From assembly GCF_000025725.1 (NCBI RefSeq), contig NC_013943.1, positions 2,604,001 through 2,668,000 of the forward strand: a stretch of DNA of 64,000 nucleotides, in the 5' to 3' direction. Every line of letters starts with the position of its first letter. Positions within the stretch are counted from its first letter, which is position 1. Under the pieces are notes generated by a model that searched no databases, was not told the origin of the DNA, and worked only from the letters and a program-made list of their open reading frames with translations. The position numbers and the translations under genes were made by a program. Shown here one piece after another: positions 1 to 64,000 of this stretch. Origin of the DNA: Denitrovibrio acetiphilus DSM 12809. GTDB taxonomy: Bacteria; Chrysiogenota; Deferribacteres; Deferribacterales; Geovibrionaceae.

Positions 1-972
1 AGAAAATTTTGTAGTCTCTGAAATTGTAAGACCGTTCGAGGTATTAGGCATCGTTCCTAATATTGTTCTGAAGGTCTCCATAAAGATATCCTCACCGGAA
101 ATATTAATCTGAACATTCTGATTATCTCCGATTTTGGAATTAATTGCCCCGTCATCTCCGACATATTCCACATCGTCTCCGGGTGTATAGTATAAAGACA
201 TTGTGAGAGAATCTCCTTCCCCCATATCGTCAGGGAGTTTAATGCTCACCCCCCGCCCGGTACTGATAACTTGCCCGGCCTGAAAACCGGTTACAAGCGT
301 ATCTGTTGTAAGGTTCCCGTTTTCAGTGGACTCATCACTGCCGTTGCTGTCCAGAAGTACCTGTTTATTGTTTGCATCCATCATAGTAACACGCACAACG
401 CCGCCAACAACAGTCGCCTTGACAGTATAAGACCCTTTTGCAAGGTCGGGCATATCGGAATACAGTCTGGAACTGAACGCTTCACCGTCATCCATACTGG
501 AAACAACAGAAGTCACCTGCCTGTCGCCGGAAGTGAAGGGTGCTTCTTCTGTCTCGTAGCCGCCGAAGATATACCGATCCAGATATTTTGAATTAGCAAG
601 GTCGAGAAGTTCTTCATAGATATTCATAACCTCCCCTGCGAGAGCTTTACGGCTGTCTGCATCCTGCGAATCATTCTTACCAGCAACCGCAAGTTCATCC
701 TTCGCCCTTGAAAGTATGCTGGAGGCTGTCTGAAGTATAGAATCTTCATTTTTCAGCCATATTAGAGCATTGTTAGCATTACGGTTATACTGAGTTGCAT
801 CATCTATCGTACGCTGCATGTTAAAAGCTGTAAGGTAGTTAGTGGGATCATCTTCCGGATTAAGGAGGTTTCGCCCTGCTGTTACCTGTTCGCTTGATCT
901 GACCAGAGTGTTCAGGGAAGAGTTAACACCGTGAAGATATTTCATTGTCATAAAGTTATAAGTTATTCTCAT
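1..972 (-). CDS. flgL: Flagellar hook-associated protein 3 FlgL (C-terminus outside window)
   Basis: FlgL forms the second hook-filament junction layer under the filament. The visible 324 codons start MRITYNFMTMKYL and carry the flagellin-like N-terminal helix (SLNTLVRSSEQVTAGRNLL) and the DRYIFGGYETEEAPF stretch typical of FlgL. The start at 972 is preceded by a GGAGAAGG ribosome site. It lies 15 bp downstream of flgK, as in most flagellar operons. The gene runs off the left edge, so the C-terminal D0 helix cannot be seen. Family assignment is firm. Confidence 0.93.
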   Translation of the reverse strand, partial: MRITYNFMTMKYLHGVNSSLNTLVRSSEQVTAGRNLLNPEDDPTNYLTAFNMQRTIDDATQYNRNANNALIWLKNEDSILQTASSILSRAKDELAVAGKNDSQDADSRKALAGEVMNIYEELLDLANSKYLDRYIFGGYETEEAPFTSGDRQVTSVVSSMDDGEAFSSRLYSDMPDLAKGSYTVKATVVGGVVRVTMMDANNKQVLLDSNGSDESTENGNLTTDTLVTGFQAGQVISTGRGVSIKLPDDMGEGDSLTMSLYYTPGDDVEYVGDDGAINSKIGDNQNVQINISGEDIFMETFRTILGTMPNTSNGLTISETTKFS

Positions 973-987
973 GTCACCTTCTCCTTA

Positions 988-2742
988 CTAGCGTCCGCCT
1001 GTGCCAAGGCTATTTACGAGTTTTTCCAGCATTTCATCAACAACAGTAATAAATCTTGAGCTTGCTTCAAACGCCCGCTGAAATTTCATAAGGTTTGTCA
1101 TCTCTTCGTCCATAGACACACCCTTTACTTCTTCCAGTTTGAGCTCAAGCTCAGACATTGCCTGAGTTTTGGTTGTAACATATATGTCAACCGTGGCTTT
1201 ATCACTGCCTATGGACGCTGCAAAATATGCATAAAACTCATCCACAGTAACGTCCATACTTGTCATGATATTAGTGTCTTTAAGATCAGCTATCGCAGCA
1301 GCATTCTGGTTATCTCCGGCAGCACCTGTCTGTGAAGTTGCGATGTAGCTGTTATTGGACATGATTATATCTGAAACCGCGATCGTAGAAGCATCACTAC
1401 CAGCAAAAAAGCCGTAAGTTCCGGATGCTACCAGAAAGTTTGATGTATCTTCTGCAAATGTAAAATCATATCCAGAACCGGAAGTAAATTTTATTGTATT
1501 CCCGCTGGACATAGAAGCCTGAATCATCCCGCCATTCGGATTGCCGTCTGCTGCTGATATCTTGGCAATAACCGAGTTAAGATTATCTTTTGCCGGATCT
1601 ATTACAATATCAAGATCCTCAACTTTATTGCCCTCTGTGTCATATATACTTATACGCAGCGTTCCTGCCTGTATCTCTATAGGAAATGCGCCTGCTGGTT
1701 CGCTGAATGTATACGTAGGGTTTGTTACCCCGTTCGACGAAGATATCTGAGTCAGGCGGTTTGTTCCCTGTCCCAGAGAGTGGATTTTATTTGTTTCAGT
1801 AATCATAACATTGGCGAGTTCATCAAGCTGGTCCTGATATCCCTGTATCAATTCATCACGAACATAAAGCTCGCCTGCGATCTCTCCTGATGTGAAGGCA
1901 TTGGTTATGTCAACCAGCTTATTGCTCTGCCCTTCTGTCCCCCAGAAGATGCTCACATCGTCACTGTCTTCATCTGCCTGTTCTGCTTTCAGCTCAAAGC
2001 GTGTTGCTTCATCCACAATAGCATTACCGCCGATATAGACTGCTACCTGCCCGTTTGACCTTTCAGTAACGCTCATATTGGATATCTCTGCAAGCCTGTT
2101 CAGAAGCACCTGCCTCTGGTCTCTGAAATCGTTTGCAGTATCCCCTCCTGATTCAATCCTTGCTATCTCTTTATTCAGATATGCAATATTCTCTGATATA
2201 TTGTTTATCTCGTTAACATAGTCGCTTACCAGAAGATTGCTTTCGTTTTTGATTTCTTCAAGCGAAGCATAGCTCGCCTGAATCTTGTCAGCCAGAACAG
2301 ATGCAGACTCCACAAGAGTAGCCCTTTTGATAAGAGCCTCATCAGATTCATCTGGTGCAGTGTTTGCAAGATCGCCCCATGCATCAAAATAGTTTTGCAT
2401 CGCCTCGCCAAGACCAGAGCCGTCTTCAAGCTCATTAAAATATATTGTCACTTTTGAAAGAGCAGACTGAAGCGTTTCGTAGTATGCAAGATCGGAACTC
2501 TCGTTCCTGATAGACGATGCCAGCATATCATCATAAATACGCTCAACGGTTTCCACACTGACTCCACGTCCGAAAACACCTTGGGAATTCTTTTCGGGGT
2601 TAGCAGTCTCGAGTACCACACGTTGACGTGAGTACCCTTCAGTATTGACATTCGATATGTTATTACCGGTTACGTCGATCCCCGCCTGTGAGGCAAAAAG
2701 ACCGGAAACACCGGTAGAAAAAATGTGCATTAAATTCGACAT
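988..2742 (-). CDS. flgK: Flagellar hook-associated protein 1 FlgK
   Basis: FlgK forms the first junction layer between hook and filament. The 584-residue product has the rod/hook N-terminal motif (ASQAGIDVTGNNISNVNTEG, residues about 18-37) and the matching C-terminal helix (MKFQRAFEASSRFITVVDEM), which together form the D0 coiled coil. The middle is variable and rich in Ser/Thr/Asn, as expected of the exposed domain. Ribosome site CCGGAGG lies upstream of the ATG. It sits between flgN-like and flgL genes and is probably transcribed from the flgM promoters. Confidence 0.96.
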   Translation of the reverse strand: MSNLMHIFSTGVSGLFASQAGIDVTGNNISNVNTEGYSRQRVVLETANPEKNSQGVFGRGVSVETVERIYDDMLASSIRNESSDLAYYETLQSALSKVTIYFNELEDGSGLGEAMQNYFDAWGDLANTAPDESDEALIKRATLVESASVLADKIQASYASLEEIKNESNLLVSDYVNEINNISENIAYLNKEIARIESGGDTANDFRDQRQVLLNRLAEISNMSVTERSNGQVAVYIGGNAIVDEATRFELKAEQADEDSDDVSIFWGTEGQSNKLVDITNAFTSGEIAGELYVRDELIQGYQDQLDELANVMITETNKIHSLGQGTNRLTQISSSNGVTNPTYTFSEPAGAFPIEIQAGTLRISIYDTEGNKVEDLDIVIDPAKDNLNSVIAKISAADGNPNGGMIQASMSSGNTIKFTSGSGYDFTFAEDTSNFLVASGTYGFFAGSDASTIAVSDIIMSNNSYIATSQTGAAGDNQNAAAIADLKDTNIMTSMDVTVDEFYAYFAASIGSDKATVDIYVTTKTQAMSELELKLEEVKGVSMDEEMTNLMKFQRAFEASSRFITVVDEMLEKLVNSLGTGGR

Positions 2743-2770
2743 AAGCTGCCTCCGGCACTAACTGTAATTA

Positions 2771-3250
2771 CTACCCTGTTTTGCTGATAGTTGATGTTTT
2801 CCCTTTACCGTATCCTTTATTAATACCGTACGTATTCTTTCCGGCCAGACCAAGCCTGCCGAAAACGCCTTCTATAAGTGACATATTTGTTTTGTAGAGT
2901 ATTTTAAGAGAGTCGTTCAGACGGGCAACTTCCTTCACAACAGTAATAAGCTTCAGGCGTATTTCTGTAAGCTCAGAATGGTACTCACCTGCGAATTCTT
3001 CAGGGACATCCTGAACACGGAGTTTCTCAACACCAAGCTCTTTTTCGATTTTTTTAAGACCTGTCCTGAAAGCTTCATCAAGAATTTTCTCTTTATAAGC
3101 AAGAGTATCTTTCTTTTTTACAAGCTCAATAGTCTTATTCGCGTCCCAGGTGACAACACATTCTGTTTCGCATTCGAGAATATGCTTCATCTCCTGATAG
3201 AGTTTTTCCTGTGATTTGAGTATATCAATAAGATCTTTAACAAGTTCCAT
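2771..3250 (-). CDS. flgN: FlgN-type flagellar export chaperone
   Basis: FlgN-family chaperones bind FlgK and FlgL in the cytoplasm and escort them to the flagellar export gate. This 159-residue, highly charged, mostly helical protein begins MELVKDLIDILKSQEKLYQEM, matching the family in size and heptad-like character. Assignment leans on position: it lies between flgM and flgK, exactly where FlgN is usually encoded. The C-terminal tail (YGINKGYGKGKTS) is disordered-looking. Sequence conservation in this family is low, so the call is largely contextual. Confidence 0.8.
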   Translation of the reverse strand: MELVKDLIDILKSQEKLYQEMKHILECETECVVTWDANKTIELVKKKDTLAYKEKILDEAFRTGLKKIEKELGVEKLRVQDVPEEFAGEYHSELTEIRLKLITVVKEVARLNDSLKILYKTNMSLIEGVFGRLGLAGKNTYGINKGYGKGKTSTISKTG

Positions 3251-3319
3251 CTCATCCCTCCGAGTATTTCGGCAGTTATGAGGAGCGGTTTGTCAAATAA
3301 GGAAGGGTGTGAGTGTCAG

Positions 3320-3619
3320 TTAAAAAAGATCATCTACAGCAGTCTGAACGAGTTTTTCGGCAATATCTCTGCCTGACACGTTATACTGACCGCTTTCAAT
3401 CTTAGCCTTGAGCTCTTGAACAAGCTCAGTTCTGACCTCTGGTGAACTCTTGACAGCTTCTGTGATACTGGCTGCGTTTTTCGCGCTGTTTGAGAGAGAT
3501 ACACTGTCCCCACCGTTGCTTTCAGACGCAGAAGGAGATTTAGCCCCCTTCTTTTTGCTGGCTGCGGTATCGTTCAGTTTGTTCATGTCTAGTTGTTTGA
3601 ACTTATCATCAATTCTCAT
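3320..3619 (-). CDS. flgM: Anti-sigma28 factor FlgM
   Basis: FlgM holds sigma28 (FliA) inactive until the hook is complete and FlgM is exported. The 99-residue protein has the expected low-complexity N-terminus rich in Lys, Ser and Asn, and a C-terminal sigma-binding region (VRTELVQELKAKIESGQYNV, then DIAEKLVQTAVDDLF) that matches the family pattern. Length is typical. It begins the flgM-flgN-flgK-flgL block and has tandem sigma54-type and sigma28-type promoters just upstream, so its synthesis probably continues after sigma28 is released. Confidence 0.92.
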   Translation of the reverse strand: MRIDDKFKQLDMNKLNDTAASKKKGAKSPSASESNGGDSVSLSNSAKNAASITEAVKSSPEVRTELVQELKAKIESGQYNVSGRDIAEKLVQTAVDDLF

Positions 3620-3641
3620 CAGTGCCTCCGGTACATCCAGA

Positions 3642-3668
3642 TAATCGGCGAGATCCTAAAAAACTTTA
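3642..3668 (-). promoter_or_regulatory. Sigma28 (FliA) promoter for flgMNKL
   Basis: On the minus strand the sequence reads TAAAGTTT, 11 bases, then GCCGATTA. The sigma28 consensus is TAAAGTTT-N11-GCCGATAA, so the spacing is exact and 15 of 16 core bases agree. It lies 23 bp upstream of the flgM start codon and points into flgM. Confidence 0.9.
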
Positions 3669-3727
3669 GCAGTTTTTACCTGGTTGTTCCAGCGAAAAAG
3701 CTGTCTTTTCCTTATTGCATTATGCTC

Positions 3728-4126
3728 TCATAATTTTTCATTAATAGTAGAAGCAACATTTGTGCCATTCAATTCCCGCTGTAATTCAAGGAATTGCTGT
3801 GAATTCACAGCACTGTTTTTTCCTGTCGGGAAATTATTTCCATTGTTTGCGTGGAGGTTTTTGCTCATAGACTCATAAAGCATCTTTGAAAGCCCCAGAC
3901 CTTCGCCCTCAGAGGATTCTTTCGCTACTTCGGCATCGAGCATCTCCGTAAATATTTCTTCGCCTGTGCTCTTCTTAACAAGACCGCCGTCCTGAATTGT
4001 TTCTCTCATACTGGAAAAGACTTTAGCCATGAAAAGAGCCTCGAATTCTTCACAGGATTTTTTAAGTTTCTTATCCTGATCTTTTGTATAGTTAAGGTCA
4101 GAGCTTAAGGCTTCTATATACATCAC
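3728..4126 (-). CDS. flgJ: FlgJ-type rod-binding protein (no muramidase domain)
   Basis: The 132-residue product carries the rod-binding domain that caps and aids assembly of the flagellar rod: KLKKSCEEFEALFMAKVFSSM followed by GGLVKKSTGEEIFTEMLDAEVAKESS. Proteobacterial FlgJ of about 310 residues also has a C-terminal peptidoglycan hydrolase; this one stops after the first domain, a common arrangement outside gamma-proteobacteria, so a separate lytic enzyme must open the wall. Its ATG overlaps the flgI stop by 4 bp, indicating translational coupling. Confidence 0.88.
   Translation of the reverse strand: MMYIEALSSDLNYTKDQDKKLKKSCEEFEALFMAKVFSSMRETIQDGGLVKKSTGEEIFTEMLDAEVAKESSEGEGLGLSKMLYESMSKNLHANNGNNFPTGKNSAVNSQQFLELQRELNGTNVASTINEKL
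3753..3767 (-). promoter_or_regulatory. Sigma54-type -24/-12 element upstream of flgM
   Basis: Minus strand TGGCAC-N5-TTGCT matches the sigma54 core TGGCAC-N5-TTGC in all ten positions. It is located inside the last codons of flgJ, about 85 bp upstream of the sigma28 promoter, and faces flgM. Because it overlaps coding sequence it could be chance, but a second sigma54-type element heads the same operon. Confidence 0.6.
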
Positions 4127-5214
4127 ATCACCTGAAGTTCGCCGTGCAGAGCACCGGCAGATTTTATAGCCTGAAGGATAGAGATAAGGTCTCTGGGGGT
4201 AACACCTATGGAGTTCAGCGCCTTCACAAGATCGCTGATACTTACCCCTTCCGGTACAACCATCAGATTAGCATTCTCTTCCTGAACATTAATCTCTGTA
4301 TTCTGTGTCTCTCCACCGCCATCACCTAAAAAGTCAGGCTCCCTGATCTCTACAGTGGAATTAATGCTGATAGTAAGATTACCGTGAGAAACAGCCACAG
4401 TGTTCAGCCTTACATCGGCTCCCATGACAATCGTTCCTGTTCTCTCGTCCACAACTACCCTTGCGAGGTTTGTAGGCTCTATCTGAGCACTGAGTACATT
4501 GTCCAGATATACATAAAAATTACTTTTATAATTATCAGGTACAGAAATTTCCAGCGTGGATGGTGAGGTTATCTGAGCCACCTGAAGTCCGACCATCTTG
4601 TTAACTGCTTCTTTCGCTTTTACAAGGTCGGTGAGGTTTCTCTGTTTAAAAGTGAGTACAATCTCACTCTCATCCATAACAAAAGGGATTTCCTGTTCAA
4701 CTATCCCCCCGTTTGGGATCATACCAACTGTAGGATGATTTTTGATTGTACCCGTTCCGCCGGCCGAAACGTTCATACCGCCCACAGATATAGGTCCCTG
4801 TGCAACAGCGTAAACCTGCCCGTTCGCAGCAGAAAGAGGTGTCATCAGCAGCGTGCCGCCCTCTAAGCTCTTTGCGTCACCAACAGACGACACAACAACA
4901 TCAACCATAGTCCCTGAACGGGAATAAGGCGGAAGCTTTGCAGTGACCATAACGGCAGCAACGTTTTTCACGCTGACGTCATCTTTACTTACAGTTATCC
5001 CCATACGCTCCATCATATTCACAAGGGACTGAATGGTGAAATCTGTACCGCTTTTATCACCGGTACCGTTAAGTCCCACCACAAGCCCATAGCCGATAAG
5101 CTGGTTGTCCCTGATCCCTTCGACATTGGATATGTCTCTTATTTTAACCATGGCAAACGAAGCATTTGCCAGAAGTATAAGCATTAGTGTTATTACTGTC
5201 CTTTTCATCTTCAT
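4123..5214 (-). CDS. flgI: Flagellar P-ring protein FlgI
   Basis: FlgI polymerises into the P-ring bushing in the peptidoglycan. The 363-residue protein has an N-terminal Sec signal (VITLMLILLANASFA) directly followed by the diagnostic VKIRDISNVEGIRDNQLIGY and GLVVGLNGTGDKSG stretch, and the conserved C-terminus DLVKALNSIGVTPRDLISIL. Length is normal. It lies between flgH and flgJ, overlapping flgJ by 4 bp. Presence of P- and L-ring genes implies an outer membrane. Confidence 0.97.
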   Translation of the reverse strand: MKMKRTVITLMLILLANASFAMVKIRDISNVEGIRDNQLIGYGLVVGLNGTGDKSGTDFTIQSLVNMMERMGITVSKDDVSVKNVAAVMVTAKLPPYSRSGTMVDVVVSSVGDAKSLEGGTLLMTPLSAANGQVYAVAQGPISVGGMNVSAGGTGTIKNHPTVGMIPNGGIVEQEIPFVMDESEIVLTFKQRNLTDLVKAKEAVNKMVGLQVAQITSPSTLEISVPDNYKSNFYVYLDNVLSAQIEPTNLARVVVDERTGTIVMGADVRLNTVAVSHGNLTISINSTVEIREPDFLGDGGGETQNTEINVQEENANLMVVPEGVSISDLVKALNSIGVTPRDLISILQAIKSAGALHGELQVM

Positions 5215-5227
5215 TACCCCTGTAAGC

Positions 5228-5947
5228 CTAGAACGGCATGATCCAGTTAAAAAGTGTCATCAGCCAGCCCGGCTTGTTAGAATCAGAAAGCATCCCCTGA
5301 CCGCTGTAAGCAATTTTCGCATCAGCGATGGATGTTGAAGAAACTGTATTGGAAGCATCGAGATCTTTCTGTCTGACTATCCCGCTGAGAGTGATTGTCT
5401 GTTTCTCATTATCTACTATAAGTTCTCTGTGCCCTTCTATCACAAGGTTACCGGAAGGAAGAACATCAGTAACTCTGGCTGCTATTGTACCCTGAATAGT
5501 ATCTGCTTTTGTTTTTGAACCATTCCCTGCAAAAGAACTTGAAGAATCCAGAGAATTATTAAGATCAAGAGCATTCCCTGTCCCCAGCAAATTAGTAACA
5601 CCAAGGTTAGCAGGAAGTCCCATAAGGTTTGTTAAAGTTGATGAAGCACTCTGGCTTTTTGACGTCGAGGTTGAGTTAGAATTGCTCGCAGATGTGCTCT
5701 CTACGATATTTATGATTATAATGTCGCCCACATGACGCCCTTTATAATCAAGAAACAGGCTGCCTTTCGCAGATGCCTCCATCCATAGTGAAGGGCTGGG
5801 CTTTCTGGCTTCCTGCTGTTTCTTATATTCCTCCAGCTCTTTCTGATAACTATTTTTGAGTGCGTCATTATTAAAATCAGGCTTTTTCGCACATCCAGTA
5901 AAAACAAGCGCCGTAGCTATCATCATAAGTAGGATTCTGACTTTCAT
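5228..5947 (-). CDS. flgH: Flagellar L-ring lipoprotein FlgH
   Basis: FlgH forms the outer-membrane L-ring. The 239-residue precursor has a lipoprotein signal with lipobox FTGC (Cys about residue 19), then the family motifs SLFLDYKGRHVGDIIIINIVE and the C-terminal VRQKDLDASNTVSSTSIADAKIAY. It ends with MLSDSNKPGWLMTLFNWIMPF, a normal FlgH terminus. It lies 13 bp upstream of flgI in the same operon. Confidence 0.97.
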   Translation of the reverse strand: MKVRILLMMIATALVFTGCAKKPDFNNDALKNSYQKELEEYKKQQEARKPSPSLWMEASAKGSLFLDYKGRHVGDIIIINIVESTSASNSNSTSTSKSQSASSTLTNLMGLPANLGVTNLLGTGNALDLNNSLDSSSSFAGNGSKTKADTIQGTIAARVTDVLPSGNLVIEGHRELIVDNEKQTITLSGIVRQKDLDASNTVSSTSIADAKIAYSGQGMLSDSNKPGWLMTLFNWIMPF

Positions 5948-6041
5948 CTTGCCTCTCCGGTATTTTTTTCAATTACCAGATTAAATAACAAGAAGTATGC
6001 CAAATGTAGCGATTATATGTAGAATAAAAAAAGGAAAAGGA

Positions 6042-6899
6042 TTACTGAGCGTTTACAACGACTTTGCGACCTTGTTCATATCTTCCGCGTACTATCTTAC
6101 CGCTGGCGGTATTCTTCACCCGGACATTTTTTCCGATATACGCATCTTCCTGCAATTCTCCGGAAGTAGTCACATTAAGAGCTCCGGAGCGGTAAACTAG
6201 CAAAACCGTTGTCCCTTCAAAGGCATCCGGCTTCATCATAACATCACCAAGAGTCAGTGGTCTGCCGCTTGAAAGATTCTTTGTGGCAATCATCCCCGAA
6301 GGATCTTTTACAGGTTCGCCATGCACCCTTGAAAGTTCATAGCGTTCTTTCTGAACCCTGCCGGAGACGTCTTCACCTTTTCTTATAGAGCTGCTCGTGA
6401 CGTATATGTCCTGAAACGCCTTGAGATTGATAGTATAGTTGTACCTGCGTACACCGTTATCTATAGAAACGGAGACATTGCCGAACCTGCCTTTAGGCAT
6501 GTCAATATTGTACCCGTCTTTTTCAGAATAATAAAAATCACGCCCCATACGTATGCTTCCGATCTCAATGTCCATACTGCCGTACATGACAGACAATAAA
6601 TCCTGAACATCACTCTTGAATCTATCTTCGGTAAGCAAAGTTCCCTTCCTGCGGAATGTCACCTCACCGGGCTGCGCGCCGACAATATCGTGTTTATTAA
6701 TAATATACATCGACATCTGCCGGTTAATTGTGCGTTCCTCGCCATAGTCCAGACCGCAATATATATCGTCTTTTATTCCTATCCCCGGAAAGATATCTTC
6801 CAGCATTATGCATTCAGAATCTATAACGATTACATCATTTGCAGACACCGAAAGCACAGTACACACAAATATCAATCCCATGAGCAGGGGTTTAAGCAT
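6042..6899 (-). CDS. flgA: P-ring assembly chaperone FlgA
   Basis: FlgA is the periplasmic chaperone needed for P-ring formation. The 285-residue product has a signal peptide (MLKPLLMGLIFVCTVLSVSA), a variable N-terminal half, and the SAF-like C-terminal region: IRKGEDVSGRVQKERYELSR, KNLSSGRPLTLGDVMMKPD, then VRVKNTASGKIVRGRYEQGR. These SAF elements are the family hallmark. It sits between flgG and flgH, a common gene order outside enterobacteria. The overall length is within the FlgA range. Confidence 0.92.
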   Translation of the reverse strand: MLKPLLMGLIFVCTVLSVSANDVIVIDSECIMLEDIFPGIGIKDDIYCGLDYGEERTINRQMSMYIINKHDIVGAQPGEVTFRRKGTLLTEDRFKSDVQDLLSVMYGSMDIEIGSIRMGRDFYYSEKDGYNIDMPKGRFGNVSVSIDNGVRRYNYTINLKAFQDIYVTSSSIRKGEDVSGRVQKERYELSRVHGEPVKDPSGMIATKNLSSGRPLTLGDVMMKPDAFEGTTVLLVYRSGALNVTTSGELQEDAYIGKNVRVKNTASGKIVRGRYEQGRKVVVNAQ

Positions 6900-6901
6900 T
6901 A

Positions 6902-7690
6902 TTACCTCTTAAGGTTATTCACTATCTGAAGCATTTCGTCTCCGGTCTGCACTGCTTTAGAGTTTATCTCATAAGCTCGCTGTCCGGTAATCATGTTTAC
7001 CATTTCATCTACCACACTGACGTTAGACATTTCAAGTGTGTTTTGAGTAATAGACCCGTAACCGTCCTCGCTGGGCACTCCCGCAACAGCGTTACCGCTT
7101 GCTCCGGTTGGCATAAAAAGATTTTTACCGATGGCCTTCAGCCCCGCCGGATTGATAAAGCGTGACAGCTCTATCTGCCCTATCTCCTGCGCTTCTTCCT
7201 CACCCGCCAGAGTAACACTTATCGTCCCGTCTTCACCAAAAGCGATATCAGTTACGTCATCCGGGACAGTGACCGCAGGTTCCAGATAGTACCCGTTGGA
7301 GTTTACAAGGTTACCGTCGGCATCAGTTTTGAGAGAACCGTTTCTGGTATATGCAATTTCGCCGCTTGGCAGGGTAAACTGAAAATAGCCGTCCCCCTCG
7401 ACTGCGATATCAAGGCTGACTCCGGTATACTGAAAACTACCCTGAGTATGCACTTTTTCTATAGCCGCAACTTTGGAACCAAGCCCGACCTGTATCCCCG
7501 TGGGGTGTGTCATCCCTGCTGCGGATATAGCCCCCGCAGGTTTCAATTCCTGATATATCAGGTCTTCGAAATGCGCACGGCTCTTCTTGTATCCGATGTT
7601 GTTAACATTTGCAAGGTTGTTGGAAATAGTATCAATATTTGTCTGTTGTGCGGTCATACCTGTTGCCGCTGTCCATAGGGTACGAAACAT
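6902..7690 (-). CDS. flgG: Flagellar distal rod protein FlgG
   Basis: FlgG builds the distal rod. The 262-residue product matches the usual length and carries the rod N-terminal motif (LWTAATGMTAQQTNIDTISN, then NLANVNNIGYKKSRAHFEDL), the signature PAGAISAAGMTHPTGIQVGLG, and the C-terminal helix NVSVVDEMVNMITGQRAYEI. It directly follows the flgF-like gene and precedes flgA by 2 bp. No anomalies were seen. Confidence 0.97.
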   Translation of the reverse strand: MFRTLWTAATGMTAQQTNIDTISNNLANVNNIGYKKSRAHFEDLIYQELKPAGAISAAGMTHPTGIQVGLGSKVAAIEKVHTQGSFQYTGVSLDIAVEGDGYFQFTLPSGEIAYTRNGSLKTDADGNLVNSNGYYLEPAVTVPDDVTDIAFGEDGTISVTLAGEEEAQEIGQIELSRFINPAGLKAIGKNLFMPTGASGNAVAGVPSEDGYGSITQNTLEMSNVSVVDEMVNMITGQRAYEINSKAVQTGDEMLQIVNNLKR

Positions 7691-7701
7691 ATGCCCCCTC
7701 C

Positions 7702-8460
7702 TTAGCTCACAATGCCGACTTCGTTGACGGCTTTACTGTCTATTTCATCAAAAGTTGTTATAATCTTTGAGTAAGTTTCAAAACCTCTGGATGCCTCGAT
7801 CATCTTAACCATCTCTTCCACAGGGTTAACGTTACTCCCCTCCAGATAGCCTGTCATAAGCCCGGGGTTTTCTGCAACATCCGGCAGTGCGTCCACAGCG
7901 ACATAAAGGTTTCTGCCTGTTTTCTGCAAGGCCGACAAATCTTCAAACTGAGCAATCTCGATGTTATTAACAAGAGCGCCTTCAAGAAGCATCTCCCCCT
8001 CTTCATTAACAATTGCTCCTTCGACCATCTGCACAGGTTGAAGAGAGTCCATATTGCTCACAACCTTAAACCCGTCTTTAGTCGTAAGCTCACCCTGCTC
8101 ATTTAATATAAAAGAACCGTCACGGGTAAACCTCACTCCATATGGGGTATCCACTGCGAAAAAGGCATTGGGATTAGTGAGCGCCATATCCATGCTGTTG
8201 CCAGTCTCTTTCAGGTAGCCCTGCTGGAAATTGACTTTTATATCATCCAGCCGGACGGTGGAATTGATCATTTTGTTATAATCACTGTTTCGTATGATAT
8301 CATCAGGTGTTTCAGAAGCATTTGCGATATATTCGGAAAACACTCCAACCTCTTTCTTATGCCCCACGGTGTTTAGGTTTGCCAGATTTGATGAAATAAT
8401 GTCCATCCGCCTCTGCTGCATAGCCATACCGCTTGTGGCAGTGTATAACCCGTTGATCAT
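7702..8460 (-). CDS. flgF: Flagellar proximal rod protein, FlgF type
   Basis: The 252-residue protein belongs to the FlgF/FlgG rod family: N-terminal LYTATSGMAMQQRRMDIISS and NLANLNTVGHKK, central YGVRFTRDGSFILNEQGELT, and C-terminal SNVNPVEEMVKMIEASRGFE. It is called FlgF because it is the shorter paralog directly upstream of a clear flgG. Its ATG overlaps the stop of the upstream lipoprotein gene by 4 bp, so the two are probably co-translated. Confidence 0.9.
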   Translation of the reverse strand: MINGLYTATSGMAMQQRRMDIISSNLANLNTVGHKKEVGVFSEYIANASETPDDIIRNSDYNKMINSTVRLDDIKVNFQQGYLKETGNSMDMALTNPNAFFAVDTPYGVRFTRDGSFILNEQGELTTKDGFKVVSNMDSLQPVQMVEGAIVNEEGEMLLEGALVNNIEIAQFEDLSALQKTGRNLYVAVDALPDVAENPGLMTGYLEGSNVNPVEEMVKMIEASRGFETYSKIITTFDEIDSKAVNEVGIVS

Positions 8461-9206
8461 TTATCCGTCTCCTTTGCAACTTTTCTGTCTTCAACTTTCT
8501 TTTCAACCATTGCCAGAAGCGAAGTCGGGTCTCCGTGTACATTCGGGAGCCCTTCCGCCATTATCTTTGTCATGCCTTTCATCGTAAGTTTTCTTACAGG
8601 CTTTGCTTTTTTAGTAGGAAAATACCAGAAATTTCTGTCTGATTTGCTTTCAACCCGTATAGACGCCAGATAAACCGGATAATCGAATTTATCAACAATG
8701 CTGAATGTTATTTGCGAGTAATTGGTTCCGTATGATTTATCAAGAGACTCTCTTATGGTTGAAACAACTATATACTCTGCATCTTCCGGATCTGAAACTG
8801 GAACACCGTATTTTGCCATAGTAAGGTAATTCCTGATCATCCTGCCGAATTCTTCGTTATATTCGAATGTTTCGCCATCACTTACCTTCGGAGGTATCAC
8901 ATAAAAAAAACTCCCGGGAGTAAGCTTGCTCACGACCTGAGAGTCAAATGAAATTACTTTTTCTTTGGTTTTATCGATAATAAGCGAAGACGCATTAGAA
9001 TTAAGCTCTATTGCGATAAGCATATACGTATATCCATAGGACGGCTTGAGTATTTTTGTAAGAGACTGCTGAGCCATAAGCACTTTATCATCAACAAAAG
9101 TTTCAACCTTCCTAGGAGTGCTTGTATGAGCGAGACCGTTAACTGCTTTATCAACACAACCTGCAAAAAATATTGAAAGTATTAAAACCGGAAATAATTT
9201 CTTCAT
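8457..9206 (-). CDS. Uncharacterised lipoprotein heading the flagellar operon
   Basis: A 249-residue secreted lipoprotein: MKKLFPVLILSIFFAGC, with lipobox FAGC giving an acylated Cys at residue 17. The rest is a mixed alpha/beta domain with no motif I recognise; it lacks membrane segments after the signal. The start at 9206 is preferred over upstream codons because AGGAG lies just before it. It is the first gene after the sigma54-type promoter and overlaps flgF by 4 bp, which argues for a flagellar role, perhaps in outer-membrane assembly of the motor (inference). FlgO/FlgP-like function is possible but not shown by sequence. Confidence 0.75.
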   Translation of the reverse strand: MKKLFPVLILSIFFAGCVDKAVNGLAHTSTPRKVETFVDDKVLMAQQSLTKILKPSYGYTYMLIAIELNSNASSLIIDKTKEKVISFDSQVVSKLTPGSFFYVIPPKVSDGETFEYNEEFGRMIRNYLTMAKYGVPVSDPEDAEYIVVSTIRESLDKSYGTNYSQITFSIVDKFDYPVYLASIRVESKSDRNFWYFPTKKAKPVRKLTMKGMTKIMAEGLPNVHGDPTSLLAMVEKKVEDRKVAKETDK

Positions 9207-9229
9207 AATTCGCTCCTGCCCTTTACAAA

Positions 9230-9244
9230 GCAACCTTTATGCCA
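9230..9244 (-). promoter_or_regulatory. Sigma54-type promoter of the flagellar operon
   Basis: Minus strand TGGCAT-N5-TTGCT fits the sigma54 -24/-12 consensus (TGGCAC-N5-TTGC, one mismatch) with exact spacing. It is 24 bp before the start codon of the first gene. The predicted start of transcription would fall at the edge of the AGGAG ribosome site, giving an unusually short leader. Confidence 0.75.
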
Positions 9245-9391
9245 AAAAGCAGAAAAATACAGCACAACTGAGCCATCCCCCCCTCTGGGCAAGCATTCTG
9301 CGGCATCCCGTCTTTGATCGTTTATTCCCTGCACCAGACATAATACACACGACGCCCCGTAAATATTTATTTTCACAAAATAACCACTTGC

Positions 9392-9406
9392 AAATGATTC
9401 GCATTT
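9392..9406. promoter_or_regulatory. Candidate Fur/Zur operator
   Basis: The inverted repeat AAATG-N5-CATTT lies 17 bp upstream of the Fur-family gene, in the AT-rich promoter region. It resembles half-sites of Fur-family operators. Position next to a Fur-family gene and znuA suggests autoregulation; binding specificity (zinc versus iron) cannot be told from this. Confidence 0.5.
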
Positions 9407-9422
9407 ATTTATTATACCGCTT

Positions 9423-9842
9423 ATGGATAAATGCAGTACAACGGAGCTTTTAAAGGCTACTAAAACCAAGATGACAGATGCGAGGAGCAAAATCCTCAAT
9501 ATACTTCTGGAGAGCGAAACCCCGCTAACAGCAAATGAATTGCACATAGCTGTTTCTGACAGCTCATCTATAGACCTTGCGACAGTTTACAGAGCACTTA
9601 AGGTCTTCGTGGAAAAGGGACTTGCCCGTGCACTCCATATCGACGGTGAGACCATCTATTATGAAAAGGCCTGTGAGCACAACCCTCTTCACGCACACTT
9701 CCACTGCGAAGTATGCGGAGCTGTCGAGTGCCTGAACCCTTTCGGTTTTGATGAAAGTTCCGCCTTCATGAAAATGGCAAAAGATAAAGAAATATCAAGC
9801 GTTGAGCTTGTAATCAAAGGGAGATGCAGCAAATGCGTATAA
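9423..9842 (+). CDS. Fur-family metalloregulator, probably Zur-like
   Basis: The 139-residue protein has the Fur winged-helix domain (RSKILNILLESETPLTANEL, then SIDLATVYRALKVFVEKGLA) and a C-terminal dimerisation domain with metal ligands: HNPLHAHFHCEVCGAVECLN and a closing CSKCV, giving two Cys pairs for a structural zinc. It overlaps znuA by 10 bp, so the two genes are an operon, which favours a zinc (Zur) role over iron. PerR or Fur specificity cannot be excluded from sequence alone. A palindromic candidate operator lies upstream. Confidence 0.88.
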   Translation: MDKCSTTELLKATKTKMTDARSKILNILLESETPLTANELHIAVSDSSSIDLATVYRALKVFVEKGLARALHIDGETIYYEKACEHNPLHAHFHCEVCGAVECLNPFGFDESSAFMKMAKDKEISSVELVIKGRCSKCV

Positions 9843-10789
9843 TAGTATTATTCATGGCAGTTATTATCACAGCAATTCCGGCGTTCGCAGTAACAAATGT
9901 GTATGTGAGCATACTGCCTCAGAAAACATTCGTAGAAAAAATAGGGAAAGACAAAGTTAACGTAAACGTTATGGTCAAACCCGGTGCAAGCCCGGCGACA
10001 TATGAGCCGAAACCAAAGCAGATGGCGGCTCTTTCAAAAACAGAGATATACTTCTCCATAGGTGCCCCTTTCGAGAGGGCATGGCTTCCTAAATTCAGCA
10101 AACTCAGCCCTAAGATGGAGATTACAGCAACAGACGCAGGAATAAAAAAGCGTTCGGTAGAAAAACATGTACACCACGGTGAGGAAGGCGAAGAGCACCA
10201 CGATGAACATGGAGAGACTCATGAAGAGGGAGAGCATCACAACCACGACCATGACGCAGAACATAACGACCACGACCATGATCACGGTGAACATGACCAC
10301 GAAGGGATAAGCGACCCTCATATATGGCTCGACCCTATGCTTGTCAGCAAGCAGGCAGACACCATAACTCAGGCGTTATGTGCGAAAGACGCTGAAAACT
10401 GTGCTTTTTTTAAAACAAATAACGAAAGCTTCAAAAAAGAGCTAAGGGCTCTCGACTCGACTCTGAGGGAGATCTTTAAAAATAAAAACGGTATGCATTT
10501 TATGGTGTTTCACCCTTCATGGGGTTATTTTGCCGACAGATACGGACTTGAGCAGATACCTGTGGAGCTGGAAGGGAAAGAACCAAAGCCTTCCGACCTG
10601 AAAGAATTCATAAATACTGTCAAGGAACTGGGGCTGAATACTATTTTCATACAACCGCAATTCTCCAGGAAAGCAGCAGAGCTTATCGCTTCTGAAACAG
10701 GAGCAACAGTAATAGCTGTTGACCCGCTGGCGAAAAACTGGGAAGAAAACCTCATCTATACTGCAAAGCTGATATCAGGTTCTTTATAG
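9833..10789 (+). CDS. znuA: Zinc ABC transporter substrate-binding protein (ZnuA-like)
   Basis: A periplasmic cluster A-I metal-binding protein of 318 residues with signal peptide (MRIIVLFMAVIITAIPAFA). A His/Asp/Glu-rich loop spans residues about 112-156 and is typical of zinc binders. Probable ligands include His in DPHIWLDP (about 163), His in FHPSWGYFADRYGL, and the final acidic residue in AVDPLAKNW. The usual first ligand position (PHTYEP) reads SPATYEP, so the first His is missing or shifted. The start at 9833 is chosen because GGGAG is 9 bp upstream; a start at 9824 would abut that site. ZnuB and ZnuC are not encoded nearby. Confidence 0.9.
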   Translation: MRIIVLFMAVIITAIPAFAVTNVYVSILPQKTFVEKIGKDKVNVNVMVKPGASPATYEPKPKQMAALSKTEIYFSIGAPFERAWLPKFSKLSPKMEITATDAGIKKRSVEKHVHHGEEGEEHHDEHGETHEEGEHHNHDHDAEHNDHDHDHGEHDHEGISDPHIWLDPMLVSKQADTITQALCAKDAENCAFFKTNNESFKKELRALDSTLREIFKNKNGMHFMVFHPSWGYFADRYGLEQIPVELEGKEPKPSDLKEFINTVKELGLNTIFIQPQFSRKAAELIASETGATVIAVDPLAKNWEENLIYTAKLISGSL

Positions 10790-10790
10790 A

Positions 10791-11738
10791 TCAGCTTTCA
10801 ATAAAATAGAATTTATCACCGTTATATTCAGATACTCTGAGGTGGTCACTGTTCAGCGCGTCGATCACCTCTTTTACAATTGCCGCTTCCACTCCGAAAA
10901 CTGAAGCAATATCTTCTGCAGAGCAAGGGCGCATCGTCAGCAAACGTTTAAGCTGGTCTTCGTTCAACGAACCACCGGAAAGCTCTTTGATGTAGTTTCC
11001 GACAGACTCGACATTTATACCTTCAGATTTAAAATACAGTGCAGTGTCTATAAGCGTTTTCTCAGGCACAGTCTTGGCTCTGGCGAAAGCAGGCGGGCGA
11101 TACACAGTATTTAACTGCACAACGTCATATCTGCACCTTTTGATGATGCCAGCAATCTTCTTCAGCTCTTCCATATTGTCGTTTATCCCTTCACAAAGCA
11201 GAACCTCAACCAGAAGCTTACCTTGAAACTTATGGGAAAACTCAACAAGAGCCTCATTTATCGCCTTAATATCTAGCGATCTTTCAGGGGCACAAACTCT
11301 CCGGTATGCTTCTTCGCTGACAGCATCCAGACTTGGCACAACGACATCAAGTTCCATGAGCTCAGCCTGAACATTTTTGTCCGTCAGCAAAGTGCTGTTA
11401 GTAAGCACGGCGACAGGATGTTCGCTGATCTCTTTTAAGCCTTTTATAATATATCCCATATCAATATTCAGCGTCGGTTCGCCCGCTCCGGTGATAGTAA
11501 CGACATCCAGATCATCTTTGAGATGCGGATAATTCTCACGAAACTCTGCAAGTATGTCATCAGGATTTTCAAAACGTCTCCTCTCTGCAGTACATTCTGT
11601 AGTGCGCCCCACCTCACAGTATATACAATTCAGTGTGCATATTTTGTGGGGGATTATATCTACCCCTAAAGACCTCCCCAGTCTACGGGAAGGGACAGGC
11701 CCGAAAAGAAAATTATATTTATCAGTGTGTGCTCTCAT
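10791..11738 (-). CDS. Radical SAM protein, COG0731 type
   Basis: The 315-residue protein holds a radical SAM cluster motif CTLNCIYC (CxxxCxxC) near residue 40, preceded by the family signature FGPVPSRRLGRSLGVDI. GAGEPTLN is the SAM-binding GGE-like motif. A C-terminal region resembling a winged helix (LLTMRPCSAEDIASVFGVE) follows the barrel. The start at 11738 is chosen for its GGAG site; longer starts add an unrelated N-terminus. Substrate unknown. It is convergent with znuA, 1 bp apart. Confidence 0.85.
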   Translation of the reverse strand: MRAHTDKYNFLFGPVPSRRLGRSLGVDIIPHKICTLNCIYCEVGRTTECTAERRRFENPDDILAEFRENYPHLKDDLDVVTITGAGEPTLNIDMGYIIKGLKEISEHPVAVLTNSTLLTDKNVQAELMELDVVVPSLDAVSEEAYRRVCAPERSLDIKAINEALVEFSHKFQGKLLVEVLLCEGINDNMEELKKIAGIIKRCRYDVVQLNTVYRPPAFARAKTVPEKTLIDTALYFKSEGINVESVGNYIKELSGGSLNEDQLKRLLTMRPCSAEDIASVFGVEAAIVKEVIDALNSDHLRVSEYNGDKFYFIES

Positions 11739-11994
11739 TTCTGCTCCATTTGTTTCGAAACATAATAATAGACCCCCTTTGTGAAAACGCAAGTGCATAG
11801 TCACTATTTAAACACTGTTTCAGTCGTAATAAGTATGCAAATAAATTCTCTTGATAATGTGAAAAACATCTGTTTTAATAAATAATAGAGCATTAGTTCA
11901 ATACAAGTTCTAAGCCCATAGGTTGTGGACTCAAAACACAGGACTAATTTTTAACTATTAATGAAAGTAGAACATACATACTGGAGGTTTTAAA

Positions 11995-13101
11995 ATGAGC
12001 CTAAGACAGATTCTCCAGAGCTATGATGTCAGTAGAAGGGATTTCATGAAGTACTGCACAGCCCTTAGTGCAACACTTGCCCTCCCCCCTGCATTCGCTC
12101 CGCAGATAGCGGAAGCTCTCGAAAACGAAGACAACAGACCACCCGTTATCTGGATGGAGTTCCAGAGCTGCTCAGGCGACTCTGAATCTATCCTCCGCTC
12201 CGGCAGACCAAAGGTCGGAGACCTTATCCTCGACGTCCTCTCAGTGGACTATATGGAAGTAATAATGGCGGCTTCGGGGCACCTTGCTGAAGAAGCGAAA
12301 GAAAAAACAATGGAGCAATACAAAGGTCAGTATCTCCTCATTATCGAGGGTGCAATCCCCGTCGATGACGACGGCGTATACTGCTGCATTGCAGGTGATT
12401 CTGCAGTTAACCACCTTAAAAAGGCTGCGGAAGGTGCTGCGGCAGTCATAGCTGTCGGGAACTGTGCCTGCTTTGGCGGCATACCTGCCGGTTATCCAAA
12501 CCCCACAGGCGCAAAAGGCGTGCAGAAGATCATCAGCGGCAAACCTATTATAAATCTTTCAGGTTGCCCTGCCAACAGCGACAATATAACCGCACTGATC
12601 GTACATTATCTAGTATTCGGCTCACTGCCCGCTGTTGACAGACATCTCCGTCCGAAATTCGCATACGGCAAACGCATCCACGACAACTGTGAACGCAGAG
12701 GTCACTTTGATGCGGGACAGTTTGTTGAAAAATGGGGAGACGAAGGTCACCGCAACGGATGGTGTCTTTATAAAATGGGCTGTAAAGGTCCTGAAACATT
12801 CCATAACTGCCCGACCCTACGGTTTAACGATGGTCTTAGCTGGCCTGTTATGGCTGGTCACGGCTGCGTTGGCTGCGCAGAGCCCGGTTTCATAGACACT
12901 ATGGCTCCATTCTACCGCAGACTCCCATCTGTTCCGGGGTTTGGCGTTGAATCAACAGCAACCAAACTAGGGCTGAAGATACTCGGTGTATCAGCGGCAG
13001 TATTCGGCGTTCACGGCATGATCAGCTTCTTCCGGAATAAAGATATAGTCCAGCAGGTTGAAAGTGAACACCTCGACAACGAAGACAAGAAGGAGAATTA
13101 A
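11995..13101 (+). CDS. hyaA: [NiFe] hydrogenase small subunit, Tat-exported and membrane-anchored
   Basis: The electron-transfer subunit of an uptake hydrogenase. It has a twin-arginine signal (SRRDFMKYC, residues 13-21), proximal-cluster Cys motifs (FQSCSGDSES and GNCACFGG, GCPANSDN), and the medial/distal cluster region HDNCERRGHF, MGCKGPETFHNCP, GHGCVGC. A hydrophobic C-terminal helix (LGLKILGVSAAVFGVHGMIS) anchors the enzyme on the periplasmic side of the membrane. Ribosome site GGAGG precedes the ATG. The large subunit follows after 2 bp. Confidence 0.97.
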   Translation: MSLRQILQSYDVSRRDFMKYCTALSATLALPPAFAPQIAEALENEDNRPPVIWMEFQSCSGDSESILRSGRPKVGDLILDVLSVDYMEVIMAASGHLAEEAKEKTMEQYKGQYLLIIEGAIPVDDDGVYCCIAGDSAVNHLKKAAEGAAAVIAVGNCACFGGIPAGYPNPTGAKGVQKIISGKPIINLSGCPANSDNITALIVHYLVFGSLPAVDRHLRPKFAYGKRIHDNCERRGHFDAGQFVEKWGDEGHRNGWCLYKMGCKGPETFHNCPTLRFNDGLSWPVMAGHGCVGCAEPGFIDTMAPFYRRLPSVPGFGVESTATKLGLKILGVSAAVFGVHGMISFFRNKDIVQQVESEHLDNEDKKEN

Positions 13102-13103
13102 AC

Positions 13104-14804
13104 ATGGCTGAAAGGATAGTAGTAGACCCCATCACCAGAATTGAGGGGCACCTTAGAATAGAAGCCAAAGTTGAAAACGGAAAAATCGTGGATGCATGGT
13201 CCAGCGGAACAATGTTTCGCGGTATCGAGAAGATACTAAACGGGCGCGACCCGAGAGATGCGTGGTACATAACCCAGCGTTTCTGCGGTGTCTGCACAAC
13301 AGTTCACTCCATAGCATCAATCCGTGCCGTTGAAAACGCACTTGGCATAAAAGTTCCTTATAATGCGGAACTGATTAGAAACATAATAATGGGCTCTCAA
13401 TACATACAGGATCACGTGGTGCATTTTTATCACCTCCACGCACTTGACTGGGTTGATATAACAAGCGCACTGCAAGCAGATCCTAAAAAAACCGCAGCTT
13501 TACAACAGTCTGTTTCCGACTGGAAATACAGCTCGGAAGACTATTTCAGAGGCATTCAGGAACGCATCGGCGCATTTGTCAAAACCGGCAGGCTCGGACC
13601 TTTTGCAAACGCCTACTGGGGACATTCCGCCTACAAGCTCCCCCCTGAGGCAAACCTCATGGCAACAGCTCATTACCTTCAGGCTCTTGAGCTTCAGAAA
13701 GAGATAATTAAAATCCACGCCGTGCTCGGTTCTAAAAATCCTCACCCGCAGACATTCCTTGTGGGCGGCATGGCTATACCCATCGACCCGAACAGCCAGA
13801 ACGCAATCAACGCAGACAAAATAGCAATGCTCCTTGAGTACAACAAGCTGGCAGTGGAGTTTGTTGAGCAGGTATACGTACCGGACATTCTCGCTGTCGC
13901 CCCTTTCTATCTCGACTGGGCAGGGATAGGCGCAGGACATAAAAACTATATGTCTTACGGTGAATTCCCTGAGACACAGCTCGGCTACCCTAACGACATG
14001 TGGCTTCCGTCAGGTATCATCAAAGGCGGAGATCTGTCTAACATCATAGAAGTTGATCAGGCAAAAATAGCAGAGGATTCCGCACACGCATGGTATGTGG
14101 ATAAATCCGCTAAACACCCGTACGACGGTTCCACCGAAAGACATTATACAGGACCGAAACCTCCGTATGATTTCCTCGATGTCGAAAAAGAATACTCATA
14201 TGTAAAAGCCCCAAGGTACGAAGGCGAGCCTATGGAAGTAGGTCCGCTTGCCCGTATGCTTGTTGCATATGCTAAAGGTCACCCTGAAGTGAAAGCTGTC
14301 GTAGATGCTGTTCTCGGCAAACTTAACGCAGGACCGGAAGTTCTCTTCTCTACTCTGGGACGTACAGCAGCAAGAGCCATAGAGTCACTTGTCACAGCCA
14401 AGCGTGTTGATAAGTGGATAATGGATCTCGCAACGAATATTAAATCAGGAGACTATCAGGTACATGCCGGAAGCAAGTGGGAACCAAGCACATGGCCTTC
14501 AGTAGCCAAAGGCTACGGCTACCATGAAGCTCCACGGGGCGCCCTCGGACACTGGATAGTTATCAAAGACGGCGCAATAAAAAACTATCAGGCAGTAGTA
14601 CCTTCAACATGGAATGCAGGCCCGATGGACAAAGGCGATGTACACGGTCCATACGAGCAGTCTCTGATAGGAACACCTATCGCAGACCCTGACAAGCCGC
14701 TTGAGATATTGAGAACAATACACTCATTCGACCCTTGCCTTGCCTGTGCGGTACACCTTTATGACGAAAAAGATAAACTACGCTCAAAGGTAAAAATACT
14801 ATAA
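13104..14804 (+). CDS. hyaB: [NiFe] hydrogenase large (catalytic) subunit
   Basis: Carries the Ni-Fe site that oxidises H2. Of 566 residues, the N-terminal L1 motif is RFCGVCTTVHS (Cys61, Cys64) and the C-terminal L2 motif is DPCLACAVH (Cys545, Cys548, His551). Fifteen residues follow His551 (LYDEKDKLRSKVKIL) and should be removed by the maturation protease encoded downstream. There is no Tat signal of its own, so it should travel with the small subunit. No cytochrome b subunit gene follows, which is unusual for group 1 enzymes. Confidence 0.97.
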   Translation: MAERIVVDPITRIEGHLRIEAKVENGKIVDAWSSGTMFRGIEKILNGRDPRDAWYITQRFCGVCTTVHSIASIRAVENALGIKVPYNAELIRNIIMGSQYIQDHVVHFYHLHALDWVDITSALQADPKKTAALQQSVSDWKYSSEDYFRGIQERIGAFVKTGRLGPFANAYWGHSAYKLPPEANLMATAHYLQALELQKEIIKIHAVLGSKNPHPQTFLVGGMAIPIDPNSQNAINADKIAMLLEYNKLAVEFVEQVYVPDILAVAPFYLDWAGIGAGHKNYMSYGEFPETQLGYPNDMWLPSGIIKGGDLSNIIEVDQAKIAEDSAHAWYVDKSAKHPYDGSTERHYTGPKPPYDFLDVEKEYSYVKAPRYEGEPMEVGPLARMLVAYAKGHPEVKAVVDAVLGKLNAGPEVLFSTLGRTAARAIESLVTAKRVDKWIMDLATNIKSGDYQVHAGSKWEPSTWPSVAKGYGYHEAPRGALGHWIVIKDGAIKNYQAVVPSTWNAGPMDKGDVHGPYEQSLIGTPIADPDKPLEILRTIHSFDPCLACAVHLYDEKDKLRSKVKIL

Positions 14805-14881
14805 ACTGAAGCACACCCCGCTTTAGGTGACTATAGCTGAATCAGGGGATATGAACACAGTGCTCAAACAATCAATATACG

Positions 14882-14913
14882 AAAGACCGGGCAGACAAAT
14901 GTCCGGTCTTTTT
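14882..14913 (+). terminator. Terminator-like hairpin between hydrogenase and protease genes
   Basis: AAAGACCGG (14882-14890) pairs with CCGGTCTTT (14903-14911) and is followed by further T residues. It would end or attenuate transcription after the large-subunit gene, leaving the protease gene at lower expression. Confidence 0.75.
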
Positions 14914-14924
14914 CAGGAAAAACT

Positions 14925-15404
14925 ATGAATTTACTAGTGCTGGGAATAGGAAATCTTGTAATGAACGATGACGCCGCCGGCGTGCTTGTGGCACAGGAGC
15001 TAGCTCCTAAGTTTAACAACAAACGTGACGACCTTCTGGTACTGGACGGCGGAACCCTCGGGCTCGACCTGCTCGGGTACATCGAGTGGGCAGACAGGCT
15101 TGTTCTTGTTGACGCCGTGGAGCTGGATCTTAAGCCGGGGACAGTCGTGAAACTTGAAGGGGACGACATAGATACCGCCTTTGAAAGCAAGCTTTCTGCT
15201 CACCAGATGGGGATGAAAGACATGCTGCTCACTGCGGAGCTGATAGGACACCGCCCGGCTGAAATAGTTTTTTACGGGATACAGGCGGAAACGGTGCAGA
15301 TGGACATGGAGTTGTCCGAAGCCGTTAAAGCCAACATGCCAAAACTCACATCTCACGTTGCAGCAGAAATTGAAGCATTCATGAATCCGCCTGACAGTTT
15401 GTAA
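14925..15404 (+). CDS. hyaD: Hydrogenase maturation protease (HyaD/HybD family)
   Basis: This 159-residue endopeptidase should cleave the C-terminal tail of the hydrogenase large subunit after nickel insertion. It has the family start LGIGNLVMNDDAAGVLVAQE (metal ligand Glu/Asp near residue 16-17), LVDAVELDLKPG (Asp about 65) and SAHQMGMKDML (His about 93), the three nickel/zinc-contact positions. Length is normal. It is separated from the large subunit by 120 bp containing a hairpin. The C-terminal end (AEIEAFMN) is unremarkable. Confidence 0.92.
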   Translation: MNLLVLGIGNLVMNDDAAGVLVAQELAPKFNNKRDDLLVLDGGTLGLDLLGYIEWADRLVLVDAVELDLKPGTVVKLEGDDIDTAFESKLSAHQMGMKDMLLTAELIGHRPAEIVFYGIQAETVQMDMELSEAVKANMPKLTSHVAAEIEAFMNPPDSL

Positions 15405-15454
15405 AAATACTTTTCCTGTGTTATTCTCTTTCAAAATAACCACGGGGATCATGC

Positions 15455-16987
15455 ATGAAACAGTTAGACTCCAAACAGGCTTATGAGCTTGCAATGAAAT
15501 ACCACCAGAAGGGCGAACTTGCGAAAGCAGAGCAGCTTTACGGTGCCGTGCTTGAAGTTGACAGGCATAACGCCGACGCCATGCACTATCTGGGACTGAT
15601 ACATATCGCAAACGGAAAAACAGAAAGCGCTCTGGAACTGATGAAGCAAGCTGTCTCACTGGATAAAACCAACCCTGTGTTTCATAACAACCTCGGTGAA
15701 ATTTATCGTCAGACAGGTCAGTTTGAACATGCAGAATTTCATCTCTCCTCTGCTGCGGAACTAAAACCAAACTACTCCGATGCATTCTCCAACCTCGGGC
15801 TGCTGTATAAGGAACGGGGACTCGTCAATGATGCAAAATACTGCTTTGCCGAAGCACTACAGAGTGACCCTAAGAACCTTAGCGCACTCATAAACACAGG
15901 CAATCTCTTCAACAGCGAAGGCTCATACGAAGACGCCATACAGTGCTATGAAGCAGCACTTGAAATCTCTCCGGACAACCCCAACGCACTTGCCAGCGCC
16001 GGAGCGGCATATTATAAGACAGGGGAATATAATACTTCTGCAAAATACTACAGCAGACTGGTTAACGGACACCCTGAGCTCCACAGAGACAGAGTTAACC
16101 TTGCACTTATCACTTTACGAAACAAAGACTTTCGGAAGGGATTTCAACTCTACGAATCCCGTTTTAAATATCTGGATGTCATGGAAGGCGCGCAGGAAAA
16201 ACTGTGGCGTGGAACAAATCTTAAAGATAAAACTCTTTACGTTTACAATGAGAAAAGCGGTCTTTCAGGTTTCGGGGATACTATACTTTTCGCACGCTAC
16301 ATTCTGGAGCTTGAAAAGTATGAGCCGTCAAAGGTGATATTTCGTGTCCAGCCGGAGCTTGAAACACTTTTCAGAGAAAACATGCCGGAAAATATTGAAG
16401 TAACATCAGAAAGCTGTGCAGATTATGACGTGCACTCCCCTCTTCTCTCTCTGCCTCTGGTGCTGAATGCCAGAGCCAAAACGATTCCTCACTCTGAAGG
16501 ATATCTTAAGGCTGACAGCAAAAAAGTGCAGATTTTCTCAGAAGAGATGCTGACTGAAAAAACTAAAATCGGGATTGTCTTTCAGACAAGCAAAGATCAT
16601 ACAGACCATGAAAAGCGATCTTTAACACAAGAGTCTTTCTCCTCATTATACAATAACAGCAGCGTCAAACTTTTTCACATAGGCAAAGAAACAGCGGAAA
16701 CACCTCTGGACAAGACCGTCACTGACATGAATGAAAAGATAAACGATTTTTCAGACACGGCAGCTATCATAGAAAATCTTGACATGGTTATAACCGCAGA
16801 CACTTCAGTGGCGCACCTTGCAGGAGCAATGGGAAAAAAGACCGCACTGCTTATCGACCACCTCCACGACTGGCGCTGGTTCAATGCAAAAGAGGGAAAA
16901 CAGAGTGAATGGTACTCAAGCGTAACCTTTCACATCAAAGAGAAAGGCTCATCATGGTTTGATGTGGTATCATCGATAAACATATAA
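15455..16987 (+). CDS. TPR protein with glycosyltransferase-9-like C-terminal domain
   Basis: The first half (residues about 5-235) consists of about six to seven tetratricopeptide repeats, for example DAMHYLGLIHIANGKTESAL and PNYSDAFSNLGLLYKERGLV. The second half resembles the nucleotide-binding half of heptosyltransferase-like proteins, with DMVITADTSVAHLAGAMGK and WFNAKEGKQSEWY near the end. Such fusions are usually cytoplasmic and linked to glycan or flagellin modification, but no substrate can be assigned. There is no signal peptide. The gene ends 17 bp before lysA and may be cotranscribed with it. Confidence 0.8.
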   Translation: MKQLDSKQAYELAMKYHQKGELAKAEQLYGAVLEVDRHNADAMHYLGLIHIANGKTESALELMKQAVSLDKTNPVFHNNLGEIYRQTGQFEHAEFHLSSAAELKPNYSDAFSNLGLLYKERGLVNDAKYCFAEALQSDPKNLSALINTGNLFNSEGSYEDAIQCYEAALEISPDNPNALASAGAAYYKTGEYNTSAKYYSRLVNGHPELHRDRVNLALITLRNKDFRKGFQLYESRFKYLDVMEGAQEKLWRGTNLKDKTLYVYNEKSGLSGFGDTILFARYILELEKYEPSKVIFRVQPELETLFRENMPENIEVTSESCADYDVHSPLLSLPLVLNARAKTIPHSEGYLKADSKKVQIFSEEMLTEKTKIGIVFQTSKDHTDHEKRSLTQESFSSLYNNSSVKLFHIGKETAETPLDKTVTDMNEKINDFSDTAAIIENLDMVITADTSVAHLAGAMGKKTALLIDHLHDWRWFNAKEGKQSEWYSSVTFHIKEKGSSWFDVVSSINI

Positions 16988-17003
16988 AGTACCGGAGGAA
17001 AAT

Positions 17004-18263
17004 GTGAGCAGTTTTCAATATAAAAACGAAACACTCCACTGTGAGAATGTTTCTCTGAAGCAAATTGCCGAAGAGGTCGGGACTCCATTTTATGTATACA
17101 GTGCGAACGGTTTGCGTAAAAGATTCCGAGAATTCGACAACGCATTTGAAGGCATGGACAGGATAGTTTGCTACGCGGTCAAAGCTTGTGGAAACATCGG
17201 AGTTCTGGCTTTGCTCGGTTCCGAAGGGTCCGGAGCGGATATTGTCTCTGGCGGCGAACTTCACAGAGCTTTAAAAGCCGGTATGGATAAAAACAAAATA
17301 GTTTTTGCCGGAGTGGGTAAAACAGAAGAGGAAATAAAATTCGGCATAAGCTCAGACATCCTGATGTTCAACGCAGAATCCCGTCAGGAGATAGACCTTA
17401 TCAATAAATGTGCAGGTGAAATGAATGCAACGGCAAGGATAGCCATCCGTGTTAATCCCGATGTTGATGCAAAAACTCACCCATATATCTCCACCGGACT
17501 GAAGAAAAACAAATTCGGCATACCTGTCGATAAAGCAAAAGAAGACTATATCTATGCCAGCTCACTGCCGAACATCGAAGCAGTAGGCATACACTGTCAT
17601 ATCGGCTCACAGCTAACGGAGATATCTCCCTTCAGAGATGCAGCAGCGATACTTGTCAAACTCATAAAAGACCTTCGTAAAAACGGAGTAAACATAAAAT
17701 ATCTGGATCTCGGCGGAGGGTTAGGAATAACTTATCACGACGAGCATGCACCGTCTCATAAAGAGTATGCCGAAGCTATAAAGGAAGTCATAAGAGATGA
17801 AGATTTCACACTTGTCTTCGAGCCTGGACGAAACATATCGGGAAATGCAGGTGCGCTGGTAACAAAAGTGCTCTATACCAAAGAAACTGAAGAAAAAAGT
17901 TTTAAGATTGTCGATGCGGCAATGAACGATCTCGCCAGACCATCCCTCTATAATGCATACCACGAGGTTCAGGCTGTGGACAGCACAGAAAAGATGTTCA
18001 CCGGAGACATTGTCGGTCCGATATGCGAATCGAGCGATTTTCTGGCAAAAGACCGCAATATGCCCAATGTGAAACGTGGCGGGCTATATGCTGTAATGGA
18101 TACAGGTGCTTACGGTATGACCATGGCATCAAACTATAACTCACGCCCCCGTGTACCTGAAATATTAGTTGACGGAGAAAATTATCACATAGTCAGAAGA
18201 CGCGAAACATACGACGACCTCACTGGTCCTGAAGGAATCCCTAAATATCTGAGGACAAAATGA
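17004..18263 (+). CDS. lysA: Diaminopimelate decarboxylase LysA
   Basis: Converts meso-diaminopimelate to lysine using PLP. The 419-residue product carries the PLP-lysine motif CYAVKAC (about residue 56), the HIGSQ motif, the glycine-rich LDLGGGLGITY phosphate loop, and EPGR. The C-terminal GPICESSD supplies the active-site Cys from the partner subunit. The start is GTG at 17004; the overlapping ATG at 17002 is out of frame and runs into TGA, and GGAGG lies just upstream. Its stop overlaps dapF by 4 bp. Confidence 0.97.
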   Translation: MSSFQYKNETLHCENVSLKQIAEEVGTPFYVYSANGLRKRFREFDNAFEGMDRIVCYAVKACGNIGVLALLGSEGSGADIVSGGELHRALKAGMDKNKIVFAGVGKTEEEIKFGISSDILMFNAESRQEIDLINKCAGEMNATARIAIRVNPDVDAKTHPYISTGLKKNKFGIPVDKAKEDYIYASSLPNIEAVGIHCHIGSQLTEISPFRDAAAILVKLIKDLRKNGVNIKYLDLGGGLGITYHDEHAPSHKEYAEAIKEVIRDEDFTLVFEPGRNISGNAGALVTKVLYTKETEEKSFKIVDAAMNDLARPSLYNAYHEVQAVDSTEKMFTGDIVGPICESSDFLAKDRNMPNVKRGGLYAVMDTGAYGMTMASNYNSRPRVPEILVDGENYHIVRRRETYDDLTGPEGIPKYLRTK

Positions 18264-19072
18264 ACATACCATTTTACAAAATGAGCGGAGCCGGAAACGA
18301 CTTCATCTTTATCGACAACAGAGACGGCAAAGCTGACGGGATAGACCGTCAGACACTTGTAACAAAAACATGTGCGAGAAATATTTCTGTCGGAGCTGAC
18401 GGAATGATGCTGATAGAGAATAGCGACAAAGCAGATTTTAAATGGCGTTTTTACAATTGTGACGGCTCAGAAGCAGAAATGTGCGGAAACGGTGCAAGAT
18501 GCGCCGGACGCTTCGCATATCTCAACAACATAACAGGTGAGAAAATGACCTTTGAAACCCTCGCCGGAATAATCGAGGCGGAGATTAAAGAAGGCGTTAA
18601 TGTCAAAGTCCAGCTCACAACTCCTTTTGATGAAAAGTCAGACTATCAGATAGAACTCGACGAAAAGAAACTGGATATCAGCAGTGTTAACACAGGTGTG
18701 CCTCATGCTGTTATGTTCTGTAACGACATAGAAAACATAGACATAATGAAACTCGGAAGCGGCATACGCTACCACAGCCACTTCGAACCGGCAGGCACAA
18801 ACACCAATTTCTGCGAGATGAACAAAGACGGCGTACTGCGTGTGCGTACCTATGAAAGGGGTGTCGAGGGCGAAACCATGGCTTGCGGCACCGGATGTGT
18901 GGCATGTGCTCTCTTCGCCGTCAAAAAAGGACTGACTAAAAGCCCTGTCAAATGCAAAACTACAAGCGGTCTGATGCTCACTGTCTATCTGGAAAACGGC
19001 AAAGTTTACCTTGAAGGTGAAGCCAGAGTGGTTTATAAAGGTGAACTCACCAATGAGGCTTACACCTACTGA
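18260..19072 (+). CDS. dapF: Diaminopimelate epimerase DapF
   Basis: Interconverts LL- and meso-diaminopimelate. The 270-residue protein begins with FYKMSGAGNDFIFIDN and has both catalytic cysteines in family motifs: EMCGNGARCAGRF (Cys about 74) and MACGTGCVACAL (Cys about 211). Length is typical. It overlaps lysA by 4 bp and is followed after 39 bp by dapA, forming one lysine/peptidoglycan-precursor operon. Confidence 0.97.
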   Translation: MNIPFYKMSGAGNDFIFIDNRDGKADGIDRQTLVTKTCARNISVGADGMMLIENSDKADFKWRFYNCDGSEAEMCGNGARCAGRFAYLNNITGEKMTFETLAGIIEAEIKEGVNVKVQLTTPFDEKSDYQIELDEKKLDISSVNTGVPHAVMFCNDIENIDIMKLGSGIRYHSHFEPAGTNTNFCEMNKDGVLRVRTYERGVEGETMACGTGCVACALFAVKKGLTKSPVKCKTTSGLMLTVYLENGKVYLEGEARVVYKGELTNEAYTY

Positions 19073-19111
19073 TTTTTAACGATAACAATCATATTCTTTT
19101 GGAGGAAATAT

Positions 19112-19984
19112 ATGTTTAAAGGAAGCTACGTTGCAATCGTGACCCCTTTCGCTGACGGAAAGGTTGACGAAAAAGCACTAAGAGCTCTGGTTGACTACCA
19201 GATAGAAAGAGGCACTGACGGCATTGTTCCATGCGGGACATCCGGCGAATCTGCCACGCTCACATACGAAGAACACTGTCAGGTGATAGATATAGTTATC
19301 GACCAGACCAACAAGCGTGTGCCTGTCGTAGCGGGGACAGGTTCCAACTCCACCCATGAGACAGTATACTTTACAGAACACGCAAAAAAGGCAGGTGCAG
19401 ATGGCGCACTCCTTATCACACCATACTACAACAAACCTTCTCAGGAAGGGCTTTACCAGCACTATAAATATATTGCGGAGCGGGTTGACATTCCTATTAT
19501 CATGTATAACGTTCCAGGAAGAACAGCTTGTAATATGCTCCCAGAAACAGTTATAAAACTGTCCAAAATCCCTAACATCGTCTCTATAAAAGAGGCGAGC
19601 GGGTCTATGGATCAGGCAGCAGCTATAATAGGCGGCACAGATGGCGATTTCGGTCTTCTTGCCGGAGAGGACGCACTCATTTACCCTCTTCTCTGTATTG
19701 GCTCCAAAGGTGTAATTTCCGCATCTGTTAACGCCTGTCCAGCAGAAGTTGCAGAGATGTATGATGCATTCACTTCAGGAAACATAGAAAGAGCTAAAGA
19801 GCTTCACTTTATGCTTCTCCCTCTTTTCGATTCTTTCTTCATGGAAACAAATCCTGTCCCTGTTAAAAGAGCCTTGGAGCTGATGGGGCTTGTAGGACCG
19901 GAGATCAGACTTCCTCTGATGGGCATGACACCTGAAGGCACTGCCAAAATGAAGGCAATCATGGAGCAGGTCGGGATTTTATGA
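19112..19984 (+). CDS. dapA: 4-Hydroxy-tetrahydrodipicolinate synthase DapA
   Basis: Condenses pyruvate with aspartate semialdehyde, the first committed step to DAP. The 290-residue product shows GTTGE-like CGTSGESATL, YNVPGRTACNM (catalytic Tyr) and SIKEASG with the Schiff-base Lys (about 161). A strong ribosome site (GGAGGA) precedes the ATG. The stop overlaps dapB by 4 bp. Confidence 0.98.
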   Translation: MFKGSYVAIVTPFADGKVDEKALRALVDYQIERGTDGIVPCGTSGESATLTYEEHCQVIDIVIDQTNKRVPVVAGTGSNSTHETVYFTEHAKKAGADGALLITPYYNKPSQEGLYQHYKYIAERVDIPIIMYNVPGRTACNMLPETVIKLSKIPNIVSIKEASGSMDQAAAIIGGTDGDFGLLAGEDALIYPLLCIGSKGVISASVNACPAEVAEMYDAFTSGNIERAKELHFMLLPLFDSFFMETNPVPVKRALELMGLVGPEIRLPLMGMTPEGTAKMKAIMEQVGIL

Positions 19985-20787
19985 GTAAAGTAAAAATAGC
20001 AATGGTAGGCGCCGCAGGAAAAATGGGGCGCCGGATAATTTCACTGATCACAGAAGATGAAAGATGTGAACTCAACGGTGCACTGGAACACTCTGCATGT
20101 CCTTTTCTGGGGCACGATGCAGGAGATGTTGCCGGATGCGGCAAGCTGAGTGTTGAAATAACTGACGACATAGATAAAGCTTTTGACGGATGCGACGTCT
20201 TCATAGACTTCACCGGAGCAGAACCCACAATGGCAAACCTCAGCAGGTTCCAAAAGGCCGGAGTGCCCGCCGTCATAGGCAGCACAGGGATGACAACAGA
20301 GCAGACAAAAGAACTGGAAAAGCTTTCATCAGAGATGCCTGTTCTCTTTTCACCAAACATGAGTGTCGGTGTGAACCTCACTTTCAAAATACTTGAAATG
20401 GTTACGCAGGCTATCGGTGAAACATGGGATATAGAGATCATTGAAGCTCACCACCGCATGAAAAAAGATGCACCAAGCGGAACAGCCATGCGCATGGGCG
20501 AAGTCATTGCAAATGTACTGGGACGAGATATAGAAAAAGACGGCGCTTTCTGCCGCCACGGGCTCATAGGTGAAAGAACTGACAGAGAAATAGGTATGCA
20601 GACCTTGCGTGCTGGCGATATTGTCGGTGAGCACACTGCTATGTTCTGCACAAACGGCGAACGCATAGAGATTACACACAGAGCCCACACCAGAGATATG
20701 TTCGCAAAAGGAGCCATCTCCGCAGCCGTCTGGCTTAAAGGGAGAGATAACGGTTTTTACAACATGTTCGACGTATTGGGACTCTAG
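19981..20787 (+). CDS. dapB: 4-Hydroxy-tetrahydrodipicolinate reductase DapB
   Basis: Reduces the DapA product with NAD(P)H. The 268-residue protein has an N-terminal Rossmann motif VGAAGKMGRR, the substrate-binding/catalytic signature EAHHRMKKDAPSGTA (catalytic His and Lys) and GERTDREIGMQTLRAGDIVG. It is the last gene of lysA-dapF-dapA-dapB. The following LL-DAP route gene (dapL or dapD/E) is not in this window. Confidence 0.98.
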   Translation: MSKVKIAMVGAAGKMGRRIISLITEDERCELNGALEHSACPFLGHDAGDVAGCGKLSVEITDDIDKAFDGCDVFIDFTGAEPTMANLSRFQKAGVPAVIGSTGMTTEQTKELEKLSSEMPVLFSPNMSVGVNLTFKILEMVTQAIGETWDIEIIEAHHRMKKDAPSGTAMRMGEVIANVLGRDIEKDGAFCRHGLIGERTDREIGMQTLRAGDIVGEHTAMFCTNGERIEITHRAHTRDMFAKGAISAAVWLKGRDNGFYNMFDVLGL

Positions 20788-20863
20788 ATTTAAGACGAAA
20801 CTGATACTGGCAAAAAAACCACCGGATGACATATAACTACCAATACCAATCGTGTAAAAAAAC

Positions 20864-20899
20864 TTTACATATTGTAGCAGATAAAATATGTCCTATTAT
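20864..20899 (+). promoter_or_regulatory. Possible promoter for the intergenic RNA
   Basis: TTGTAG (20872-20877), 16 bp, TATTAT (20894-20899) is a weak-to-moderate sigma70-like promoter; a TTTACA at 20864 is an alternative -35. It lies just upstream of the candidate structured RNA. Confidence 0.4.
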
Positions 20900-20905
20900 G
20901 TTTAG

Positions 20906-21127
20906 AAGAAGAAAGGGATCTGCACTCTAAAGCCAAAAGAAGCAAGTAGTCAGAAGGGTTTCTGACTGGATACCCTGGATTCAAAATTAGCTGGAGCTTC
21001 TTTTAAGAAGTCAGGCGCCGACAGCTTAATAGGTTATTAGCTCTGCTAAGTGATCACACAGTTATTATGTCTCACTGGGACAAAAAACATGCGGTCGGGT
21101 GATTTTTTCGCCCGGCCCTTATTTTTC
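20906..21127 (+). ncRNA. Candidate structured non-coding RNA
   Basis: About 220 bp downstream of dapB with no open reading frame but several strong stems: a 9-bp outer stem AAAAGAAGC (20935-20943) with GCTTCTTTT (20996-21004) encloses a perfect 8-bp hairpin AGTCAGAA-GGGT-TTCTGACT (20948-20967). A further stem AGCTTAATA/TATTAGCT lies near 21024-21042. A terminator hairpin closes it at 21093-21127. I do not recognise it as tmRNA, RNase P, SRP or a known riboswitch; 6S RNA is possible by size but its consensus is not evident. The next gene is on the other strand, so a cis-leader is unlikely. Confidence 0.5.
21093..21127 (+). terminator. Rho-independent terminator of the candidate RNA
   Basis: GGTCGGG (21093-21099) pairs with CCCGGCC (21111-21117) across an AT-rich loop, followed by CTTATTTTT. 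Confidence 0.75.
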
Positions 21128-21177
21128 TAGGCATCCTTTTCAAAACACTTCACACCGGAAAACAGCAGACAAGCTTA

Positions 21178-21657
21178 TAGATTCCCCCTGGGTAACCCAG
21201 TGGCTCTATTGCTCCGCACGTGCTTAACATACGAAGCTACAACTTTGTTGTCACAGCTAGAGCATATGCAAAATACGTCACTGCGAAGCCCGCAGGGCTG
21301 TGGCAGTCGCTGGACTCGTTAATTCGTCCTGAGATTGCTTCGTTATTACATTCCTCGCAATGACTTATAAGCTCATTCATACAAGCATAAATGCGTGGTG
21401 TTATGTCTTCGAGCGCATAGATTCCTGCGGGTCAATCCGGGGTTCTATTGCTTCGCACGTGCTTAACACACGAAGCTACAACTTCGTTGTCACAGCTAGA
21501 GCATATGTAAAATACGTCACTGCGAAGCCCGCAGGGCTGTGGCAGTCTTTGGACTCGTTAGTTAATCCTGAGATTGCTTCGTCATTACACTCCTCGCAAT
21601 GACTTATAAGCTCTAACATACAAGCATAAATGCGTGATGTTCTGTCTTCGAGCGCAT
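21178..21657. repeat. Tandem pair of 240-bp dispersed repeat elements
   Basis: Two copies (21178-21417 and 21418-21657) lie head to tail, spaced exactly 240 bp. Each starts TAGATTCC, contains CGCACGTGCTTAACA, an ACAAC-TTT/C-GTTGT hairpin, CACTGCGAAGCCCGCAGGGC, and a core GAGATTGCTTCGT.ATTACA, and ends TTCGAGCGCATA. A third, diverged copy is at 59477. The core also recurs at 27645-27803. No coding capacity is supported. Confidence 0.85.
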
Positions 21658-21687
21658 AAAAAAAAGCCGGCTCACGTGAACCGGCTT
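21657..21687 (-). terminator. Terminator of the sfrBA-like operon
   Basis: AAGCCGG and CCGGCTT arms (21664-21687, with an inner TCACGTGA palindrome) are followed on the minus strand by a run of eight T. It lies 27 bp after the stop of the NuoG-like gene. Confidence 0.9.
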
Positions 21688-21713
21688 AAATATATTTCAG
21701 TAATTTAGAATGT

Positions 21714-23960
21714 TTAGAAATCGCGTGTCACTGCAACAACACCTTTTGCCACGGTAGGAGACTGTTCCGCGCCGGCATACTCTGCATCTTCCCCCGCTAA
21801 AATCTGCTTAACCACAGGGAAGAAATATTCTCTACTCTCTTCTGTAGGGGCGAGGTAGGATTTGGCGGTGATGATATTTGTATAATACCTTGGGAACATA
21901 TAGTAAACAAAAGTTTTTGCAGCAGGTTTGCTATAGCTGTACGGTGTGCTGTTCCACTCGTTTGATTTCTCTTTAACGATAGTGCCGTCAACCTCAGAAT
22001 AATCAACATCAGGGAAACCGTTTTTACCAGCGATATCACCATGAAAAGTATCATAAGCGCAAGCGGTTACATTTTGTCCCATAAGAGAGGCGAGCATTGA
22101 TGCCACCTGCACGTGAGTTTTCTGAGAACCTTTCGCCTCTACGATCTTTTCAAGAGCAACAAGCCTGCCGTCAAGAGTGGTAAAAGTCCCCACAGTTTCC
22201 AGTGAGTCCTTCACAGGCAGGATAATGTCTGCTGTTCCGGCAGATCCTGTTTTAAAGATATCTGCTGCTATATATGTTCCTGCTTTTGAAAAAGCGGATT
22301 CAAGTTCCGACATTACTTTACAGTTAGGCCTGGCGTTGAATCCAGCGTTAACGACAACTTTCACAGCACCAGATCTGAGCTCTTCAGTAAGCTTCTGTGC
22401 GGTGTATCCGTTGCGTACGTATCCGTTCACAACAGCGCCCATGTAGTTTACCTGATCATTTATAACAAAAACTGATTTAAGCAGGTCTTTGCCGAGAAAA
22501 TCACAGAAAGCGAGAACAGCATCGGCGTCTGTACCGGACTGTATGTATTCCTCACCGATAACGATAGAGACCTTCTTAGCCTTTTTCAGCACAGCGGGCA
22601 CGTAGAGTTCGGGGTCATTTACAACATCTATAATATTAGGATTCTGCTGATTAGACGGTGCCGGAGCATCTTTCTTCATCTCTTCAAGTGCACCTGCAAA
22701 ATCGCCATACTCAGCCATAAAAGTTTTAGTTGTAAACAGGTCATACTCGTACTTCTGAACACCAGCCACATAGAGTTTTGCGTCATTGTGTATTACAGCG
22801 TTCATTATTTTGTGCTTAACGCCCACGGCTTCCCTGCGGAGGTCGCAGCCGATAACAAATACCACATCGGAATCCTTTATGTCATCAAGTGTACCAATGT
22901 TCTCCATCGTTCCGAATTTGGCAGAATATTTGTCGTAAAACTCGCCGAGAGAGATATCTGCTTCGCTTGTCAGTTTTTTAGAGCCAACAGCGTCCATGAA
23001 CTTTTTATAAGCGGCAAAAGCTTCATTTGTAATTGTGCTTCCAGCCACAAAAGCTATCTCTTCAGGTTTAACGCCTGCAAGTTTATCTTTAAGCAGGGCT
23101 TCTGTTTCTTCCCAGCTTATCTGACTCAGGCTTCCGTTATTTGAAGCCATAGGGTTCAGCGCTCTTTCTGCGCTGTCCAGATATTTAAATGCAAACCTGT
23201 CCTGAGCTGTGATCTGACCGCTGCCTACAGCTTTTGCTCTGTATATTTTACCGTCTTTCAGTCCGTACTCAACAGCTCCGCCAGTTGGGGAGAAAACAGA
23301 AGAAGTCACTTTGTTTTCGAGATCCCACACCCGTGCAGAGTGATGAAACTGAGAGTCTAGCAGGGCGCCCACGGGGCATCTATCGATACATGTACCGCAG
23401 AAGTCGCATTTCAGTGTATCGCCTTTGGAAGGTGTTACGTGATTATAAAAGCCTCTGTCCTCCATCTTCAGCGCAGAGCAGCCTGTCATTTCGTGGCAGG
23501 ACTTAATGCATTTTTCGCAGAGAACGCAGAGGTTTGAATTGTATACTATTTTATTCCAGTATTCGATCGGTTCAGCCGGTTTGTCAGAAGAAACCTGTTC
23601 CTCCATCATACCGAACCCAAAGGCTGTATCCTGAAGTTCACATTCGCCGGCTTTGTCACATATAGGGCAGTCCAGCGGGTGTTTTATAAGAATGAAATCA
23701 AGCATATCCTTTCTGTTTTTCCAGACATGCTCGTTATCAGTTTCTATCTTCATGCCGTCTTTTGCATAGGTTACGCAGGCTGCCTGAAGCCTTTCAGCGC
23801 CTTCAACCTGAACAAGGCAAAGTCTGCAAGCTCCTGTCGGAGTTACATCCTTCAGATAGCACAGGGTTGGTATATGGATTCCGTTTCTTTCTGCTACATC
23901 CAATATGGATTCGCCTTCGTCGAAAGAGTAGGGTTTGTTATTTATGATGATTTCTGACAT
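21714..23960 (-). CDS. sfrA: NuoG-like iron-sulfur subunit, probable SfrA-type NADPH oxidoreductase alpha subunit
   Basis: A 748-residue cytosolic redox protein built like NuoG. A 2Fe-2S domain comes first (Cys in TLCYLKDVTPTGACRLCLVQ), then a His-Cys cluster (HPLDCPICDKAGECELQD), two ferredoxin-type clusters (CVLCEKCIKSC and CDFCGTCIDRCP), and a molybdopterin-oxidoreductase-like domain without obvious Mo ligand. Isolated from other nuo genes but immediately downstream (19 bp) of a GltD-like flavoprotein, it matches the composition of Geobacter SfrAB, an NADPH-oxidising soluble reductase (family knowledge). Complex I NuoG is the alternative; the missing nuo genes argue against it. Confidence 0.75.
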   Translation of the reverse strand: MSEIIINNKPYSFDEGESILDVAERNGIHIPTLCYLKDVTPTGACRLCLVQVEGAERLQAACVTYAKDGMKIETDNEHVWKNRKDMLDFILIKHPLDCPICDKAGECELQDTAFGFGMMEEQVSSDKPAEPIEYWNKIVYNSNLCVLCEKCIKSCHEMTGCSALKMEDRGFYNHVTPSKGDTLKCDFCGTCIDRCPVGALLDSQFHHSARVWDLENKVTSSVFSPTGGAVEYGLKDGKIYRAKAVGSGQITAQDRFAFKYLDSAERALNPMASNNGSLSQISWEETEALLKDKLAGVKPEEIAFVAGSTITNEAFAAYKKFMDAVGSKKLTSEADISLGEFYDKYSAKFGTMENIGTLDDIKDSDVVFVIGCDLRREAVGVKHKIMNAVIHNDAKLYVAGVQKYEYDLFTTKTFMAEYGDFAGALEEMKKDAPAPSNQQNPNIIDVVNDPELYVPAVLKKAKKVSIVIGEEYIQSGTDADAVLAFCDFLGKDLLKSVFVINDQVNYMGAVVNGYVRNGYTAQKLTEELRSGAVKVVVNAGFNARPNCKVMSELESAFSKAGTYIAADIFKTGSAGTADIILPVKDSLETVGTFTTLDGRLVALEKIVEAKGSQKTHVQVASMLASLMGQNVTACAYDTFHGDIAGKNGFPDVDYSEVDGTIVKEKSNEWNSTPYSYSKPAAKTFVYYMFPRYYTNIITAKSYLAPTEESREYFFPVVKQILAGEDAEYAGAEQSPTVAKGVVAVTRDF

Positions 23961-23979
23961 TTTTATCTACTCCGCCCGC

Positions 23980-25953
23980 CTAGTTTTTTCCCAGTGCAAC
24001 CATAGCCATGCGTACACAGCGGAGGCATCTTGTTGCCTCATCATACGCCTGACTCATTGTGAAAGGTTTTTCAACCTCTTGATAATTGTCTCTTCTGGCT
24101 TCACCGCTCATCTTCTCCTGATGTACTCTGTGGATAGATGTGGTTTCCATTTCGCAGACCTTCTCTTTCTTATCGAAAACAGCACCACGGCTGGTTTCCA
24201 GAGCTCTCTGAAGCGTTTCCTCTTCTGTAAGATACGGAGCGCCTTCCCTGAGATACCTGTCTATCATAGTGGACGCCCAGCGGGCAGCACCTATGGCTTT
24301 TACAACAGTCATTGGACCCCACTCGCAGTCACCGGCAGAATACACCTGCGGGTCTGTGGTATCGTAAAGGTCGTCACGCACTTTGAATGTGCTCCACTTA
24401 GTAACATCTATGCCGTCTTCTTCTCTGAGGAAGCTCAGATCAGGATCCTGACCGATGGCAGGGATGATAACATCGCAGTCTATGATAAACTCTGAGCCTT
24501 CGACAGGCTGAGGTCTTCTACGTCCGGAATCATCAGGCTCGCCAAGCTCCATTCTGATAGCTTCGCACCCGACTACCTTGTTATTCTCTGCAATAACTCT
24601 TGTTGGGTTGCAGAGGAAGTGGAAGTTTATCCCTTCGTCAATAGCGTCTGTTATCTCGTAATCTTCAGCGGGCATTTCCGCTCTGGTTCTTCTGTATATG
24701 AGGTTTACGTCTGTTGCGCCTTCTCTGAGAGCAACTCGTACGCAGTCAATGGCAGTATTACCGCCCCCGACCACAACTACTTTCTTACCTTTAACATTAA
24801 CATCCTGTCCTATTGCCTGTTCATAAAGGAAGTCTATACCGCCTGGATAAACGCCGTCATATCCTTCTTTCTCACCTTCGATCCCCATCGCTTTAGATCT
24901 CCATGCACCGAGGGTTACAAGGACAGCGTCATAATTCTTTTTCATGTATGCAAGGTCGATATCATCCTTTGGACCGCCGAATTTAGTATTGTACTGAATT
25001 TCGACACCGAGGGACTGTATGATTTCAACTTCGTGCCGGAGAATATGTCTCGGCTCTCTGTAATCTGGTATTCCGAGAGCAACCATACCGCCGGGTTCCG
25101 CACACATTTCATATATTTTGCAGGTATACCCCATGAGGCTCAGGTAGTAGGCGGCGGTGAGTCCTGCTGGACCCGCACCTATGATGCCGACCTTTTTCCC
25201 TTTATCTTCCATTTTTGGCGGAAGCTCAGGAGTTTTATTATTGTAATATTCGTAGTCAAAAGGAGTTCTCTTCAGAACCATTATGCTTACAGGCTCTTCA
25301 TCCACAAGACCTCTGCGGCAGTTATCCTCGCAGGGGTGAGGACATACGCGTCCGCACACGCCGGGAAGCGGCATTGTCTTTCTGATAGTTGCCAGAGCAT
25401 CAAGGTGTCTGTGGTCTTTAATTTCCTCGATAAATTCAGGGATAGGCACATTCGCAGGACATCCCGCTGTGCAGGGGGCTGTGATATGCTTATGATACTC
25501 TGTAGTACCTTTTGCAACCTGAGCAGTCACCTGATCTCTGAATTCTCTTAAAAATGCTCTTACAGGAACAGTTGAGGTGGGAGCCACCGTACATTTTGCA
25601 GAGTTGAAGATAGATTCAGCCATATCAACTGCTTTGTTGATCTCTTCTTCGGAAGTTTCTCCGGATCTGATCTTCATCAGCTGTTCTGCGAGAAGCTTTG
25701 TCCCTACACGCCCTGGGAAACATCTTCCGCAGCATCCTTCACTGCTTATCTCTTCCATATAGTTAGCGAGTGCTGCGAGCATATCTACGCCTTCATCGTA
25801 AACTAAAAAGCCGTCCCAGTTGATAAGGGCTTTGAGCGGCTTGCCCCTGTACTCATCGGGAGTTTTGAATGGTGATTCGCTCCATTCCTCCCTCATTTTG
25901 CCTCTGTTGTCTAGCTTGGTATCCTTATAGTACCCGTAGCAAACTTGTGCCAT
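23980..25953 (-). CDS. sfrB: GltD-like FAD/NAD(P)H oxidoreductase with NuoF-type Fe-S domain, probable SfrB
   Basis: A 657-residue flavoprotein. The N-terminal part (to about residue 110) has the NuoF-like cluster motif SSEGCCGRCFPGRVG. A glutamate-synthase-beta-like region follows with CPANVPIP, CGRVCPHPCEDNCRR cluster Cys, FAD motif VGIIGAGPAGLTAAYY, NAD(P) motif VVVVGGGNTAIDC and AIGQDPDL...SAGDC. It would accept hydride from NADPH and pass electrons to the NuoG-like partner. The start at 25953 has GGAG upstream; the in-frame GTG 12 bp earlier overlaps that site. First gene of a two-gene operon. Confidence 0.8.
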   Translation of the reverse strand: MAQVCYGYYKDTKLDNRGKMREEWSESPFKTPDEYRGKPLKALINWDGFLVYDEGVDMLAALANYMEEISSEGCCGRCFPGRVGTKLLAEQLMKIRSGETSEEEINKAVDMAESIFNSAKCTVAPTSTVPVRAFLREFRDQVTAQVAKGTTEYHKHITAPCTAGCPANVPIPEFIEEIKDHRHLDALATIRKTMPLPGVCGRVCPHPCEDNCRRGLVDEEPVSIMVLKRTPFDYEYYNNKTPELPPKMEDKGKKVGIIGAGPAGLTAAYYLSLMGYTCKIYEMCAEPGGMVALGIPDYREPRHILRHEVEIIQSLGVEIQYNTKFGGPKDDIDLAYMKKNYDAVLVTLGAWRSKAMGIEGEKEGYDGVYPGGIDFLYEQAIGQDVNVKGKKVVVVGGGNTAIDCVRVALREGATDVNLIYRRTRAEMPAEDYEITDAIDEGINFHFLCNPTRVIAENNKVVGCEAIRMELGEPDDSGRRRPQPVEGSEFIIDCDVIIPAIGQDPDLSFLREEDGIDVTKWSTFKVRDDLYDTTDPQVYSAGDCEWGPMTVVKAIGAARWASTMIDRYLREGAPYLTEEETLQRALETSRGAVFDKKEKVCEMETTSIHRVHQEKMSGEARRDNYQEVEKPFTMSQAYDEATRCLRCVRMAMVALGKN

Positions 25954-26247
25954 TACACACTCCACGGAAATTTATGTTATTGCAATATTTATGCGCTTTA
26001 TCGGCAATGGTATACTGTATACAATTTCGTATAACACAATTATAAATCCATGTCTATAACTTTATTGTTCTTTGGGGCACTCATGGAAAAGACTGTCAAA
26101 GCCCCGAAAAAGCATTATTATTTATACACTTTTACCGGCAGGATTACAACCCCCGCGGTGAACTTATGCTCTGGTTTAACGACGTAAAATTTTATTGTGT
26201 TTACGAATAAGGCTACAATGTTTTATTATACATTGAGAGGTGTTTTA

Positions 26248-26763
26248 GTGAATAAAGCAATTAATTTCTTTTTGTGTATTCTTGTGGCTTTTCCGGTTTT
26301 TGCGTCAAAACTGGATATAAATATCATTTATGAAGCATCCCGGATGAAGATTAAAGAGACAGTATGCGGGTGGCAGCCCGACTTTGATCTTGGATATGTC
26401 GAAAGCGAAAACGACTGTTACCAAACGATATATGAGATTGATGTCCCAATGTACGGCTTTATTGTTGAGCCAAAATCCACCCCGCTTCCTCAGGCTGCAA
26501 AAGTTGCATATTATCTGTCTTTTTTTGATTCTGCCGTCCCTAAGGATGGTCATGTTAAAACCGTGGTTCTAAAAGACGGAAAGCCTGTTCGAACCGTAAC
26601 AGGCATACGTCACGACAGAACTTTTGAAGGACTTGTCATAATGGATAAAGGTGAAAGTTTACAATTTTCATCAAAAACAGAACCGTCTTACACTTATATC
26701 TATATAATAGCAGTGATATTTGTTATAATAGGCTCATATTTTATCCTCAGGAAACGAAAATGA
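26248..26763 (+). CDS. Unrecognised exported protein with C-terminal membrane anchor
   Basis: A 171-residue protein starting at GTG 26248 (GAGAGG site upstream; longer starts would bury the signal). It has a signal peptide (FFLCILVAFPVFAS), a domain of about 115 residues with two Cys (CGWQPDFDLG and NDCYQ), and a C-terminal transmembrane helix (YIYIIAVIFVIIGSYFIL) with a positive end RKRK. It would be tethered with its domain outside the cytoplasm. I do not recognise the fold. Its stop overlaps the formyltransferase gene by 4 bp, so they form an operon. Confidence 0.75.
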   Translation: MNKAINFFLCILVAFPVFASKLDINIIYEASRMKIKETVCGWQPDFDLGYVESENDCYQTIYEIDVPMYGFIVEPKSTPLPQAAKVAYYLSFFDSAVPKDGHVKTVVLKDGKPVRTVTGIRHDRTFEGLVIMDKGESLQFSSKTEPSYTYIYIIAVIFVIIGSYFILRKRK

Positions 26764-27641
26764 ACATTTGCCTTTTCACTGCAAACCACATCGGAGAACT
26801 TCTTTTAGCAGAGCTGGATAAAAGACATTTTTATCCGGATGTTGTAACCTATACAAGGGGGTTTCAGAGGACGACTCTGGCAAAAGACCTTGGCTCTTTC
26901 CGTAAAGAGTTTAATATGACTTTTATCGCATCAAACAGCTATCTCACATGTGACAAACTGCAGGACATCTCAGACCGGACTATAGTATGCGTTGACTGGA
27001 CAAAGGATTTCTTTAAGGATGCTGAGCTTGTCGGGATGGATGTTATCTTCGCTCATCCATCACTTTTACCCGCCTACAGAGGCTATTCCGCTGTCACAGA
27101 GCAGTTTGTACGGGGAGTGACTGTCAGCGGCGCAAGCTTTTATAAACAGGGGAACCGCATTGACGCAGGGGACATCATCCACTCAGCAGAAATCAGAATA
27201 GGCTATCAGGACTACCCTGACGATTTCCTCCGAAAATATGCCTCAGCCTGTGCGGACTTCATCGTGGAACTGAACAAAAAAGGGGTAGACGCATACGAAG
27301 CTGTACCGCAAAACGAAGACATGTCTTTTTATCTACAACGTAAACGTGGCAAAGACTCTATTATAGATTTCAACAGGGACGCTTTCAGCCTCTACAACCA
27401 CATCAGAGGGTACAGTCGTCCTTTTTTCGGCGCCTATTATATGTCAGAAGGCAAGAAAGTGAATGTCTGGCGTGCTTTTACTGAAGTCTGGCAGGGGGAT
27501 TACGGCTGCCCTGGCGAGGTGCTTTCTGTAACAGACAATGGAGCTGAAATCGCCTGTGGAAGTGGCACTATAACTTTCAAAGAAGTTGAAATAGACGGTA
27601 AAGTTTATAAAGGGGAACAACTTAAATGTCTTACAGTATAA
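26760..27641 (+). CDS. Formyltransferase-fold protein with altered active site
   Basis: The 293-residue product resembles the Fmt/PurN/ArnA formyltransferase superfamily: HPSLLPAYRGYSAVTEQF and GNRIDAGDIIHSAEI match the loop bearing the catalytic His and Asp (His99, Asp135). The catalytic Asn usually two residues before His is Phe97 here (IFAHPS instead of INxHPS). A C-terminal domain (GCPGEVLSVTDNGAEIACGS, TFKEVEI) matches the formyltransferase C-terminal fold. It may formylate an amino sugar or be non-catalytic; substrate unknown. Translationally coupled to the upstream membrane-anchored gene. Confidence 0.8.
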   Translation: MNICLFTANHIGELLLAELDKRHFYPDVVTYTRGFQRTTLAKDLGSFRKEFNMTFIASNSYLTCDKLQDISDRTIVCVDWTKDFFKDAELVGMDVIFAHPSLLPAYRGYSAVTEQFVRGVTVSGASFYKQGNRIDAGDIIHSAEIRIGYQDYPDDFLRKYASACADFIVELNKKGVDAYEAVPQNEDMSFYLQRKRGKDSIIDFNRDAFSLYNHIRGYSRPFFGAYYMSEGKKVNVWRAFTEVWQGDYGCPGEVLSVTDNGAEIACGSGTITFKEVEIDGKVYKGEQLKCLTV

Positions 27642-27644
27642 GGC

Positions 27645-27803
27645 ACAGATTGCTTCGTCACGCTGTTCCTTGCAACGACAAGGTTGGCACGTCACTGTCC
27701 ACACACCTCCCGTCATTGCGAACAAAGTGAAGCAATCTGCAAACGCTATCAGAGTTCCACACCATAAGATTGCTTCGTCACGCTCCTCCTCGCAATGACA
27801 ATA
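27645..27803. repeat. Dispersed palindromic repeat copies
   Basis: The core AGATTGCTTCGTCACGCT followed by CTCGCAATGAC occurs at 27646 and 27769, and inverted as GTCATTGCGAACAAAGTGAA at 27712, so the first pair forms a large inverted repeat of about 95 bp. The same core lies in the 21178 tandem repeats. The 301-bp gap 27642-27942 holds only these and the pilin promoter. Confidence 0.8.
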
Positions 27804-27873
27804 ACGGCTGTCATTACATCCCTCGCAACGACCACTATTACCTATATTTCAGTATGTAAAATAGTTTTCCATA

Positions 27874-27902
27874 TTGACTTATAATATATTCGTACGATAA
27901 TT
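27874..27902 (+). promoter_or_regulatory. Sigma70-like promoter of the pilin-like gene
   Basis: TTGACT (27874-27879), 16-17 bp, GATAAT/ATAATT (27896-27902). It lies about 40 bp before the start codon, and GGGAGGA precedes the ATG. Confidence 0.55.
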
Positions 27903-27942
27903 ATTCGTATAATAACCGTAATATACACTGCGGGAGGATATA

Positions 27943-28503
27943 ATGAATAAAAATGGCTTCACACTTGTCGAACTTGCTATAGTGCTTGTAATAATAGGGA
28001 TTATTCTCGGCGGTGTCATAAAAGGGCAGGAGCTGGTCACAAACGCTAAGATAAAAGGACTTTACAGAGAATTTCAACAAGTTGAGTTCGCTACTTTTTC
28101 ATATTACGACAGATTTAATAATTATCCAGGCGACAACAAAAGCAATGAAAACGGGCTAATAGAGGCTGACCCTGTCGGAGATGGAACCGGTACTGATGAA
28201 ACTGTCAAATTCTGGTCAGACGTAACTTCAGAAGGTTTTTATATCGGAGAGTTAGACAGTATAACCAACTTGCCTGGCCATGGACTAGGCGGAACTATAA
28301 GCGTGACAAACAAAGTATTTGGTTTTGCAAAAAACGCTGTGTGCTTTTCTGATATATCTCCGGATGACGCTCTTATATTTGACACACAATTCGACGATGG
28401 CAAATCTGATTCAGGCACAATCAGGGGCGGCAGTGGCAATAATACAGCCAGTGACGACTACACCGGAACTGCCGAATACAGGATATGCGTGCAGCTGGAT
28501 TAA
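27943..28503 (+). CDS. Type IV pilin-like / pseudopilin protein
   Basis: A 186-residue protein with a class III signal: short leader MNKNG, then FTLVELAIVLVIIGIILGGV, with Glu at mature position 5, the mark of prepilin peptidase substrates. The following region (KIKGLYREFQQVEFATFSYY) continues the alpha-1 helix and YPGDN is typical of this pilin group. The C-terminal half is Gly/Asp/Thr-rich with two Cys. It is a single gene with its own promoter and terminator, away from any pilus or secretion machinery. Confidence 0.85.
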   Translation: MNKNGFTLVELAIVLVIIGIILGGVIKGQELVTNAKIKGLYREFQQVEFATFSYYDRFNNYPGDNKSNENGLIEADPVGDGTGTDETVKFWSDVTSEGFYIGELDSITNLPGHGLGGTISVTNKVFGFAKNAVCFSDISPDDALIFDTQFDDGKSDSGTIRGGSGNNTASDDYTGTAEYRICVQLD

Positions 28504-28526
28504 TTCTCTGTCAATTAAACAAACAC

Positions 28527-28550
28527 AAGGGCGGCTACAGGGTCGCCTTT
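28527..28550 (+). terminator. Terminator after the pilin-like gene
   Basis: AAGGGCGGC (28527-28535) pairs with GTCGCCTTT (28542-28550), followed by GATTTTAATT. Confidence 0.7.
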
Positions 28551-28617
28551 GATTTTAATTATCTAAGACACTTCCATATTTAATTATTTTTTAGTATTAT
28601 TATTTCCAGAGGGGGCA

Positions 28618-29457
28618 ATGAACAAAACCATACCGATATTAATACTTACTCTTGTGATGAGTATAGTACTGTTTATGATAGCGGATTCCAGAATGTCTGA
28701 CCCTATCATTGTCGATAAGCTAATACAGCTTGTATATCCGGACTGGCGCCCCACAGGACAGACAGAGAAACCTGCCATGCCCATGCAGAAACCTGAGCAG
28801 ACAACCTCCTCTCCATCTGCAGATATCGTAAAAAAACTCAACACTGTTGAAAACAGCGCAAAAGTCACAAAAAAACATATAAATACAGAACAAAATGCAT
28901 CTATGCTGAATGCTGTGAGTGCTGCAAAGCTGGAAGAGGTGAAATCTCTCATAAGGAAAGGCGCTGACATCAACTATCAGGACGATTATGGCAATACAGC
29001 ACTTAACTTAGCCGTTATGCGTGGCAACACTGAGATTATAAATACACTACTAATAAACGGTGCAGACCCGAACATCGCCAATGCCGAAGGGTATACACCC
29101 ACAGCGAACGCAGCCAGGCAGCGCAGGGAACAGATAGCCAGCGTGCTTCTGGAGCGTGGTGCAGACCCGAACAAGCCTAATATTGACGGAGTCACACCAT
29201 TGATGCTTGCTGCAAAATTCGGACACGAGAAAATCGTGGACATGATGATAAAACACGGTGCAAAAACAAACCTGAAAGACAATCTCGGCAGAACAGCTAT
29301 GATATACGCCGCTGAAAGAGGTTACACCCGCATAGTCATCGCACTGATAAGCATGGGGGCAGATAAAAATATTACTGACAACATCGGAAACACAGCAAAG
29401 GATTACGCCCAGCGTTTCGGACACGACTCCACAGTAATAATCCTCAGCAGAAATTAA
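28618..29457 (+). CDS. Membrane-anchored ankyrin-repeat protein
   Basis: The 279-residue protein starts with a transmembrane anchor (ILILTLVMSIVLFMIAD) and a Pro/Thr-rich linker. From about residue 98 five ankyrin repeats follow, e.g. DDYGNTALNLAVMRGNTEII, DGVTPLMLAAKFGHEKIVDM and NLGRTAMIYAAERGYTRIVI. They would mediate protein contacts, probably on the periplasmic side if the N-terminus is a signal-anchor. No partner is evident; the gene is convergent with the DUF456-like gene and overlaps its stop by 4 bp. Confidence 0.88.
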   Translation: MNKTIPILILTLVMSIVLFMIADSRMSDPIIVDKLIQLVYPDWRPTGQTEKPAMPMQKPEQTTSSPSADIVKKLNTVENSAKVTKKHINTEQNASMLNAVSAAKLEEVKSLIRKGADINYQDDYGNTALNLAVMRGNTEIINTLLINGADPNIANAEGYTPTANAARQRREQIASVLLERGADPNKPNIDGVTPLMLAAKFGHEKIVDMMIKHGAKTNLKDNLGRTAMIYAAERGYTRIVIALISMGADKNITDNIGNTAKDYAQRFGHDSTVIILSRN

Positions 29458-29942
29458 AACAGATAGCCTATCTCAAGGTATATAGCAAAGAAGCCCGCAC
29501 CTATTTTAGTAAATGTTCCGACAAACCTGCCGAAAAGAATTCCCTTCGCCTTCTCTCTAGCACGGACAAGACTCGCACCTGCCGCAAGCTCATAGAAAAG
29601 CGTCCCCAGATAAGCTCCGAGAAAAGTCCCCACAACAGCCCCCAATCCCATAAAGAGAGGCGCCATCAGTATACCCAGTATGACTGCTGCGACCACAGAA
29701 ACCCAGAAACCTTTGCTGGATATGCCGTATCTTCTTCCTACAACAAATGATGCGTAAAACTCTGCAACCTCGCCGGCGGCAATAATTATAATAACACTGA
29801 TAAAAAGCTTAATGCCGATAAATCCGCTCAAAACCATGATTACAGGGATAATTGCAGCAATAATCCCGCCGGGGATACCAACTATGTTTGTAAGGACAGC
29901 AACACTTTGCAGCCCGATTAGTATAACTTTTATTGTTTCCAT
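29454..29942 (-). CDS. DUF456-family membrane protein
   Basis: A very hydrophobic 162-residue protein with about four membrane segments and the DUF456 pattern: GIPGGIIAAIIPVIMV, then AEFYASFVVGRRYGISSKGF, then GLGAVVGTFLGAYLGTLFYE. Function of the family is unknown. The ATG at 29942 gives the usual family length; in-frame starts at 29966 and 29975 lack ribosome sites. Divergent from the mpg gene. Confidence 0.75.
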   Translation of the reverse strand: METIKVILIGLQSVAVLTNIVGIPGGIIAAIIPVIMVLSGFIGIKLFISVIIIIAAGEVAEFYASFVVGRRYGISSKGFWVSVVAAVILGILMAPLFMGLGAVVGTFLGAYLGTLFYELAAGASLVRAREKAKGILFGRFVGTFTKIGAGFFAIYLEIGYLF

Positions 29943-29978
29943 ATAGCATTTTACACTCAAAATCATTAAAATCAAAGC

Positions 29979-30635
29979 ATGTTAAACAACACTTTCTTTC
30001 AAAAAGATGCAAAAGAGCTCGCAGCTGACCTTTTGGGAAAGGTCATACGCAAAAAACACGGAGATATTTTTCTCTCTGCGATGATAATAGAAACCGAATG
30101 TTACTACCTCACCGAAAAGGGTAGTCATGCGTCTCTTGGCTATACTGAAAAACGGAAAGCGCTCTTCATGGAAGGCGGCACGATCTATATGTATTACTCC
30201 AGAGGCAAGGATTCACTGAACGTAAGCTGCCAAGGCGAAGGAAATGCTGTACTAATAAAAGGCGCAGTGCCTTATGTGGACAGCCAAAGCCCATCTGAAA
30301 CCATTGACGTAATGCAGAAACTTAACCCTATGCCTGACGGAAGAGAAAGAGAGGTAAAGCGGCTCTGCGCAGGGCAGACACTTTTATGCAGGTCTCTGGG
30401 GCTGAAGCTCACAGAGTGGAACGGCAGGAACTTTATGCCGGGTATATTTTATTTTGAGGATGTAGGTTACAGCCCTGAGAAAATCATACAGACCACAAGG
30501 CTGGGCATACCCGCCGGACGTGACGAACATCTCCCGTATAGGTTCGTAGATTTTACTCATGCGGAAAGCTGCACATCAAACCCACTCACCAAAAAGAATA
30601 ATAACTATACTATAATAAACAATGAAACTGTTTAA
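29979..30635 (+). CDS. mpg: 3-Methyladenine DNA glycosylase (AAG/Mpg family)
   Basis: Removes alkylated purines from DNA in base-excision repair. The 218-residue product follows the AAG fold: LAADLLGKVI, SAMIIETECYYLTEKGSHAS (catalytic Glu within IIETE), GGTIYMYYSRGKDSLNVSCQ and the substrate-loop AVLIKGAVPY. The YGMHxxxN stretch of other AAGs is diverged (YSRGKDSLN). The C-terminus overlaps the Sel1 gene start by 14 bp. Confidence 0.88.
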   Translation: MLNNTFFQKDAKELAADLLGKVIRKKHGDIFLSAMIIETECYYLTEKGSHASLGYTEKRKALFMEGGTIYMYYSRGKDSLNVSCQGEGNAVLIKGAVPYVDSQSPSETIDVMQKLNPMPDGREREVKRLCAGQTLLCRSLGLKLTEWNGRNFMPGIFYFEDVGYSPEKIIQTTRLGIPAGRDEHLPYRFVDFTHAESCTSNPLTKKNNNYTIINNETV

Positions 30636-31272
30636 ACTCTTCCGCAAAAAAACACTCAAAGATGCAACGGACTACCTTGACAAGGGTAAGGTAAAAAAGG
30701 CTCTGAAAGTGCTTAATAATAACCTTGACGACAAAAACGCATGCGCGATGCTTGCCCACATGTACGAACACGGGGAAGGAGTTCCTCAAAACATAAAAAT
30801 GGCTCTGCGCATGTATATCAGAGCGGCGAAATTGGGCTCTGCTGAAGCGAAATTTCTTTTGGGCAGCTTTTGCAGCAGCGGAATATACTTTGAAAAGAGT
30901 ACCAAAAAAGCTTTTGTGTTTTACAAAGAAGCAGCAGACCAAGGCATGCCCGATGCGATATACAAGACCGGACTCTTCTACCTCTTCGGTTATCTCGGTG
31001 TCAAAAACCTTGAGCAGGCATTTAACTATTTTGAAATGGGTGCAAATCTAGGTCATCCGCCTTGCCAGAACCGTCTGGGGCTACTCTACGCAGGAGGGAG
31101 AGGCACGCTTAAGTCTGACGATGATGCTGTCTACTGGTACCGCAAAGCGGCAGAGCAGGGGCATGGCGAAGCGATGTATAATCTGGGCTGTATGCTGAGC
31201 ACCGGAAGGGGCGGTAAAGCAGACAACAAAGAAGCGCTTAAATGGTTTAATCTAGCAGCTAAGACGCTGTAG
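30622..31272 (+). CDS. Sel1-repeat protein
   Basis: A 216-residue cytoplasmic protein made of about five Sel1-like repeats, such as AMLAHMYEHGEGVPQNIKMA, RLGLLYAGGRGTLKSDDDAV and AMYNLGCMLSTGRGGKADNK. Such solenoids act as protein-protein adaptors. There is no signal peptide. The start overlaps the end of mpg, suggesting cotranscription, but no functional link is known. Confidence 0.88.
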   Translation: MKLFKLFRKKTLKDATDYLDKGKVKKALKVLNNNLDDKNACAMLAHMYEHGEGVPQNIKMALRMYIRAAKLGSAEAKFLLGSFCSSGIYFEKSTKKAFVFYKEAADQGMPDAIYKTGLFYLFGYLGVKNLEQAFNYFEMGANLGHPPCQNRLGLLYAGGRGTLKSDDDAVYWYRKAAEQGHGEAMYNLGCMLSTGRGGKADNKEALKWFNLAAKTL

Positions 31273-31386
31273 CCCCACGCTTTACTACACTGCCTCCAAC
31301 CTGATGTAGAGATTAACTTTATCAGCCTGAAAAAACTATGTTATCGCTCTAGTCGCACATAAAGGAATAAGACTGACAAGTGAGGC

Positions 31387-31415
31387 TTGACATAATATTC
31401 AGAATTAACAATATT
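31387..31415 (+). promoter_or_regulatory. Sigma70-like promoter upstream of the diguanylate cyclase
   Basis: A perfect -35 TTGACA (31387-31392) is followed after 17 bp by AATATT (31410-31415). The start codon is about 100 bp further, so the leader is fairly long. No other element was noticed in 31273-31518. Confidence 0.5.
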
Positions 31416-31518
31416 CTTTATAAACAAACAAGGGCGTGATATACAAAAATATTCCCTTTATACTCACATCAATGATATTGCGTAATGCCTGTAAAGAATT
31501 ATTAATAAGTTAAACACT

Positions 31519-33069
31519 ATGACGTTAAAAAACAAAACTATCCTGATCTTTCTTTTTGCTTTCACAATTGCATTCTCAAGCCTCGGCATATATATGCACA
31601 AAAAAATATTCCATGCCTTTAATCATCTCGAAAATGACCACTTTATGAAAGTCGGACATCAGATAGTGAAAAGCATAGACAACAGAGTAAATTACTACAA
31701 AGCTTTTCTCAACGACTGGGCATCATGGGATGATACCTATTATTTTATGAACGACCTGAATATTAAATATATCAGAAGCAACATATACGACAGCGTGCTC
31801 CGGGATATAGGGCTTACATCGATATTATATTTTGACAGTAATATGTTTCTCAAATATCAACTTACTGATGATGAATATACTGCCGATGTACAGAAACTAG
31901 CCCAAAAGATACAAGCCAGCAGCCCCACTCTAAAGGAGATTGCCAACAGCCGAAAGATGGATTTTTATATGAAATCTGACAATAACGGAAGCAACTTCCT
32001 ATCGGTTATAGCTCCAATAACAAAATCAGACTCAAAATTTCCGGCTAACGGCTACCTCGTCATGACAATAGTTTTTGACCAGAAACTTGTCGATAAACTC
32101 TCTGAACTCACAGGATACCGGCTTGAATACCATACGGATATCAGCGGTCAGGAAAAGAAAAATATTACACATATTTCCAAAGAAATCGCATACTCACTTA
32201 ATTACTCCAACCGAAACTCTGTCTATCATGATATTTCGTTTTACGACATTACAGGAGACAAACTTCTCGAAATCAGACTCGAACAAGACAGAGCCTTTAA
32301 TACACATATGAATAATGTCCTCAAAGATTCCATAATTGTATTAGTTTTGTCAGGCGTTCTCACAATAATTCTGATGAGCTTTATAATTGATAGGTTTGTT
32401 CTTTCTGAACTTCGACAAAAAGTTGAACGATTCAAAAAGATAGAACTCAACAATGACCTTTCAGTCAGACTGTCAGAAACCGGATCTTTCGAACTGAAAG
32501 AGCTTGCAGTTGCGGCAAACAGAGCTATGGACAAGATAGAAAACCTTAATAAAGAGATCGTAAAGCTTTCAAATATCGATGCGCTCACACAGATCTACAA
32601 CAGAAAATTCTTTGACGAACAGTATATCAAACAATATAAAAGCTCTGCCAGAAATAACAGCAGTATAGCAATACTAATGATAGACATCGACTATTTCAAA
32701 AGCTATAACGATGCTCACGGCCACGTTGAAGGAGATGCCTGTCTTAAAGAAGTAGCATCAATCATAAAAAACAGCATAAGCAGACCAGACGATATCGCTG
32801 CCCGCTATGGCGGCGAAGAATTCATTATCATGCTGCCTTTCACCCATGCTGACGGTGCAATCCACATAGCAGAAACAATCAGAAAAAATATAGCTGACAG
32901 CAAAAAACCGCACGGAGCATCTCAGGTCTCTGAGTATATTACAATAAGTATTGGTGTCGCAATAGAAGTCCCTGAAGACTCATCCAGCAGTATCAACCTT
33001 ATTAGCAAAGCCGACAAAGCACTCTATCAGGCAAAACGATACGGCAGAAACCGTGTGGAAACATTCTGA
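31519..33069 (+). CDS. CHASE4-HAMP-like-GGDEF diguanylate cyclase
   Basis: A 516-residue membrane receptor that should make c-di-GMP. Residues 7-27 form the first membrane helix. A CHASE4 sensor follows (FLNDWASWDDTYYFM near 63-77). The second membrane helix (SIIVLVLSGVLTIILMSFII) precedes a HAMP-like linker, then the GGDEF domain begins at DALTQIYNRKFFDEQY. The catalytic motif is GGEEF (431-435) with an RxxD inhibition site (R422-D425) exactly five residues before it, so the enzyme looks active and product-inhibited. It converges on the giant adhesin gene, whose retention c-di-GMP may control. Confidence 0.93.
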   Translation: MTLKNKTILIFLFAFTIAFSSLGIYMHKKIFHAFNHLENDHFMKVGHQIVKSIDNRVNYYKAFLNDWASWDDTYYFMNDLNIKYIRSNIYDSVLRDIGLTSILYFDSNMFLKYQLTDDEYTADVQKLAQKIQASSPTLKEIANSRKMDFYMKSDNNGSNFLSVIAPITKSDSKFPANGYLVMTIVFDQKLVDKLSELTGYRLEYHTDISGQEKKNITHISKEIAYSLNYSNRNSVYHDISFYDITGDKLLEIRLEQDRAFNTHMNNVLKDSIIVLVLSGVLTIILMSFIIDRFVLSELRQKVERFKKIELNNDLSVRLSETGSFELKELAVAANRAMDKIENLNKEIVKLSNIDALTQIYNRKFFDEQYIKQYKSSARNNSSIAILMIDIDYFKSYNDAHGHVEGDACLKEVASIIKNSISRPDDIAARYGGEEFIIMLPFTHADGAIHIAETIRKNIADSKKPHGASQVSEYITISIGVAIEVPEDSSSSINLISKADKALYQAKRYGRNRVETF

Positions 33070-33073
33070 AAAA

Positions 33074-33097
33074 AGGGCTGCCCTTCCGAGCAACCCT
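33074..33097. terminator. Bidirectional terminator between cyclase and adhesin genes
   Basis: AGGGCTGC (33074-33081) pairs with GCAACCCT (33090-33097) with one mismatch. A T-run follows on the minus strand (six T) and an AT-rich tail on the plus strand. Confidence 0.75.
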
Positions 33098-33114
33098 CGT
33101 TATTATTTTAATGA

Positions 33115-36100
33115 TTATCCCTGACTGGTGTCACCGCCATTCTGAGTACCATCGTCACTCATAGCTCCAAATGTGATAATCTTAGAATCAGCATCAAAAG
33201 AGAAATCCCCGTTAATATGCACTGAGACATCAGAACCATCACTGGCTGTAAACATCCCATTATCACCTTTAACCCAGTCACTCATATCAACCTGATCACC
33301 TTCGCTGCCTGTAACCTGAAGCAGGTTGTCATCATCGGTGATATTCAGTACATCTGAAATGCTAAGGTTATCAATGATCTGATTTTCTTCGCTGCCCAAT
33401 GCTATCACCTCTATGTTGCTGACATCATGTAAGCTGCTGAAATCAATATGGTTATTATCAAGTATAAGGAGAGTATCCGTTCCATCTCCACCGTCAACAG
33501 TATCGCCTGCGTGATAAACAATCGTGTCGTCACCGGCTCCGGCTTGAATATTGTCTCCTCCACCGTGCCCGTCGATAAAATCGTCGCCATCACCAGCATT
33601 AATTGACTCTGAGCCTTCTGTGCCAATTATCACGTCATCACCTGATGTGCCTGTAATGTCAGAGCCATCACCTTCAATAAGGTTTACTGAGTCAGTGTCT
33701 GCACCAAGTTTAATAACGAGGTTCGCAGTATCAAAATCTCCAGAACCTGCATTCGGATCCGCCCCCTCTTCAACAAGAGCGTACTGGAAGCTCGTAACAG
33801 TACCAATATCAACGCCGGATGCCGGATTAAATTCATATGAGCCGTCCTGATCTATGTGGAGTGAGCCATACTCGTTAGTAACTGTAGCACCGTCTGAGCC
33901 CACAGCTTCGTAGCCTGTGCCAGTGTAAATATAAAGAGAAGCACCATCTGAACCGACAGTGTCAGTCGCTCCATATGCATCAGCACCTTCGAGGTTGTAG
34001 TTAGGGTCTGAAAGGACATTACCTGCAATCAGACCAAGTACAATTTCGAATTGACCATCTGGCTTAGTGCTGCTCACGATCTTAACAGCCCCGGACAGGT
34101 TCATTGTGTCCCCGTCTCCTGTCCTGTCATACATACTAACCAGAAGGTTATAGTTGCCTGCTTCAATATCATTAAAAGTTATTTTACCTGAATCAGCAGT
34201 TACAGTTATGCTGTCAGTTGAAATAACAGTTCCGTCGAGGCTGACAAGAGTCCACTCCAGAGTATTGTTTATGCCGTAATCTGCCGCAGAATATTCAAAT
34301 TCAACGAGGTCGTCAGCTCCGACTTCTATGTTAGTTACACTACCTGTAGCTCCCCAATATGTATTATTTCCATCCTCCAGCTGCACTGTGCCAACTGTCT
34401 GAACATACATAAAATCTGCCTGAGCAAAGTTGTCAGCCGCTACAGGTTCTCCATCAATGGTAGTCAGGTGCAGAACAGCAGAGCTTGTTGCACCGCTGGT
34501 ATCTGCCACAACATATGAAACATCTGCTGTGACATTACTCTCAACATTCACTCCGGCAGAATATTCGTACTGACCGTTGGCATAGATTTTAACAAAACCT
34601 GCATCACCAAGGTCAAACTCATGGCTGTCTGTTCCGGAACCATCAAATGTGTATGTCTCATCACCGTATGTGACAGATGCTATTTCAAGCGAATCACCGT
34701 CTGCATCATAGTCGTTATCAATCAGATTGCCCTCGACAGTATTCAGATTAACTGTACTGTTTAACTGAGCAGAGAGATCGTCTGCATCAAGAACTATCAT
34801 AACATTCCCGTCGTGATTCCCATCAGGGTCACTTGTCCATGCCACATCTTTCAGGTCAGAATCAGTCTGGCTGACACCTCTGCCTACACCTACAGCATAA
34901 ACCTGATCAATATCGCTGCCTTCAAGGAAAGAAACCCACTCCGCACGTTCAGTGTCGTTTATAGCATATGAATAGCTTGAAGGTTCGCCATCACTCAGAA
35001 AGTAAACATATGTGTTATCAGCTGCAGGAGCTCCTGAATAATTATCTTGTACAGCGCTGATAGCATCATCATAGTCTGTGTACCCACCTGAACGGAAATT
35101 AGAAGAGTTATCAAGTGCCGCCTGAGCCTCATCACCAGTCATCCACTTATCACCATCCGCAGAATAGACAAGTCTGGCATCAGTATCAAAGTCAACAAGC
35201 ATAACACTGTTCAGAGAGTCTCCATATTTTCCTATGAGAGCCTTGAGAGCACTTTCCGCAAGAGCCATACCATTTGACCCCATACTTCCGGAGGAGTCAA
35301 GGACAAGAACAAGGTTCACAGACCCTATCTCCACGGTGCTTTCGTTAAATGTTGCGTTATCGTCAACTGCGACAGGCGCATCATTAACAGGTGCAACATT
35401 AACTGTAACTGTTGCTATGTCTGTTCCTCCATTACCATCTGATATGGTATATGTGAAGGAATCTGCTCCGTTGAAGTTCTCGTCAGGGGTGTACTGGATT
35501 GTTCCGTCATCATTAATAGTCACTGTTCCGTTGGCAGCTTCCCCAACCTCTGTCACAGTCAGCGTGTCCCCATCTGCGTCTTTGTCGTTAGCAAGCACAT
35601 CTATAGATACCGAGCCGTCTTCGTTAACCAACTGAGTATCATTAACTGCTACAGGCGCATCTCCAGTAGGATTAACTGTAAGGTTTACTGTGGCTGTGTC
35701 AGTCCCGCCCTTGCCGTCAGATACGGTGTAGGTGAAACTGTCTGTGCCGCTATAGTCAGCAGCAGGTGTGTATGTAACTGTACCGTCACTGTTCACTACT
35801 ACTGTGCCGTGCTCCGGCTGGGCAGCGATACTCAGATTAAGCGCATCGCCATCCGGATCAACATCATTTTCAAGAACGTTAATAACAACTGACGAGTCTT
35901 CATCAAGAGCAGTGCTGTCGTCCATTGCCACAGGAGCATCATTAGCAGCGGCCACACCAACAGAAATTGTTGCGGTGTTGCTGTTATCATCACCATCAGA
36001 AACAGTTATGCTGAATTCTCTGTCTGAAGTATCAGGAGTGTCGGAAGTATTTTCAAACATAACGGATGTTACCGCAGTTTCAAAATCTGCATTCGGCATC

Positions 36101-39100
36101 TCAACATCAGGGTCAACATTTGTAAAAGTAATAACATTACCATCGATTGTATATGCCAGCCCATCCGGCAGAATGCTTTCATCCACACTCAGCACATCAC
36201 CAGCCTGCATGTTATTGAGAGTGACAGTCAGTACTGTCATGGTTGTATCGTCAGAGTCAGATATGCTGACATCTTTTGCAATATAAACAGCGCTGCCATC
36301 CTCTGTAAAAGTTACACCGTGTGTTTCAAGATTCATCACGACATCATCATAATCTTCATCAGAAACATTCGGAGCAAGATCTTCAACACCCACGACAGTA
36401 ACACCGTCCTCTGTGACATTAACATTGAAGTGGTTAACATCCTGCGGATTCATTGAGGCATCATCAAAGTATACGTTTTTATTAAGTTCAACAGTGTTGT
36501 CGCCAGACTGATAAAGAACTTTATAACTGCCATCGTCCTGTTTTTCAAAACTGATAGAATCGTAATCAACACCAGCTTTGTAACCATCTGCGATAATAAA
36601 GAAATGAAGGTCACTTCCGTCGCCGGAATATGTACCAAAATTTCCTTCTTCAAACGCAATGCCGCGTTCGCTATAGTCTGCATTGGTCTCAAGGATTTTA
36701 ACAAGCTCCGGCTCACCGGCTTCATTAAGCAGATAAAGTCCTACGACATTGTTATAGCTTGCTTCTTCAGAGACATAAGAGACCGTTGTCTCCTGATTCT
36801 CTACAGAAATAACAGGTGCGTCGTTTGCACCGTTTATAGTTATATTAAGTTTAGCAGCGTCTGTCCCTGTTCCGTCAGAAACAGTATAGTCAAAGCTGTC
36901 AACAAGAGTATCGTTTGAGCCAAGACCACTCACGTCTGGATTACTATTATCAAGTTCGTATGTATAACTACCGTCAGGCTTAATTGTAAGTGTACCGTAT
37001 TCGCCCTCTATAACAGTCTCACCGTTAACATCTTTTCCGTCAACATCGGCAACATGAAGATCATCGCCGTCTACATCACTGTCGTTAGAAAGGACATTTC
37101 CATAAACCATAGAATCAGCGTCTGTGCCGTCTCCTGGTATTGAACCGTCAAGGTCGGCAGGATCGACATTTACATTAACCTCACCAACAGAGACTTCGCC
37201 GCTGCCGGTAGGTATAGCTTTCAGACCTTCAAGCTGGTCCGGAGTGACTGTCCATGTTCCGTCACCATTGTCAGTCCCCTGGTTAAGAGTTGCATTAATA
37301 ACAGACAGGGTATAACTTTCTATGTCCAGGTCTGTATCAGATGTAGCAATGTTGACTTCATACTCAATAGTAGCTTCGGAAATTCCGCCAAATCTGAGAT
37401 CTTCGACATTATTAACATTAAGAACACCACCGGACTCAATGTCCAGTATGCCGTCAGAAATCGTACCATTGTTTGTAGTCATCCACTGTACTTCATAAGC
37501 AGATTCTTCTTTCCCAAGCACGACTATATCATAACCGCCGCCTCCGCTAATATGTGTATAGCCTTTTATATCTCCGGAAATGACAATTACATCGTCACCG
37601 TTGGCAGCAAGAATATTGTTCCCCCCGAATGTGTCACCGACAACAATAAGGTTATTACCGGAATTACCTTTAATGTTATCATTAAGATACATATCGCCGC
37701 CCTCAATAGTCTCGTAACCATTGAGGTCTATGTCGCTATTGTTACCACCGGTAGATATCTCAGTTAGTGTGGCTTCTGCTGTAGGCAGGGTAATACCGTT
37801 CCCCTGATCGCTTGCAGTCACAGAGTTAATGTCGTCAACTGCAACTGGGTTATCGTTAACAGGATTAACTGTAAGGTTTACTGTAGCTGTGTCAGTTCCG
37901 CCCTTACCGTCAGATACGGTGTAGGTGAAACTATCTGTGCCGTTATAGTCAGCAGCAGGTGTGTATGTAACTGTGCCGTCTGAATTAACAACGACTGTTC
38001 CGTGTTCCGGCTGAGTAGCGATACTCACTGTAAGTTCGTCGCCGTCTAAGTCACTGTCGTTAGAAAGAACGTTAATGACTGTTGCTGCATCCTCGTCAAG
38101 TGTGACGATGTCATCAACTGCAACTGGATTATCGTTAACAGGATTAACTGTAAGGTTTACTGTAGCTGTGTCAGTTCCGCCCTTACCGTCAGATACGGTG
38201 TAGGTGAAACTATCTGTACCGTTATAATCAGCAGCAGGTGTATATGTAACTGTACCGTCTGAATTAACTACTACTGTGCCGTGTTCCGGCTGGGCAGCGA
38301 TTGAAACTGTAAGGTCGTCGCCGTCTAAATCTGAATCGTTGTCGAGAACGTTAATGACTGTTGCTGCATCCTCGTCAAGTGTGACGATGTCATCAACTGC
38401 AACTGGATTATCGTTAACAGGATTAACTGTAAGGTTTACTGTAGCTGTGTCAGTTCCGCCCTTACCGTCAGATACGGTGTAGGTGAAACTATCTGTACCG
38501 TTATAATCAGCAGCAGGTGTATATGTAACTGTACCGTCTGAATTAACTACTACTGTGCCGTGTTCCGGCTGGGCAGCGATTGAAACTGTAAGTGCATCAC
38601 CGTCTAAATCTGAATCGTTGTCGAGAACGTTAATAACTGTTGCAGCGTCCTCGTCAAGTGTGACGATGTCGTCAACTGCAACTGGATTATCGTTAACAGG
38701 ATTAACCGTAAGGTTTACTGTGGCTGTGTCAGTTCCGCCCTTACCGTCAGATACGGTGTAGGTGAAACTATCTGTGCCGTTATAGTCAGCAGCAGGTGTG
38801 TATGTAACTGTACCGTCTGAATTAACTACTACTGTGCCGTGTTCCGGCTGGGCAGCGATACTCACTGCAAGGTCGTCGCCGTCTAAGTCACTGTCGTTAG
38901 AAAGAACGTTAATGACTGTTGCTGCATCCTCGTCAAGTGTGACGATGTCATCAACTGCAACTGGATTATCGTTAACAGGATTAACTGTAAGGTTCACTGT
39001 GGCTGTGTCAGTTCCGCCCTTACCGTCAGATACGGTGTAGGTGAAACTATCTGTACCGTTATAATCAGCGGCAGGTGTGTATGTAACTGTGCCGTCTGAA

Positions 39101-42100
39101 TTAACAACGACTGTTCCGTGTTCAGGCTGGGTAGCGATTGAAACTGTAAGGTCGTCGCCGTCTAAATCTGAATCGTTGTCGAGAACGTTAATGACTGTTG
39201 CTGCATCCTCGTCAAGTGTGACGATGTCATCAACTGCAACTGGATTATCATTAACAGGATTAACTGTAAGGTTCACTGTAGCTGTGTCAGTTCCGCCCTT
39301 GCCGTCAGATACGGTGTAGGTGAAACTGTCTGTGCCGTTATAATCAGCAGCAGGTGTATATGTAACTGTGCCGTCTGAATTAACAACGACTGTTCCGTGT
39401 TCAGGCTGGGTAGCGATTGAAACTGTAAGGTCGTCGCCGTCTAAATCTGAATCGTTGTCGAGAACGTTAATGACTGTTGCTGCATCCTCGTCAAGTGTGA
39501 CGATGTCATCAACTGCAACTGGATTATCATTAACAGGATTAACTGTAAGGTTCACTGTAGCTGTGTCAGTTCCGCCCTTGCCGTCAGATACGGTGTAGGT
39601 GAAACTGTCTGTGCCGTTATAATCAGCAGCAGGTGTATATGTAACTGTGCCGTCTGAATTAACTACTACTGTTCCGTGTTCCGGCTGAGTAGCGATACTC
39701 ACTGCAAGGTCGTCGCCGTCTAAGTCACTGTCGTTAGAAAGAACGTTAATGACTGTTGCTGCATCCTCGTCAAGTGTGACGATGTCATCAACTGCAACTG
39801 GATTATCGTTAACAGGATTAACTGTAAGGTTTACTGTAGCTGTGTCAGTTCCGCCCTTACCGTCAGATACGGTGTAGGTGAAACTATCTGTACCGTTATA
39901 ATCAGCAGCAGGTGTGTATGTAACTGTGCCGTCTGAATTAACAACGACTGTTCCGTGTTCAGGCTGGGTAGCGATTGAAACTGTAAGGTCGTCGCCGTCT
40001 AAATCTGAATCGTTGTCGAGAACGTTAATGACTGTTGCTGCATCCTCGTCAAGTGTGACGATGTCATCAACTGCAACTGGATTATCATTAACAGGATTAA
40101 CTGTAAGGTTCACTGTAGCTGTGTCAGTTCCGCCCTTGCCGTCAGATACGGTGTAGGTGAAACTGTCTGTGCCGTTATAATCAGCAGCAGGTGTATATGT
40201 AACTGTGCCGTCTGAATTAACAACGACTGTTCCGTGTTCAGGCTGGGTAGCGATTGAAACTGTAAGGTCGTCGCCGTCTAAATCTGAATCGTTGTCGAGA
40301 ACGTTAATGACTGTTGCTGCATCCTCGTCAAGTGTGACGATGTCATCAACTGCAACTGGATTATCATTAACAGGATTAACTGTAAGGTTCACTGTAGCTG
40401 TGTCAGTTCCGCCCTTGCCGTCAGATACGGTGTAGGTGAAACTGTCTGTGCCGTTATAATCAGCAGCAGGTGTATATGTAACTGTGCCGTCTGAATTAAC
40501 TACTACTGTTCCGTGTTCCGGCTGAGTAGCGATACTCACTGCAAGGTCGTCGCCGTCTAAGTCACTGTCGTTAGAAAGAACGTTAATGACTGTTGCTGCA
40601 TCCTCGTCAAGTGTGACGATGTCATCAACTGCAACTGGATTATCGTTAACAGGATTAACTGTAAGGTTTACTGTAGCTGTGTCAGTTCCGCCCTTACCGT
40701 CAGATACGGTGTAGGTGAAACTATCTGTACCGTTATAATCAGCAGCAGGTGTATATGTAACTGTACCGTCTGAATTAACTACTACTGTGCCGTGTTCCGG
40801 CTGGGCAGCGATTGAAACTGTAAGTGCATCACCGTCTAAATCTGAATCGTTGTCGAGAACGTTAATGACTGTTGCTGCATCCTCGTCAAGTGTGACGATG
40901 TCATCAACTGCAACTGGGTTATCGTTAACAGGATTAACTGTAAGGTTTACTGTAGCTGTGTCAGTTCCGCCCTTACCGTCAGATACGGTGTAGGTGAAAC
41001 TATCTGTGCCGTTATAGTCAGCAGCAGGTGTATATGTAACTGTGCCGTCTGAATTAACAACGACTGTTCCGTGTTCCGGCTGAGTAGCGATACTCACTGT
41101 AAGTTCGTCGCCGTCTAAGTCACTGTCGTTAGAAAGAACGTTAATGACTGTTGCTGCATCCTCGTCAAGTGTGACGATGTCATCAACTGCAACTGGATTA
41201 TCGTTAACAGGATTAACTGTAAGGTTTACTGTAGCTGTGTCAGTTCCGCCCTTACCGTCAGATACGGTGTAGGTGAAACTATCTGTACCGTTATAATCAG
41301 CAGCAGGTGTATATGTAACTGTACCGTCTGAATTAACTACTACTGTGCCGTGTTCCGGCTGGGCAGCGATTGAAACTGTAAGGTCGTCGCCGTCTAAATC
41401 TGAATCGTTGTCGAGAACGTTAATGACTGTTGCTGCATCCTCGTCAAGTGTGACGATGTCATCAACTGCAACTGGATTATCGTTAACAGGATTAACTGTA
41501 AGGTTTACTGTAGCTGTGTCAGTTCCGCCCTTACCGTCAGATACGGTGTAGGTGAAACTATCTGTGCCGTTATAGTCAGCAGCAGGTGTGTATGTAACTG
41601 TACCGTCTGAATTAACTACTACTGTGCCGTGTTCCGGCTGGGCAGCGATACTCACTGCAAGGTCGTCGCCGTCTAAGTCACTGTCGTTAGAAAGAACGTT
41701 AATGACTGTTGCTGCATCCTCGTCAAGTGTGACGATGTCATCAACTGCAACTGGATTATCGTTAACAGGATTAACTGTAAGGTTCACTGTGGCTGTGTCA
41801 GTTCCGCCCTTACCGTCAGATACGGTGTAGGTGAAACTATCTGTACCGTTATAATCAGCGGCAGGTGTGTATGTAACTGTGCCGTCTGAATTAACAACGA
41901 CTGTTCCGTGTTCAGGCTGGGTAGCGATTGAAACTGTAAGGTCGTCGCCGTCTAAATCTGAATCGTTGTCGAGAACGTTAATGACTGTTGCTGCATCCTC
42001 GTCAAGTGTGACGATGTCGTCAACTGCAACTGGATTATCGTTAACAGGATTCACTGTAAGGTTTACTGTAGCTATGTCAGTTCCGCCCTTACCGTCAGAT

Positions 42101-42795
42101 ACGGTGTAGGTGAAACTATCTGTGCCGTTATAATCAGCAGCAGGTGTATATGTAACTGTGCCGTCTGAATTAACGACAACTATTCCGTTTGCGGGCTGAG
42201 TTGCAATTGAGACAGTTAGGGTGTCCCCGTCTTCATCGTAGTCGTTATCAAGAACAGCTATCGTTATTGTTCCGTCTTCGTTAACTGTAGCATTATCCGC
42301 TACGGCGACTGGTATTGTACTGTCCTCTCCGTTGCTCCCTTGTTCGTCTGCAAACAGACCATCATCTGCGCCATTGCCGACATCACTTGCGTCGAGAAGG
42401 TATGCTCCGACATTACCCTGAGTCATATCTCCCGGGAGGAAGCTAAGCGCAAAGGAGTTAGCCAGGTCTTCCTCGCCTGTGGCAGTAGCATCTTCGAGGT
42501 CTTCTATATTTTCGCCCCGCTCCAGAGCCTGTTGTATCGCAAGGGCATCAGCTTCGACATCACCTGCGTCCATATCCCCTATAACAGTATCATCCATGGC
42601 AACAGCCTGCCCGCCGTCCATCTGGATTTCTTCGCCGTTATTAAGAGCTATGATTATATTTGATCCCGGTGAAGTAATCACCAGTTCGTCTTTACTGACT
42701 ATATCGCCAACGCTAAGGGTTCTTTCTTCACCCTCAGGTGTTCTGGCAACTACATATCCGTTTACTGATTTAACTGTACCGATTGACTGAGCCAT
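33115..42795 (-). CDS. Giant LapA-like RTX adhesin with N-terminal retention module
   Basis: A 3226-residue surface adhesin. Residues 1-110 form a LapA-type retention module (IGTVKSVNGYVVARTPEGEE, IALNNGEEIQMDGGQAVAMD) with TATG at 104-107 where LapA has the LapG site TAAG. One diverged plus fifteen nearly identical 93-residue cadherin-like repeats (about 162-1649) extend the stalk. There follow a glycine-rich domain (1655-1808), a VCBS-type domain, a DUF4114-like domain (about 2005-2155, ending VEDLAPNVSDEDYDDVV), two more cadherin-like repeats, a von Willebrand A domain with MIDAS DSSGS (about 2498), RTX nonapeptides (3045-3118) and a type I secretion target end. Transporter genes are not in the window. 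Ribosome site GAGGTG. Confidence 0.95.
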   Translation of the reverse strand: MAQSIGTVKSVNGYVVARTPEGEERTLSVGDIVSKDELVITSPGSNIIIALNNGEEIQMDGGQAVAMDDTVIGDMDAGDVEADALAIQQALERGENIEDLEDATATGEEDLANSFALSFLPGDMTQGNVGAYLLDASDVGNGADDGLFADEQGSNGEDSTIPVAVADNATVNEDGTITIAVLDNDYDEDGDTLTVSIATQPANGIVVVNSDGTVTYTPAADYNGTDSFTYTVSDGKGGTDIATVNLTVNPVNDNPVAVDDIVTLDEDAATVINVLDNDSDLDGDDLTVSIATQPEHGTVVVNSDGTVTYTPAADYNGTDSFTYTVSDGKGGTDTATVNLTVNPVNDNPVAVDDIVTLDEDAATVINVLSNDSDLDGDDLAVSIAAQPEHGTVVVNSDGTVTYTPAADYNGTDSFTYTVSDGKGGTDTATVNLTVNPVNDNPVAVDDIVTLDEDAATVINVLDNDSDLDGDDLTVSIAAQPEHGTVVVNSDGTVTYTPAADYNGTDSFTYTVSDGKGGTDTATVNLTVNPVNDNPVAVDDIVTLDEDAATVINVLSNDSDLDGDELTVSIATQPEHGTVVVNSDGTVTYTPAADYNGTDSFTYTVSDGKGGTDTATVNLTVNPVNDNPVAVDDIVTLDEDAATVINVLDNDSDLDGDALTVSIAAQPEHGTVVVNSDGTVTYTPAADYNGTDSFTYTVSDGKGGTDTATVNLTVNPVNDNPVAVDDIVTLDEDAATVINVLSNDSDLDGDDLAVSIATQPEHGTVVVNSDGTVTYTPAADYNGTDSFTYTVSDGKGGTDTATVNLTVNPVNDNPVAVDDIVTLDEDAATVINVLDNDSDLDGDDLTVSIATQPEHGTVVVNSDGTVTYTPAADYNGTDSFTYTVSDGKGGTDTATVNLTVNPVNDNPVAVDDIVTLDEDAATVINVLDNDSDLDGDDLTVSIATQPEHGTVVVNSDGTVTYTPAADYNGTDSFTYTVSDGKGGTDTATVNLTVNPVNDNPVAVDDIVTLDEDAATVINVLSNDSDLDGDDLAVSIATQPEHGTVVVNSDGTVTYTPAADYNGTDSFTYTVSDGKGGTDTATVNLTVNPVNDNPVAVDDIVTLDEDAATVINVLDNDSDLDGDDLTVSIATQPEHGTVVVNSDGTVTYTPAADYNGTDSFTYTVSDGKGGTDTATVNLTVNPVNDNPVAVDDIVTLDEDAATVINVLDNDSDLDGDDLTVSIATQPEHGTVVVNSDGTVTYTPAADYNGTDSFTYTVSDGKGGTDTATVNLTVNPVNDNPVAVDDIVTLDEDAATVINVLSNDSDLDGDDLAVSIAAQPEHGTVVVNSDGTVTYTPAADYNGTDSFTYTVSDGKGGTDTATVNLTVNPVNDNPVAVDDIVTLDEDAATVINVLDNDSDLDGDALTVSIAAQPEHGTVVVNSDGTVTYTPAADYNGTDSFTYTVSDGKGGTDTATVNLTVNPVNDNPVAVDDIVTLDEDAATVINVLDNDSDLDGDDLTVSIAAQPEHGTVVVNSDGTVTYTPAADYNGTDSFTYTVSDGKGGTDTATVNLTVNPVNDNPVAVDDIVTLDEDAATVINVLSNDSDLDGDELTVSIATQPEHGTVVVNSDGTVTYTPAADYNGTDSFTYTVSDGKGGTDTATVNLTVNPVNDNPVAVDDINSVTASDQGNGITLPTAEATLTEISTGGNNSDIDLNGYETIEGGDMYLNDNIKGNSGNNLIVVGDTFGGNNILAANGDDVIVISGDIKGYTHISGGGGYDIVVLGKEESAYEVQWMTTNNGTISDGILDIESGGVLNVNNVEDLRFGGISEATIEYEVNIATSDTDLDIESYTLSVINATLNQGTDNGDGTWTVTPDQLEGLKAIPTGSGEVSVGEVNVNVDPADLDGSIPGDGTDADSMVYGNVLSNDSDVDGDDLHVADVDGKDVNGETVIEGEYGTLTIKPDGSYTYELDNSNPDVSGLGSNDTLVDSFDYTVSDGTGTDAAKLNITINGANDAPVISVENQETTVSYVSEEASYNNVVGLYLLNEAGEPELVKILETNADYSERGIAFEEGNFGTYSGDGSDLHFFIIADGYKAGVDYDSISFEKQDDGSYKVLYQSGDNTVELNKNVYFDDASMNPQDVNHFNVNVTEDGVTVVGVEDLAPNVSDEDYDDVVMNLETHGVTFTEDGSAVYIAKDVSISDSDDTTMTVLTVTLNNMQAGDVLSVDESILPDGLAYTIDGNVITFTNVDPDVEMPNADFETAVTSVMFENTSDTPDTSDREFSITVSDGDDNSNTATISVGVAAANDAPVAMDDSTALDEDSSVVINVLENDVDPDGDALNLSIAAQPEHGTVVVNSDGTVTYTPAADYSGTDSFTYTVSDGKGGTDTATVNLTVNPTGDAPVAVNDTQLVNEDGSVSIDVLANDKDADGDTLTVTEVGEAANGTVTINDDGTIQYTPDENFNGADSFTYTISDGNGGTDIATVTVNVAPVNDAPVAVDDNATFNESTVEIGSVNLVLVLDSSGSMGSNGMALAESALKALIGKYGDSLNSVMLVDFDTDARLVYSADGDKWMTGDEAQAALDNSSNFRSGGYTDYDDAISAVQDNYSGAPAADNTYVYFLSDGEPSSYSYAINDTERAEWVSFLEGSDIDQVYAVGVGRGVSQTDSDLKDVAWTSDPDGNHDGNVMIVLDADDLSAQLNSTVNLNTVEGNLIDNDYDADGDSLEIASVTYGDETYTFDGSGTDSHEFDLGDAGFVKIYANGQYEYSAGVNVESNVTADVSYVVADTSGATSSAVLHLTTIDGEPVAADNFAQADFMYVQTVGTVQLEDGNNTYWGATGSVTNIEVGADDLVEFEYSAADYGINNTLEWTLVSLDGTVISTDSITVTADSGKITFNDIEAGNYNLLVSMYDRTGDGDTMNLSGAVKIVSSTKPDGQFEIVLGLIAGNVLSDPNYNLEGADAYGATDTVGSDGASLYIYTGTGYEAVGSDGATVTNEYGSLHIDQDGSYEFNPASGVDIGTVTSFQYALVEEGADPNAGSGDFDTANLVIKLGADTDSVNLIEGDGSDITGTSGDDVIIGTEGSESINAGDGDDFIDGHGGGDNIQAGAGDDTIVYHAGDTVDGGDGTDTLLILDNNHIDFSSLHDVSNIEVIALGSEENQIIDNLSISDVLNITDDDNLLQVTGSEGDQVDMSDWVKGDNGMFTASDGSDVSVHINGDFSFDADSKIITFGAMSDDGTQNGGDTSQG
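37850..42036 (-). repeat. Fifteen tandem 279-bp in-frame repeats in the adhesin gene
   Basis: Each unit encodes 93 residues containing VTLDEDAATVINVL, QPEHGTVVVNSDGTVTYTP and TVSDGKGGTDTATVNLTVNP. Units differ only at a few codons: INVLD/INVLS, DDLT/DDLA/DELT/DALT and ATQ/AAQ. Units 6-8 and 9-11 have the same variant order, indicating an 837-bp higher-order duplication. Confidence 0.95.
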
Positions 42796-42921
42796 TACTG
42801 CACCTCATAAAATAATAATACTTATGATTAAGCATACAGCTCTGTAAAGAAAAAACATCGTACCAAGGTACAATTAATAAAAATTATCTTATGATTTCAG
42901 AAGAAACTTTTGAGCAAACAA

Positions 42922-42947
42922 AAAAGCGGAGGTTTTATGCTCCGCTT
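42922..42947 (-). terminator. Terminator of the dpp operon
   Basis: AAAGCGGAG (42922-42930) pairs perfectly with CTCCGCTTT (42939-42947); a T-run follows on the minus strand. It lies 10 bp past the end of the last ABC gene and about 130 bp before the adhesin start. Confidence 0.9.
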
Positions 42948-42956
42948 TAAATATTT

Positions 42957-43982
42957 TTATATTCTGCCTTCTTCAACAGCATGACAGGCAATCTTCCTTC
43001 CGTCTTTGTGCTGTATAAGAGCAGGGATCTCCTCACGGCATCTGCCGTCTGCATAGGGGCACCTTCCGTGAAAGACGCATCCACTTGGCAGATTTATAGG
43101 AGTGGGCACTTCCCCTGTCAGTTTCAGCCGTTCAGACTTTCTTCCGTCCAGAGTAGGTATCGCACTAAGCAAAGCTTTTGTGTACGGGTGTTTCGGCTCA
43201 CCAAACAAAAGTGATGTCTCCGCAAGCTCGCAGACAGTCCCCAGATACATAACAACAACATTAGTGCTGATATGCTCCACCACAGAAAGATCGTGAGCCA
43301 CGAAAAGATATGTAAGATTCCTCTGCTCCTGAGCATCCATAAGCAAATTGAGTATCTGAGCCTGAATGGAAACATCCAGTGCAGATATAGGCTCATCCGC
43401 AACGATAAACTCAGGGTCAACGACAAGTGCTCTTGCAATACTTATCCTCTGGCGCTGACCGCCGGAGAACTCATGCGGCATACGGCTTATCCACTTAGGG
43501 TCACTTCCGACCTGAAGCATAACTTCTTCAATCCTGTCTTTCACCTCTGATGGTGACAAATGAGGGTTATGATATTTCAAAGGACCTTCAAGGGTCTGTT
43601 TTATAGTCTTTCTGGGATTAAGCGATGCATACGGGTCCTGAAAAACCATCTGCATCTTGCTTCGGTAAGGCAGCATTTTCTTTGGGCTAAGGTTGTCGAT
43701 ACGTTCGCCTTTATAGTATATCTCGCCGCCATTAGGAGGGTAAAGCCCCATAATGGTACGTCCGAGAGTGGATTTCCCACAGCCGCTTTCTCCGACAACA
43801 CTGAATGTTTCGCCTTTTTTGATATCTATACTGACGTTATTCAGAGCCTTTACGAGCGTTTGCTCCAGCTTAAACTTTCCATTTTTAAATTTTATCTGAT
43901 CAAGCAGTCCGCCGGATATATCAAACCGCTTATAGAGGTTTCTGACACTGAGAAGCGGAGTCTCACTAGTCTTATCACTCAC
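42957..43982 (-). CDS. dppF: Dipeptide/oligopeptide ABC transporter ATPase, DppF/OppF type
   Basis: Second ATPase of a peptide importer; 341 residues. Walker A GESGCGKSTLG, signature FSGGQRQRISIARAL, Walker B FIVADEPISALD and the C-terminal oligopeptide-transporter extension with CVFHGRCPYADGRC. The GTG start at 43982 overlaps the stop of dppD by 8 bp and has AGGGGG upstream; a TTG at 44003 is less likely. Paired with DppD it powers import through DppB and DppC. Confidence 0.95.
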   Translation of the reverse strand: MSDKTSETPLLSVRNLYKRFDISGGLLDQIKFKNGKFKLEQTLVKALNNVSIDIKKGETFSVVGESGCGKSTLGRTIMGLYPPNGGEIYYKGERIDNLSPKKMLPYRSKMQMVFQDPYASLNPRKTIKQTLEGPLKYHNPHLSPSEVKDRIEEVMLQVGSDPKWISRMPHEFSGGQRQRISIARALVVDPEFIVADEPISALDVSIQAQILNLLMDAQEQRNLTYLFVAHDLSVVEHISTNVVVMYLGTVCELAETSLLFGEPKHPYTKALLSAIPTLDGRKSERLKLTGEVPTPINLPSGCVFHGRCPYADGRCREEIPALIQHKDGRKIACHAVEEGRI

Positions 43983-44970
43983 CTGACACCCCCTCTTTTT
44001 CAAAGCTGCACAAAACGCAGGCAGCCTCTGTGTCCATCCCTTTAACTTTAATCAATGCAGGAACATACTTTTTGCAGACATCCATCACATGGGGACATCT
44101 GGGGTGGAAGGCACAGCCCGGCGGGATATTGGTCAGGGTGGGCATCATGCCAGGTATCTGGTTCAGCCTTTTGCTCCCTTTTGCACCCTCCGGCAGCGCC
44201 GCAATCAGCCCCTGAGTATAAGGGTGCTGAGGGTTGTTTATGACATCTTTTGTCCGCCCTTTCTCGACTACCCGCCCGGCATACATAACAGCGATATGCT
44301 CTGTAACCTGTGCCACAACAGCGAGGTCATGCGTTATGAGTATAAGCCCCATATCGTCTGTCTCGCACAGCTCGATAATAAGATCCATTATCTCTGCCTG
44401 AATAGTAACATCAAGGGCTGTAGTAGGCTCGTCTGCTATTATTATCTCAGGGTCGGTAAGCAGTGCAATCGCTATGATAATCCTCTGACGCATACCTCCG
44501 GAGAACTCGTGCGGATATTGGCTGAGACGTTTTTCAGGTGAGGGTATATGAACTTTCTTAAGCTTATCAAGGGCGATAGCTTTCGCCTCTTTTTTTGTCA
44601 TTTCAGGATTATGTGCGAGCAGTGTTTCTATCATCTGCGTCCCGATAGAAAGAACCGGATTGAGAGTCATCATAGGATCCTGAAAGATCATACTGATGCG
44701 GTTCCCCCTGATGTGGCGCAGCTCTTCACGCTCCATCTTTGTAAGATCGTCGCCGTTGAAGAGAATTTTGCCGTCTGCCACATAGCCCGGCTTACTAATG
44801 AGACCTATTATTGAAAATCCTGTCACAGACTTGCCTGCACCGCTCTCTCCCACAAGACCGAGCCTTTCGCCTTTTTCAAGGGTAAAGCTGACGCCTGTGG
44901 TGGCGGTAACATCGCCTGTACGCAGACCAAATTTGATCACGAGGTCTTTAACCTCAAGTAAACTACTCAT
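43975..44970 (-). CDS. dppD: Dipeptide/oligopeptide ABC transporter ATPase, DppD/OppD type
   Basis: First ATPase of the importer; 331 residues with Walker A GESGAGKSVTG, signature FSGGMRQRIIIAIAL, Walker B IIIADEPTTALD and C-terminal CAFHPRCPHVMDVC, matching the OppD/DppD pattern. It starts 6 bp after dppC ends and overlaps dppF. The Ser after GK in Walker A is normal for the family. No anomalies. Confidence 0.95.
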   Translation of the reverse strand: MSSLLEVKDLVIKFGLRTGDVTATTGVSFTLEKGERLGLVGESGAGKSVTGFSIIGLISKPGYVADGKILFNGDDLTKMEREELRHIRGNRISMIFQDPMMTLNPVLSIGTQMIETLLAHNPEMTKKEAKAIALDKLKKVHIPSPEKRLSQYPHEFSGGMRQRIIIAIALLTDPEIIIADEPTTALDVTIQAEIMDLIIELCETDDMGLILITHDLAVVAQVTEHIAVMYAGRVVEKGRTKDVINNPQHPYTQGLIAALPEGAKGSKRLNQIPGMMPTLTNIPPGCAFHPRCPHVMDVCKKYVPALIKVKGMDTEAACVLCSFEKEGVSGE

Positions 44971-44975
44971 AAGAC

Positions 44976-45896
44976 CTAACCTTTATACAATTTCGGGTTA
45001 AGAACATCCCGCAGGAAGTCACCCAAAAGATTTATCGCAAGTATTAAAATAACCAGCAGTATCCCGGGGAAAGCTGTTATCCACCATGAACCGCTGAAGA
45101 TATATTCGAAACCTGAATTTATAAGAGAACCGAGCGATGGGCGCGAAATAGGCATACCTAGCCCCAGAAAGGAGAGAGCAGCCTCACTCATCACAGCATT
45201 TGCGACCTGTATTGTGGAAAGAACAAGAATAGGCGAAAGAGTATTTGGGAAAATATGCCCCCACATAATACGCCCTGCACCAAAACCCGCCACACGAGCG
45301 GCTTCAACATATTCTTTCTTCTTCTCCGCAAGTACCGACGCCCGGACAGTTCTGGCATACTGAGGCCACTGGGCAAACCCTATCACCAGTATCAGAAAAG
45401 GAACAGCGATCTCTCCGAAGCGACCGACACCAACAGCAGCCTGAAGTATCGCCGTGAAAAATATTGCGACCATCAGGTAGGAAAACGAAAGCTGTACATC
45501 AGCCATACGCATGAAAAAGCTATCGAGTTTACCGCCGAAATATCCGGAGATAAGCCCTATAGCAATCCCCACTATAGACTGAAGCACAACAGCACCCACA
45601 CCGATGAGCAGAGATATGCGCATCCCGTATATCATCGTGGAGAGCAGATCACGCCCCTGATCGTCTGTTCCGAGGATGAATGACGGATCACTGCCGCTCA
45701 TCCAGAACGGGGGAAGCTCAGAGTTCATGATGTCAATATTAAGAGGATCATAAGGGTTAAAAGGAGCAATCAGAGGGGCAAACACTGCGGATAAAACAAG
45801 AAAAAGGACAATCACCATGCTGAAAATTGCCACCTTGTCACGCTTAAAGCTGTACCACAGGTATGACTGTTTAAAAGTATTAAACTTATTTTTCAT
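44976..45896 (-). CDS. dppC: Dipeptide/oligopeptide ABC transporter permease, DppC type
   Basis: Inner-membrane permease of 306 residues. It has an N-terminal membrane helix (VAIFSMVIVLFLVLSAVFAP), a periplasmic loop (NSELPPFWMSGSDPSFILGT, DDQGRDLLSTMIYGMRISLL typical of DppC) and the cytoplasmic EAA loop (YVEAARVAGFGAGRIMWGHI) that contacts the ATPase. Start overlaps dppB by 4 bp. It forms the channel with DppB. Confidence 0.95.
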   Translation of the reverse strand: MKNKFNTFKQSYLWYSFKRDKVAIFSMVIVLFLVLSAVFAPLIAPFNPYDPLNIDIMNSELPPFWMSGSDPSFILGTDDQGRDLLSTMIYGMRISLLIGVGAVVLQSIVGIAIGLISGYFGGKLDSFFMRMADVQLSFSYLMVAIFFTAILQAAVGVGRFGEIAVPFLILVIGFAQWPQYARTVRASVLAEKKKEYVEAARVAGFGAGRIMWGHIFPNTLSPILVLSTIQVANAVMSEAALSFLGLGMPISRPSLGSLINSGFEYIFSGSWWITAFPGILLVILILAINLLGDFLRDVLNPKLYKG

Positions 45897-46867
45897 TTCG
45901 CACCTGTTATTCTTATAGTCGGATTCACAACTCCATAAATGATGTCAACGATTGTATTAACAACAACCATCACTATCCCGACAAACATTAAATATGCCAC
46001 CAGCAGTGACGCATCAGCACGCTCCACAGCCTCCATAAAAAGGAAACCAAGCCCCTGCCACTGAAAGACAGTCTCCGTCAGAATGGTGAAGGCTATAGTG
46101 ATACCAAGCTGCACACCACCCACAGTGATAACAGGCAGAAGTGTATTTTTAAAAGCATGAACAAACCATATACGTCTTCTCGTAAGACCTTTTGCCCATG
46201 CGTATTTTACGTATTCAGATTCCAGAACTTCCATCATCTCAGAACGTATAAGCCTTATGAAAAGAGGAAGCATTATTGAAGAGAGCGCAACGCTGGGCAT
46301 AATAAGGTGCATCCAGCCGTCAACAGTAAGCATCCCTGTGTCCCACCCTCCGAGACTGACAAGCTCACCACGCCCATAGGAAGGAAACCAGCCGAGCTTG
46401 ATTGAAAATAAATATATCATCATAATAGCAGTGAGGAAAACAGGGATTGAAACACCAACAATACTGCTCCCCATGAGAAACCTTGAAAAAAACCTTTTGG
46501 GATATATCGCAGAATAAACACCTAAAGGTATAGAAAGCCCTACGATTATAAGAGCGGAAACAAAAACAAGCTCTATGGTTGCCGGAGCTTTGGAAAGAAT
46601 CACGTCAACAGCCGGTCTTTTGTAAAAGAATGAGTTTCCCAGATCACCGTGAAGAGCATCCTTGGCAAAGCGGATATATTGTGTCAGCAGAGGATCGTTC
46701 AGTCCGAGCTTATCACGCATCGCCTCCCTCTCCGCAGCGGACACTGAAATGCCGGTGATGTCGCGTATAGGGTCCCCCACATTCTGCTTGATGGCAAAGG
46801 CTATAACGCTTATCACTGCGATGACAAACACAGCCTGAATAAACCTTCTTATGATAAAAGCTATCAT
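45893..46867 (-). CDS. dppB: Dipeptide/oligopeptide ABC transporter permease, DppB type
   Basis: A 324-residue permease with about six membrane helices. It begins FIIRRFIQAVFVIAVISVIA, carries the DppB motif LGLNDPLLTQYIRFAKDALH and the EAA loop (YVKYAWAKGLTRRRIWFVHA). Ribosome site AGGTAGG. It is separated from dppA by 113 bp with an inverted repeat, so it may be expressed less than the binding protein. Confidence 0.95.
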   Translation of the reverse strand: MIAFIIRRFIQAVFVIAVISVIAFAIKQNVGDPIRDITGISVSAAEREAMRDKLGLNDPLLTQYIRFAKDALHGDLGNSFFYKRPAVDVILSKAPATIELVFVSALIIVGLSIPLGVYSAIYPKRFFSRFLMGSSIVGVSIPVFLTAIMMIYLFSIKLGWFPSYGRGELVSLGGWDTGMLTVDGWMHLIMPSVALSSIMLPLFIRLIRSEMMEVLESEYVKYAWAKGLTRRRIWFVHAFKNTLLPVITVGGVQLGITIAFTILTETVFQWQGLGFLFMEAVERADASLLVAYLMFVGIVMVVVNTIVDIIYGVVNPTIRITGAK

Positions 46868-46924
46868 ATTATTTTTACCTACCTGAATAATTTGAACTAA
46901 AAAGTCCTTTATAGAGACAATAAA

Positions 46925-46954
46925 GCGGGAACCAACCCAAAAGCTGACTCCCGC
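46925..46954 (-). terminator. Hairpin between dppA and dppB
   Basis: Minus strand GCGGGA (46954-46949) pairs with TCCCGC (46930-46925), followed by TTTATTGT. It is a weak intra-operon terminator or mRNA-stabilising stem and would raise the ratio of binding protein to permease. Confidence 0.6.
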
Positions 46955-46980
46955 CGATAATTACAGTTTACTATGTTCCG

Positions 46981-48525
46981 TTACTTCATTATAAGGTCAC
47001 CGAAGTAAGGGAAATTCATTACGTTCACAATATCAAGGATATTCATCCCTTCAAGTCCTGCCCAGCTAAGGTGCTGCCAGTGAAGAGGGATAAAAGCGGC
47101 ATCCTCATAAAGCATTTTTTCAACCTGCTGAAGTATGGCAGCACGTTTTTTAACGTCTGTTTCAGACTGAGCAGCGATGACCAGCTTGTCGACTTCAGGG
47201 TTACAGTAGTTACCGCTGTTGTACTGTCCGTAGCCTGTTTCTTTGTTCGGACACATCAGAAGAATCTCAGTATAGTTAGCAGAATCTTCTGTATCCGGGT
47301 GCCATCCGATCATCTGAATGTCAGCAACCTGTGCGTCGAACTGATCCCAGAACTGAGCTTTCGGCATAGTTTTCAGGTTGACTTTGATTCCTATTTTACC
47401 AAGCATAGAAGCGACAGCCTCTGCAACTTTCTCATCATTAACATATCTGTTGTTCGGAGCTATCATAGAAACTTCAAAGCCTTTTTCATAGCCTGCTTCT
47501 TTCATAAGCTGCTGGGCTTTTTTGAGGTCATACCTTGGCTCCAGACTCTCAACATAGCCGAGATAGCCTTCAGGCGCCTGCTGCCCTGCTGCTGTTGCCT
47601 TCCCTTTCATGATCTTCTGAGCGATGCCTTCATTATTAACAGCGTATACCATTGCCTGGCGAACTTTTTTGTTTCTGAAAGCTTCAACACGCTTCTGGTT
47701 AATCTGAAATGTAATAACACGGCTTCCGCTCATTGTTGCCAGCTGAAGCCCCTTTGTGCTTTCAATGCGAGGGTAATCCTGTGGAGGAACCGGCATTATG
47801 AAATCCACGTCACCGGAGAGCATCGCTGCAACTCTTGTTGCATCATTTTTAATAGGTGTAAGCACTATAGTGTCAACATTTCCTTTGTTTTCCCAATATT
47901 GGTCAAACTTCTGAAACACAACCTTAACACCTTGCTCACGCTCTTTTACATAATATTTACCTGTTCCTGATTCGTTCAGGTTTGCAAATGAATGGTCAGT
48001 TTTAACGATAGCGCCTTTGTCCATACCTTTTTCATCTGTTCCTGTATAGAACTCACTGTCCATAGGGAAAACATATGTTGCCATATTCAGAAGCAGCGGA
48101 TACGGCTCTTTTGTTATGATATCTACGGTATAGTCGTCAATTACTTTTCCACCTACAAATGGCTCGAAAAGACCTTTAAAGTCAGAGCTTTTCTTAAGCC
48201 TTGCAATTGTCCAGACTACATCCTTAGCTGTAAAATCGTTTCCGCTGTGGAACTTGACTCCTTTGCGCAGATGAAACCTGATAACAGTGGGGCTGATCCG
48301 CTCCCATTTGGTAGCGAGTCTCGGCTCAAATGTCATATCTTTTGTCCATCTAACAAGGGGGTCAAACACAAGGTGGGAATACTGAAGCATACCGCCGGAA
48401 AGCTGCACATGCGGGTCAAGGGAAACTGGATCTGCGTCCATTGCAAGACGAAGCGTCTTCGCCTGAACCTGTGCCGTCAACGCCATCGTAAGCGCAAGCA
48501 CAAACAGCATAATAAGTTTTCTCAT
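46981..48525 (-). CDS. dppA: Dipeptide/oligopeptide substrate-binding protein, DppA type
   Basis: A 514-residue periplasmic solute-binding protein of family 5. The signal peptide is LIMLFVLALTMALTAQVQA; the mature start KTLRLAMDADPVSLDPHVQL is characteristic. Conserved parts include VRFHLRKGVKFHSGNDFTAK and VRQAMVYAVNNEGIAQKIM. It heads the dppABCDF operon with a strong AGGAGGAG ribosome site. Substrate could be peptides, nickel or another small solute; the cluster type makes peptides most likely. Confidence 0.93.
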   Translation of the reverse strand: MRKLIMLFVLALTMALTAQVQAKTLRLAMDADPVSLDPHVQLSGGMLQYSHLVFDPLVRWTKDMTFEPRLATKWERISPTVIRFHLRKGVKFHSGNDFTAKDVVWTIARLKKSSDFKGLFEPFVGGKVIDDYTVDIITKEPYPLLLNMATYVFPMDSEFYTGTDEKGMDKGAIVKTDHSFANLNESGTGKYYVKEREQGVKVVFQKFDQYWENKGNVDTIVLTPIKNDATRVAAMLSGDVDFIMPVPPQDYPRIESTKGLQLATMSGSRVITFQINQKRVEAFRNKKVRQAMVYAVNNEGIAQKIMKGKATAAGQQAPEGYLGYVESLEPRYDLKKAQQLMKEAGYEKGFEVSMIAPNNRYVNDEKVAEAVASMLGKIGIKVNLKTMPKAQFWDQFDAQVADIQMIGWHPDTEDSANYTEILLMCPNKETGYGQYNSGNYCNPEVDKLVIAAQSETDVKKRAAILQQVEKMLYEDAAFIPLHWQHLSWAGLEGMNILDIVNVMNFPYFGDLIMK

Positions 48526-48830
48526 TAACTCCTCCTAATAACTTCGGGGGGGGTATTCATCCATCAATAAAATGTATAAAAACAGCCCCATGTCTTAAGC
48601 TTATCTTAACAATCAGTATTAACACAAATATCTGACAGAATCAATCCCGCTATTCACAGCTCACTCATACACAAAACCTCTCCAGTAAAGCATTGCTGAA
48701 CAATTTTCACTCAAACTTTCCAAATGTTAAGAATTGTGGCTCAACTCCTGTCACCTGAACTTTATAAATGCATCTTTTTCAATATAGTAGTATCCTTAGA
48801 GAAATACTTCCTTTTTTTCCGGAGGTCTGA
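48526..48830. other. Intergenic region between divergent dppA and exported hydrolase-like gene
   Basis: About 305 bp of AT-rich sequence with the two divergent ribosome sites at its ends and a run of eight G near 48545. I see no convincing promoter, operator, RNA structure or small gene in it. Confidence 0.6.
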
Positions 48831-49427
48831 ATGAAAAAAACGATTCTGTCATTCCTGCTTGCAGCCGCCACTTCCTTTACATCCTACGCAGGAAACATTA
48901 TTGAAGAGTGGAGCAGTTCCATATCCCCATCGGCACCAAAGCTTTTCGAAGTAAATATTTCTGCATCTGAAACAGCTATGCTCATAATTGATATAGAAGA
49001 GCAAAGACCTGAAAGAAACCGCAGGTCTAAAAACAACGGGAAAACAGCATCTATCAACCATCTGAAAAACAAAGCAGAAGAAGCGGGCATGACTGTAATT
49101 TATACAGTTATACCTTCGTACTCAGAACAAAAAGCTCTCACGTCTGCCAAAAACAGCAGTGATAATATTTTTAACGAGCTTCAGGATATACTCAGTAAAA
49201 ATAATATCAAAAATATAATTATCGCAGGAGCATCAGACAACGCAACAGTCCTGCATACTGCAACAGCAGCCGCATATACAGGGTACAGCGTTATTGCCCC
49301 TATCGACTGCCTGACAGGTGCAGAAGAATATACAGAACAGGCGACGATATGGAACCTGGACTCCGGCAACAGAAAAAACGAAACAGTAACACTTACAAAA
49401 TCAAATATGATAACTATAACAGCATAG
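48831..49427 (+). CDS. Exported isochorismatase-fold protein lacking the catalytic Cys
   Basis: A 198-residue protein with signal peptide (ILSFLLAAATSFTSYAG). The fold is that of cysteine hydrolases/isochorismatases: AMLIIDIEEQRP holds the conserved Asp (54), and IIIAGASDNATVLHTATAAA matches the loop GxxTxxCVxxTA. In that loop the nucleophile position is Thr139 rather than Cys, and the Lys position is unclear. It is probably not an active hydrolase of the standard type. Being exported is also unusual for the family. GGAGG precedes the ATG; it is close to the following GNAT gene (9 bp). Confidence 0.75.
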   Translation: MKKTILSFLLAAATSFTSYAGNIIEEWSSSISPSAPKLFEVNISASETAMLIIDIEEQRPERNRRSKNNGKTASINHLKNKAEEAGMTVIYTVIPSYSEQKALTSAKNSSDNIFNELQDILSKNNIKNIIIAGASDNATVLHTATAAAYTGYSVIAPIDCLTGAEEYTEQATIWNLDSGNRKNETVTLTKSNMITITA

Positions 49428-49436
49428 GAAAGACTA

Positions 49437-49880
49437 TTGAAAATATCCAAAGCAACCACAAATGATATTCCTGAGCTTTGCGGTCTGCTAACAATACTCT
49501 TCACACAGGAAGAAGAGTTTAAACCTGACTTTAAAAAGCAGGCTGAAGGGCTGAGGAATATAATCGAAAACCCCTCGGCGGGGTGCATACTTAAAGCAGA
49601 GGCGGACGGACGCATAATAGGAATGGTAAATCTGCTGTTCACTATCAGTACATTCACCGGAGGCAAAGTAGCTGTGCTCGAAGACATGGTCGTGCTGCCC
49701 GAACAGAGAGGAACAGGGACAGGGGCTAAGATTCTGGAGGCTGCAAAAAACACCGCAAAGGAAGAAGGGTGCAGACGTATCACACTGCTAACCGACGGGA
49801 ACAATCTGCTTGCACAGAAGTTTTATAAAAAGCACGGTTTTGAAAGATCCGACATGGTGGCAATGCGGTATTTCTATTAA
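49437..49880 (+). CDS. GNAT-family N-acetyltransferase
   Basis: A 147-residue acyl-CoA-dependent acetyltransferase. The acetyl-CoA binding motif A is VLEDMVVLPEQRGTGTGAKI (RGxGxG), then the AKNTAKEEGCRRITLLTDGN helix and NNLLAQKFYKKHGFERSD motif B. Start is TTG at 49437 with AGGAAAG upstream; no ATG exists nearby. Substrate unknown. Likely in an operon with the exported protein before it and the acyltransferase after it. Confidence 0.88.
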   Translation: MKISKATTNDIPELCGLLTILFTQEEEFKPDFKKQAEGLRNIIENPSAGCILKAEADGRIIGMVNLLFTISTFTGGKVAVLEDMVVLPEQRGTGTGAKILEAAKNTAKEEGCRRITLLTDGNNLLAQKFYKKHGFERSDMVAMRYFY

Positions 49881-49901
49881 ATTTCATATCAGGTAACTAT
49901 T

Positions 49902-50528
49902 ATGGCAGATAAAATTATCATACTGGGAACAGGCGGTCATGCAAAAGTTGTCAAAGAACTGGCTGAAGCGTGTGGATACGAGGTGATAGGCTTCACAGGT
50001 TCCGGCAAACCGGCAGGCACAATAATACTGAACAAAGAAGTGCTCTGCACTACAGAAGAGATCGAATCATTAAAAAAACAGACAAACAATGTGATAGTCG
50101 CAGTGAGCGCAAACAGCGTCCGTCAGAAACGGGCTGAATATGTCTTAGAGCGGGGATTCAACGTAGTTTCACTGATACACCCTTCATGTGTTTTCAGCCC
50201 GAGTGCAGAGGTGGGCACCGGTACAGTCATAATGGGGGGAACAGTTGTAAATGCAGACTCTTATATCGGCGATTTCTCAATCATCAACACTGGCGCCACC
50301 GTTGATCACGACTGCCGCATAGGGGACTTCTGCCACATCGCACCAGGGGCAAACCTCGGCGGTGAAGTAACTATCCGGGATCATACATGGATAGGGGTAG
50401 GTGCAGCAGTTCGCGACAACATCACCATAGGACAGAATGTCATGGTGGGCGGAAGCGCCTTTGTGGCGTACGACATAGATGACAACGTCACCGCTGTCGG
50501 TGTACCTGCAAAAGCAATGCTGAAATAA
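49902..50528 (+). CDS. PglD/NeuD-family sugar O- or N-acyltransferase
   Basis: A 208-residue protein with the PglD N-terminal Rossmann-like domain (IIILGTGGHAKVVKELAEAC) and a C-terminal left-handed beta-helix of hexapeptide repeats (GTVIMGGTVVNADSYIGDFS, DFCHIAPGANLGGEVTIRDH). The catalytic His lies in NTGATVDHDCRIGD. Members acetylate UDP-amino sugars or sialic acids for surface glycans. No glycan cluster surrounds it, so the substrate is open. Confidence 0.88.
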   Translation: MADKIIILGTGGHAKVVKELAEACGYEVIGFTGSGKPAGTIILNKEVLCTTEEIESLKKQTNNVIVAVSANSVRQKRAEYVLERGFNVVSLIHPSCVFSPSAEVGTGTVIMGGTVVNADSYIGDFSIINTGATVDHDCRIGDFCHIAPGANLGGEVTIRDHTWIGVGAAVRDNITIGQNVMVGGSAFVAYDIDDNVTAVGVPAKAMLK

Positions 50529-50583
50529 TTCCGGTTGATTTAGCAGCATTTAAAAGCAATTATAACAGTAGAAGGAGCCTGCT

Positions 50584-51072
50584 ATGTCACTACTGAATTT
50601 TGAAATACCACTTGTTACAGGCGAGATGAAAAATCTGGATGAATACAGCGGGAAAGTTGTTCTGGCTGTTAATACCGCAAGCAAATGCGGATTCACCCCG
50701 CAATATGAAGGGCTGGAAGAAATCTACCGGATGTATAAAGATCAGGGGTTTGTTGTGCTAGCATTTCCATGTAACCAGTTCGGCGCACAGGAACCGGGTA
50801 CAGAAGAGGAGATTCACGAATTTCTTAGCTGTAACTACACTATAACATTCCCTGTTTTCCAGAAAATTGATGTTAACGGAGCAAATCAGCACCCGTTTTT
50901 CCGTGCGCTTAAAACTATGGCGCCGGGTACTATGGGCACGAAACCTATAAAATGGAATTTTACAAAGTTTCTGATCAGCAGAGACGGCACAAGGGTGGAG
51001 CGGTTTGCATCTTCCAAAGACCCTGAAAAACTTAGAACAGCCATAGAAAGAGAGCTTGCGAAAGAAGCCTAG
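50584..51072 (+). CDS. Glutathione peroxidase-family (thiol peroxidase) protein
   Basis: A 162-residue peroxidase reducing hydroperoxides. The catalytic Cys lies in NTASKCGFTPQYEGLEEIY, with Gln in FPCNQFGAQEPGTEEEI, and Trp and Asn in IKWNFTKFLI, completing the GPx tetrad; no Sec codon is needed. A second Cys (LSCNYTITFP) may act as the resolving residue for thioredoxin-dependent turnover. It converges on the thiolase-like gene with overlapping stop codons. Confidence 0.93.
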   Translation: MSLLNFEIPLVTGEMKNLDEYSGKVVLAVNTASKCGFTPQYEGLEEIYRMYKDQGFVVLAFPCNQFGAQEPGTEEEIHEFLSCNYTITFPVFQKIDVNGANQHPFFRALKTMAPGTMGTKPIKWNFTKFLISRDGTRVERFASSKDPEKLRTAIERELAKEA

Positions 51073-52490
51073 AATCCAAGAAAACGTAAAAAACCGTCCT
51101 CTTTCACCAGAAGATTCCCTTCAACCTTTTCGTCTATCTGCATGAGCGAACCTATCTTAGGCAGTTCTTCCGCTGTGGAGCGTGCCAGTATCAGACGCCC
51201 CTTCCTCTGGAGCACAACAAGATCCAGCGGTGCATCAAACCCCTCCGGAGGCGTGTGGAGCCTTGTAGCTGAATATATCCTGTATCTTTTATCCGTATCG
51301 CTTTTAACGTCGGGCGCAGCATAGACCATTGGTCTTGCGAGGGGGGTTACCTTAGCCCCTGTTTTCTTCAGGATCGTTACGAAGTTATTAGTGGCAAGTC
51401 CGCCTATGCTCTGGGTCAGTGCGACATCAGTTTTTTCAGGAGTTATCTCCTTCGGGTATCGTCCGGTCATTACCTTATAACATTCAACAATCTGTGCCAA
51501 CCCAGAAGCACCCACAGGATGCCCTCTCGATTTAAGTCCTCCGGATATATTAACCGGAAGTCTGCCGTCATGATATCCCTCTTTACCCTGATAGAATTTT
51601 ATTACATCTTCCGGTCTGAGCAGAAACGTATCAATAAGCCCCACCACCTCAAATGGGGTAAAAGCGTCATGTATCTCTGCAAAATCTACATTTTCCGGAC
51701 CGAATCCAGCCATATTATAGGCAGATATCGCCGCCTTTCTGGTTGAGAGAAAGCTTGTGATTGAAGTTCGCTTGGTGAGTGCCTGCTTGTCTGTCCCCTG
51801 CCCGACTCCGGCGATCACGACATCGCTTTTGTCGCTAGAAACAATAAGGGCTGCCGCTCCGTCACTTATAGGCGAACAGTCATACAGCCTCAGCGGTTCT
51901 GCTATAAATCTGCTGGCAAGGTAATCATCTCTGGTTATCTCATTACGGAACTGTGCTTTGTCGTTCAACACTCCGTAATGATGGGCTTTTACAGCAACAG
52001 CACCGAGTATGTCTGAAAACTTTTTATCGCTCAGCCCCTGCTCATAGGCAAACCTTCTTGCACACATAGCAGCAAGTGACGGCATACTGGCTCCTGTCCG
52101 CCTTTCGGAAGGCTCTATCACTTCGGAAATTATCTTTGTCACTTTAGGGGTTGAAAGATGAGTCATCTTTTCGGCAGCGATAACGAGAACATTCTTATAA
52201 AGACCAGCCTTAACGGCGGCATAAGCAAGATTCAAAACTGCCGCACCAGTGCTGGATGCAGTTTCAATACGCACAGATGGAACACCCGAAAGCCCGACCT
52301 TGTCTGTAACATAGGATGCAATGTTGCCGACACCGGTGAATGCTTCCGGATTCATAAGTCCGAGATAAACCGCATCCACGCAGGACAGGTCAGCATCCAT
52401 AGCCTTGATAGCTTCTCTGATCTTGTTAATAAGATTATCCGGACACCTGCAAAAAGTGGAGAGTCCCCCCGCTTTTATGTATACGCTCAT
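51069..52490 (-). CDS. Thiolase-like protein fused to an OB-fold, nucleophile Cys replaced
   Basis: The 473-residue protein has a thiolase body: VRIETASSTGAAVLNLAYAA, AEIHDAFTPFEVVG and GGLKSRGHPVGASGLAQIVE. A C-terminal extension (RYRIYSATRLHTPPEGFDAP, LDLVVLQRKGRLILA) resembles the DUF35 OB-fold that often partners archaeal-type thiolases as a separate gene. The position of the nucleophile (ACASG in active enzymes) reads ASSTG, i.e. Ser79. It is therefore likely a thiolase-like CoA-binding protein with altered chemistry. The start at 52490 has GGAGGA upstream. Confidence 0.8.
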   Translation of the reverse strand: MSVYIKAGGLSTFCRCPDNLINKIREAIKAMDADLSCVDAVYLGLMNPEAFTGVGNIASYVTDKVGLSGVPSVRIETASSTGAAVLNLAYAAVKAGLYKNVLVIAAEKMTHLSTPKVTKIISEVIEPSERRTGASMPSLAAMCARRFAYEQGLSDKKFSDILGAVAVKAHHYGVLNDKAQFRNEITRDDYLASRFIAEPLRLYDCSPISDGAAALIVSSDKSDVVIAGVGQGTDKQALTKRTSITSFLSTRKAAISAYNMAGFGPENVDFAEIHDAFTPFEVVGLIDTFLLRPEDVIKFYQGKEGYHDGRLPVNISGGLKSRGHPVGASGLAQIVECYKVMTGRYPKEITPEKTDVALTQSIGGLATNNFVTILKKTGAKVTPLARPMVYAAPDVKSDTDKRYRIYSATRLHTPPEGFDAPLDLVVLQRKGRLILARSTAEELPKIGSLMQIDEKVEGNLLVKEDGFLRFLGF

Positions 52491-52580
52491 GATTCCTCCA
52501 GAGTGATAATACAATAATGATGCACCTGCTGTGGCATATCAAGTTTATTTTGTTTTTACATGTGGAGGTTATAGAAAAAA

Positions 52581-52602
52581 GCCGGAGATATAAACCTCCG
52601 GC
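52581..52602 (-). terminator. Terminator after the RNA-binding protein gene
   Basis: GCCGGAG (52581-52587) pairs with CTCCGGC (52596-52602); on the minus strand a TTTTTT run follows. Confidence 0.9.
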
Positions 52603-52629
52603 CGTTTGTTCAGAAAATGGTTGAGCTTC

Positions 52630-52914
52630 TTAGTAACGGTCGTTACCGAAGTTACCTCTCGGAGCTCTGGGAGCTCTCGGTCTTGCTTCGTTGACAGTGA
52701 GCGGTCTGCCCAGCATCTCTACACCGTTAAGTTCTTCGATTGCGGCTTTAGCCTGCTCATCGTCTTCCATTTCAACAAAGCCGAATCCTTTGGAGCGGCC
52801 TGTTTCGTGATCTGTGATGATTCTCACAGAGGCTACATCGCCGAAAGACTGAAACATATCACGGATTTCATCTTCCATAGCTTTGTAAGAGAGATTTCCA
52901 ACATAGATGTTCAT
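52630..52914 (-). CDS. RRM-domain RNA-binding protein
   Basis: A 94-residue single RNA-recognition-motif protein: RNP2 IYVGNLSYKA and RNP1 KGFGFVEM, followed by a short Arg/Pro/Gly tail (RPRAPRAPRGNFGNDRY). Bacterial homologues are RNA chaperones, often cold-induced. The start at 52914 (MNIYVG) is chosen because the RRM begins there; the ORF extends further upstream without family similarity. A 240-bp AT-rich leader precedes it, allowing post-transcriptional control. Confidence 0.93.
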   Translation of the reverse strand: MNIYVGNLSYKAMEDEIRDMFQSFGDVASVRIITDHETGRSKGFGFVEMEDDEQAKAAIEELNGVEMLGRPLTVNEARPRAPRAPRGNFGNDRY

Positions 52915-53157
52915 AATAACTGATACTATCCTCAAATTTTCGCCATAAAACACTCCTATCGACTGTTTATCCTGGCGAAAACAAATTGGGACGAACATCG
53001 ATATCCTGTCCAATGGACCTTGCCAAAACTTGTAATAAAACCTTAAACCCGCTCCTGTAGCAGATCATAGGAAATTACTACCTTCAACGCAAAAATATCA
53101 TTGTTTTTTCGCATTCGCAATAAAATTTTAACAACTCACAAAAAAATTATATTATTT

Positions 53158-53982
53158 CTAGTGCCTAAAACTTACTCTGTTAACAGAGATTTCGTCTCTC
53201 ATAACTCCTCTGCTGTATTTAACTGACGGCTCACCAAGCAACAGTACATATGATACGTCGTGGTCAGCAGGAATACTCAGAAGCCCTTTAAGCTCCGGTG
53301 CCAGTGCAAATATATGCATTAAGAACCCCAGCCATACTGCTCCGAGACCAAGAGTAGCAGCCATAAGCTCCATATAGCTGAGAGCGATTATTCCATCAGC
53401 ACTCGGTGTGGGGCTCTCCTTAGGCACAGATGCAACCACAAGATTCGGACCGCCTCTGAATATTATGTCGTTCCCCTTTCTGAACGCTTTCGCAAAAGTG
53501 CTGAAAACCTGATATTGCCCTGTCAGCCTGCCTTCTTTATCGAGCTTTTCCAGATGCGAGATCACTTCCTCTCTGAATATATCCATATCTTCAATATTAT
53601 CTATTATGTGCAGAGCAACACCTCTGTTGTTTTTACCTGTGGGTGCATTTGCTGCGGCTTTGATAAGCTGTTCCATCTTTTCAGCTGAAATATTAACTTT
53701 TTTAAACTGACGCACAGAGCGCCTGCTGCGTATCAGGGCATCCATAGCATCCGGAGCTGCTGCAAATCTGACATCAACGCAGGCATCAGGGTCTACGCCC
53801 AAGATAGACAATGCCGCAACGGGGCAGACAGCCAGACAGTGCTGGCACCCCATACATTTGCCTTCATTCTTCTGCTGTATGAAGGGTATGCCGTTTGTTA
53901 TGTCTATAATCTTAGTCGGGCAGTCAACGGCGCATAGCCCGCATTTTGTACATTTCGATTCATCAATAATAAAATTCAACAT
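53158..53982 (-). CDS. Ferredoxin-nitroreductase fusion protein
   Basis: The 274-residue protein starts with two 4Fe-4S motifs (CTKCGLCAVDCP and CMGCQHCLAVCP) followed by an FMN nitroreductase domain (RSRRSVRQFKKVNISAEKME, AAANAPTGKNNRG, LGLGAVWLGFL). The fusion lets reduced ferredoxin feed the flavin. Substrate unknown. Its ATG overlaps the stop of the upstream thioesterase by one base (TAATG), so they are translationally coupled. Confidence 0.92.
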   Translation of the reverse strand: MLNFIIDESKCTKCGLCAVDCPTKIIDITNGIPFIQQKNEGKCMGCQHCLAVCPVAALSILGVDPDACVDVRFAAAPDAMDALIRSRRSVRQFKKVNISAEKMEQLIKAAANAPTGKNNRGVALHIIDNIEDMDIFREEVISHLEKLDKEGRLTGQYQVFSTFAKAFRKGNDIIFRGGPNLVVASVPKESPTPSADGIIALSYMELMAATLGLGAVWLGFLMHIFALAPELKGLLSIPADHDVSYVLLLGEPSVKYSRGVMRDEISVNRVSFRH

Positions 53983-54386
53983 TAAAGTGCTCCCAGTTTT
54001 TCTAATATTTCATCCGGCAGCTTTGGTCTTCCTGATTCCGAAATCCCTGTACCTGTGATTTCCCCTTTAAGCACAAGCTTGTTGTCAGGATAACGATAGA
54101 TATCCTGTTGGAATATCATACGGACTTTTGAATGAGGGATAAGATTTATCCCTATCCAGAAGTCATCACCGCTGCGGAGAGAGGTTTTATACTCCAGCAC
54201 AGCCTTTGCTACAATAAGAAAGATGCCCTTTTCGGCGTAACCGGCAAAATCTATTCCCATAGAGAGAAGAAATCTGTGGCGGGCGTGTTCCAGGTAATTC
54301 ATATATACTGAGTTATTTACAACCCCTTCCATATCCAGCTCATAGTCACGTACGCTGAAGTCCATCCGGAATGCATAATCTTTCAT
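53982..54386 (-). CDS. Acyl-CoA thioesterase, YbgC/4HBT hot-dog family
   Basis: A 134-residue hot-dog thioesterase with the active-site pattern YELDMEGVVNNSVYMNYLEH (catalytic Asp in LDMEGVV) and RHRFLLSMGIDF. Ribosome site GAGGTG. It is coupled to the ferredoxin-nitroreductase gene, but no common pathway is evident. Confidence 0.88.
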   Translation of the reverse strand: MKDYAFRMDFSVRDYELDMEGVVNNSVYMNYLEHARHRFLLSMGIDFAGYAEKGIFLIVAKAVLEYKTSLRSGDDFWIGINLIPHSKVRMIFQQDIYRYPDNKLVLKGEITGTGISESGRPKLPDEILEKLGAL

Positions 54387-54506
54387 CTTACACCTCAGAG
54401 ACTATTATAAGTAACCGACAAAAACAGTCAACTTTTCAAATGTAATAGTTATTACTACTTTAATTTATGTGAGAAAGGTATATTTTCTATGAAACAGGAG
54501 AAAACT

Positions 54507-55589
54507 ATGAAAAGCATAAAGCTTATTTTGATATTTGCTCTATTTTTGATAACAATGGGGGCAGCGATGGCAGAAACTAAAATGAAAGAAGCAATCTTCG
54601 CCGGAGGTTGTTTTTGGTGTATGGAACCTCCATATTCACTTATTAACGGTGTATCAGATGTTTCAGCCGGATATACCGGCGGTGATGTCCCGAACCCGAC
54701 ATATGAAATGGTGTCCACAGGTAAAACAGGACACTATGAAGCGATAAGGATAATTTATAACCCTGAAAAGGTCAGCTATGAAAGACTGCTTGATATCTTC
54801 TGGGTAAACATCGACCCCACAGACAAGGGCGGTCAGTTCGCAGACAGAGGCACACAGTATAAGACAGCAATCTTTTATGCCGATGACAAGCAGAAGGCCG
54901 CCGCTGAACAATCCAGAAAAAACCTTGATGAATCAGGTAAATTTAACGTTCCGGTTGCAACAGCGATACTGAAAGCAGCGACATTTTATGAAGCGGAAGA
55001 CTATCATCAGGACTTTTATAAGAAGAACCCTGAAAGATATGACAGCTATAAAAAAGGTTCCGGCAGAGCCGACTTTATCAGCAAAACATGGAAAGATAAG
55101 ATAAAAGCTGCTGGAAACGTCCCGCAAGCCGACCTTTCGAGATGGGAAGATTATGTAAAACCAGATAAGGAGAAGCTTAAAAGCCAGCTCACAAAACTTC
55201 AGTATGAAGTTACGCAGAAAGACGGAACAGAAAGAGCATTTAATAACGAATACTGGGACGAAAAACGAGCAGGAATATATGTTGATATAGTTTCAGGCGA
55301 ACCGCTCTTCTCATCCACCGACAAATATAAATCCGGAACCGGATGGCCGAGCTTTGTTAAGCCGATAGTGCCACAGTTTATCAGCGAACATACTGACAAA
55401 AGCTGGTTTTCTGTCCGGACAGAAGTCCGAAGTGCCTACGGGGACTCTCACCTTGGTCACGTGTTTGAAGACGGTCCAAAAGACAGGGGCGGGTTGCGGT
55501 ATTGCATAAATTCTGCTGCACTAAGATTTATCCCTGCAGAAGACCTTGAGAAAGAGGGCTATGGCGAATTCAGGTACCTTTTCGAATAA
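54507..55589 (+). CDS. msrAB: Exported methionine sulfoxide reductase MsrA-MsrB fusion
   Basis: Repairs oxidised methionine (both S and R sulfoxides) outside the cytoplasm. The 360-residue protein has a signal peptide ([17 protein letters not shown]), an MsrA domain with [12 protein letters not shown] and YHQDFY, and an MsrB domain with [23 protein letters not shown] and [12 protein letters not shown] (catalytic Cys). The zinc Cys pairs of some MsrB are absent. The start at 54507 follows CAGGAG; an ATG at 54489 lies ahead of that site. Reductant is probably a membrane thioredoxin-like system not seen here. Confidence 0.95.
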
Positions 55590-55661
55590 TATTAAATATT
55601 AGACTGTCACCTGTCTCTGCCCCTTAGCAGGCTAATTGAGAGTTTAAAGAAAAATAAGAAA

Positions 55662-55696
55662 AACCTCAATTTTGATAACAAGATTGGGGTTTTTTA
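55662..55696 (+). terminator. Terminator downstream of msrAB
   Basis: AACCTCAAT (55662-55670) pairs with ATTGGGGTT (55683-55691), one G-T wobble, with a T-run after it. Confidence 0.8.
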
Positions 55697-55832
55697 TTCC
55701 AAGATGACATTTTCATGGACAAGTTTATCTAAGCCTTACCGAACTTTTCGCATCACTGCAAGGATTAATTTCGAAGCTGTTATTCAAAAAATGCTGATTC
55801 TCTTTTTTTAAAAAAATAAGAAAAAAAAGCTT

Positions 55833-55841
55833 GCTATAATT
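55833..55841 (+). promoter_or_regulatory. Extended -10 promoter upstream of metY leader
   Basis: TGCTATAAT is a perfect extended -10 element (TGn plus TATAAT); no clear -35 is seen in the A-rich stretch upstream. Transcription would start near 55848 and give a leader of about 230 bases before metY. Confidence 0.65.
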
Positions 55842-55879
55842 TTGAAGACTGCTATCTTCTCTCACAAGGCACACAAAAA

Positions 55880-55966
55880 ATGAAAAATATTACTGACATC
55901 ATTTCAACCAACAGCCTGAACTCAATGTCTCTCATGTCTCACAATACCCTTATGCGCAGCTTCTAG
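55880..55966 (+). CDS. Candidate Met/Ser-rich leader peptide
   Basis: A 28-codon reading frame with Met at 1, 16, 19 and 25 and seven Ser; begins MKNITDIIST and ends LMRSF. It starts 32 bp after the predicted transcription start. A weak AAGG lies about 10 bp upstream. Its last codons form a small stem GCAGC-TTCTA-GCTGC (55956-55970) followed by AATATATTTTT, resembling a short terminator. Position ahead of a methionine-synthesis gene suggests attenuation by Met-tRNA supply; this is inference and the frame could be chance. Confidence 0.4.
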   Translation: MKNITDIISTNSLNSMSLMSHNTLMRSF

Positions 55967-56078
55967 CTGCAATATATTTTTACTCAAACACTACAATACC
56001 ATAATAACAACTTTTGCCGGCACACAACGTCGGAGCATTTAACTCATTTATTAATTTATTATTTCGGAGGAAATACCA

Positions 56079-57365
56079 ATGGAGCATATCGAAAGCAGAC
56101 TCCTGCACGGAGGATACGAACCCGGAGAAACAGGATCAAGAGCAGTACCAATCTATCAAACAACAAGCTATGTGTTCAAATCCAGCGAACATGCAGCAAA
56201 CCTTTTCGGACTCAAAGAGTTCGGAAACATATACTCCCGGATCATGAACCCGACAAATGATGTACTTGAAAAACGTCTGGCAGACCTAGAAGGCGGAACA
56301 GGGGCTCTGTCCCTCAGCTCCGGTCAGGCAGCCATAACATTCTCTGTGCTGAACATAACAGCTGCAGGGCAGAACATCGTAGCATCATCATCAATCTATG
56401 GCGGGACATACAATCTTTTCAAATATACTCTCGGCAGACTGGGCATAGAGGTCCGGTTTGTTGATGGAACTGATCCCGAAAGTTTCATAAAAGCTGCTGA
56501 CGAAAATACAAGAGCCTTCTACACCGAATCCATCGGAAACCCGGCAGGTAGGCTGGCTGACATCAGAGGCATCTCTGACCTGGCACACGAAGCCGGAATT
56601 CCCTTAATAGTAGACAACACTATAACCCCTTATATATTCAAACCATTTGACCACGGAGCCGACATAGTTGTTTACTCCCTGACCAAATTCATATCCGGTA
56701 ACGGAACATCCATAGGCGGGGCAGTTATCGAAAAAGGGGACTTCAACTGGGCAAACGGAAGGTATCCTGAGATCACAGAACCGGATCCTTCATATCACGG
56801 ACTGAGCTACTGGGATGCATTCGGCAACCACGATAAAGCAGTCCTCAGAGGAGCTTCTTACATACTAAAAGCCAGAGTTCAGCTTCTGCGCGATCTCGGG
56901 TCATGTCTGTCCCCTTACAGTGCCAACCAGATTCTCTTGGGGCTGGAGACACTTCCGCTCAGGATAAAAAAGCACTGTGAAAACTCTCTGACTGTGGCTG
57001 AATTCCTCGCAAAACACCCAAAAGTCAGCTGGGTGAACTATGCGGGTCTGAGTGACCATCCGGATCACAAAAAAGCATCAGAAATCCTTAAGCACGGCTA
57101 TGGTGCAATCATCGGATTCGGCATTAAAGGCGGGCTGGAATCAGGCAAAAAATTTATCGAAAGCGTAAAAGTATTCTCGCATCTTGCCAATGTCGGTGAT
57201 GCACGCTCCCTTGTCATCCACCCTGCGAGCACCACACATCAGCAACTCACCACAGAAGAACGCATATCTGCTGGGGTAACAGATGATTACGTCCGACTTT
57301 CTGTTGGGATTGAAGACGTTTCAGACCTAATTGCAGATCTCGAACAAGCATTAGAACAGATATAA
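56079..57365 (+). CDS. metY: O-acetylhomoserine sulfhydrylase (aminocarboxypropyltransferase)
   Basis: PLP enzyme making homocysteine from O-acetylhomoserine and sulfide. The 428-residue length is right for MetY. Motifs: [38 protein letters not shown], the PLP lysine in [16 protein letters not shown], and [10 protein letters not shown] plus VRLSVGIED near the C-terminus. GGAGGA precedes the ATG. A 230-base leader with a possible regulatory peptide lies upstream and a strong terminator downstream, so the gene is monocistronic. Confidence 0.96.
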
Positions 57366-57377
57366 TTATATTATAGT

Positions 57378-57405
57378 AAGGGGGGCTTTTGTCCCCCTTT
57401 TTTAT
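57378..57405 (+). terminator. Terminator of metY
   Basis: AAGGGGG (57378-57384) pairs with CCCCCTT (57393-57399), followed by a T-run. Confidence 0.92.
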
Positions 57406-57577
57406 CCCTCATCTTAACCACGCAACGCAACCTTTGTTAACATGTAACCAAAACTTTAATAACAAAAGAAATAAAACAGCTCTTCAATTTTATTGTAATT
57501 TCAGAAGCGTTTCGGTGTTTCTAACTATTTATAATTAGATATTTACATGTATTTTTACATATAGATCCCAGTTTTTA

Positions 57578-57606
57578 TTGTGTGACATATTAACCAGCAG
57601 TATAAA
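57578..57606 (+). promoter_or_regulatory. Possible promoter of the chemoreceptor gene
   Basis: TTGTGT (57578-57583), 17 bp, TATAAA (57601-57606). No sigma28 motif was found upstream of this chemoreceptor, in contrast to flgM. Confidence 0.4.
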
Positions 57607-57650
57607 TTGCATATGTTGAGAATATTGTGGGATCTCAAATGGGGTGTAAA

Positions 57651-59474
57651 ATGTTAAAGAATCTAAAAATATCGAACAAACTTTATCTTGGCTTCACGGT
57701 AGTTCTGTTGCTTATGATTGCCATATCGGCGATAAGCTTTCAGAGAATGGAAAAAGTATCTTCACTAGTAGAAAAGAGAGACATGTTCGCCAGCATTGTT
57801 GAACATATTAATGATGCCAGAGTTAACCGTATCAACTTTAATTATACTCAGGATATGAGCTACAGTACTTTGGTTGATGAAGGCTTCAAGCAGATACTGA
57901 GTTTAGCCGACGCTTCAGCAGACGAATATACTTCAGAGCAGGATGCAGAATCAATCAATTCTCTTATAACGTCTGTTAAGGAATACCAGAAAGCATTTGC
58001 TCTGTATTCTGACCAGATAAACAAAGAGGCGGAACTTTACAAGATTCTAACCAAATATGGTAACGAAATGTCTGATGTTGCGGGGGATATAACAACTGCA
58101 TCTTTTACTTTTAACTTTCTTACTATGCGCATTCACGCTTCAAAATACCTATATTCACCCAGCGAGGAAGCGTATCAGATTACTCAGGAATACTTCAGAA
58201 AGGCTTATGCCGATGCTGAGGATGCAGGAAGCCAGGAAGTAATGGAAAAACTTAAGCGTTACAGCGAGGGTTTTAAGGATATGCACGATGGCAATATGAA
58301 ATTAAAAGAGGTGGAAGTCATACTCGGAACCACAGCTCAGAATGCTCAAAAAGTAGCAGCGGATATTATCAAACAGGAGAAGCTATCTCTAAACTCCACC
58401 TTAAGGATGGCAGAAATAATGATTGTGATAATATCAATCACTGCAATTATAGCTGGGCTTATGACTGCACTAATGATATCCAGATCCATAACAGCACCGA
58501 TGAGCAAAGCTGTAGAACTTGCCAATACTATGGCTGATGGTGATTTTACCTGCGATGTTGACACTGACAGAAAAGATGAAATCGGGCAATTTATGCACTC
58601 TCTGGACTCTATGAGGCTTAAATTGAAATCCATATTAGATATGATCATAAGGTCATCCGACTCTGTAGCGTCAGGCAGCACAGAGCTTGCATCCACCACA
58701 GAAGAGCTGTCCACAACTTTTTCTGATCAGGCAAGTCAAGTCAGCATGGTCGCATCAGCAGTGGAAGAACTCAGTGTGTCTTCATCCCAGATACTCGAAG
58801 CTGTTAACGGAGTTCAGGATAAATCCAACACTGGTAAAGACCTGACTTCAACCGGACAGAAATACATTCTGGAAACAAACGATGCTATGTCTGCCATCAG
58901 AACAAATGTAGAAGAACTCGGTGGCACTGTGGAAACACTTGCAAGATCCTCTCAGGAGATAGGGAACATACTGCTTGTCATAAACGACATCGCAGATCAG
59001 ACAAACCTTCTCGCTCTTAATGCTGCCATTGAAGCTGCAAGAGCTGGGGAACACGGAAGGGGATTCGCTGTTGTTGCTGACGAAGTCCGCAAATTAGCCG
59101 AGAGGACTCAAACTTCTATTCATGACATAGAAACTATAATTTCAACCTTTGTTACTGAAACAACAAAAACTAATCAAGGTGTTGCTGCTGCTAAAAAAAT
59201 TGTACAAGATGGCGCAGAAAAACTCCATGAGACCGATAACATTTTTGCAATGATTGTCAGCGCAGTGGAAGAGATAAGCACCGCCAGTAACCAGATAACG
59301 ACTGCTATCTCCGAACAGTCCGCCGCCATAGCAAACATAAACGACAATGCACACGTTATCTCAAGCGGACTTGAACAAAGCTCTGCTGCAATCGGAGAAG
59401 TTTCTATAACCGTGGCAGATCTGCAAAAACAAGCTGATGAGCAGATGGCAATGACAGAAATGTTTAAAATTTAA
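57651..59474 (+). CDS. Methyl-accepting chemotaxis protein with HBM-like sensor
   Basis: A 607-residue transmembrane chemoreceptor. Membrane helix 1 ([20 protein letters not shown]) is followed by an all-helical periplasmic domain of about 230 residues, the size of a helical bimodular (HBM) sensor, then helix 2 ([20 protein letters not shown]), a HAMP domain and the signalling domain with the hairpin tip [20 protein letters not shown]. The start at 57651 ([10 protein letters not shown]) fits the ribosome site GGGGTG; an upstream ATG adds eight residues. Ligand unknown. No che genes are adjacent. Confidence 0.94.
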
Positions 59475-59476
59475 TA

Positions 59477-59630
59477 TAGATTCCCCCAGGTAAACCCGGG
59501 GTTCTATGCTTCGCTCATGCTTAACGCATGATTTTTCCTACATCTCTCTAGAGAGATGTCTCAGCTATGCTGAGAGAAGCATTCATCCACGCTTAAAAGC
59601 GTGGTGTTCTGTCTGCTGCGCAGATTCATA
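59477..59630. repeat. Diverged dispersed repeat made of consecutive hairpins
   Basis: Starts TAGATTCCCCCAGG like the 21178 repeats and ends with a CGTGGTGTTCTGTC stretch like them, but the interior is different. It holds four stems in a row: CATGC/GCATG (59516-59530), a 20-bp perfect palindrome ACATCTCTCTAGAGAGATGT (59540-59559), CTCAGC/GCTGAG (59560-59574) and CCACGCTT/AAGCGTGG (59587-59604). Confidence 0.8.
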
Positions 59631-59634
59631 AAGC

Positions 59635-59680
59635 AGGCGGCTCCAAAAATATCAGAGAATTCCACAACATAGAGCCGCCT
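59635..59680 (+). terminator. Terminator of the chemoreceptor gene
   Basis: AGGCGGCTC (59635-59643) pairs perfectly with GAGCCGCCT (59672-59680) across a 28-base loop, followed by TTTAATT. Confidence 0.65.
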
Positions 59681-59695
59681 TTTAATTCGTGCGCA

Positions 59696-59717
59696 AATAG
59701 TTAAAAAATTAACTATT
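59696..59717. promoter_or_regulatory. Perfect inverted repeat upstream of ribB, overlapping its -35
   Basis: AATAGTTAA-AAAA-TTAACTATT. The right arm supplies TTAACT (59709-59714), 17 bp before ATAATA, a plausible promoter for the riboswitch transcript. It may be an operator or only a sequence-symmetric AT-rich promoter. Confidence 0.4.
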
Positions 59718-59764
59718 GATTTATTCTTGCATAATATCTAAGTTTTCCTTATATTTAATATGTA

Positions 59765-59897
59765 ATTCTCAGGGCGGGGTGCAACTCCCCACCGGCGGTA
59801 TTCTGTTAAGACAGAGAGCCCGCGAGCGCCTGCAAGCCAGGGTCAGCAGATCCGGTTAGATCCCGGAGCCGACGGTCACAGTCCGGACGAAAGAGGA
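59765..59897 (+). promoter_or_regulatory. FMN riboswitch (RFN element)
   Basis: The conserved FMN aptamer is visible: CTCAGGGCGGGGTGCAACTC, CCCACCGGCGGTA, GAGCCCGCGAGCGCC, GGTCAGCAGATCCGG, and the closing CCGGAGCCGACGGTCACAGT stretch with CCGGACGAAAGAGGA. It lies 58 bp before ribB. No T-run terminator follows; a stem of about 8 bp (ATTAACC with GGTTATT, 59896-59922) may form the expression platform, so translational control is likely. Confidence 0.96.
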
Positions 59898-59955
59898 TTA
59901 ACCAATCTTAAATAATCGGTTATTCTAACGCCCTGATTCATGAAGGAGTTTAAAC

Positions 59956-60582
59956 ATGAATCAGCTTAAATTATCCAAAAAAGAATCTATTCTATCCGCT
60001 ATTGAAGCAATCAAAAGAGGCGAAGGTGTTATTGTCGTAGACAATGAAGACAGGGAAAATGAGGGAGACCTTATCTTTTCTGCTGAAACAATCACTAACG
60101 CACAAATGGCTGCACTTATAAGAGACTGTAGCGGTATCGTATGCCTCTGCATCACCGATGAGCACAGACAAAGACTTGGACTAGACATGATGGTCAAAGA
60201 GAATAACAGCCAGTTCGGCACTGCTTTTACAGTCACAATAGAAGCAGCAGAAGGCGTTACAACAGGTGTCTCCGCTGCCGACAGGGTTACAACCATCAAA
60301 GCCGCTATCGCCGACAATGCAAATGAAAACAGCCTGGCAAGCCCGGGGCACGTTTTCCCTCTTGTGGCAAGACCTGGCGGAGTGCTGGAAAGAGACGGGC
60401 ACACAGAGGCTTCGGTAGACCTGATGAAACTTGCCGGTTTAAAACCGTGCGGCGTTCTTTGCGAACTCACCAACCCTGACGGGACTATGATGAAACGAAA
60501 AGATATAGACATATATGCCGACATCCACGGTTATGAAGTTATCACCATTGATGACCTCAAAGAGTTTATCAGGGAGAAATAA
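59956..60582 (+). CDS. ribB: 3,4-Dihydroxy-2-butanone-4-phosphate synthase RibB
   Basis: Makes the four-carbon unit of riboflavin from ribulose 5-phosphate. The 208-residue monofunctional protein has the acidic motif [30 protein letters not shown], and [20 protein letters not shown] followed by [16 protein letters not shown]; there is no RibA (GTP cyclohydrolase) domain. An FMN riboswitch controls it. Other rib genes are not nearby. The stop is followed closely by the SnoaL-like gene. Confidence 0.97.
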
Positions 60583-60599
60583 TAATCAGGAAGGTGTTA

Positions 60600-60959
60600 A
60601 TGAGCCCTAAAGAAATTATCGAACAATTCGTCGAAGCTTTTAATAAGGCAGACTACAACTCTTTAGCAAATCTTTATGCAACAGACGCTATTAACCATCA
60701 AGTTGCTGAAGGGCCCATAACAGGCAGAGAAAATATAAGAAAGATGTTTAAGCTGGCTTTTGAGACAGCAGACATGATATGCATAGTCGAAAATATATTT
60801 GAAGATAATGAATGGGGAATTCTTGAGTGGAAAGACCCCCTTGGTCTGCGCGGCTGTGGGCTATTCCATATTAAACGTGGAAAGATTGCCTTTCAACGCG
60901 GATATTGGGACAAACTGTCATTCCTGCGCCTGCACAACTTACCACTACCGACAAAATAG
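60600..60959 (+). CDS. SnoaL-like / NTF2-fold protein
   Basis: A 119-residue protein of the NTF2-like superfamily: KEIIEQFVEAFNKADYNSLA, LYATDAINHQVAEGPITGRE, NIRKMFKLAFETA. Members are small hydrolases, isomerases or ligand-binding proteins; no specific reaction can be assigned. The ATG at 60600 follows AGGAAGG; an in-frame GTG at 60594 is less well placed. It lies 17 bp after ribB and probably shares its transcript, with a terminator at 60989. Confidence 0.85.
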   Translation: MSPKEIIEQFVEAFNKADYNSLANLYATDAINHQVAEGPITGRENIRKMFKLAFETADMICIVENIFEDNEWGILEWKDPLGLRGCGLFHIKRGKIAFQRGYWDKLSFLRLHNLPLPTK

Positions 60960-60988
60960 ACTTAAATTAGTCACCTATTAAAATACAG

Positions 60989-61011
60989 AAGCCGGATACT
61001 CGCTCCGGCTT
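60989..61011. terminator. Bidirectional terminator between NTF2-like and cytochrome genes
   Basis: AAGCCGGA (60989-60996) pairs with TCCGGCTT (61004-61011); CTTTCTT follows on the plus strand. Confidence 0.8.
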
Positions 61012-61016
61012 CTTTC

Positions 61017-61643
61017 TTAAGGCATTGTTATCGTAAACTTCGGATGACAGTTTACACAATATGCTGTCTGTTCAGTATGTATATGGTGGCATACTGTACA
61101 TGCAATGTCTCCGAGGTGGGATTTGTGAGGATTCATGTCTTTATGTTCAGCCGATTCTGTTTTCTTCTGTAAGGCTTTAAGTTCACCATGACAGCCGAGG
61201 CATGTTACATTACTGACTTCGGAAGCAAACTCCGGAAGCGCTATCCCATGACATCCGTTACAAAAAACTTCTGCTTTAGCATGTCTGTTGTCGAGATCCT
61301 GTGATGTCTGCCAATGTACAACCTTCTCTGTGATAAGCTCCAACTCTTCTGTTGGTTCACCTATCCTGCCTTTTTGCAGACCAAATGGTGAAGCCCCCTG
61401 CATAACATGGCAAACATTACACTCAGCTTCTCCGGCATGCTTAATATGCATTCCGGCGGCAAATGGATCCGCCTGTAAGACATCCTCTTTCACATGGCAT
61501 TCTGTACATGCTGCAACCTGAAAATTCACTTTTTCGTGTTCAGACGGTAAAACATTAACTGACTGATGACATTCCAGACAAACCTGTTCAGCAAAGCACA
61601 TTGCCGCAATACACATTACAGCTGTCAGTAATATTATTTTCAT
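61017..61643 (-). CDS. Periplasmic heptaheme c-type cytochrome
   Basis: A 208-residue secreted cytochrome with signal peptide (MKIILLTAVMCIAAMCFAE) and seven CxxCH haem sites: CLECH, CTECH, CNVCH, CNGCH, CLGCH, CTVCH and CVNCH. Several extra His could serve as distal ligands. It is encoded directly after the flavoprotein gene (53 bp) and most likely carries electrons to that protein in the periplasm, as the haem domain does in Shewanella flavocytochrome c. The start at 61643 has AGGTG upstream; the longer ORF overlaps the flavoprotein stop. Confidence 0.92.
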   Translation of the reverse strand: MKIILLTAVMCIAAMCFAEQVCLECHQSVNVLPSEHEKVNFQVAACTECHVKEDVLQADPFAAGMHIKHAGEAECNVCHVMQGASPFGLQKGRIGEPTEELELITEKVVHWQTSQDLDNRHAKAEVFCNGCHGIALPEFASEVSNVTCLGCHGELKALQKKTESAEHKDMNPHKSHLGDIACTVCHHIHTEQTAYCVNCHPKFTITMP

Positions 61644-61696
61644 AATAGCACCTGTAGTAAAGGCGGTCGGAGTAAAACCCACGACCGCCATGTATG

Positions 61697-63220
61697 TCAT
61701 TTCGCAGCGTTTCTGCCTGCAATCCTTCCAAATACTACTGCATCAGGGATTGCGTTGCCCCCAAGCCTGTTTATTCCGTGAATACCGCCTGTGGATTCGC
61801 CACAAGCATAAAGATTAGGTATAACATTTCCCCAAATATCAATAACTTGTGTTTGTTTATTGATACGCACACCACCCATAGTATGGTGCACAGCAGGCCA
61901 TTGAGCTATGCCGTAAAATGGTCCCTTCTCTATGGGAATCATTTTATCTGTTATTGGTTTACCAAAATCAGGGTCGTTCCCCTGACGAAGGTATTTATTA
62001 TGTTTTTTTACGGTACCAGCCAAAACATCAGGTTTCATCCCAAGTTTTTGAGCAAGTTCTTCAACAGAATCGGCTTTAACGAATCTACCTTTTTTGAGCC
62101 CTGCTTCCACCTCATCTTTAGTTCCCATAAGAGGTATCATAGCTTCATTAAATATTGAGTATGTTGGTTTCATTCCTGTGTTAATTTCAGCTCTTGAGAC
62201 AACATCCCTTCTTTCGAGGTCATTTACAAATCTATTCCCATTTTTATCTACAGCAATCATCCCATACCCCGGCCCTCTGAAAGGATAAACTGCGGGGCTG
62301 TCAAGAATACCAGTCTCCGGCTCTGCATACGGATAAAGCTGTATAAAAGCAAGATGCATTGTCTCAGCGCCAATAGCCTGTGCGTACCTTAACATTTCGC
62401 CAGTAGCACCCGGTTGATTAGTGCAGTTATATTCAGGAACAATACTTGGATTGAATTCCATCCGCATTACTTTATCCTGAGAAAATCCGCCACTCGCCAT
62501 AATCACAGCTTTATTTGCCTTGAGATTCCTTTTTCTGCCTCGAACATCAGTTTCAACACCGATAACCGGTTTCTCTTCAGATGCCCGCCACAGCCAGCTT
62601 ACAGGAGTATTCAGCATAAATTTAACACCACGTTTTTCTGCTATCCGCTTCAGCGCTTCAGTATACCCTCTGCCTACACCTTCCACACATGTATGGGTAC
62701 GATATGCAGAATGACCGCCGGTTCTGTTAAGAATGTGACGAAGTTTCAGACCGCCCTCGTCAACCATCCAGTTAAGCGCGTCACTGGAATTGTCTGTAAG
62801 CAACTCTATTAGCTCTGGGTCACCATAGAAATCACCGCCTTTAAGTGTATCGCTTTTGTGAAGTTCAGCACTATCATCTCCAAGATTAAGTGATTGACGC
62901 AGTTTGAGTTTATCAGTCCAGCTATTATACTCACCGCCATTTATGATAGAGTTACCACCATATAAAGGCATTTTTTCTACAATAACCACACTCAGACCGC
63001 TTTCAGCCGCTTCTGCTGCTGCGGCTAACCCTGCAAAGCCTGAACCTATCACTATAACATCAAATGTCTTATCCCATTTAGCAGGTAAAGTTTTCGATGC
63101 TGCTTCTGCCGAAAAAGGTGATAACAAATTCATGGCCAGCCCACCAGCTGCAACTGTTGCTGCTGCCATACCAGTCTGCAATAAACCGCGTCTTGTGATT
63201 CCACTCTTATTATTACGCAT
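61697..63220 (-). CDS. Tat-exported FAD flavoprotein reductase, fumarate/urocanate reductase-like
   Basis: A 507-residue periplasmic flavoprotein of the fumarate-reductase flavoprotein family. The Tat signal is TRRGLLQTGMAAATVAAGGL. The FAD fold starts VIVIGSGFAGLAAAAEAAE. Active-site candidates are Arg343 (ERRDVVSR), His445 (WPAVHHTMGGVR) and Arg485 (INRLGGNA), matching the fumarate reductase set. The substrate-carboxylate His found in fumarate reductase (QxHP) is Tyr296 here (IQLYPY), a change also recalled for urocanate reductase, so the acceptor is probably an enoate other than fumarate. The start at 63220 has AGGAGG. Partner cytochrome follows. Confidence 0.9.
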   Translation of the reverse strand: MRNNKSGITRRGLLQTGMAAATVAAGGLAMNLLSPFSAEAASKTLPAKWDKTFDVIVIGSGFAGLAAAAEAAESGLSVVIVEKMPLYGGNSIINGGEYNSWTDKLKLRQSLNLGDDSAELHKSDTLKGGDFYGDPELIELLTDNSSDALNWMVDEGGLKLRHILNRTGGHSAYRTHTCVEGVGRGYTEALKRIAEKRGVKFMLNTPVSWLWRASEEKPVIGVETDVRGRKRNLKANKAVIMASGGFSQDKVMRMEFNPSIVPEYNCTNQPGATGEMLRYAQAIGAETMHLAFIQLYPYAEPETGILDSPAVYPFRGPGYGMIAVDKNGNRFVNDLERRDVVSRAEINTGMKPTYSIFNEAMIPLMGTKDEVEAGLKKGRFVKADSVEELAQKLGMKPDVLAGTVKKHNKYLRQGNDPDFGKPITDKMIPIEKGPFYGIAQWPAVHHTMGGVRINKQTQVIDIWGNVIPNLYACGESTGGIHGINRLGGNAIPDAVVFGRIAGRNAAK

Positions 63221-63355
63221 TACATACCTCCTAAATTGATATAGACATATGCTCTTTATATAATTATATACCATGAAATTTATTTTACTTTAATTATCGT
63301 GCGAATTATTAAAGAGTGTTTATATCCACAATAAATTACATCATTGCATCAATCG

Positions 63356-63380
63356 TTAACAAAGTTGTAAATTTTGTTAA
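63356..63380. promoter_or_regulatory. Inverted repeat upstream of the flavoprotein operon
   Basis: TTAACAAA-N9-TTTGTTAA, perfect 8-bp arms, 136-160 bp before the flavoprotein start. It may be the operator of a substrate-responsive regulator not encoded here. The rest of 63221-63689 shows nothing else I can support. Confidence 0.45.
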
Positions 63381-63689
63381 GACTATCGCAACACTCTATA
63401 TAGTAACACTTAACAATAGAGATACATTATAGGTGGTATTTCCTTCTCTGGTGCAATATGAGAATTATCACGGTTAAGAATGTTCAATAAAACTACACGC
63501 AATGATCTGAATCAGGTCAAATAGCATGAATGACAGTTTATAAATATCATTTACAATATTAGATTTAGTATAAACGTTGGTGTGTATTGCCTGAGTATGG
63601 GGGACGCAGCGATAATGGCATGTTACGGGTTATATAGATGGGTATTTGAGAATAGAAACAGTTAGATTTGAGTTCAGACATAAAAAAAT

Positions 63690-63809
63690 CCCTGGCGGCG
63701 ACCTACTCTCCCACATGTTTGATTCATGAAGTACCATCGGCGCTGGTAAGCTTAACTTCCGTGTTCGAAATGGGAACGGGTGGAACCTTACCGCTAAAAC
63801 CACCAGGGA
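63690..63809 (-). rRNA. rrf: 5S ribosomal RNA
   Basis: The minus strand reads as a full 5S: TCCCTGGTGGTTTTAGCGG at the 5' end, the conserved CCCGTTCCCATTTCGAACAC and GGAAGTTAAGCTTACCAGCG, and the 3' GGGAGAGTAGGTCGCCGCCA. The ends pair to form helix I. A T-run follows on the minus strand. It lies about 90 bp after the 23S gene. Confidence 0.96.
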
Positions 63810-63900
63810 ATCCTGTATACATATTCTATTGTTGTAATATTTAATGTCTGCCTAAACATATGAGCTCTTAGAATTAAGGGAAGCTAAAGTAAACAATTAT

Positions 63901-64000
63901 ATCAAGCCTTACGGACTATTAGTACTGGTCAGCTCAACGCCTCACAACGCTTACACACCCAGCCTATCAAACACGTAATCTACATGTGTCCTTTAATGAC
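63901..64000 (-). rRNA. rrl: 23S ribosomal RNA, 3' end (partial)
   Basis: The minus strand carries the conserved 23S 3' terminus: GTGTAAGCGTTGTGAGGCGT, TGAGCTGACCAGTACTAATA, then GTCCGTAAGGCTTGAT. The gene continues beyond the right edge of the window. The 3' end is placed by similarity and may shift by a few bases. Confidence 0.93.

Follow-up and report, generated by a model that had tools for sequence, protein, structure and literature searches.

A candidate small-RNA gene family downstream of dapB shares a promoter type with a prepilin gene in Denitrovibrio and its sister genus

The genome of the marine bacterium Denitrovibrio acetiphilus is a single contig of 3,222,077 bp, and the stretch of 64,000 nucleotides analysed here (the window; C1:2604001-2668000) carries a putative small-RNA gene between dapB and a nuoG-like gene on the opposite strand (21714-23960). 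Positions are those of the window unless a contig is named, and the features are collected in Table 1. There is no ORF of at least 40 aa within 20906-21127, and the first gene on the same strand 3' of the RNA lies only at about 26.2 kb, both in line with the preliminary description of this DNA. Directly 3' of the RNA, we observed a pair of tandem repeats of 240 nt (21177-21419 and 21417-21658), about 90% identical and with ends of the ATTGCTTCGTCATTACACTCCTCGCAATGAC type. A short piece related to this repeat is found at 59475-59525, and units of the form GATTGCTTCGTCACGC..CCTCGCAATGAC that resemble it were seen by eye upstream of a prepilin gene (about 27640-27830). The window also contains an FMN riboswitch aptamer (59761-59902, plus strand, 115 bits).

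The 222-nt stretch of the RNA has a predicted folding energy of -66.9 kcal/mol (z-score of -2.88), which was equalled or bettered by 2 of 200 dinucleotide shuffles. The perfect 8-bp hairpin and the strong terminator that had been noticed before are both present, the latter as a strong stem at 21093-21117 followed by a T-rich tail. With regard to the perfect 9-bp stem, the complementary segments do exist (AAAAGAAGC at 20935-20943 and GCTTCTTTT at 20996-21004), but the minimum-energy fold does not pair them and neither of the other two Denitrovibrio sequences has an equivalent stem, and we rejected the pairing as a conserved helix. Similarly, the promoter that had been called plausible is weak compared with the sigma-70 consensus and was not flagged by a generic promoter scan, whereas no other part of the locus is as well conserved as its sequence. 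The RNA would start near 20906.

Table 1. Features of the RNA locus and of the prepilin locus with the same promoter box in the window
Feature	Position	Strand	Basis
dapB, 4-hydroxy-tetrahydrodipicolinate reductase; upstream syntenic anchor of the RNA	19981-20787	+	Pfam DapB_N/DapB_C
Palindrome TGTAAA-N5-TTTACA, operator-like, centred at about -45	20853-20869	+	exact at 7/8 RNA loci, one mismatch in G001
Box TTTACATA abutting the -35 region, common to the prepilin promoter	20864-20871	+	sequence
Promoter core: -35 TTGTAG (20872-20877), N16, -10 TATTAT (20894-20899)	20872-20899	+	pattern exact at 8/8 RNA loci
Putative small RNA, about 220 nt	20906-21127	+	promoter and terminator positions; fold z-score; no conserved ORF
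Helix P1: AGGGATCT (20914-20921) with GGATACCCT (20968-20976), bulged A	20914-20976	+	shuffles, lineage swaps, homologue folds
Conserved loop TCTAAAGCCAAAAGA; AAAGCC at 20929-20934 invariant in Denitrovibrio	20926-20940	+	alignment
Hairpin P2, 8 bp: AGTCAGAA (20948-20955) / TTCTGACT (20960-20967)	20948-20967	+	sequence
Middle stem AGCTG/CAGCT enclosing CTTCTT-TT-AAGAAG; sequence lineage-specific	20989-21026	+	fold
Pre-terminator hairpin TGTCT/GGACA	21068-21082	+	hairpin at equivalent place in 8/8
Intrinsic terminator GGTCGGGTGA/TCGCCCGGCC and T-rich tail	21093-21127	+	strong stem
Promoter of the prepilin gene, carrying the same box: TGTAAAATAGTTTTCCATATTG-N19-GATAAT	27855-27901	+	sequence pattern
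Prepilin gene with RNA-type promoter, 186 aa, N-terminal methylation motif	27943-28503	+	Pfam N_methyl

The Rfam scan suggested in the preliminary description was run with Rfam 15: no family reached the gathering score at the locus and a relaxed scan gave only noise, consistent with the earlier impression of an RNA outside the recognisable classes. Relaxed scans of two homologues from the sister genus (g4) also yielded only sub-threshold matches, and neither Rfam nor a limited literature search provided a regulatory RNA specific to the phylum (Deferribacterota). Judged from the sequences, the RNA represents a real, new and previously unclassified small-RNA gene family of an ordinary kind, which within the tested phylum appears limited to two genera.

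Homologues were found downstream of dapB in all three Denitrovibrio genomes and all five g4 genomes, and the RNA was detected in only 8 of the 51 genomes of the phylum. DNA similarity extended only to the two other Denitrovibrio genomes (G001 and G002), just 3' of dapB, and a covariance model built from the three Denitrovibrio RNAs gave strong matches confined to this genus; the g4 homologues were located not by this model but by scanning downstream of dapB for the promoter and AAAGCC. In g4, the RNA gene lies on the dapB strand, with the promoter motif in 5/5 genomes and AAAGCC or GAAGCC in 4/5; AAAGCC is missing from the RNA of G009. The g4 RNA bodies are almost completely conserved along their length, but between the genera the body diverges strongly, and what the two still share is limited to the 5' topology, AAAGCC and the overall layout. 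A model of the g4 middle domain (R2) matched g4 only and nothing in Denitrovibrio. A collection-wide scan for the promoter plus AAAGCC retrieved the two other Denitrovibrio together with 30 contigs belonging to other taxa, the latter taken as chance matches, and a search for plasmid homologues of the RNA found none. The g4 middle domain (L072-L076) carries an invariant GTCTT..AGAC plus GGGAGGA-AGCAAA.

Predicted separately for each homologue, the 5' domain folds into a closing helix (P1), an asymmetric loop and the hairpin P2, the last being placed alike in the relatives but differing in sequence. The fold z-scores of the homologues range from -1.08 to -4.27, and G009 has no clear P2. When the 5' and 3' segments of P1 were paired, at most 1.4% of shuffles were as good in each of seven sequences (a fraction of 0.008 in D. 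acetiphilus). Moreover, when the 3' segments were re-assigned among five lineages, the true assignment alone attained the observed energy (1/120). P1, and not the 9-bp stem, is the evolutionarily supported helix, maintained by compensatory change. The pre-terminator hairpin is likewise present in all eight homologues while its sequence changes. The g4 alignment alone (MAFFT/RNAalifold) gave a poor consensus and little covariation, the g4 sequences being close to each other. Conservation in relatives, which had been proposed as a check, holds for P1, the synteny and the promoter, but not for the 9-bp stem.

The promoter of the RNA recurs at a gene for a prepilin that resembles type IV pilins. 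The RNA and prepilin genes are separated in D. acetiphilus by nuo genes and others, and in g4 the prepilin gene is distant or on other contigs. The pattern TTTMCATRTTG-N19-TATNNT had 12 exact matches across the family's 12 genomes, namely at the 8 RNA genes and 4 g4 prepilin genes, and none beyond the RNA and prepilin promoters in these genomes; the prepilin promoters of the three Denitrovibrio show one mismatch to it. Since the pattern was read off these very promoters, the matches at them are circular and expected, and it is the lack of other exact matches that is independent and informative. The 22-mer TGTAAA-N5-TTTMCATATTG also matched exactly at RNA and prepilin loci only, among 51 genomes. 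In G003, where the RNA was not found, a single match with one mismatch lies directly 5' of a prepilin gene. This box-bearing prepilin gene (L085, about 1440-1560) comes after a sequence that reads by eye as the terminal part of a histidine kinase and might hint at the regulator. The same promoter at unlinked loci suggests common regulation rather than the shared descent of one upstream region. Because this almost unique promoter is common to the RNA and the pilin gene, the RNA probably helps to regulate the expression of that pilin.

On balance, we lean towards a stand-alone gene of a new small family of trans-acting sRNAs within a pilin regulon, probably acting by base pairing. Hfq-dependent trans-acting sRNAs have their own promoter, an intrinsic terminator, no conserved ORF and an A-rich, unpaired conserved loop. 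The first three features were found in the sequence here, the A-rich loop is another likeness, and Hfq is encoded in the genome; on the other hand, this RNA has no Rfam match and is limited to two genera, and Hfq binding and a target are only presumed. The RNA's own promoter and terminator, the lack of a shared ORF and, in D. acetiphilus, of a downstream same-strand gene, and the presence of Hfq make a trans base-pairing sRNA the likeliest reading, so that the trans-acting RNA of the preliminary description is supported as probable. There are two hfq genes in the genome, an ordinary one at C1:1857011 and a 171-aa frame at C1:3055067-3055498 (L159) with two Hfq-family matches (84 and 36.7 bits), apparently a two-domain Hfq.

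In such a system, the gene would be transcribed from its own weak promoter into a regulatory RNA of about 220 nt, and one putative activator at the TTTMCATA box beside the -35 probably switches on both the RNA and one prepilin promoter. The RNA is predicted to fold into the 5' domain (P1, the AAAGCC internal loop and P2), a lineage-variable middle, the pre-terminator hairpin and the terminator. It most likely base-pairs in trans, presumably with Hfq, and the exposed A-rich AAAGCC loop would tune the same pilus programme through its presumptive targets. A more specific version, in which the AAAGCC loop of a dedicated type IV pilus RNA regulator, made together with the prepilin, pairs with the Gly-Phe codons (GGY-UUY) of the processing site common to prepilin genes and balances several prepilins, is in our view very unlikely. 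In several genomes, AAAGCC is complementary to GGYUUU at the Gly-Phe codons of the prepilin mRNA, but there 22-48% of shuffled mRNAs score as well, and so this pairing is no more than a lead. In most genomes, the loop matched the mRNA of the co-regulated prepilin no better than it matched shuffled sequences; in D. acetiphilus (G000) the shuffle fraction was 0.04, but a different segment was involved, and the RNA-prepilin duplexes from duplexfold were long and non-specific.

The gene order of the two other Denitrovibrio genomes invites another explanation, namely that the RNA is a leader or riboswitch acting in cis on the prepilin gene, with a conditional terminator, and was severed from that gene by rearrangement in D. 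acetiphilus. G001 and G002 have the order dapB-RNA-prepilin, with the prepilin gene directly 3' of the RNA on the same strand, and the compact arrangement of P1, conserved A-rich loop and P2 followed by a terminator would suit a leader. GEMM riboswitches lie upstream of pilin genes in Geobacter, and the two genomes in which a prepilin gene is preceded by a structured, terminator-ended RNA resemble that arrangement. However, the RNA has no GEMM consensus and no match to any Rfam riboswitch family, the prepilin gene is preceded by a promoter of its own that carries the same box, and the RNA and prepilin genes are non-adjacent in 6/8 genomes. Only G001 and G002 have a same-strand gene directly 3' of the RNA; there is none after the terminator in D. 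acetiphilus and none was seen in g4, where the following coding sequence, where read, is on the opposite strand, and yet the RNA is retained and, within g4, conserved over its whole length. We consider a cis-acting leader unlikely. As to the surroundings, a formyltransferase gene and a neighbouring ORF are opposite in strand to the prepilin gene in G001 and G002; in D. acetiphilus (21700-28503) they share its strand, and the nuo genes separate all three from dapB. A protein-binding decoy expressed with the pilin, such as a sponge for CsrA or Hfq, is also improbable. csrA as well as hfq is present, and the g4 middle domain contains an invariant, apparently unpaired GGGAGGA. CsrB/RsmZ-type CsrA sponges carry repeated GGA motifs in hairpin loops, but no array of such loops was seen by eye in the aligned sequences, and the middle domain of the Denitrovibrio RNAs showed no GGGAGGA element.

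That the region is intergenic DNA without function, folded by chance and retained only because the promoter drives something else, would agree with an RNA body that changes faster than the promoter between genera. The compensatory maintenance of P1, the fold z-scores of most homologues and the near-complete conservation of the body within g4 argue against this explanation, which we hold to be very unlikely. That the transcript encodes a small peptide, alone or besides an RNA function, is still harder to credit: the SD-like GGGAGGA precedes a start-stop AUG-UGA in three of the five g4 sequences, but no ORF is common to the eight homologues, and the peptide was rejected on this ground. The preliminary description had also considered a divergent 6S or other unrecognised housekeeping RNA. 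The similar length and the presumed stand-alone transcript from an independent promoter are all that the RNA has in common with 6S RNA (RF00013); the true 6S gene, with a match of 76.5 bits, is at another place in this genome (C1:2023630-2023809), the locus itself has no RF00013 match, and we rejected the 6S assignment. A universal housekeeping role is equally out of keeping with an RNA present in so few genomes of the phylum and with a promoter tied to one prepilin gene, and we give this identity almost no credence.

Finally, a conserved sRNA whose promoter is common to essentially one pilin gene would define, in a phylum that has received little study, a concrete regulon of two genes that is open to testing. 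The RNA-prepilin regulon may thus offer a way into the control of pili in the Deferribacterota.
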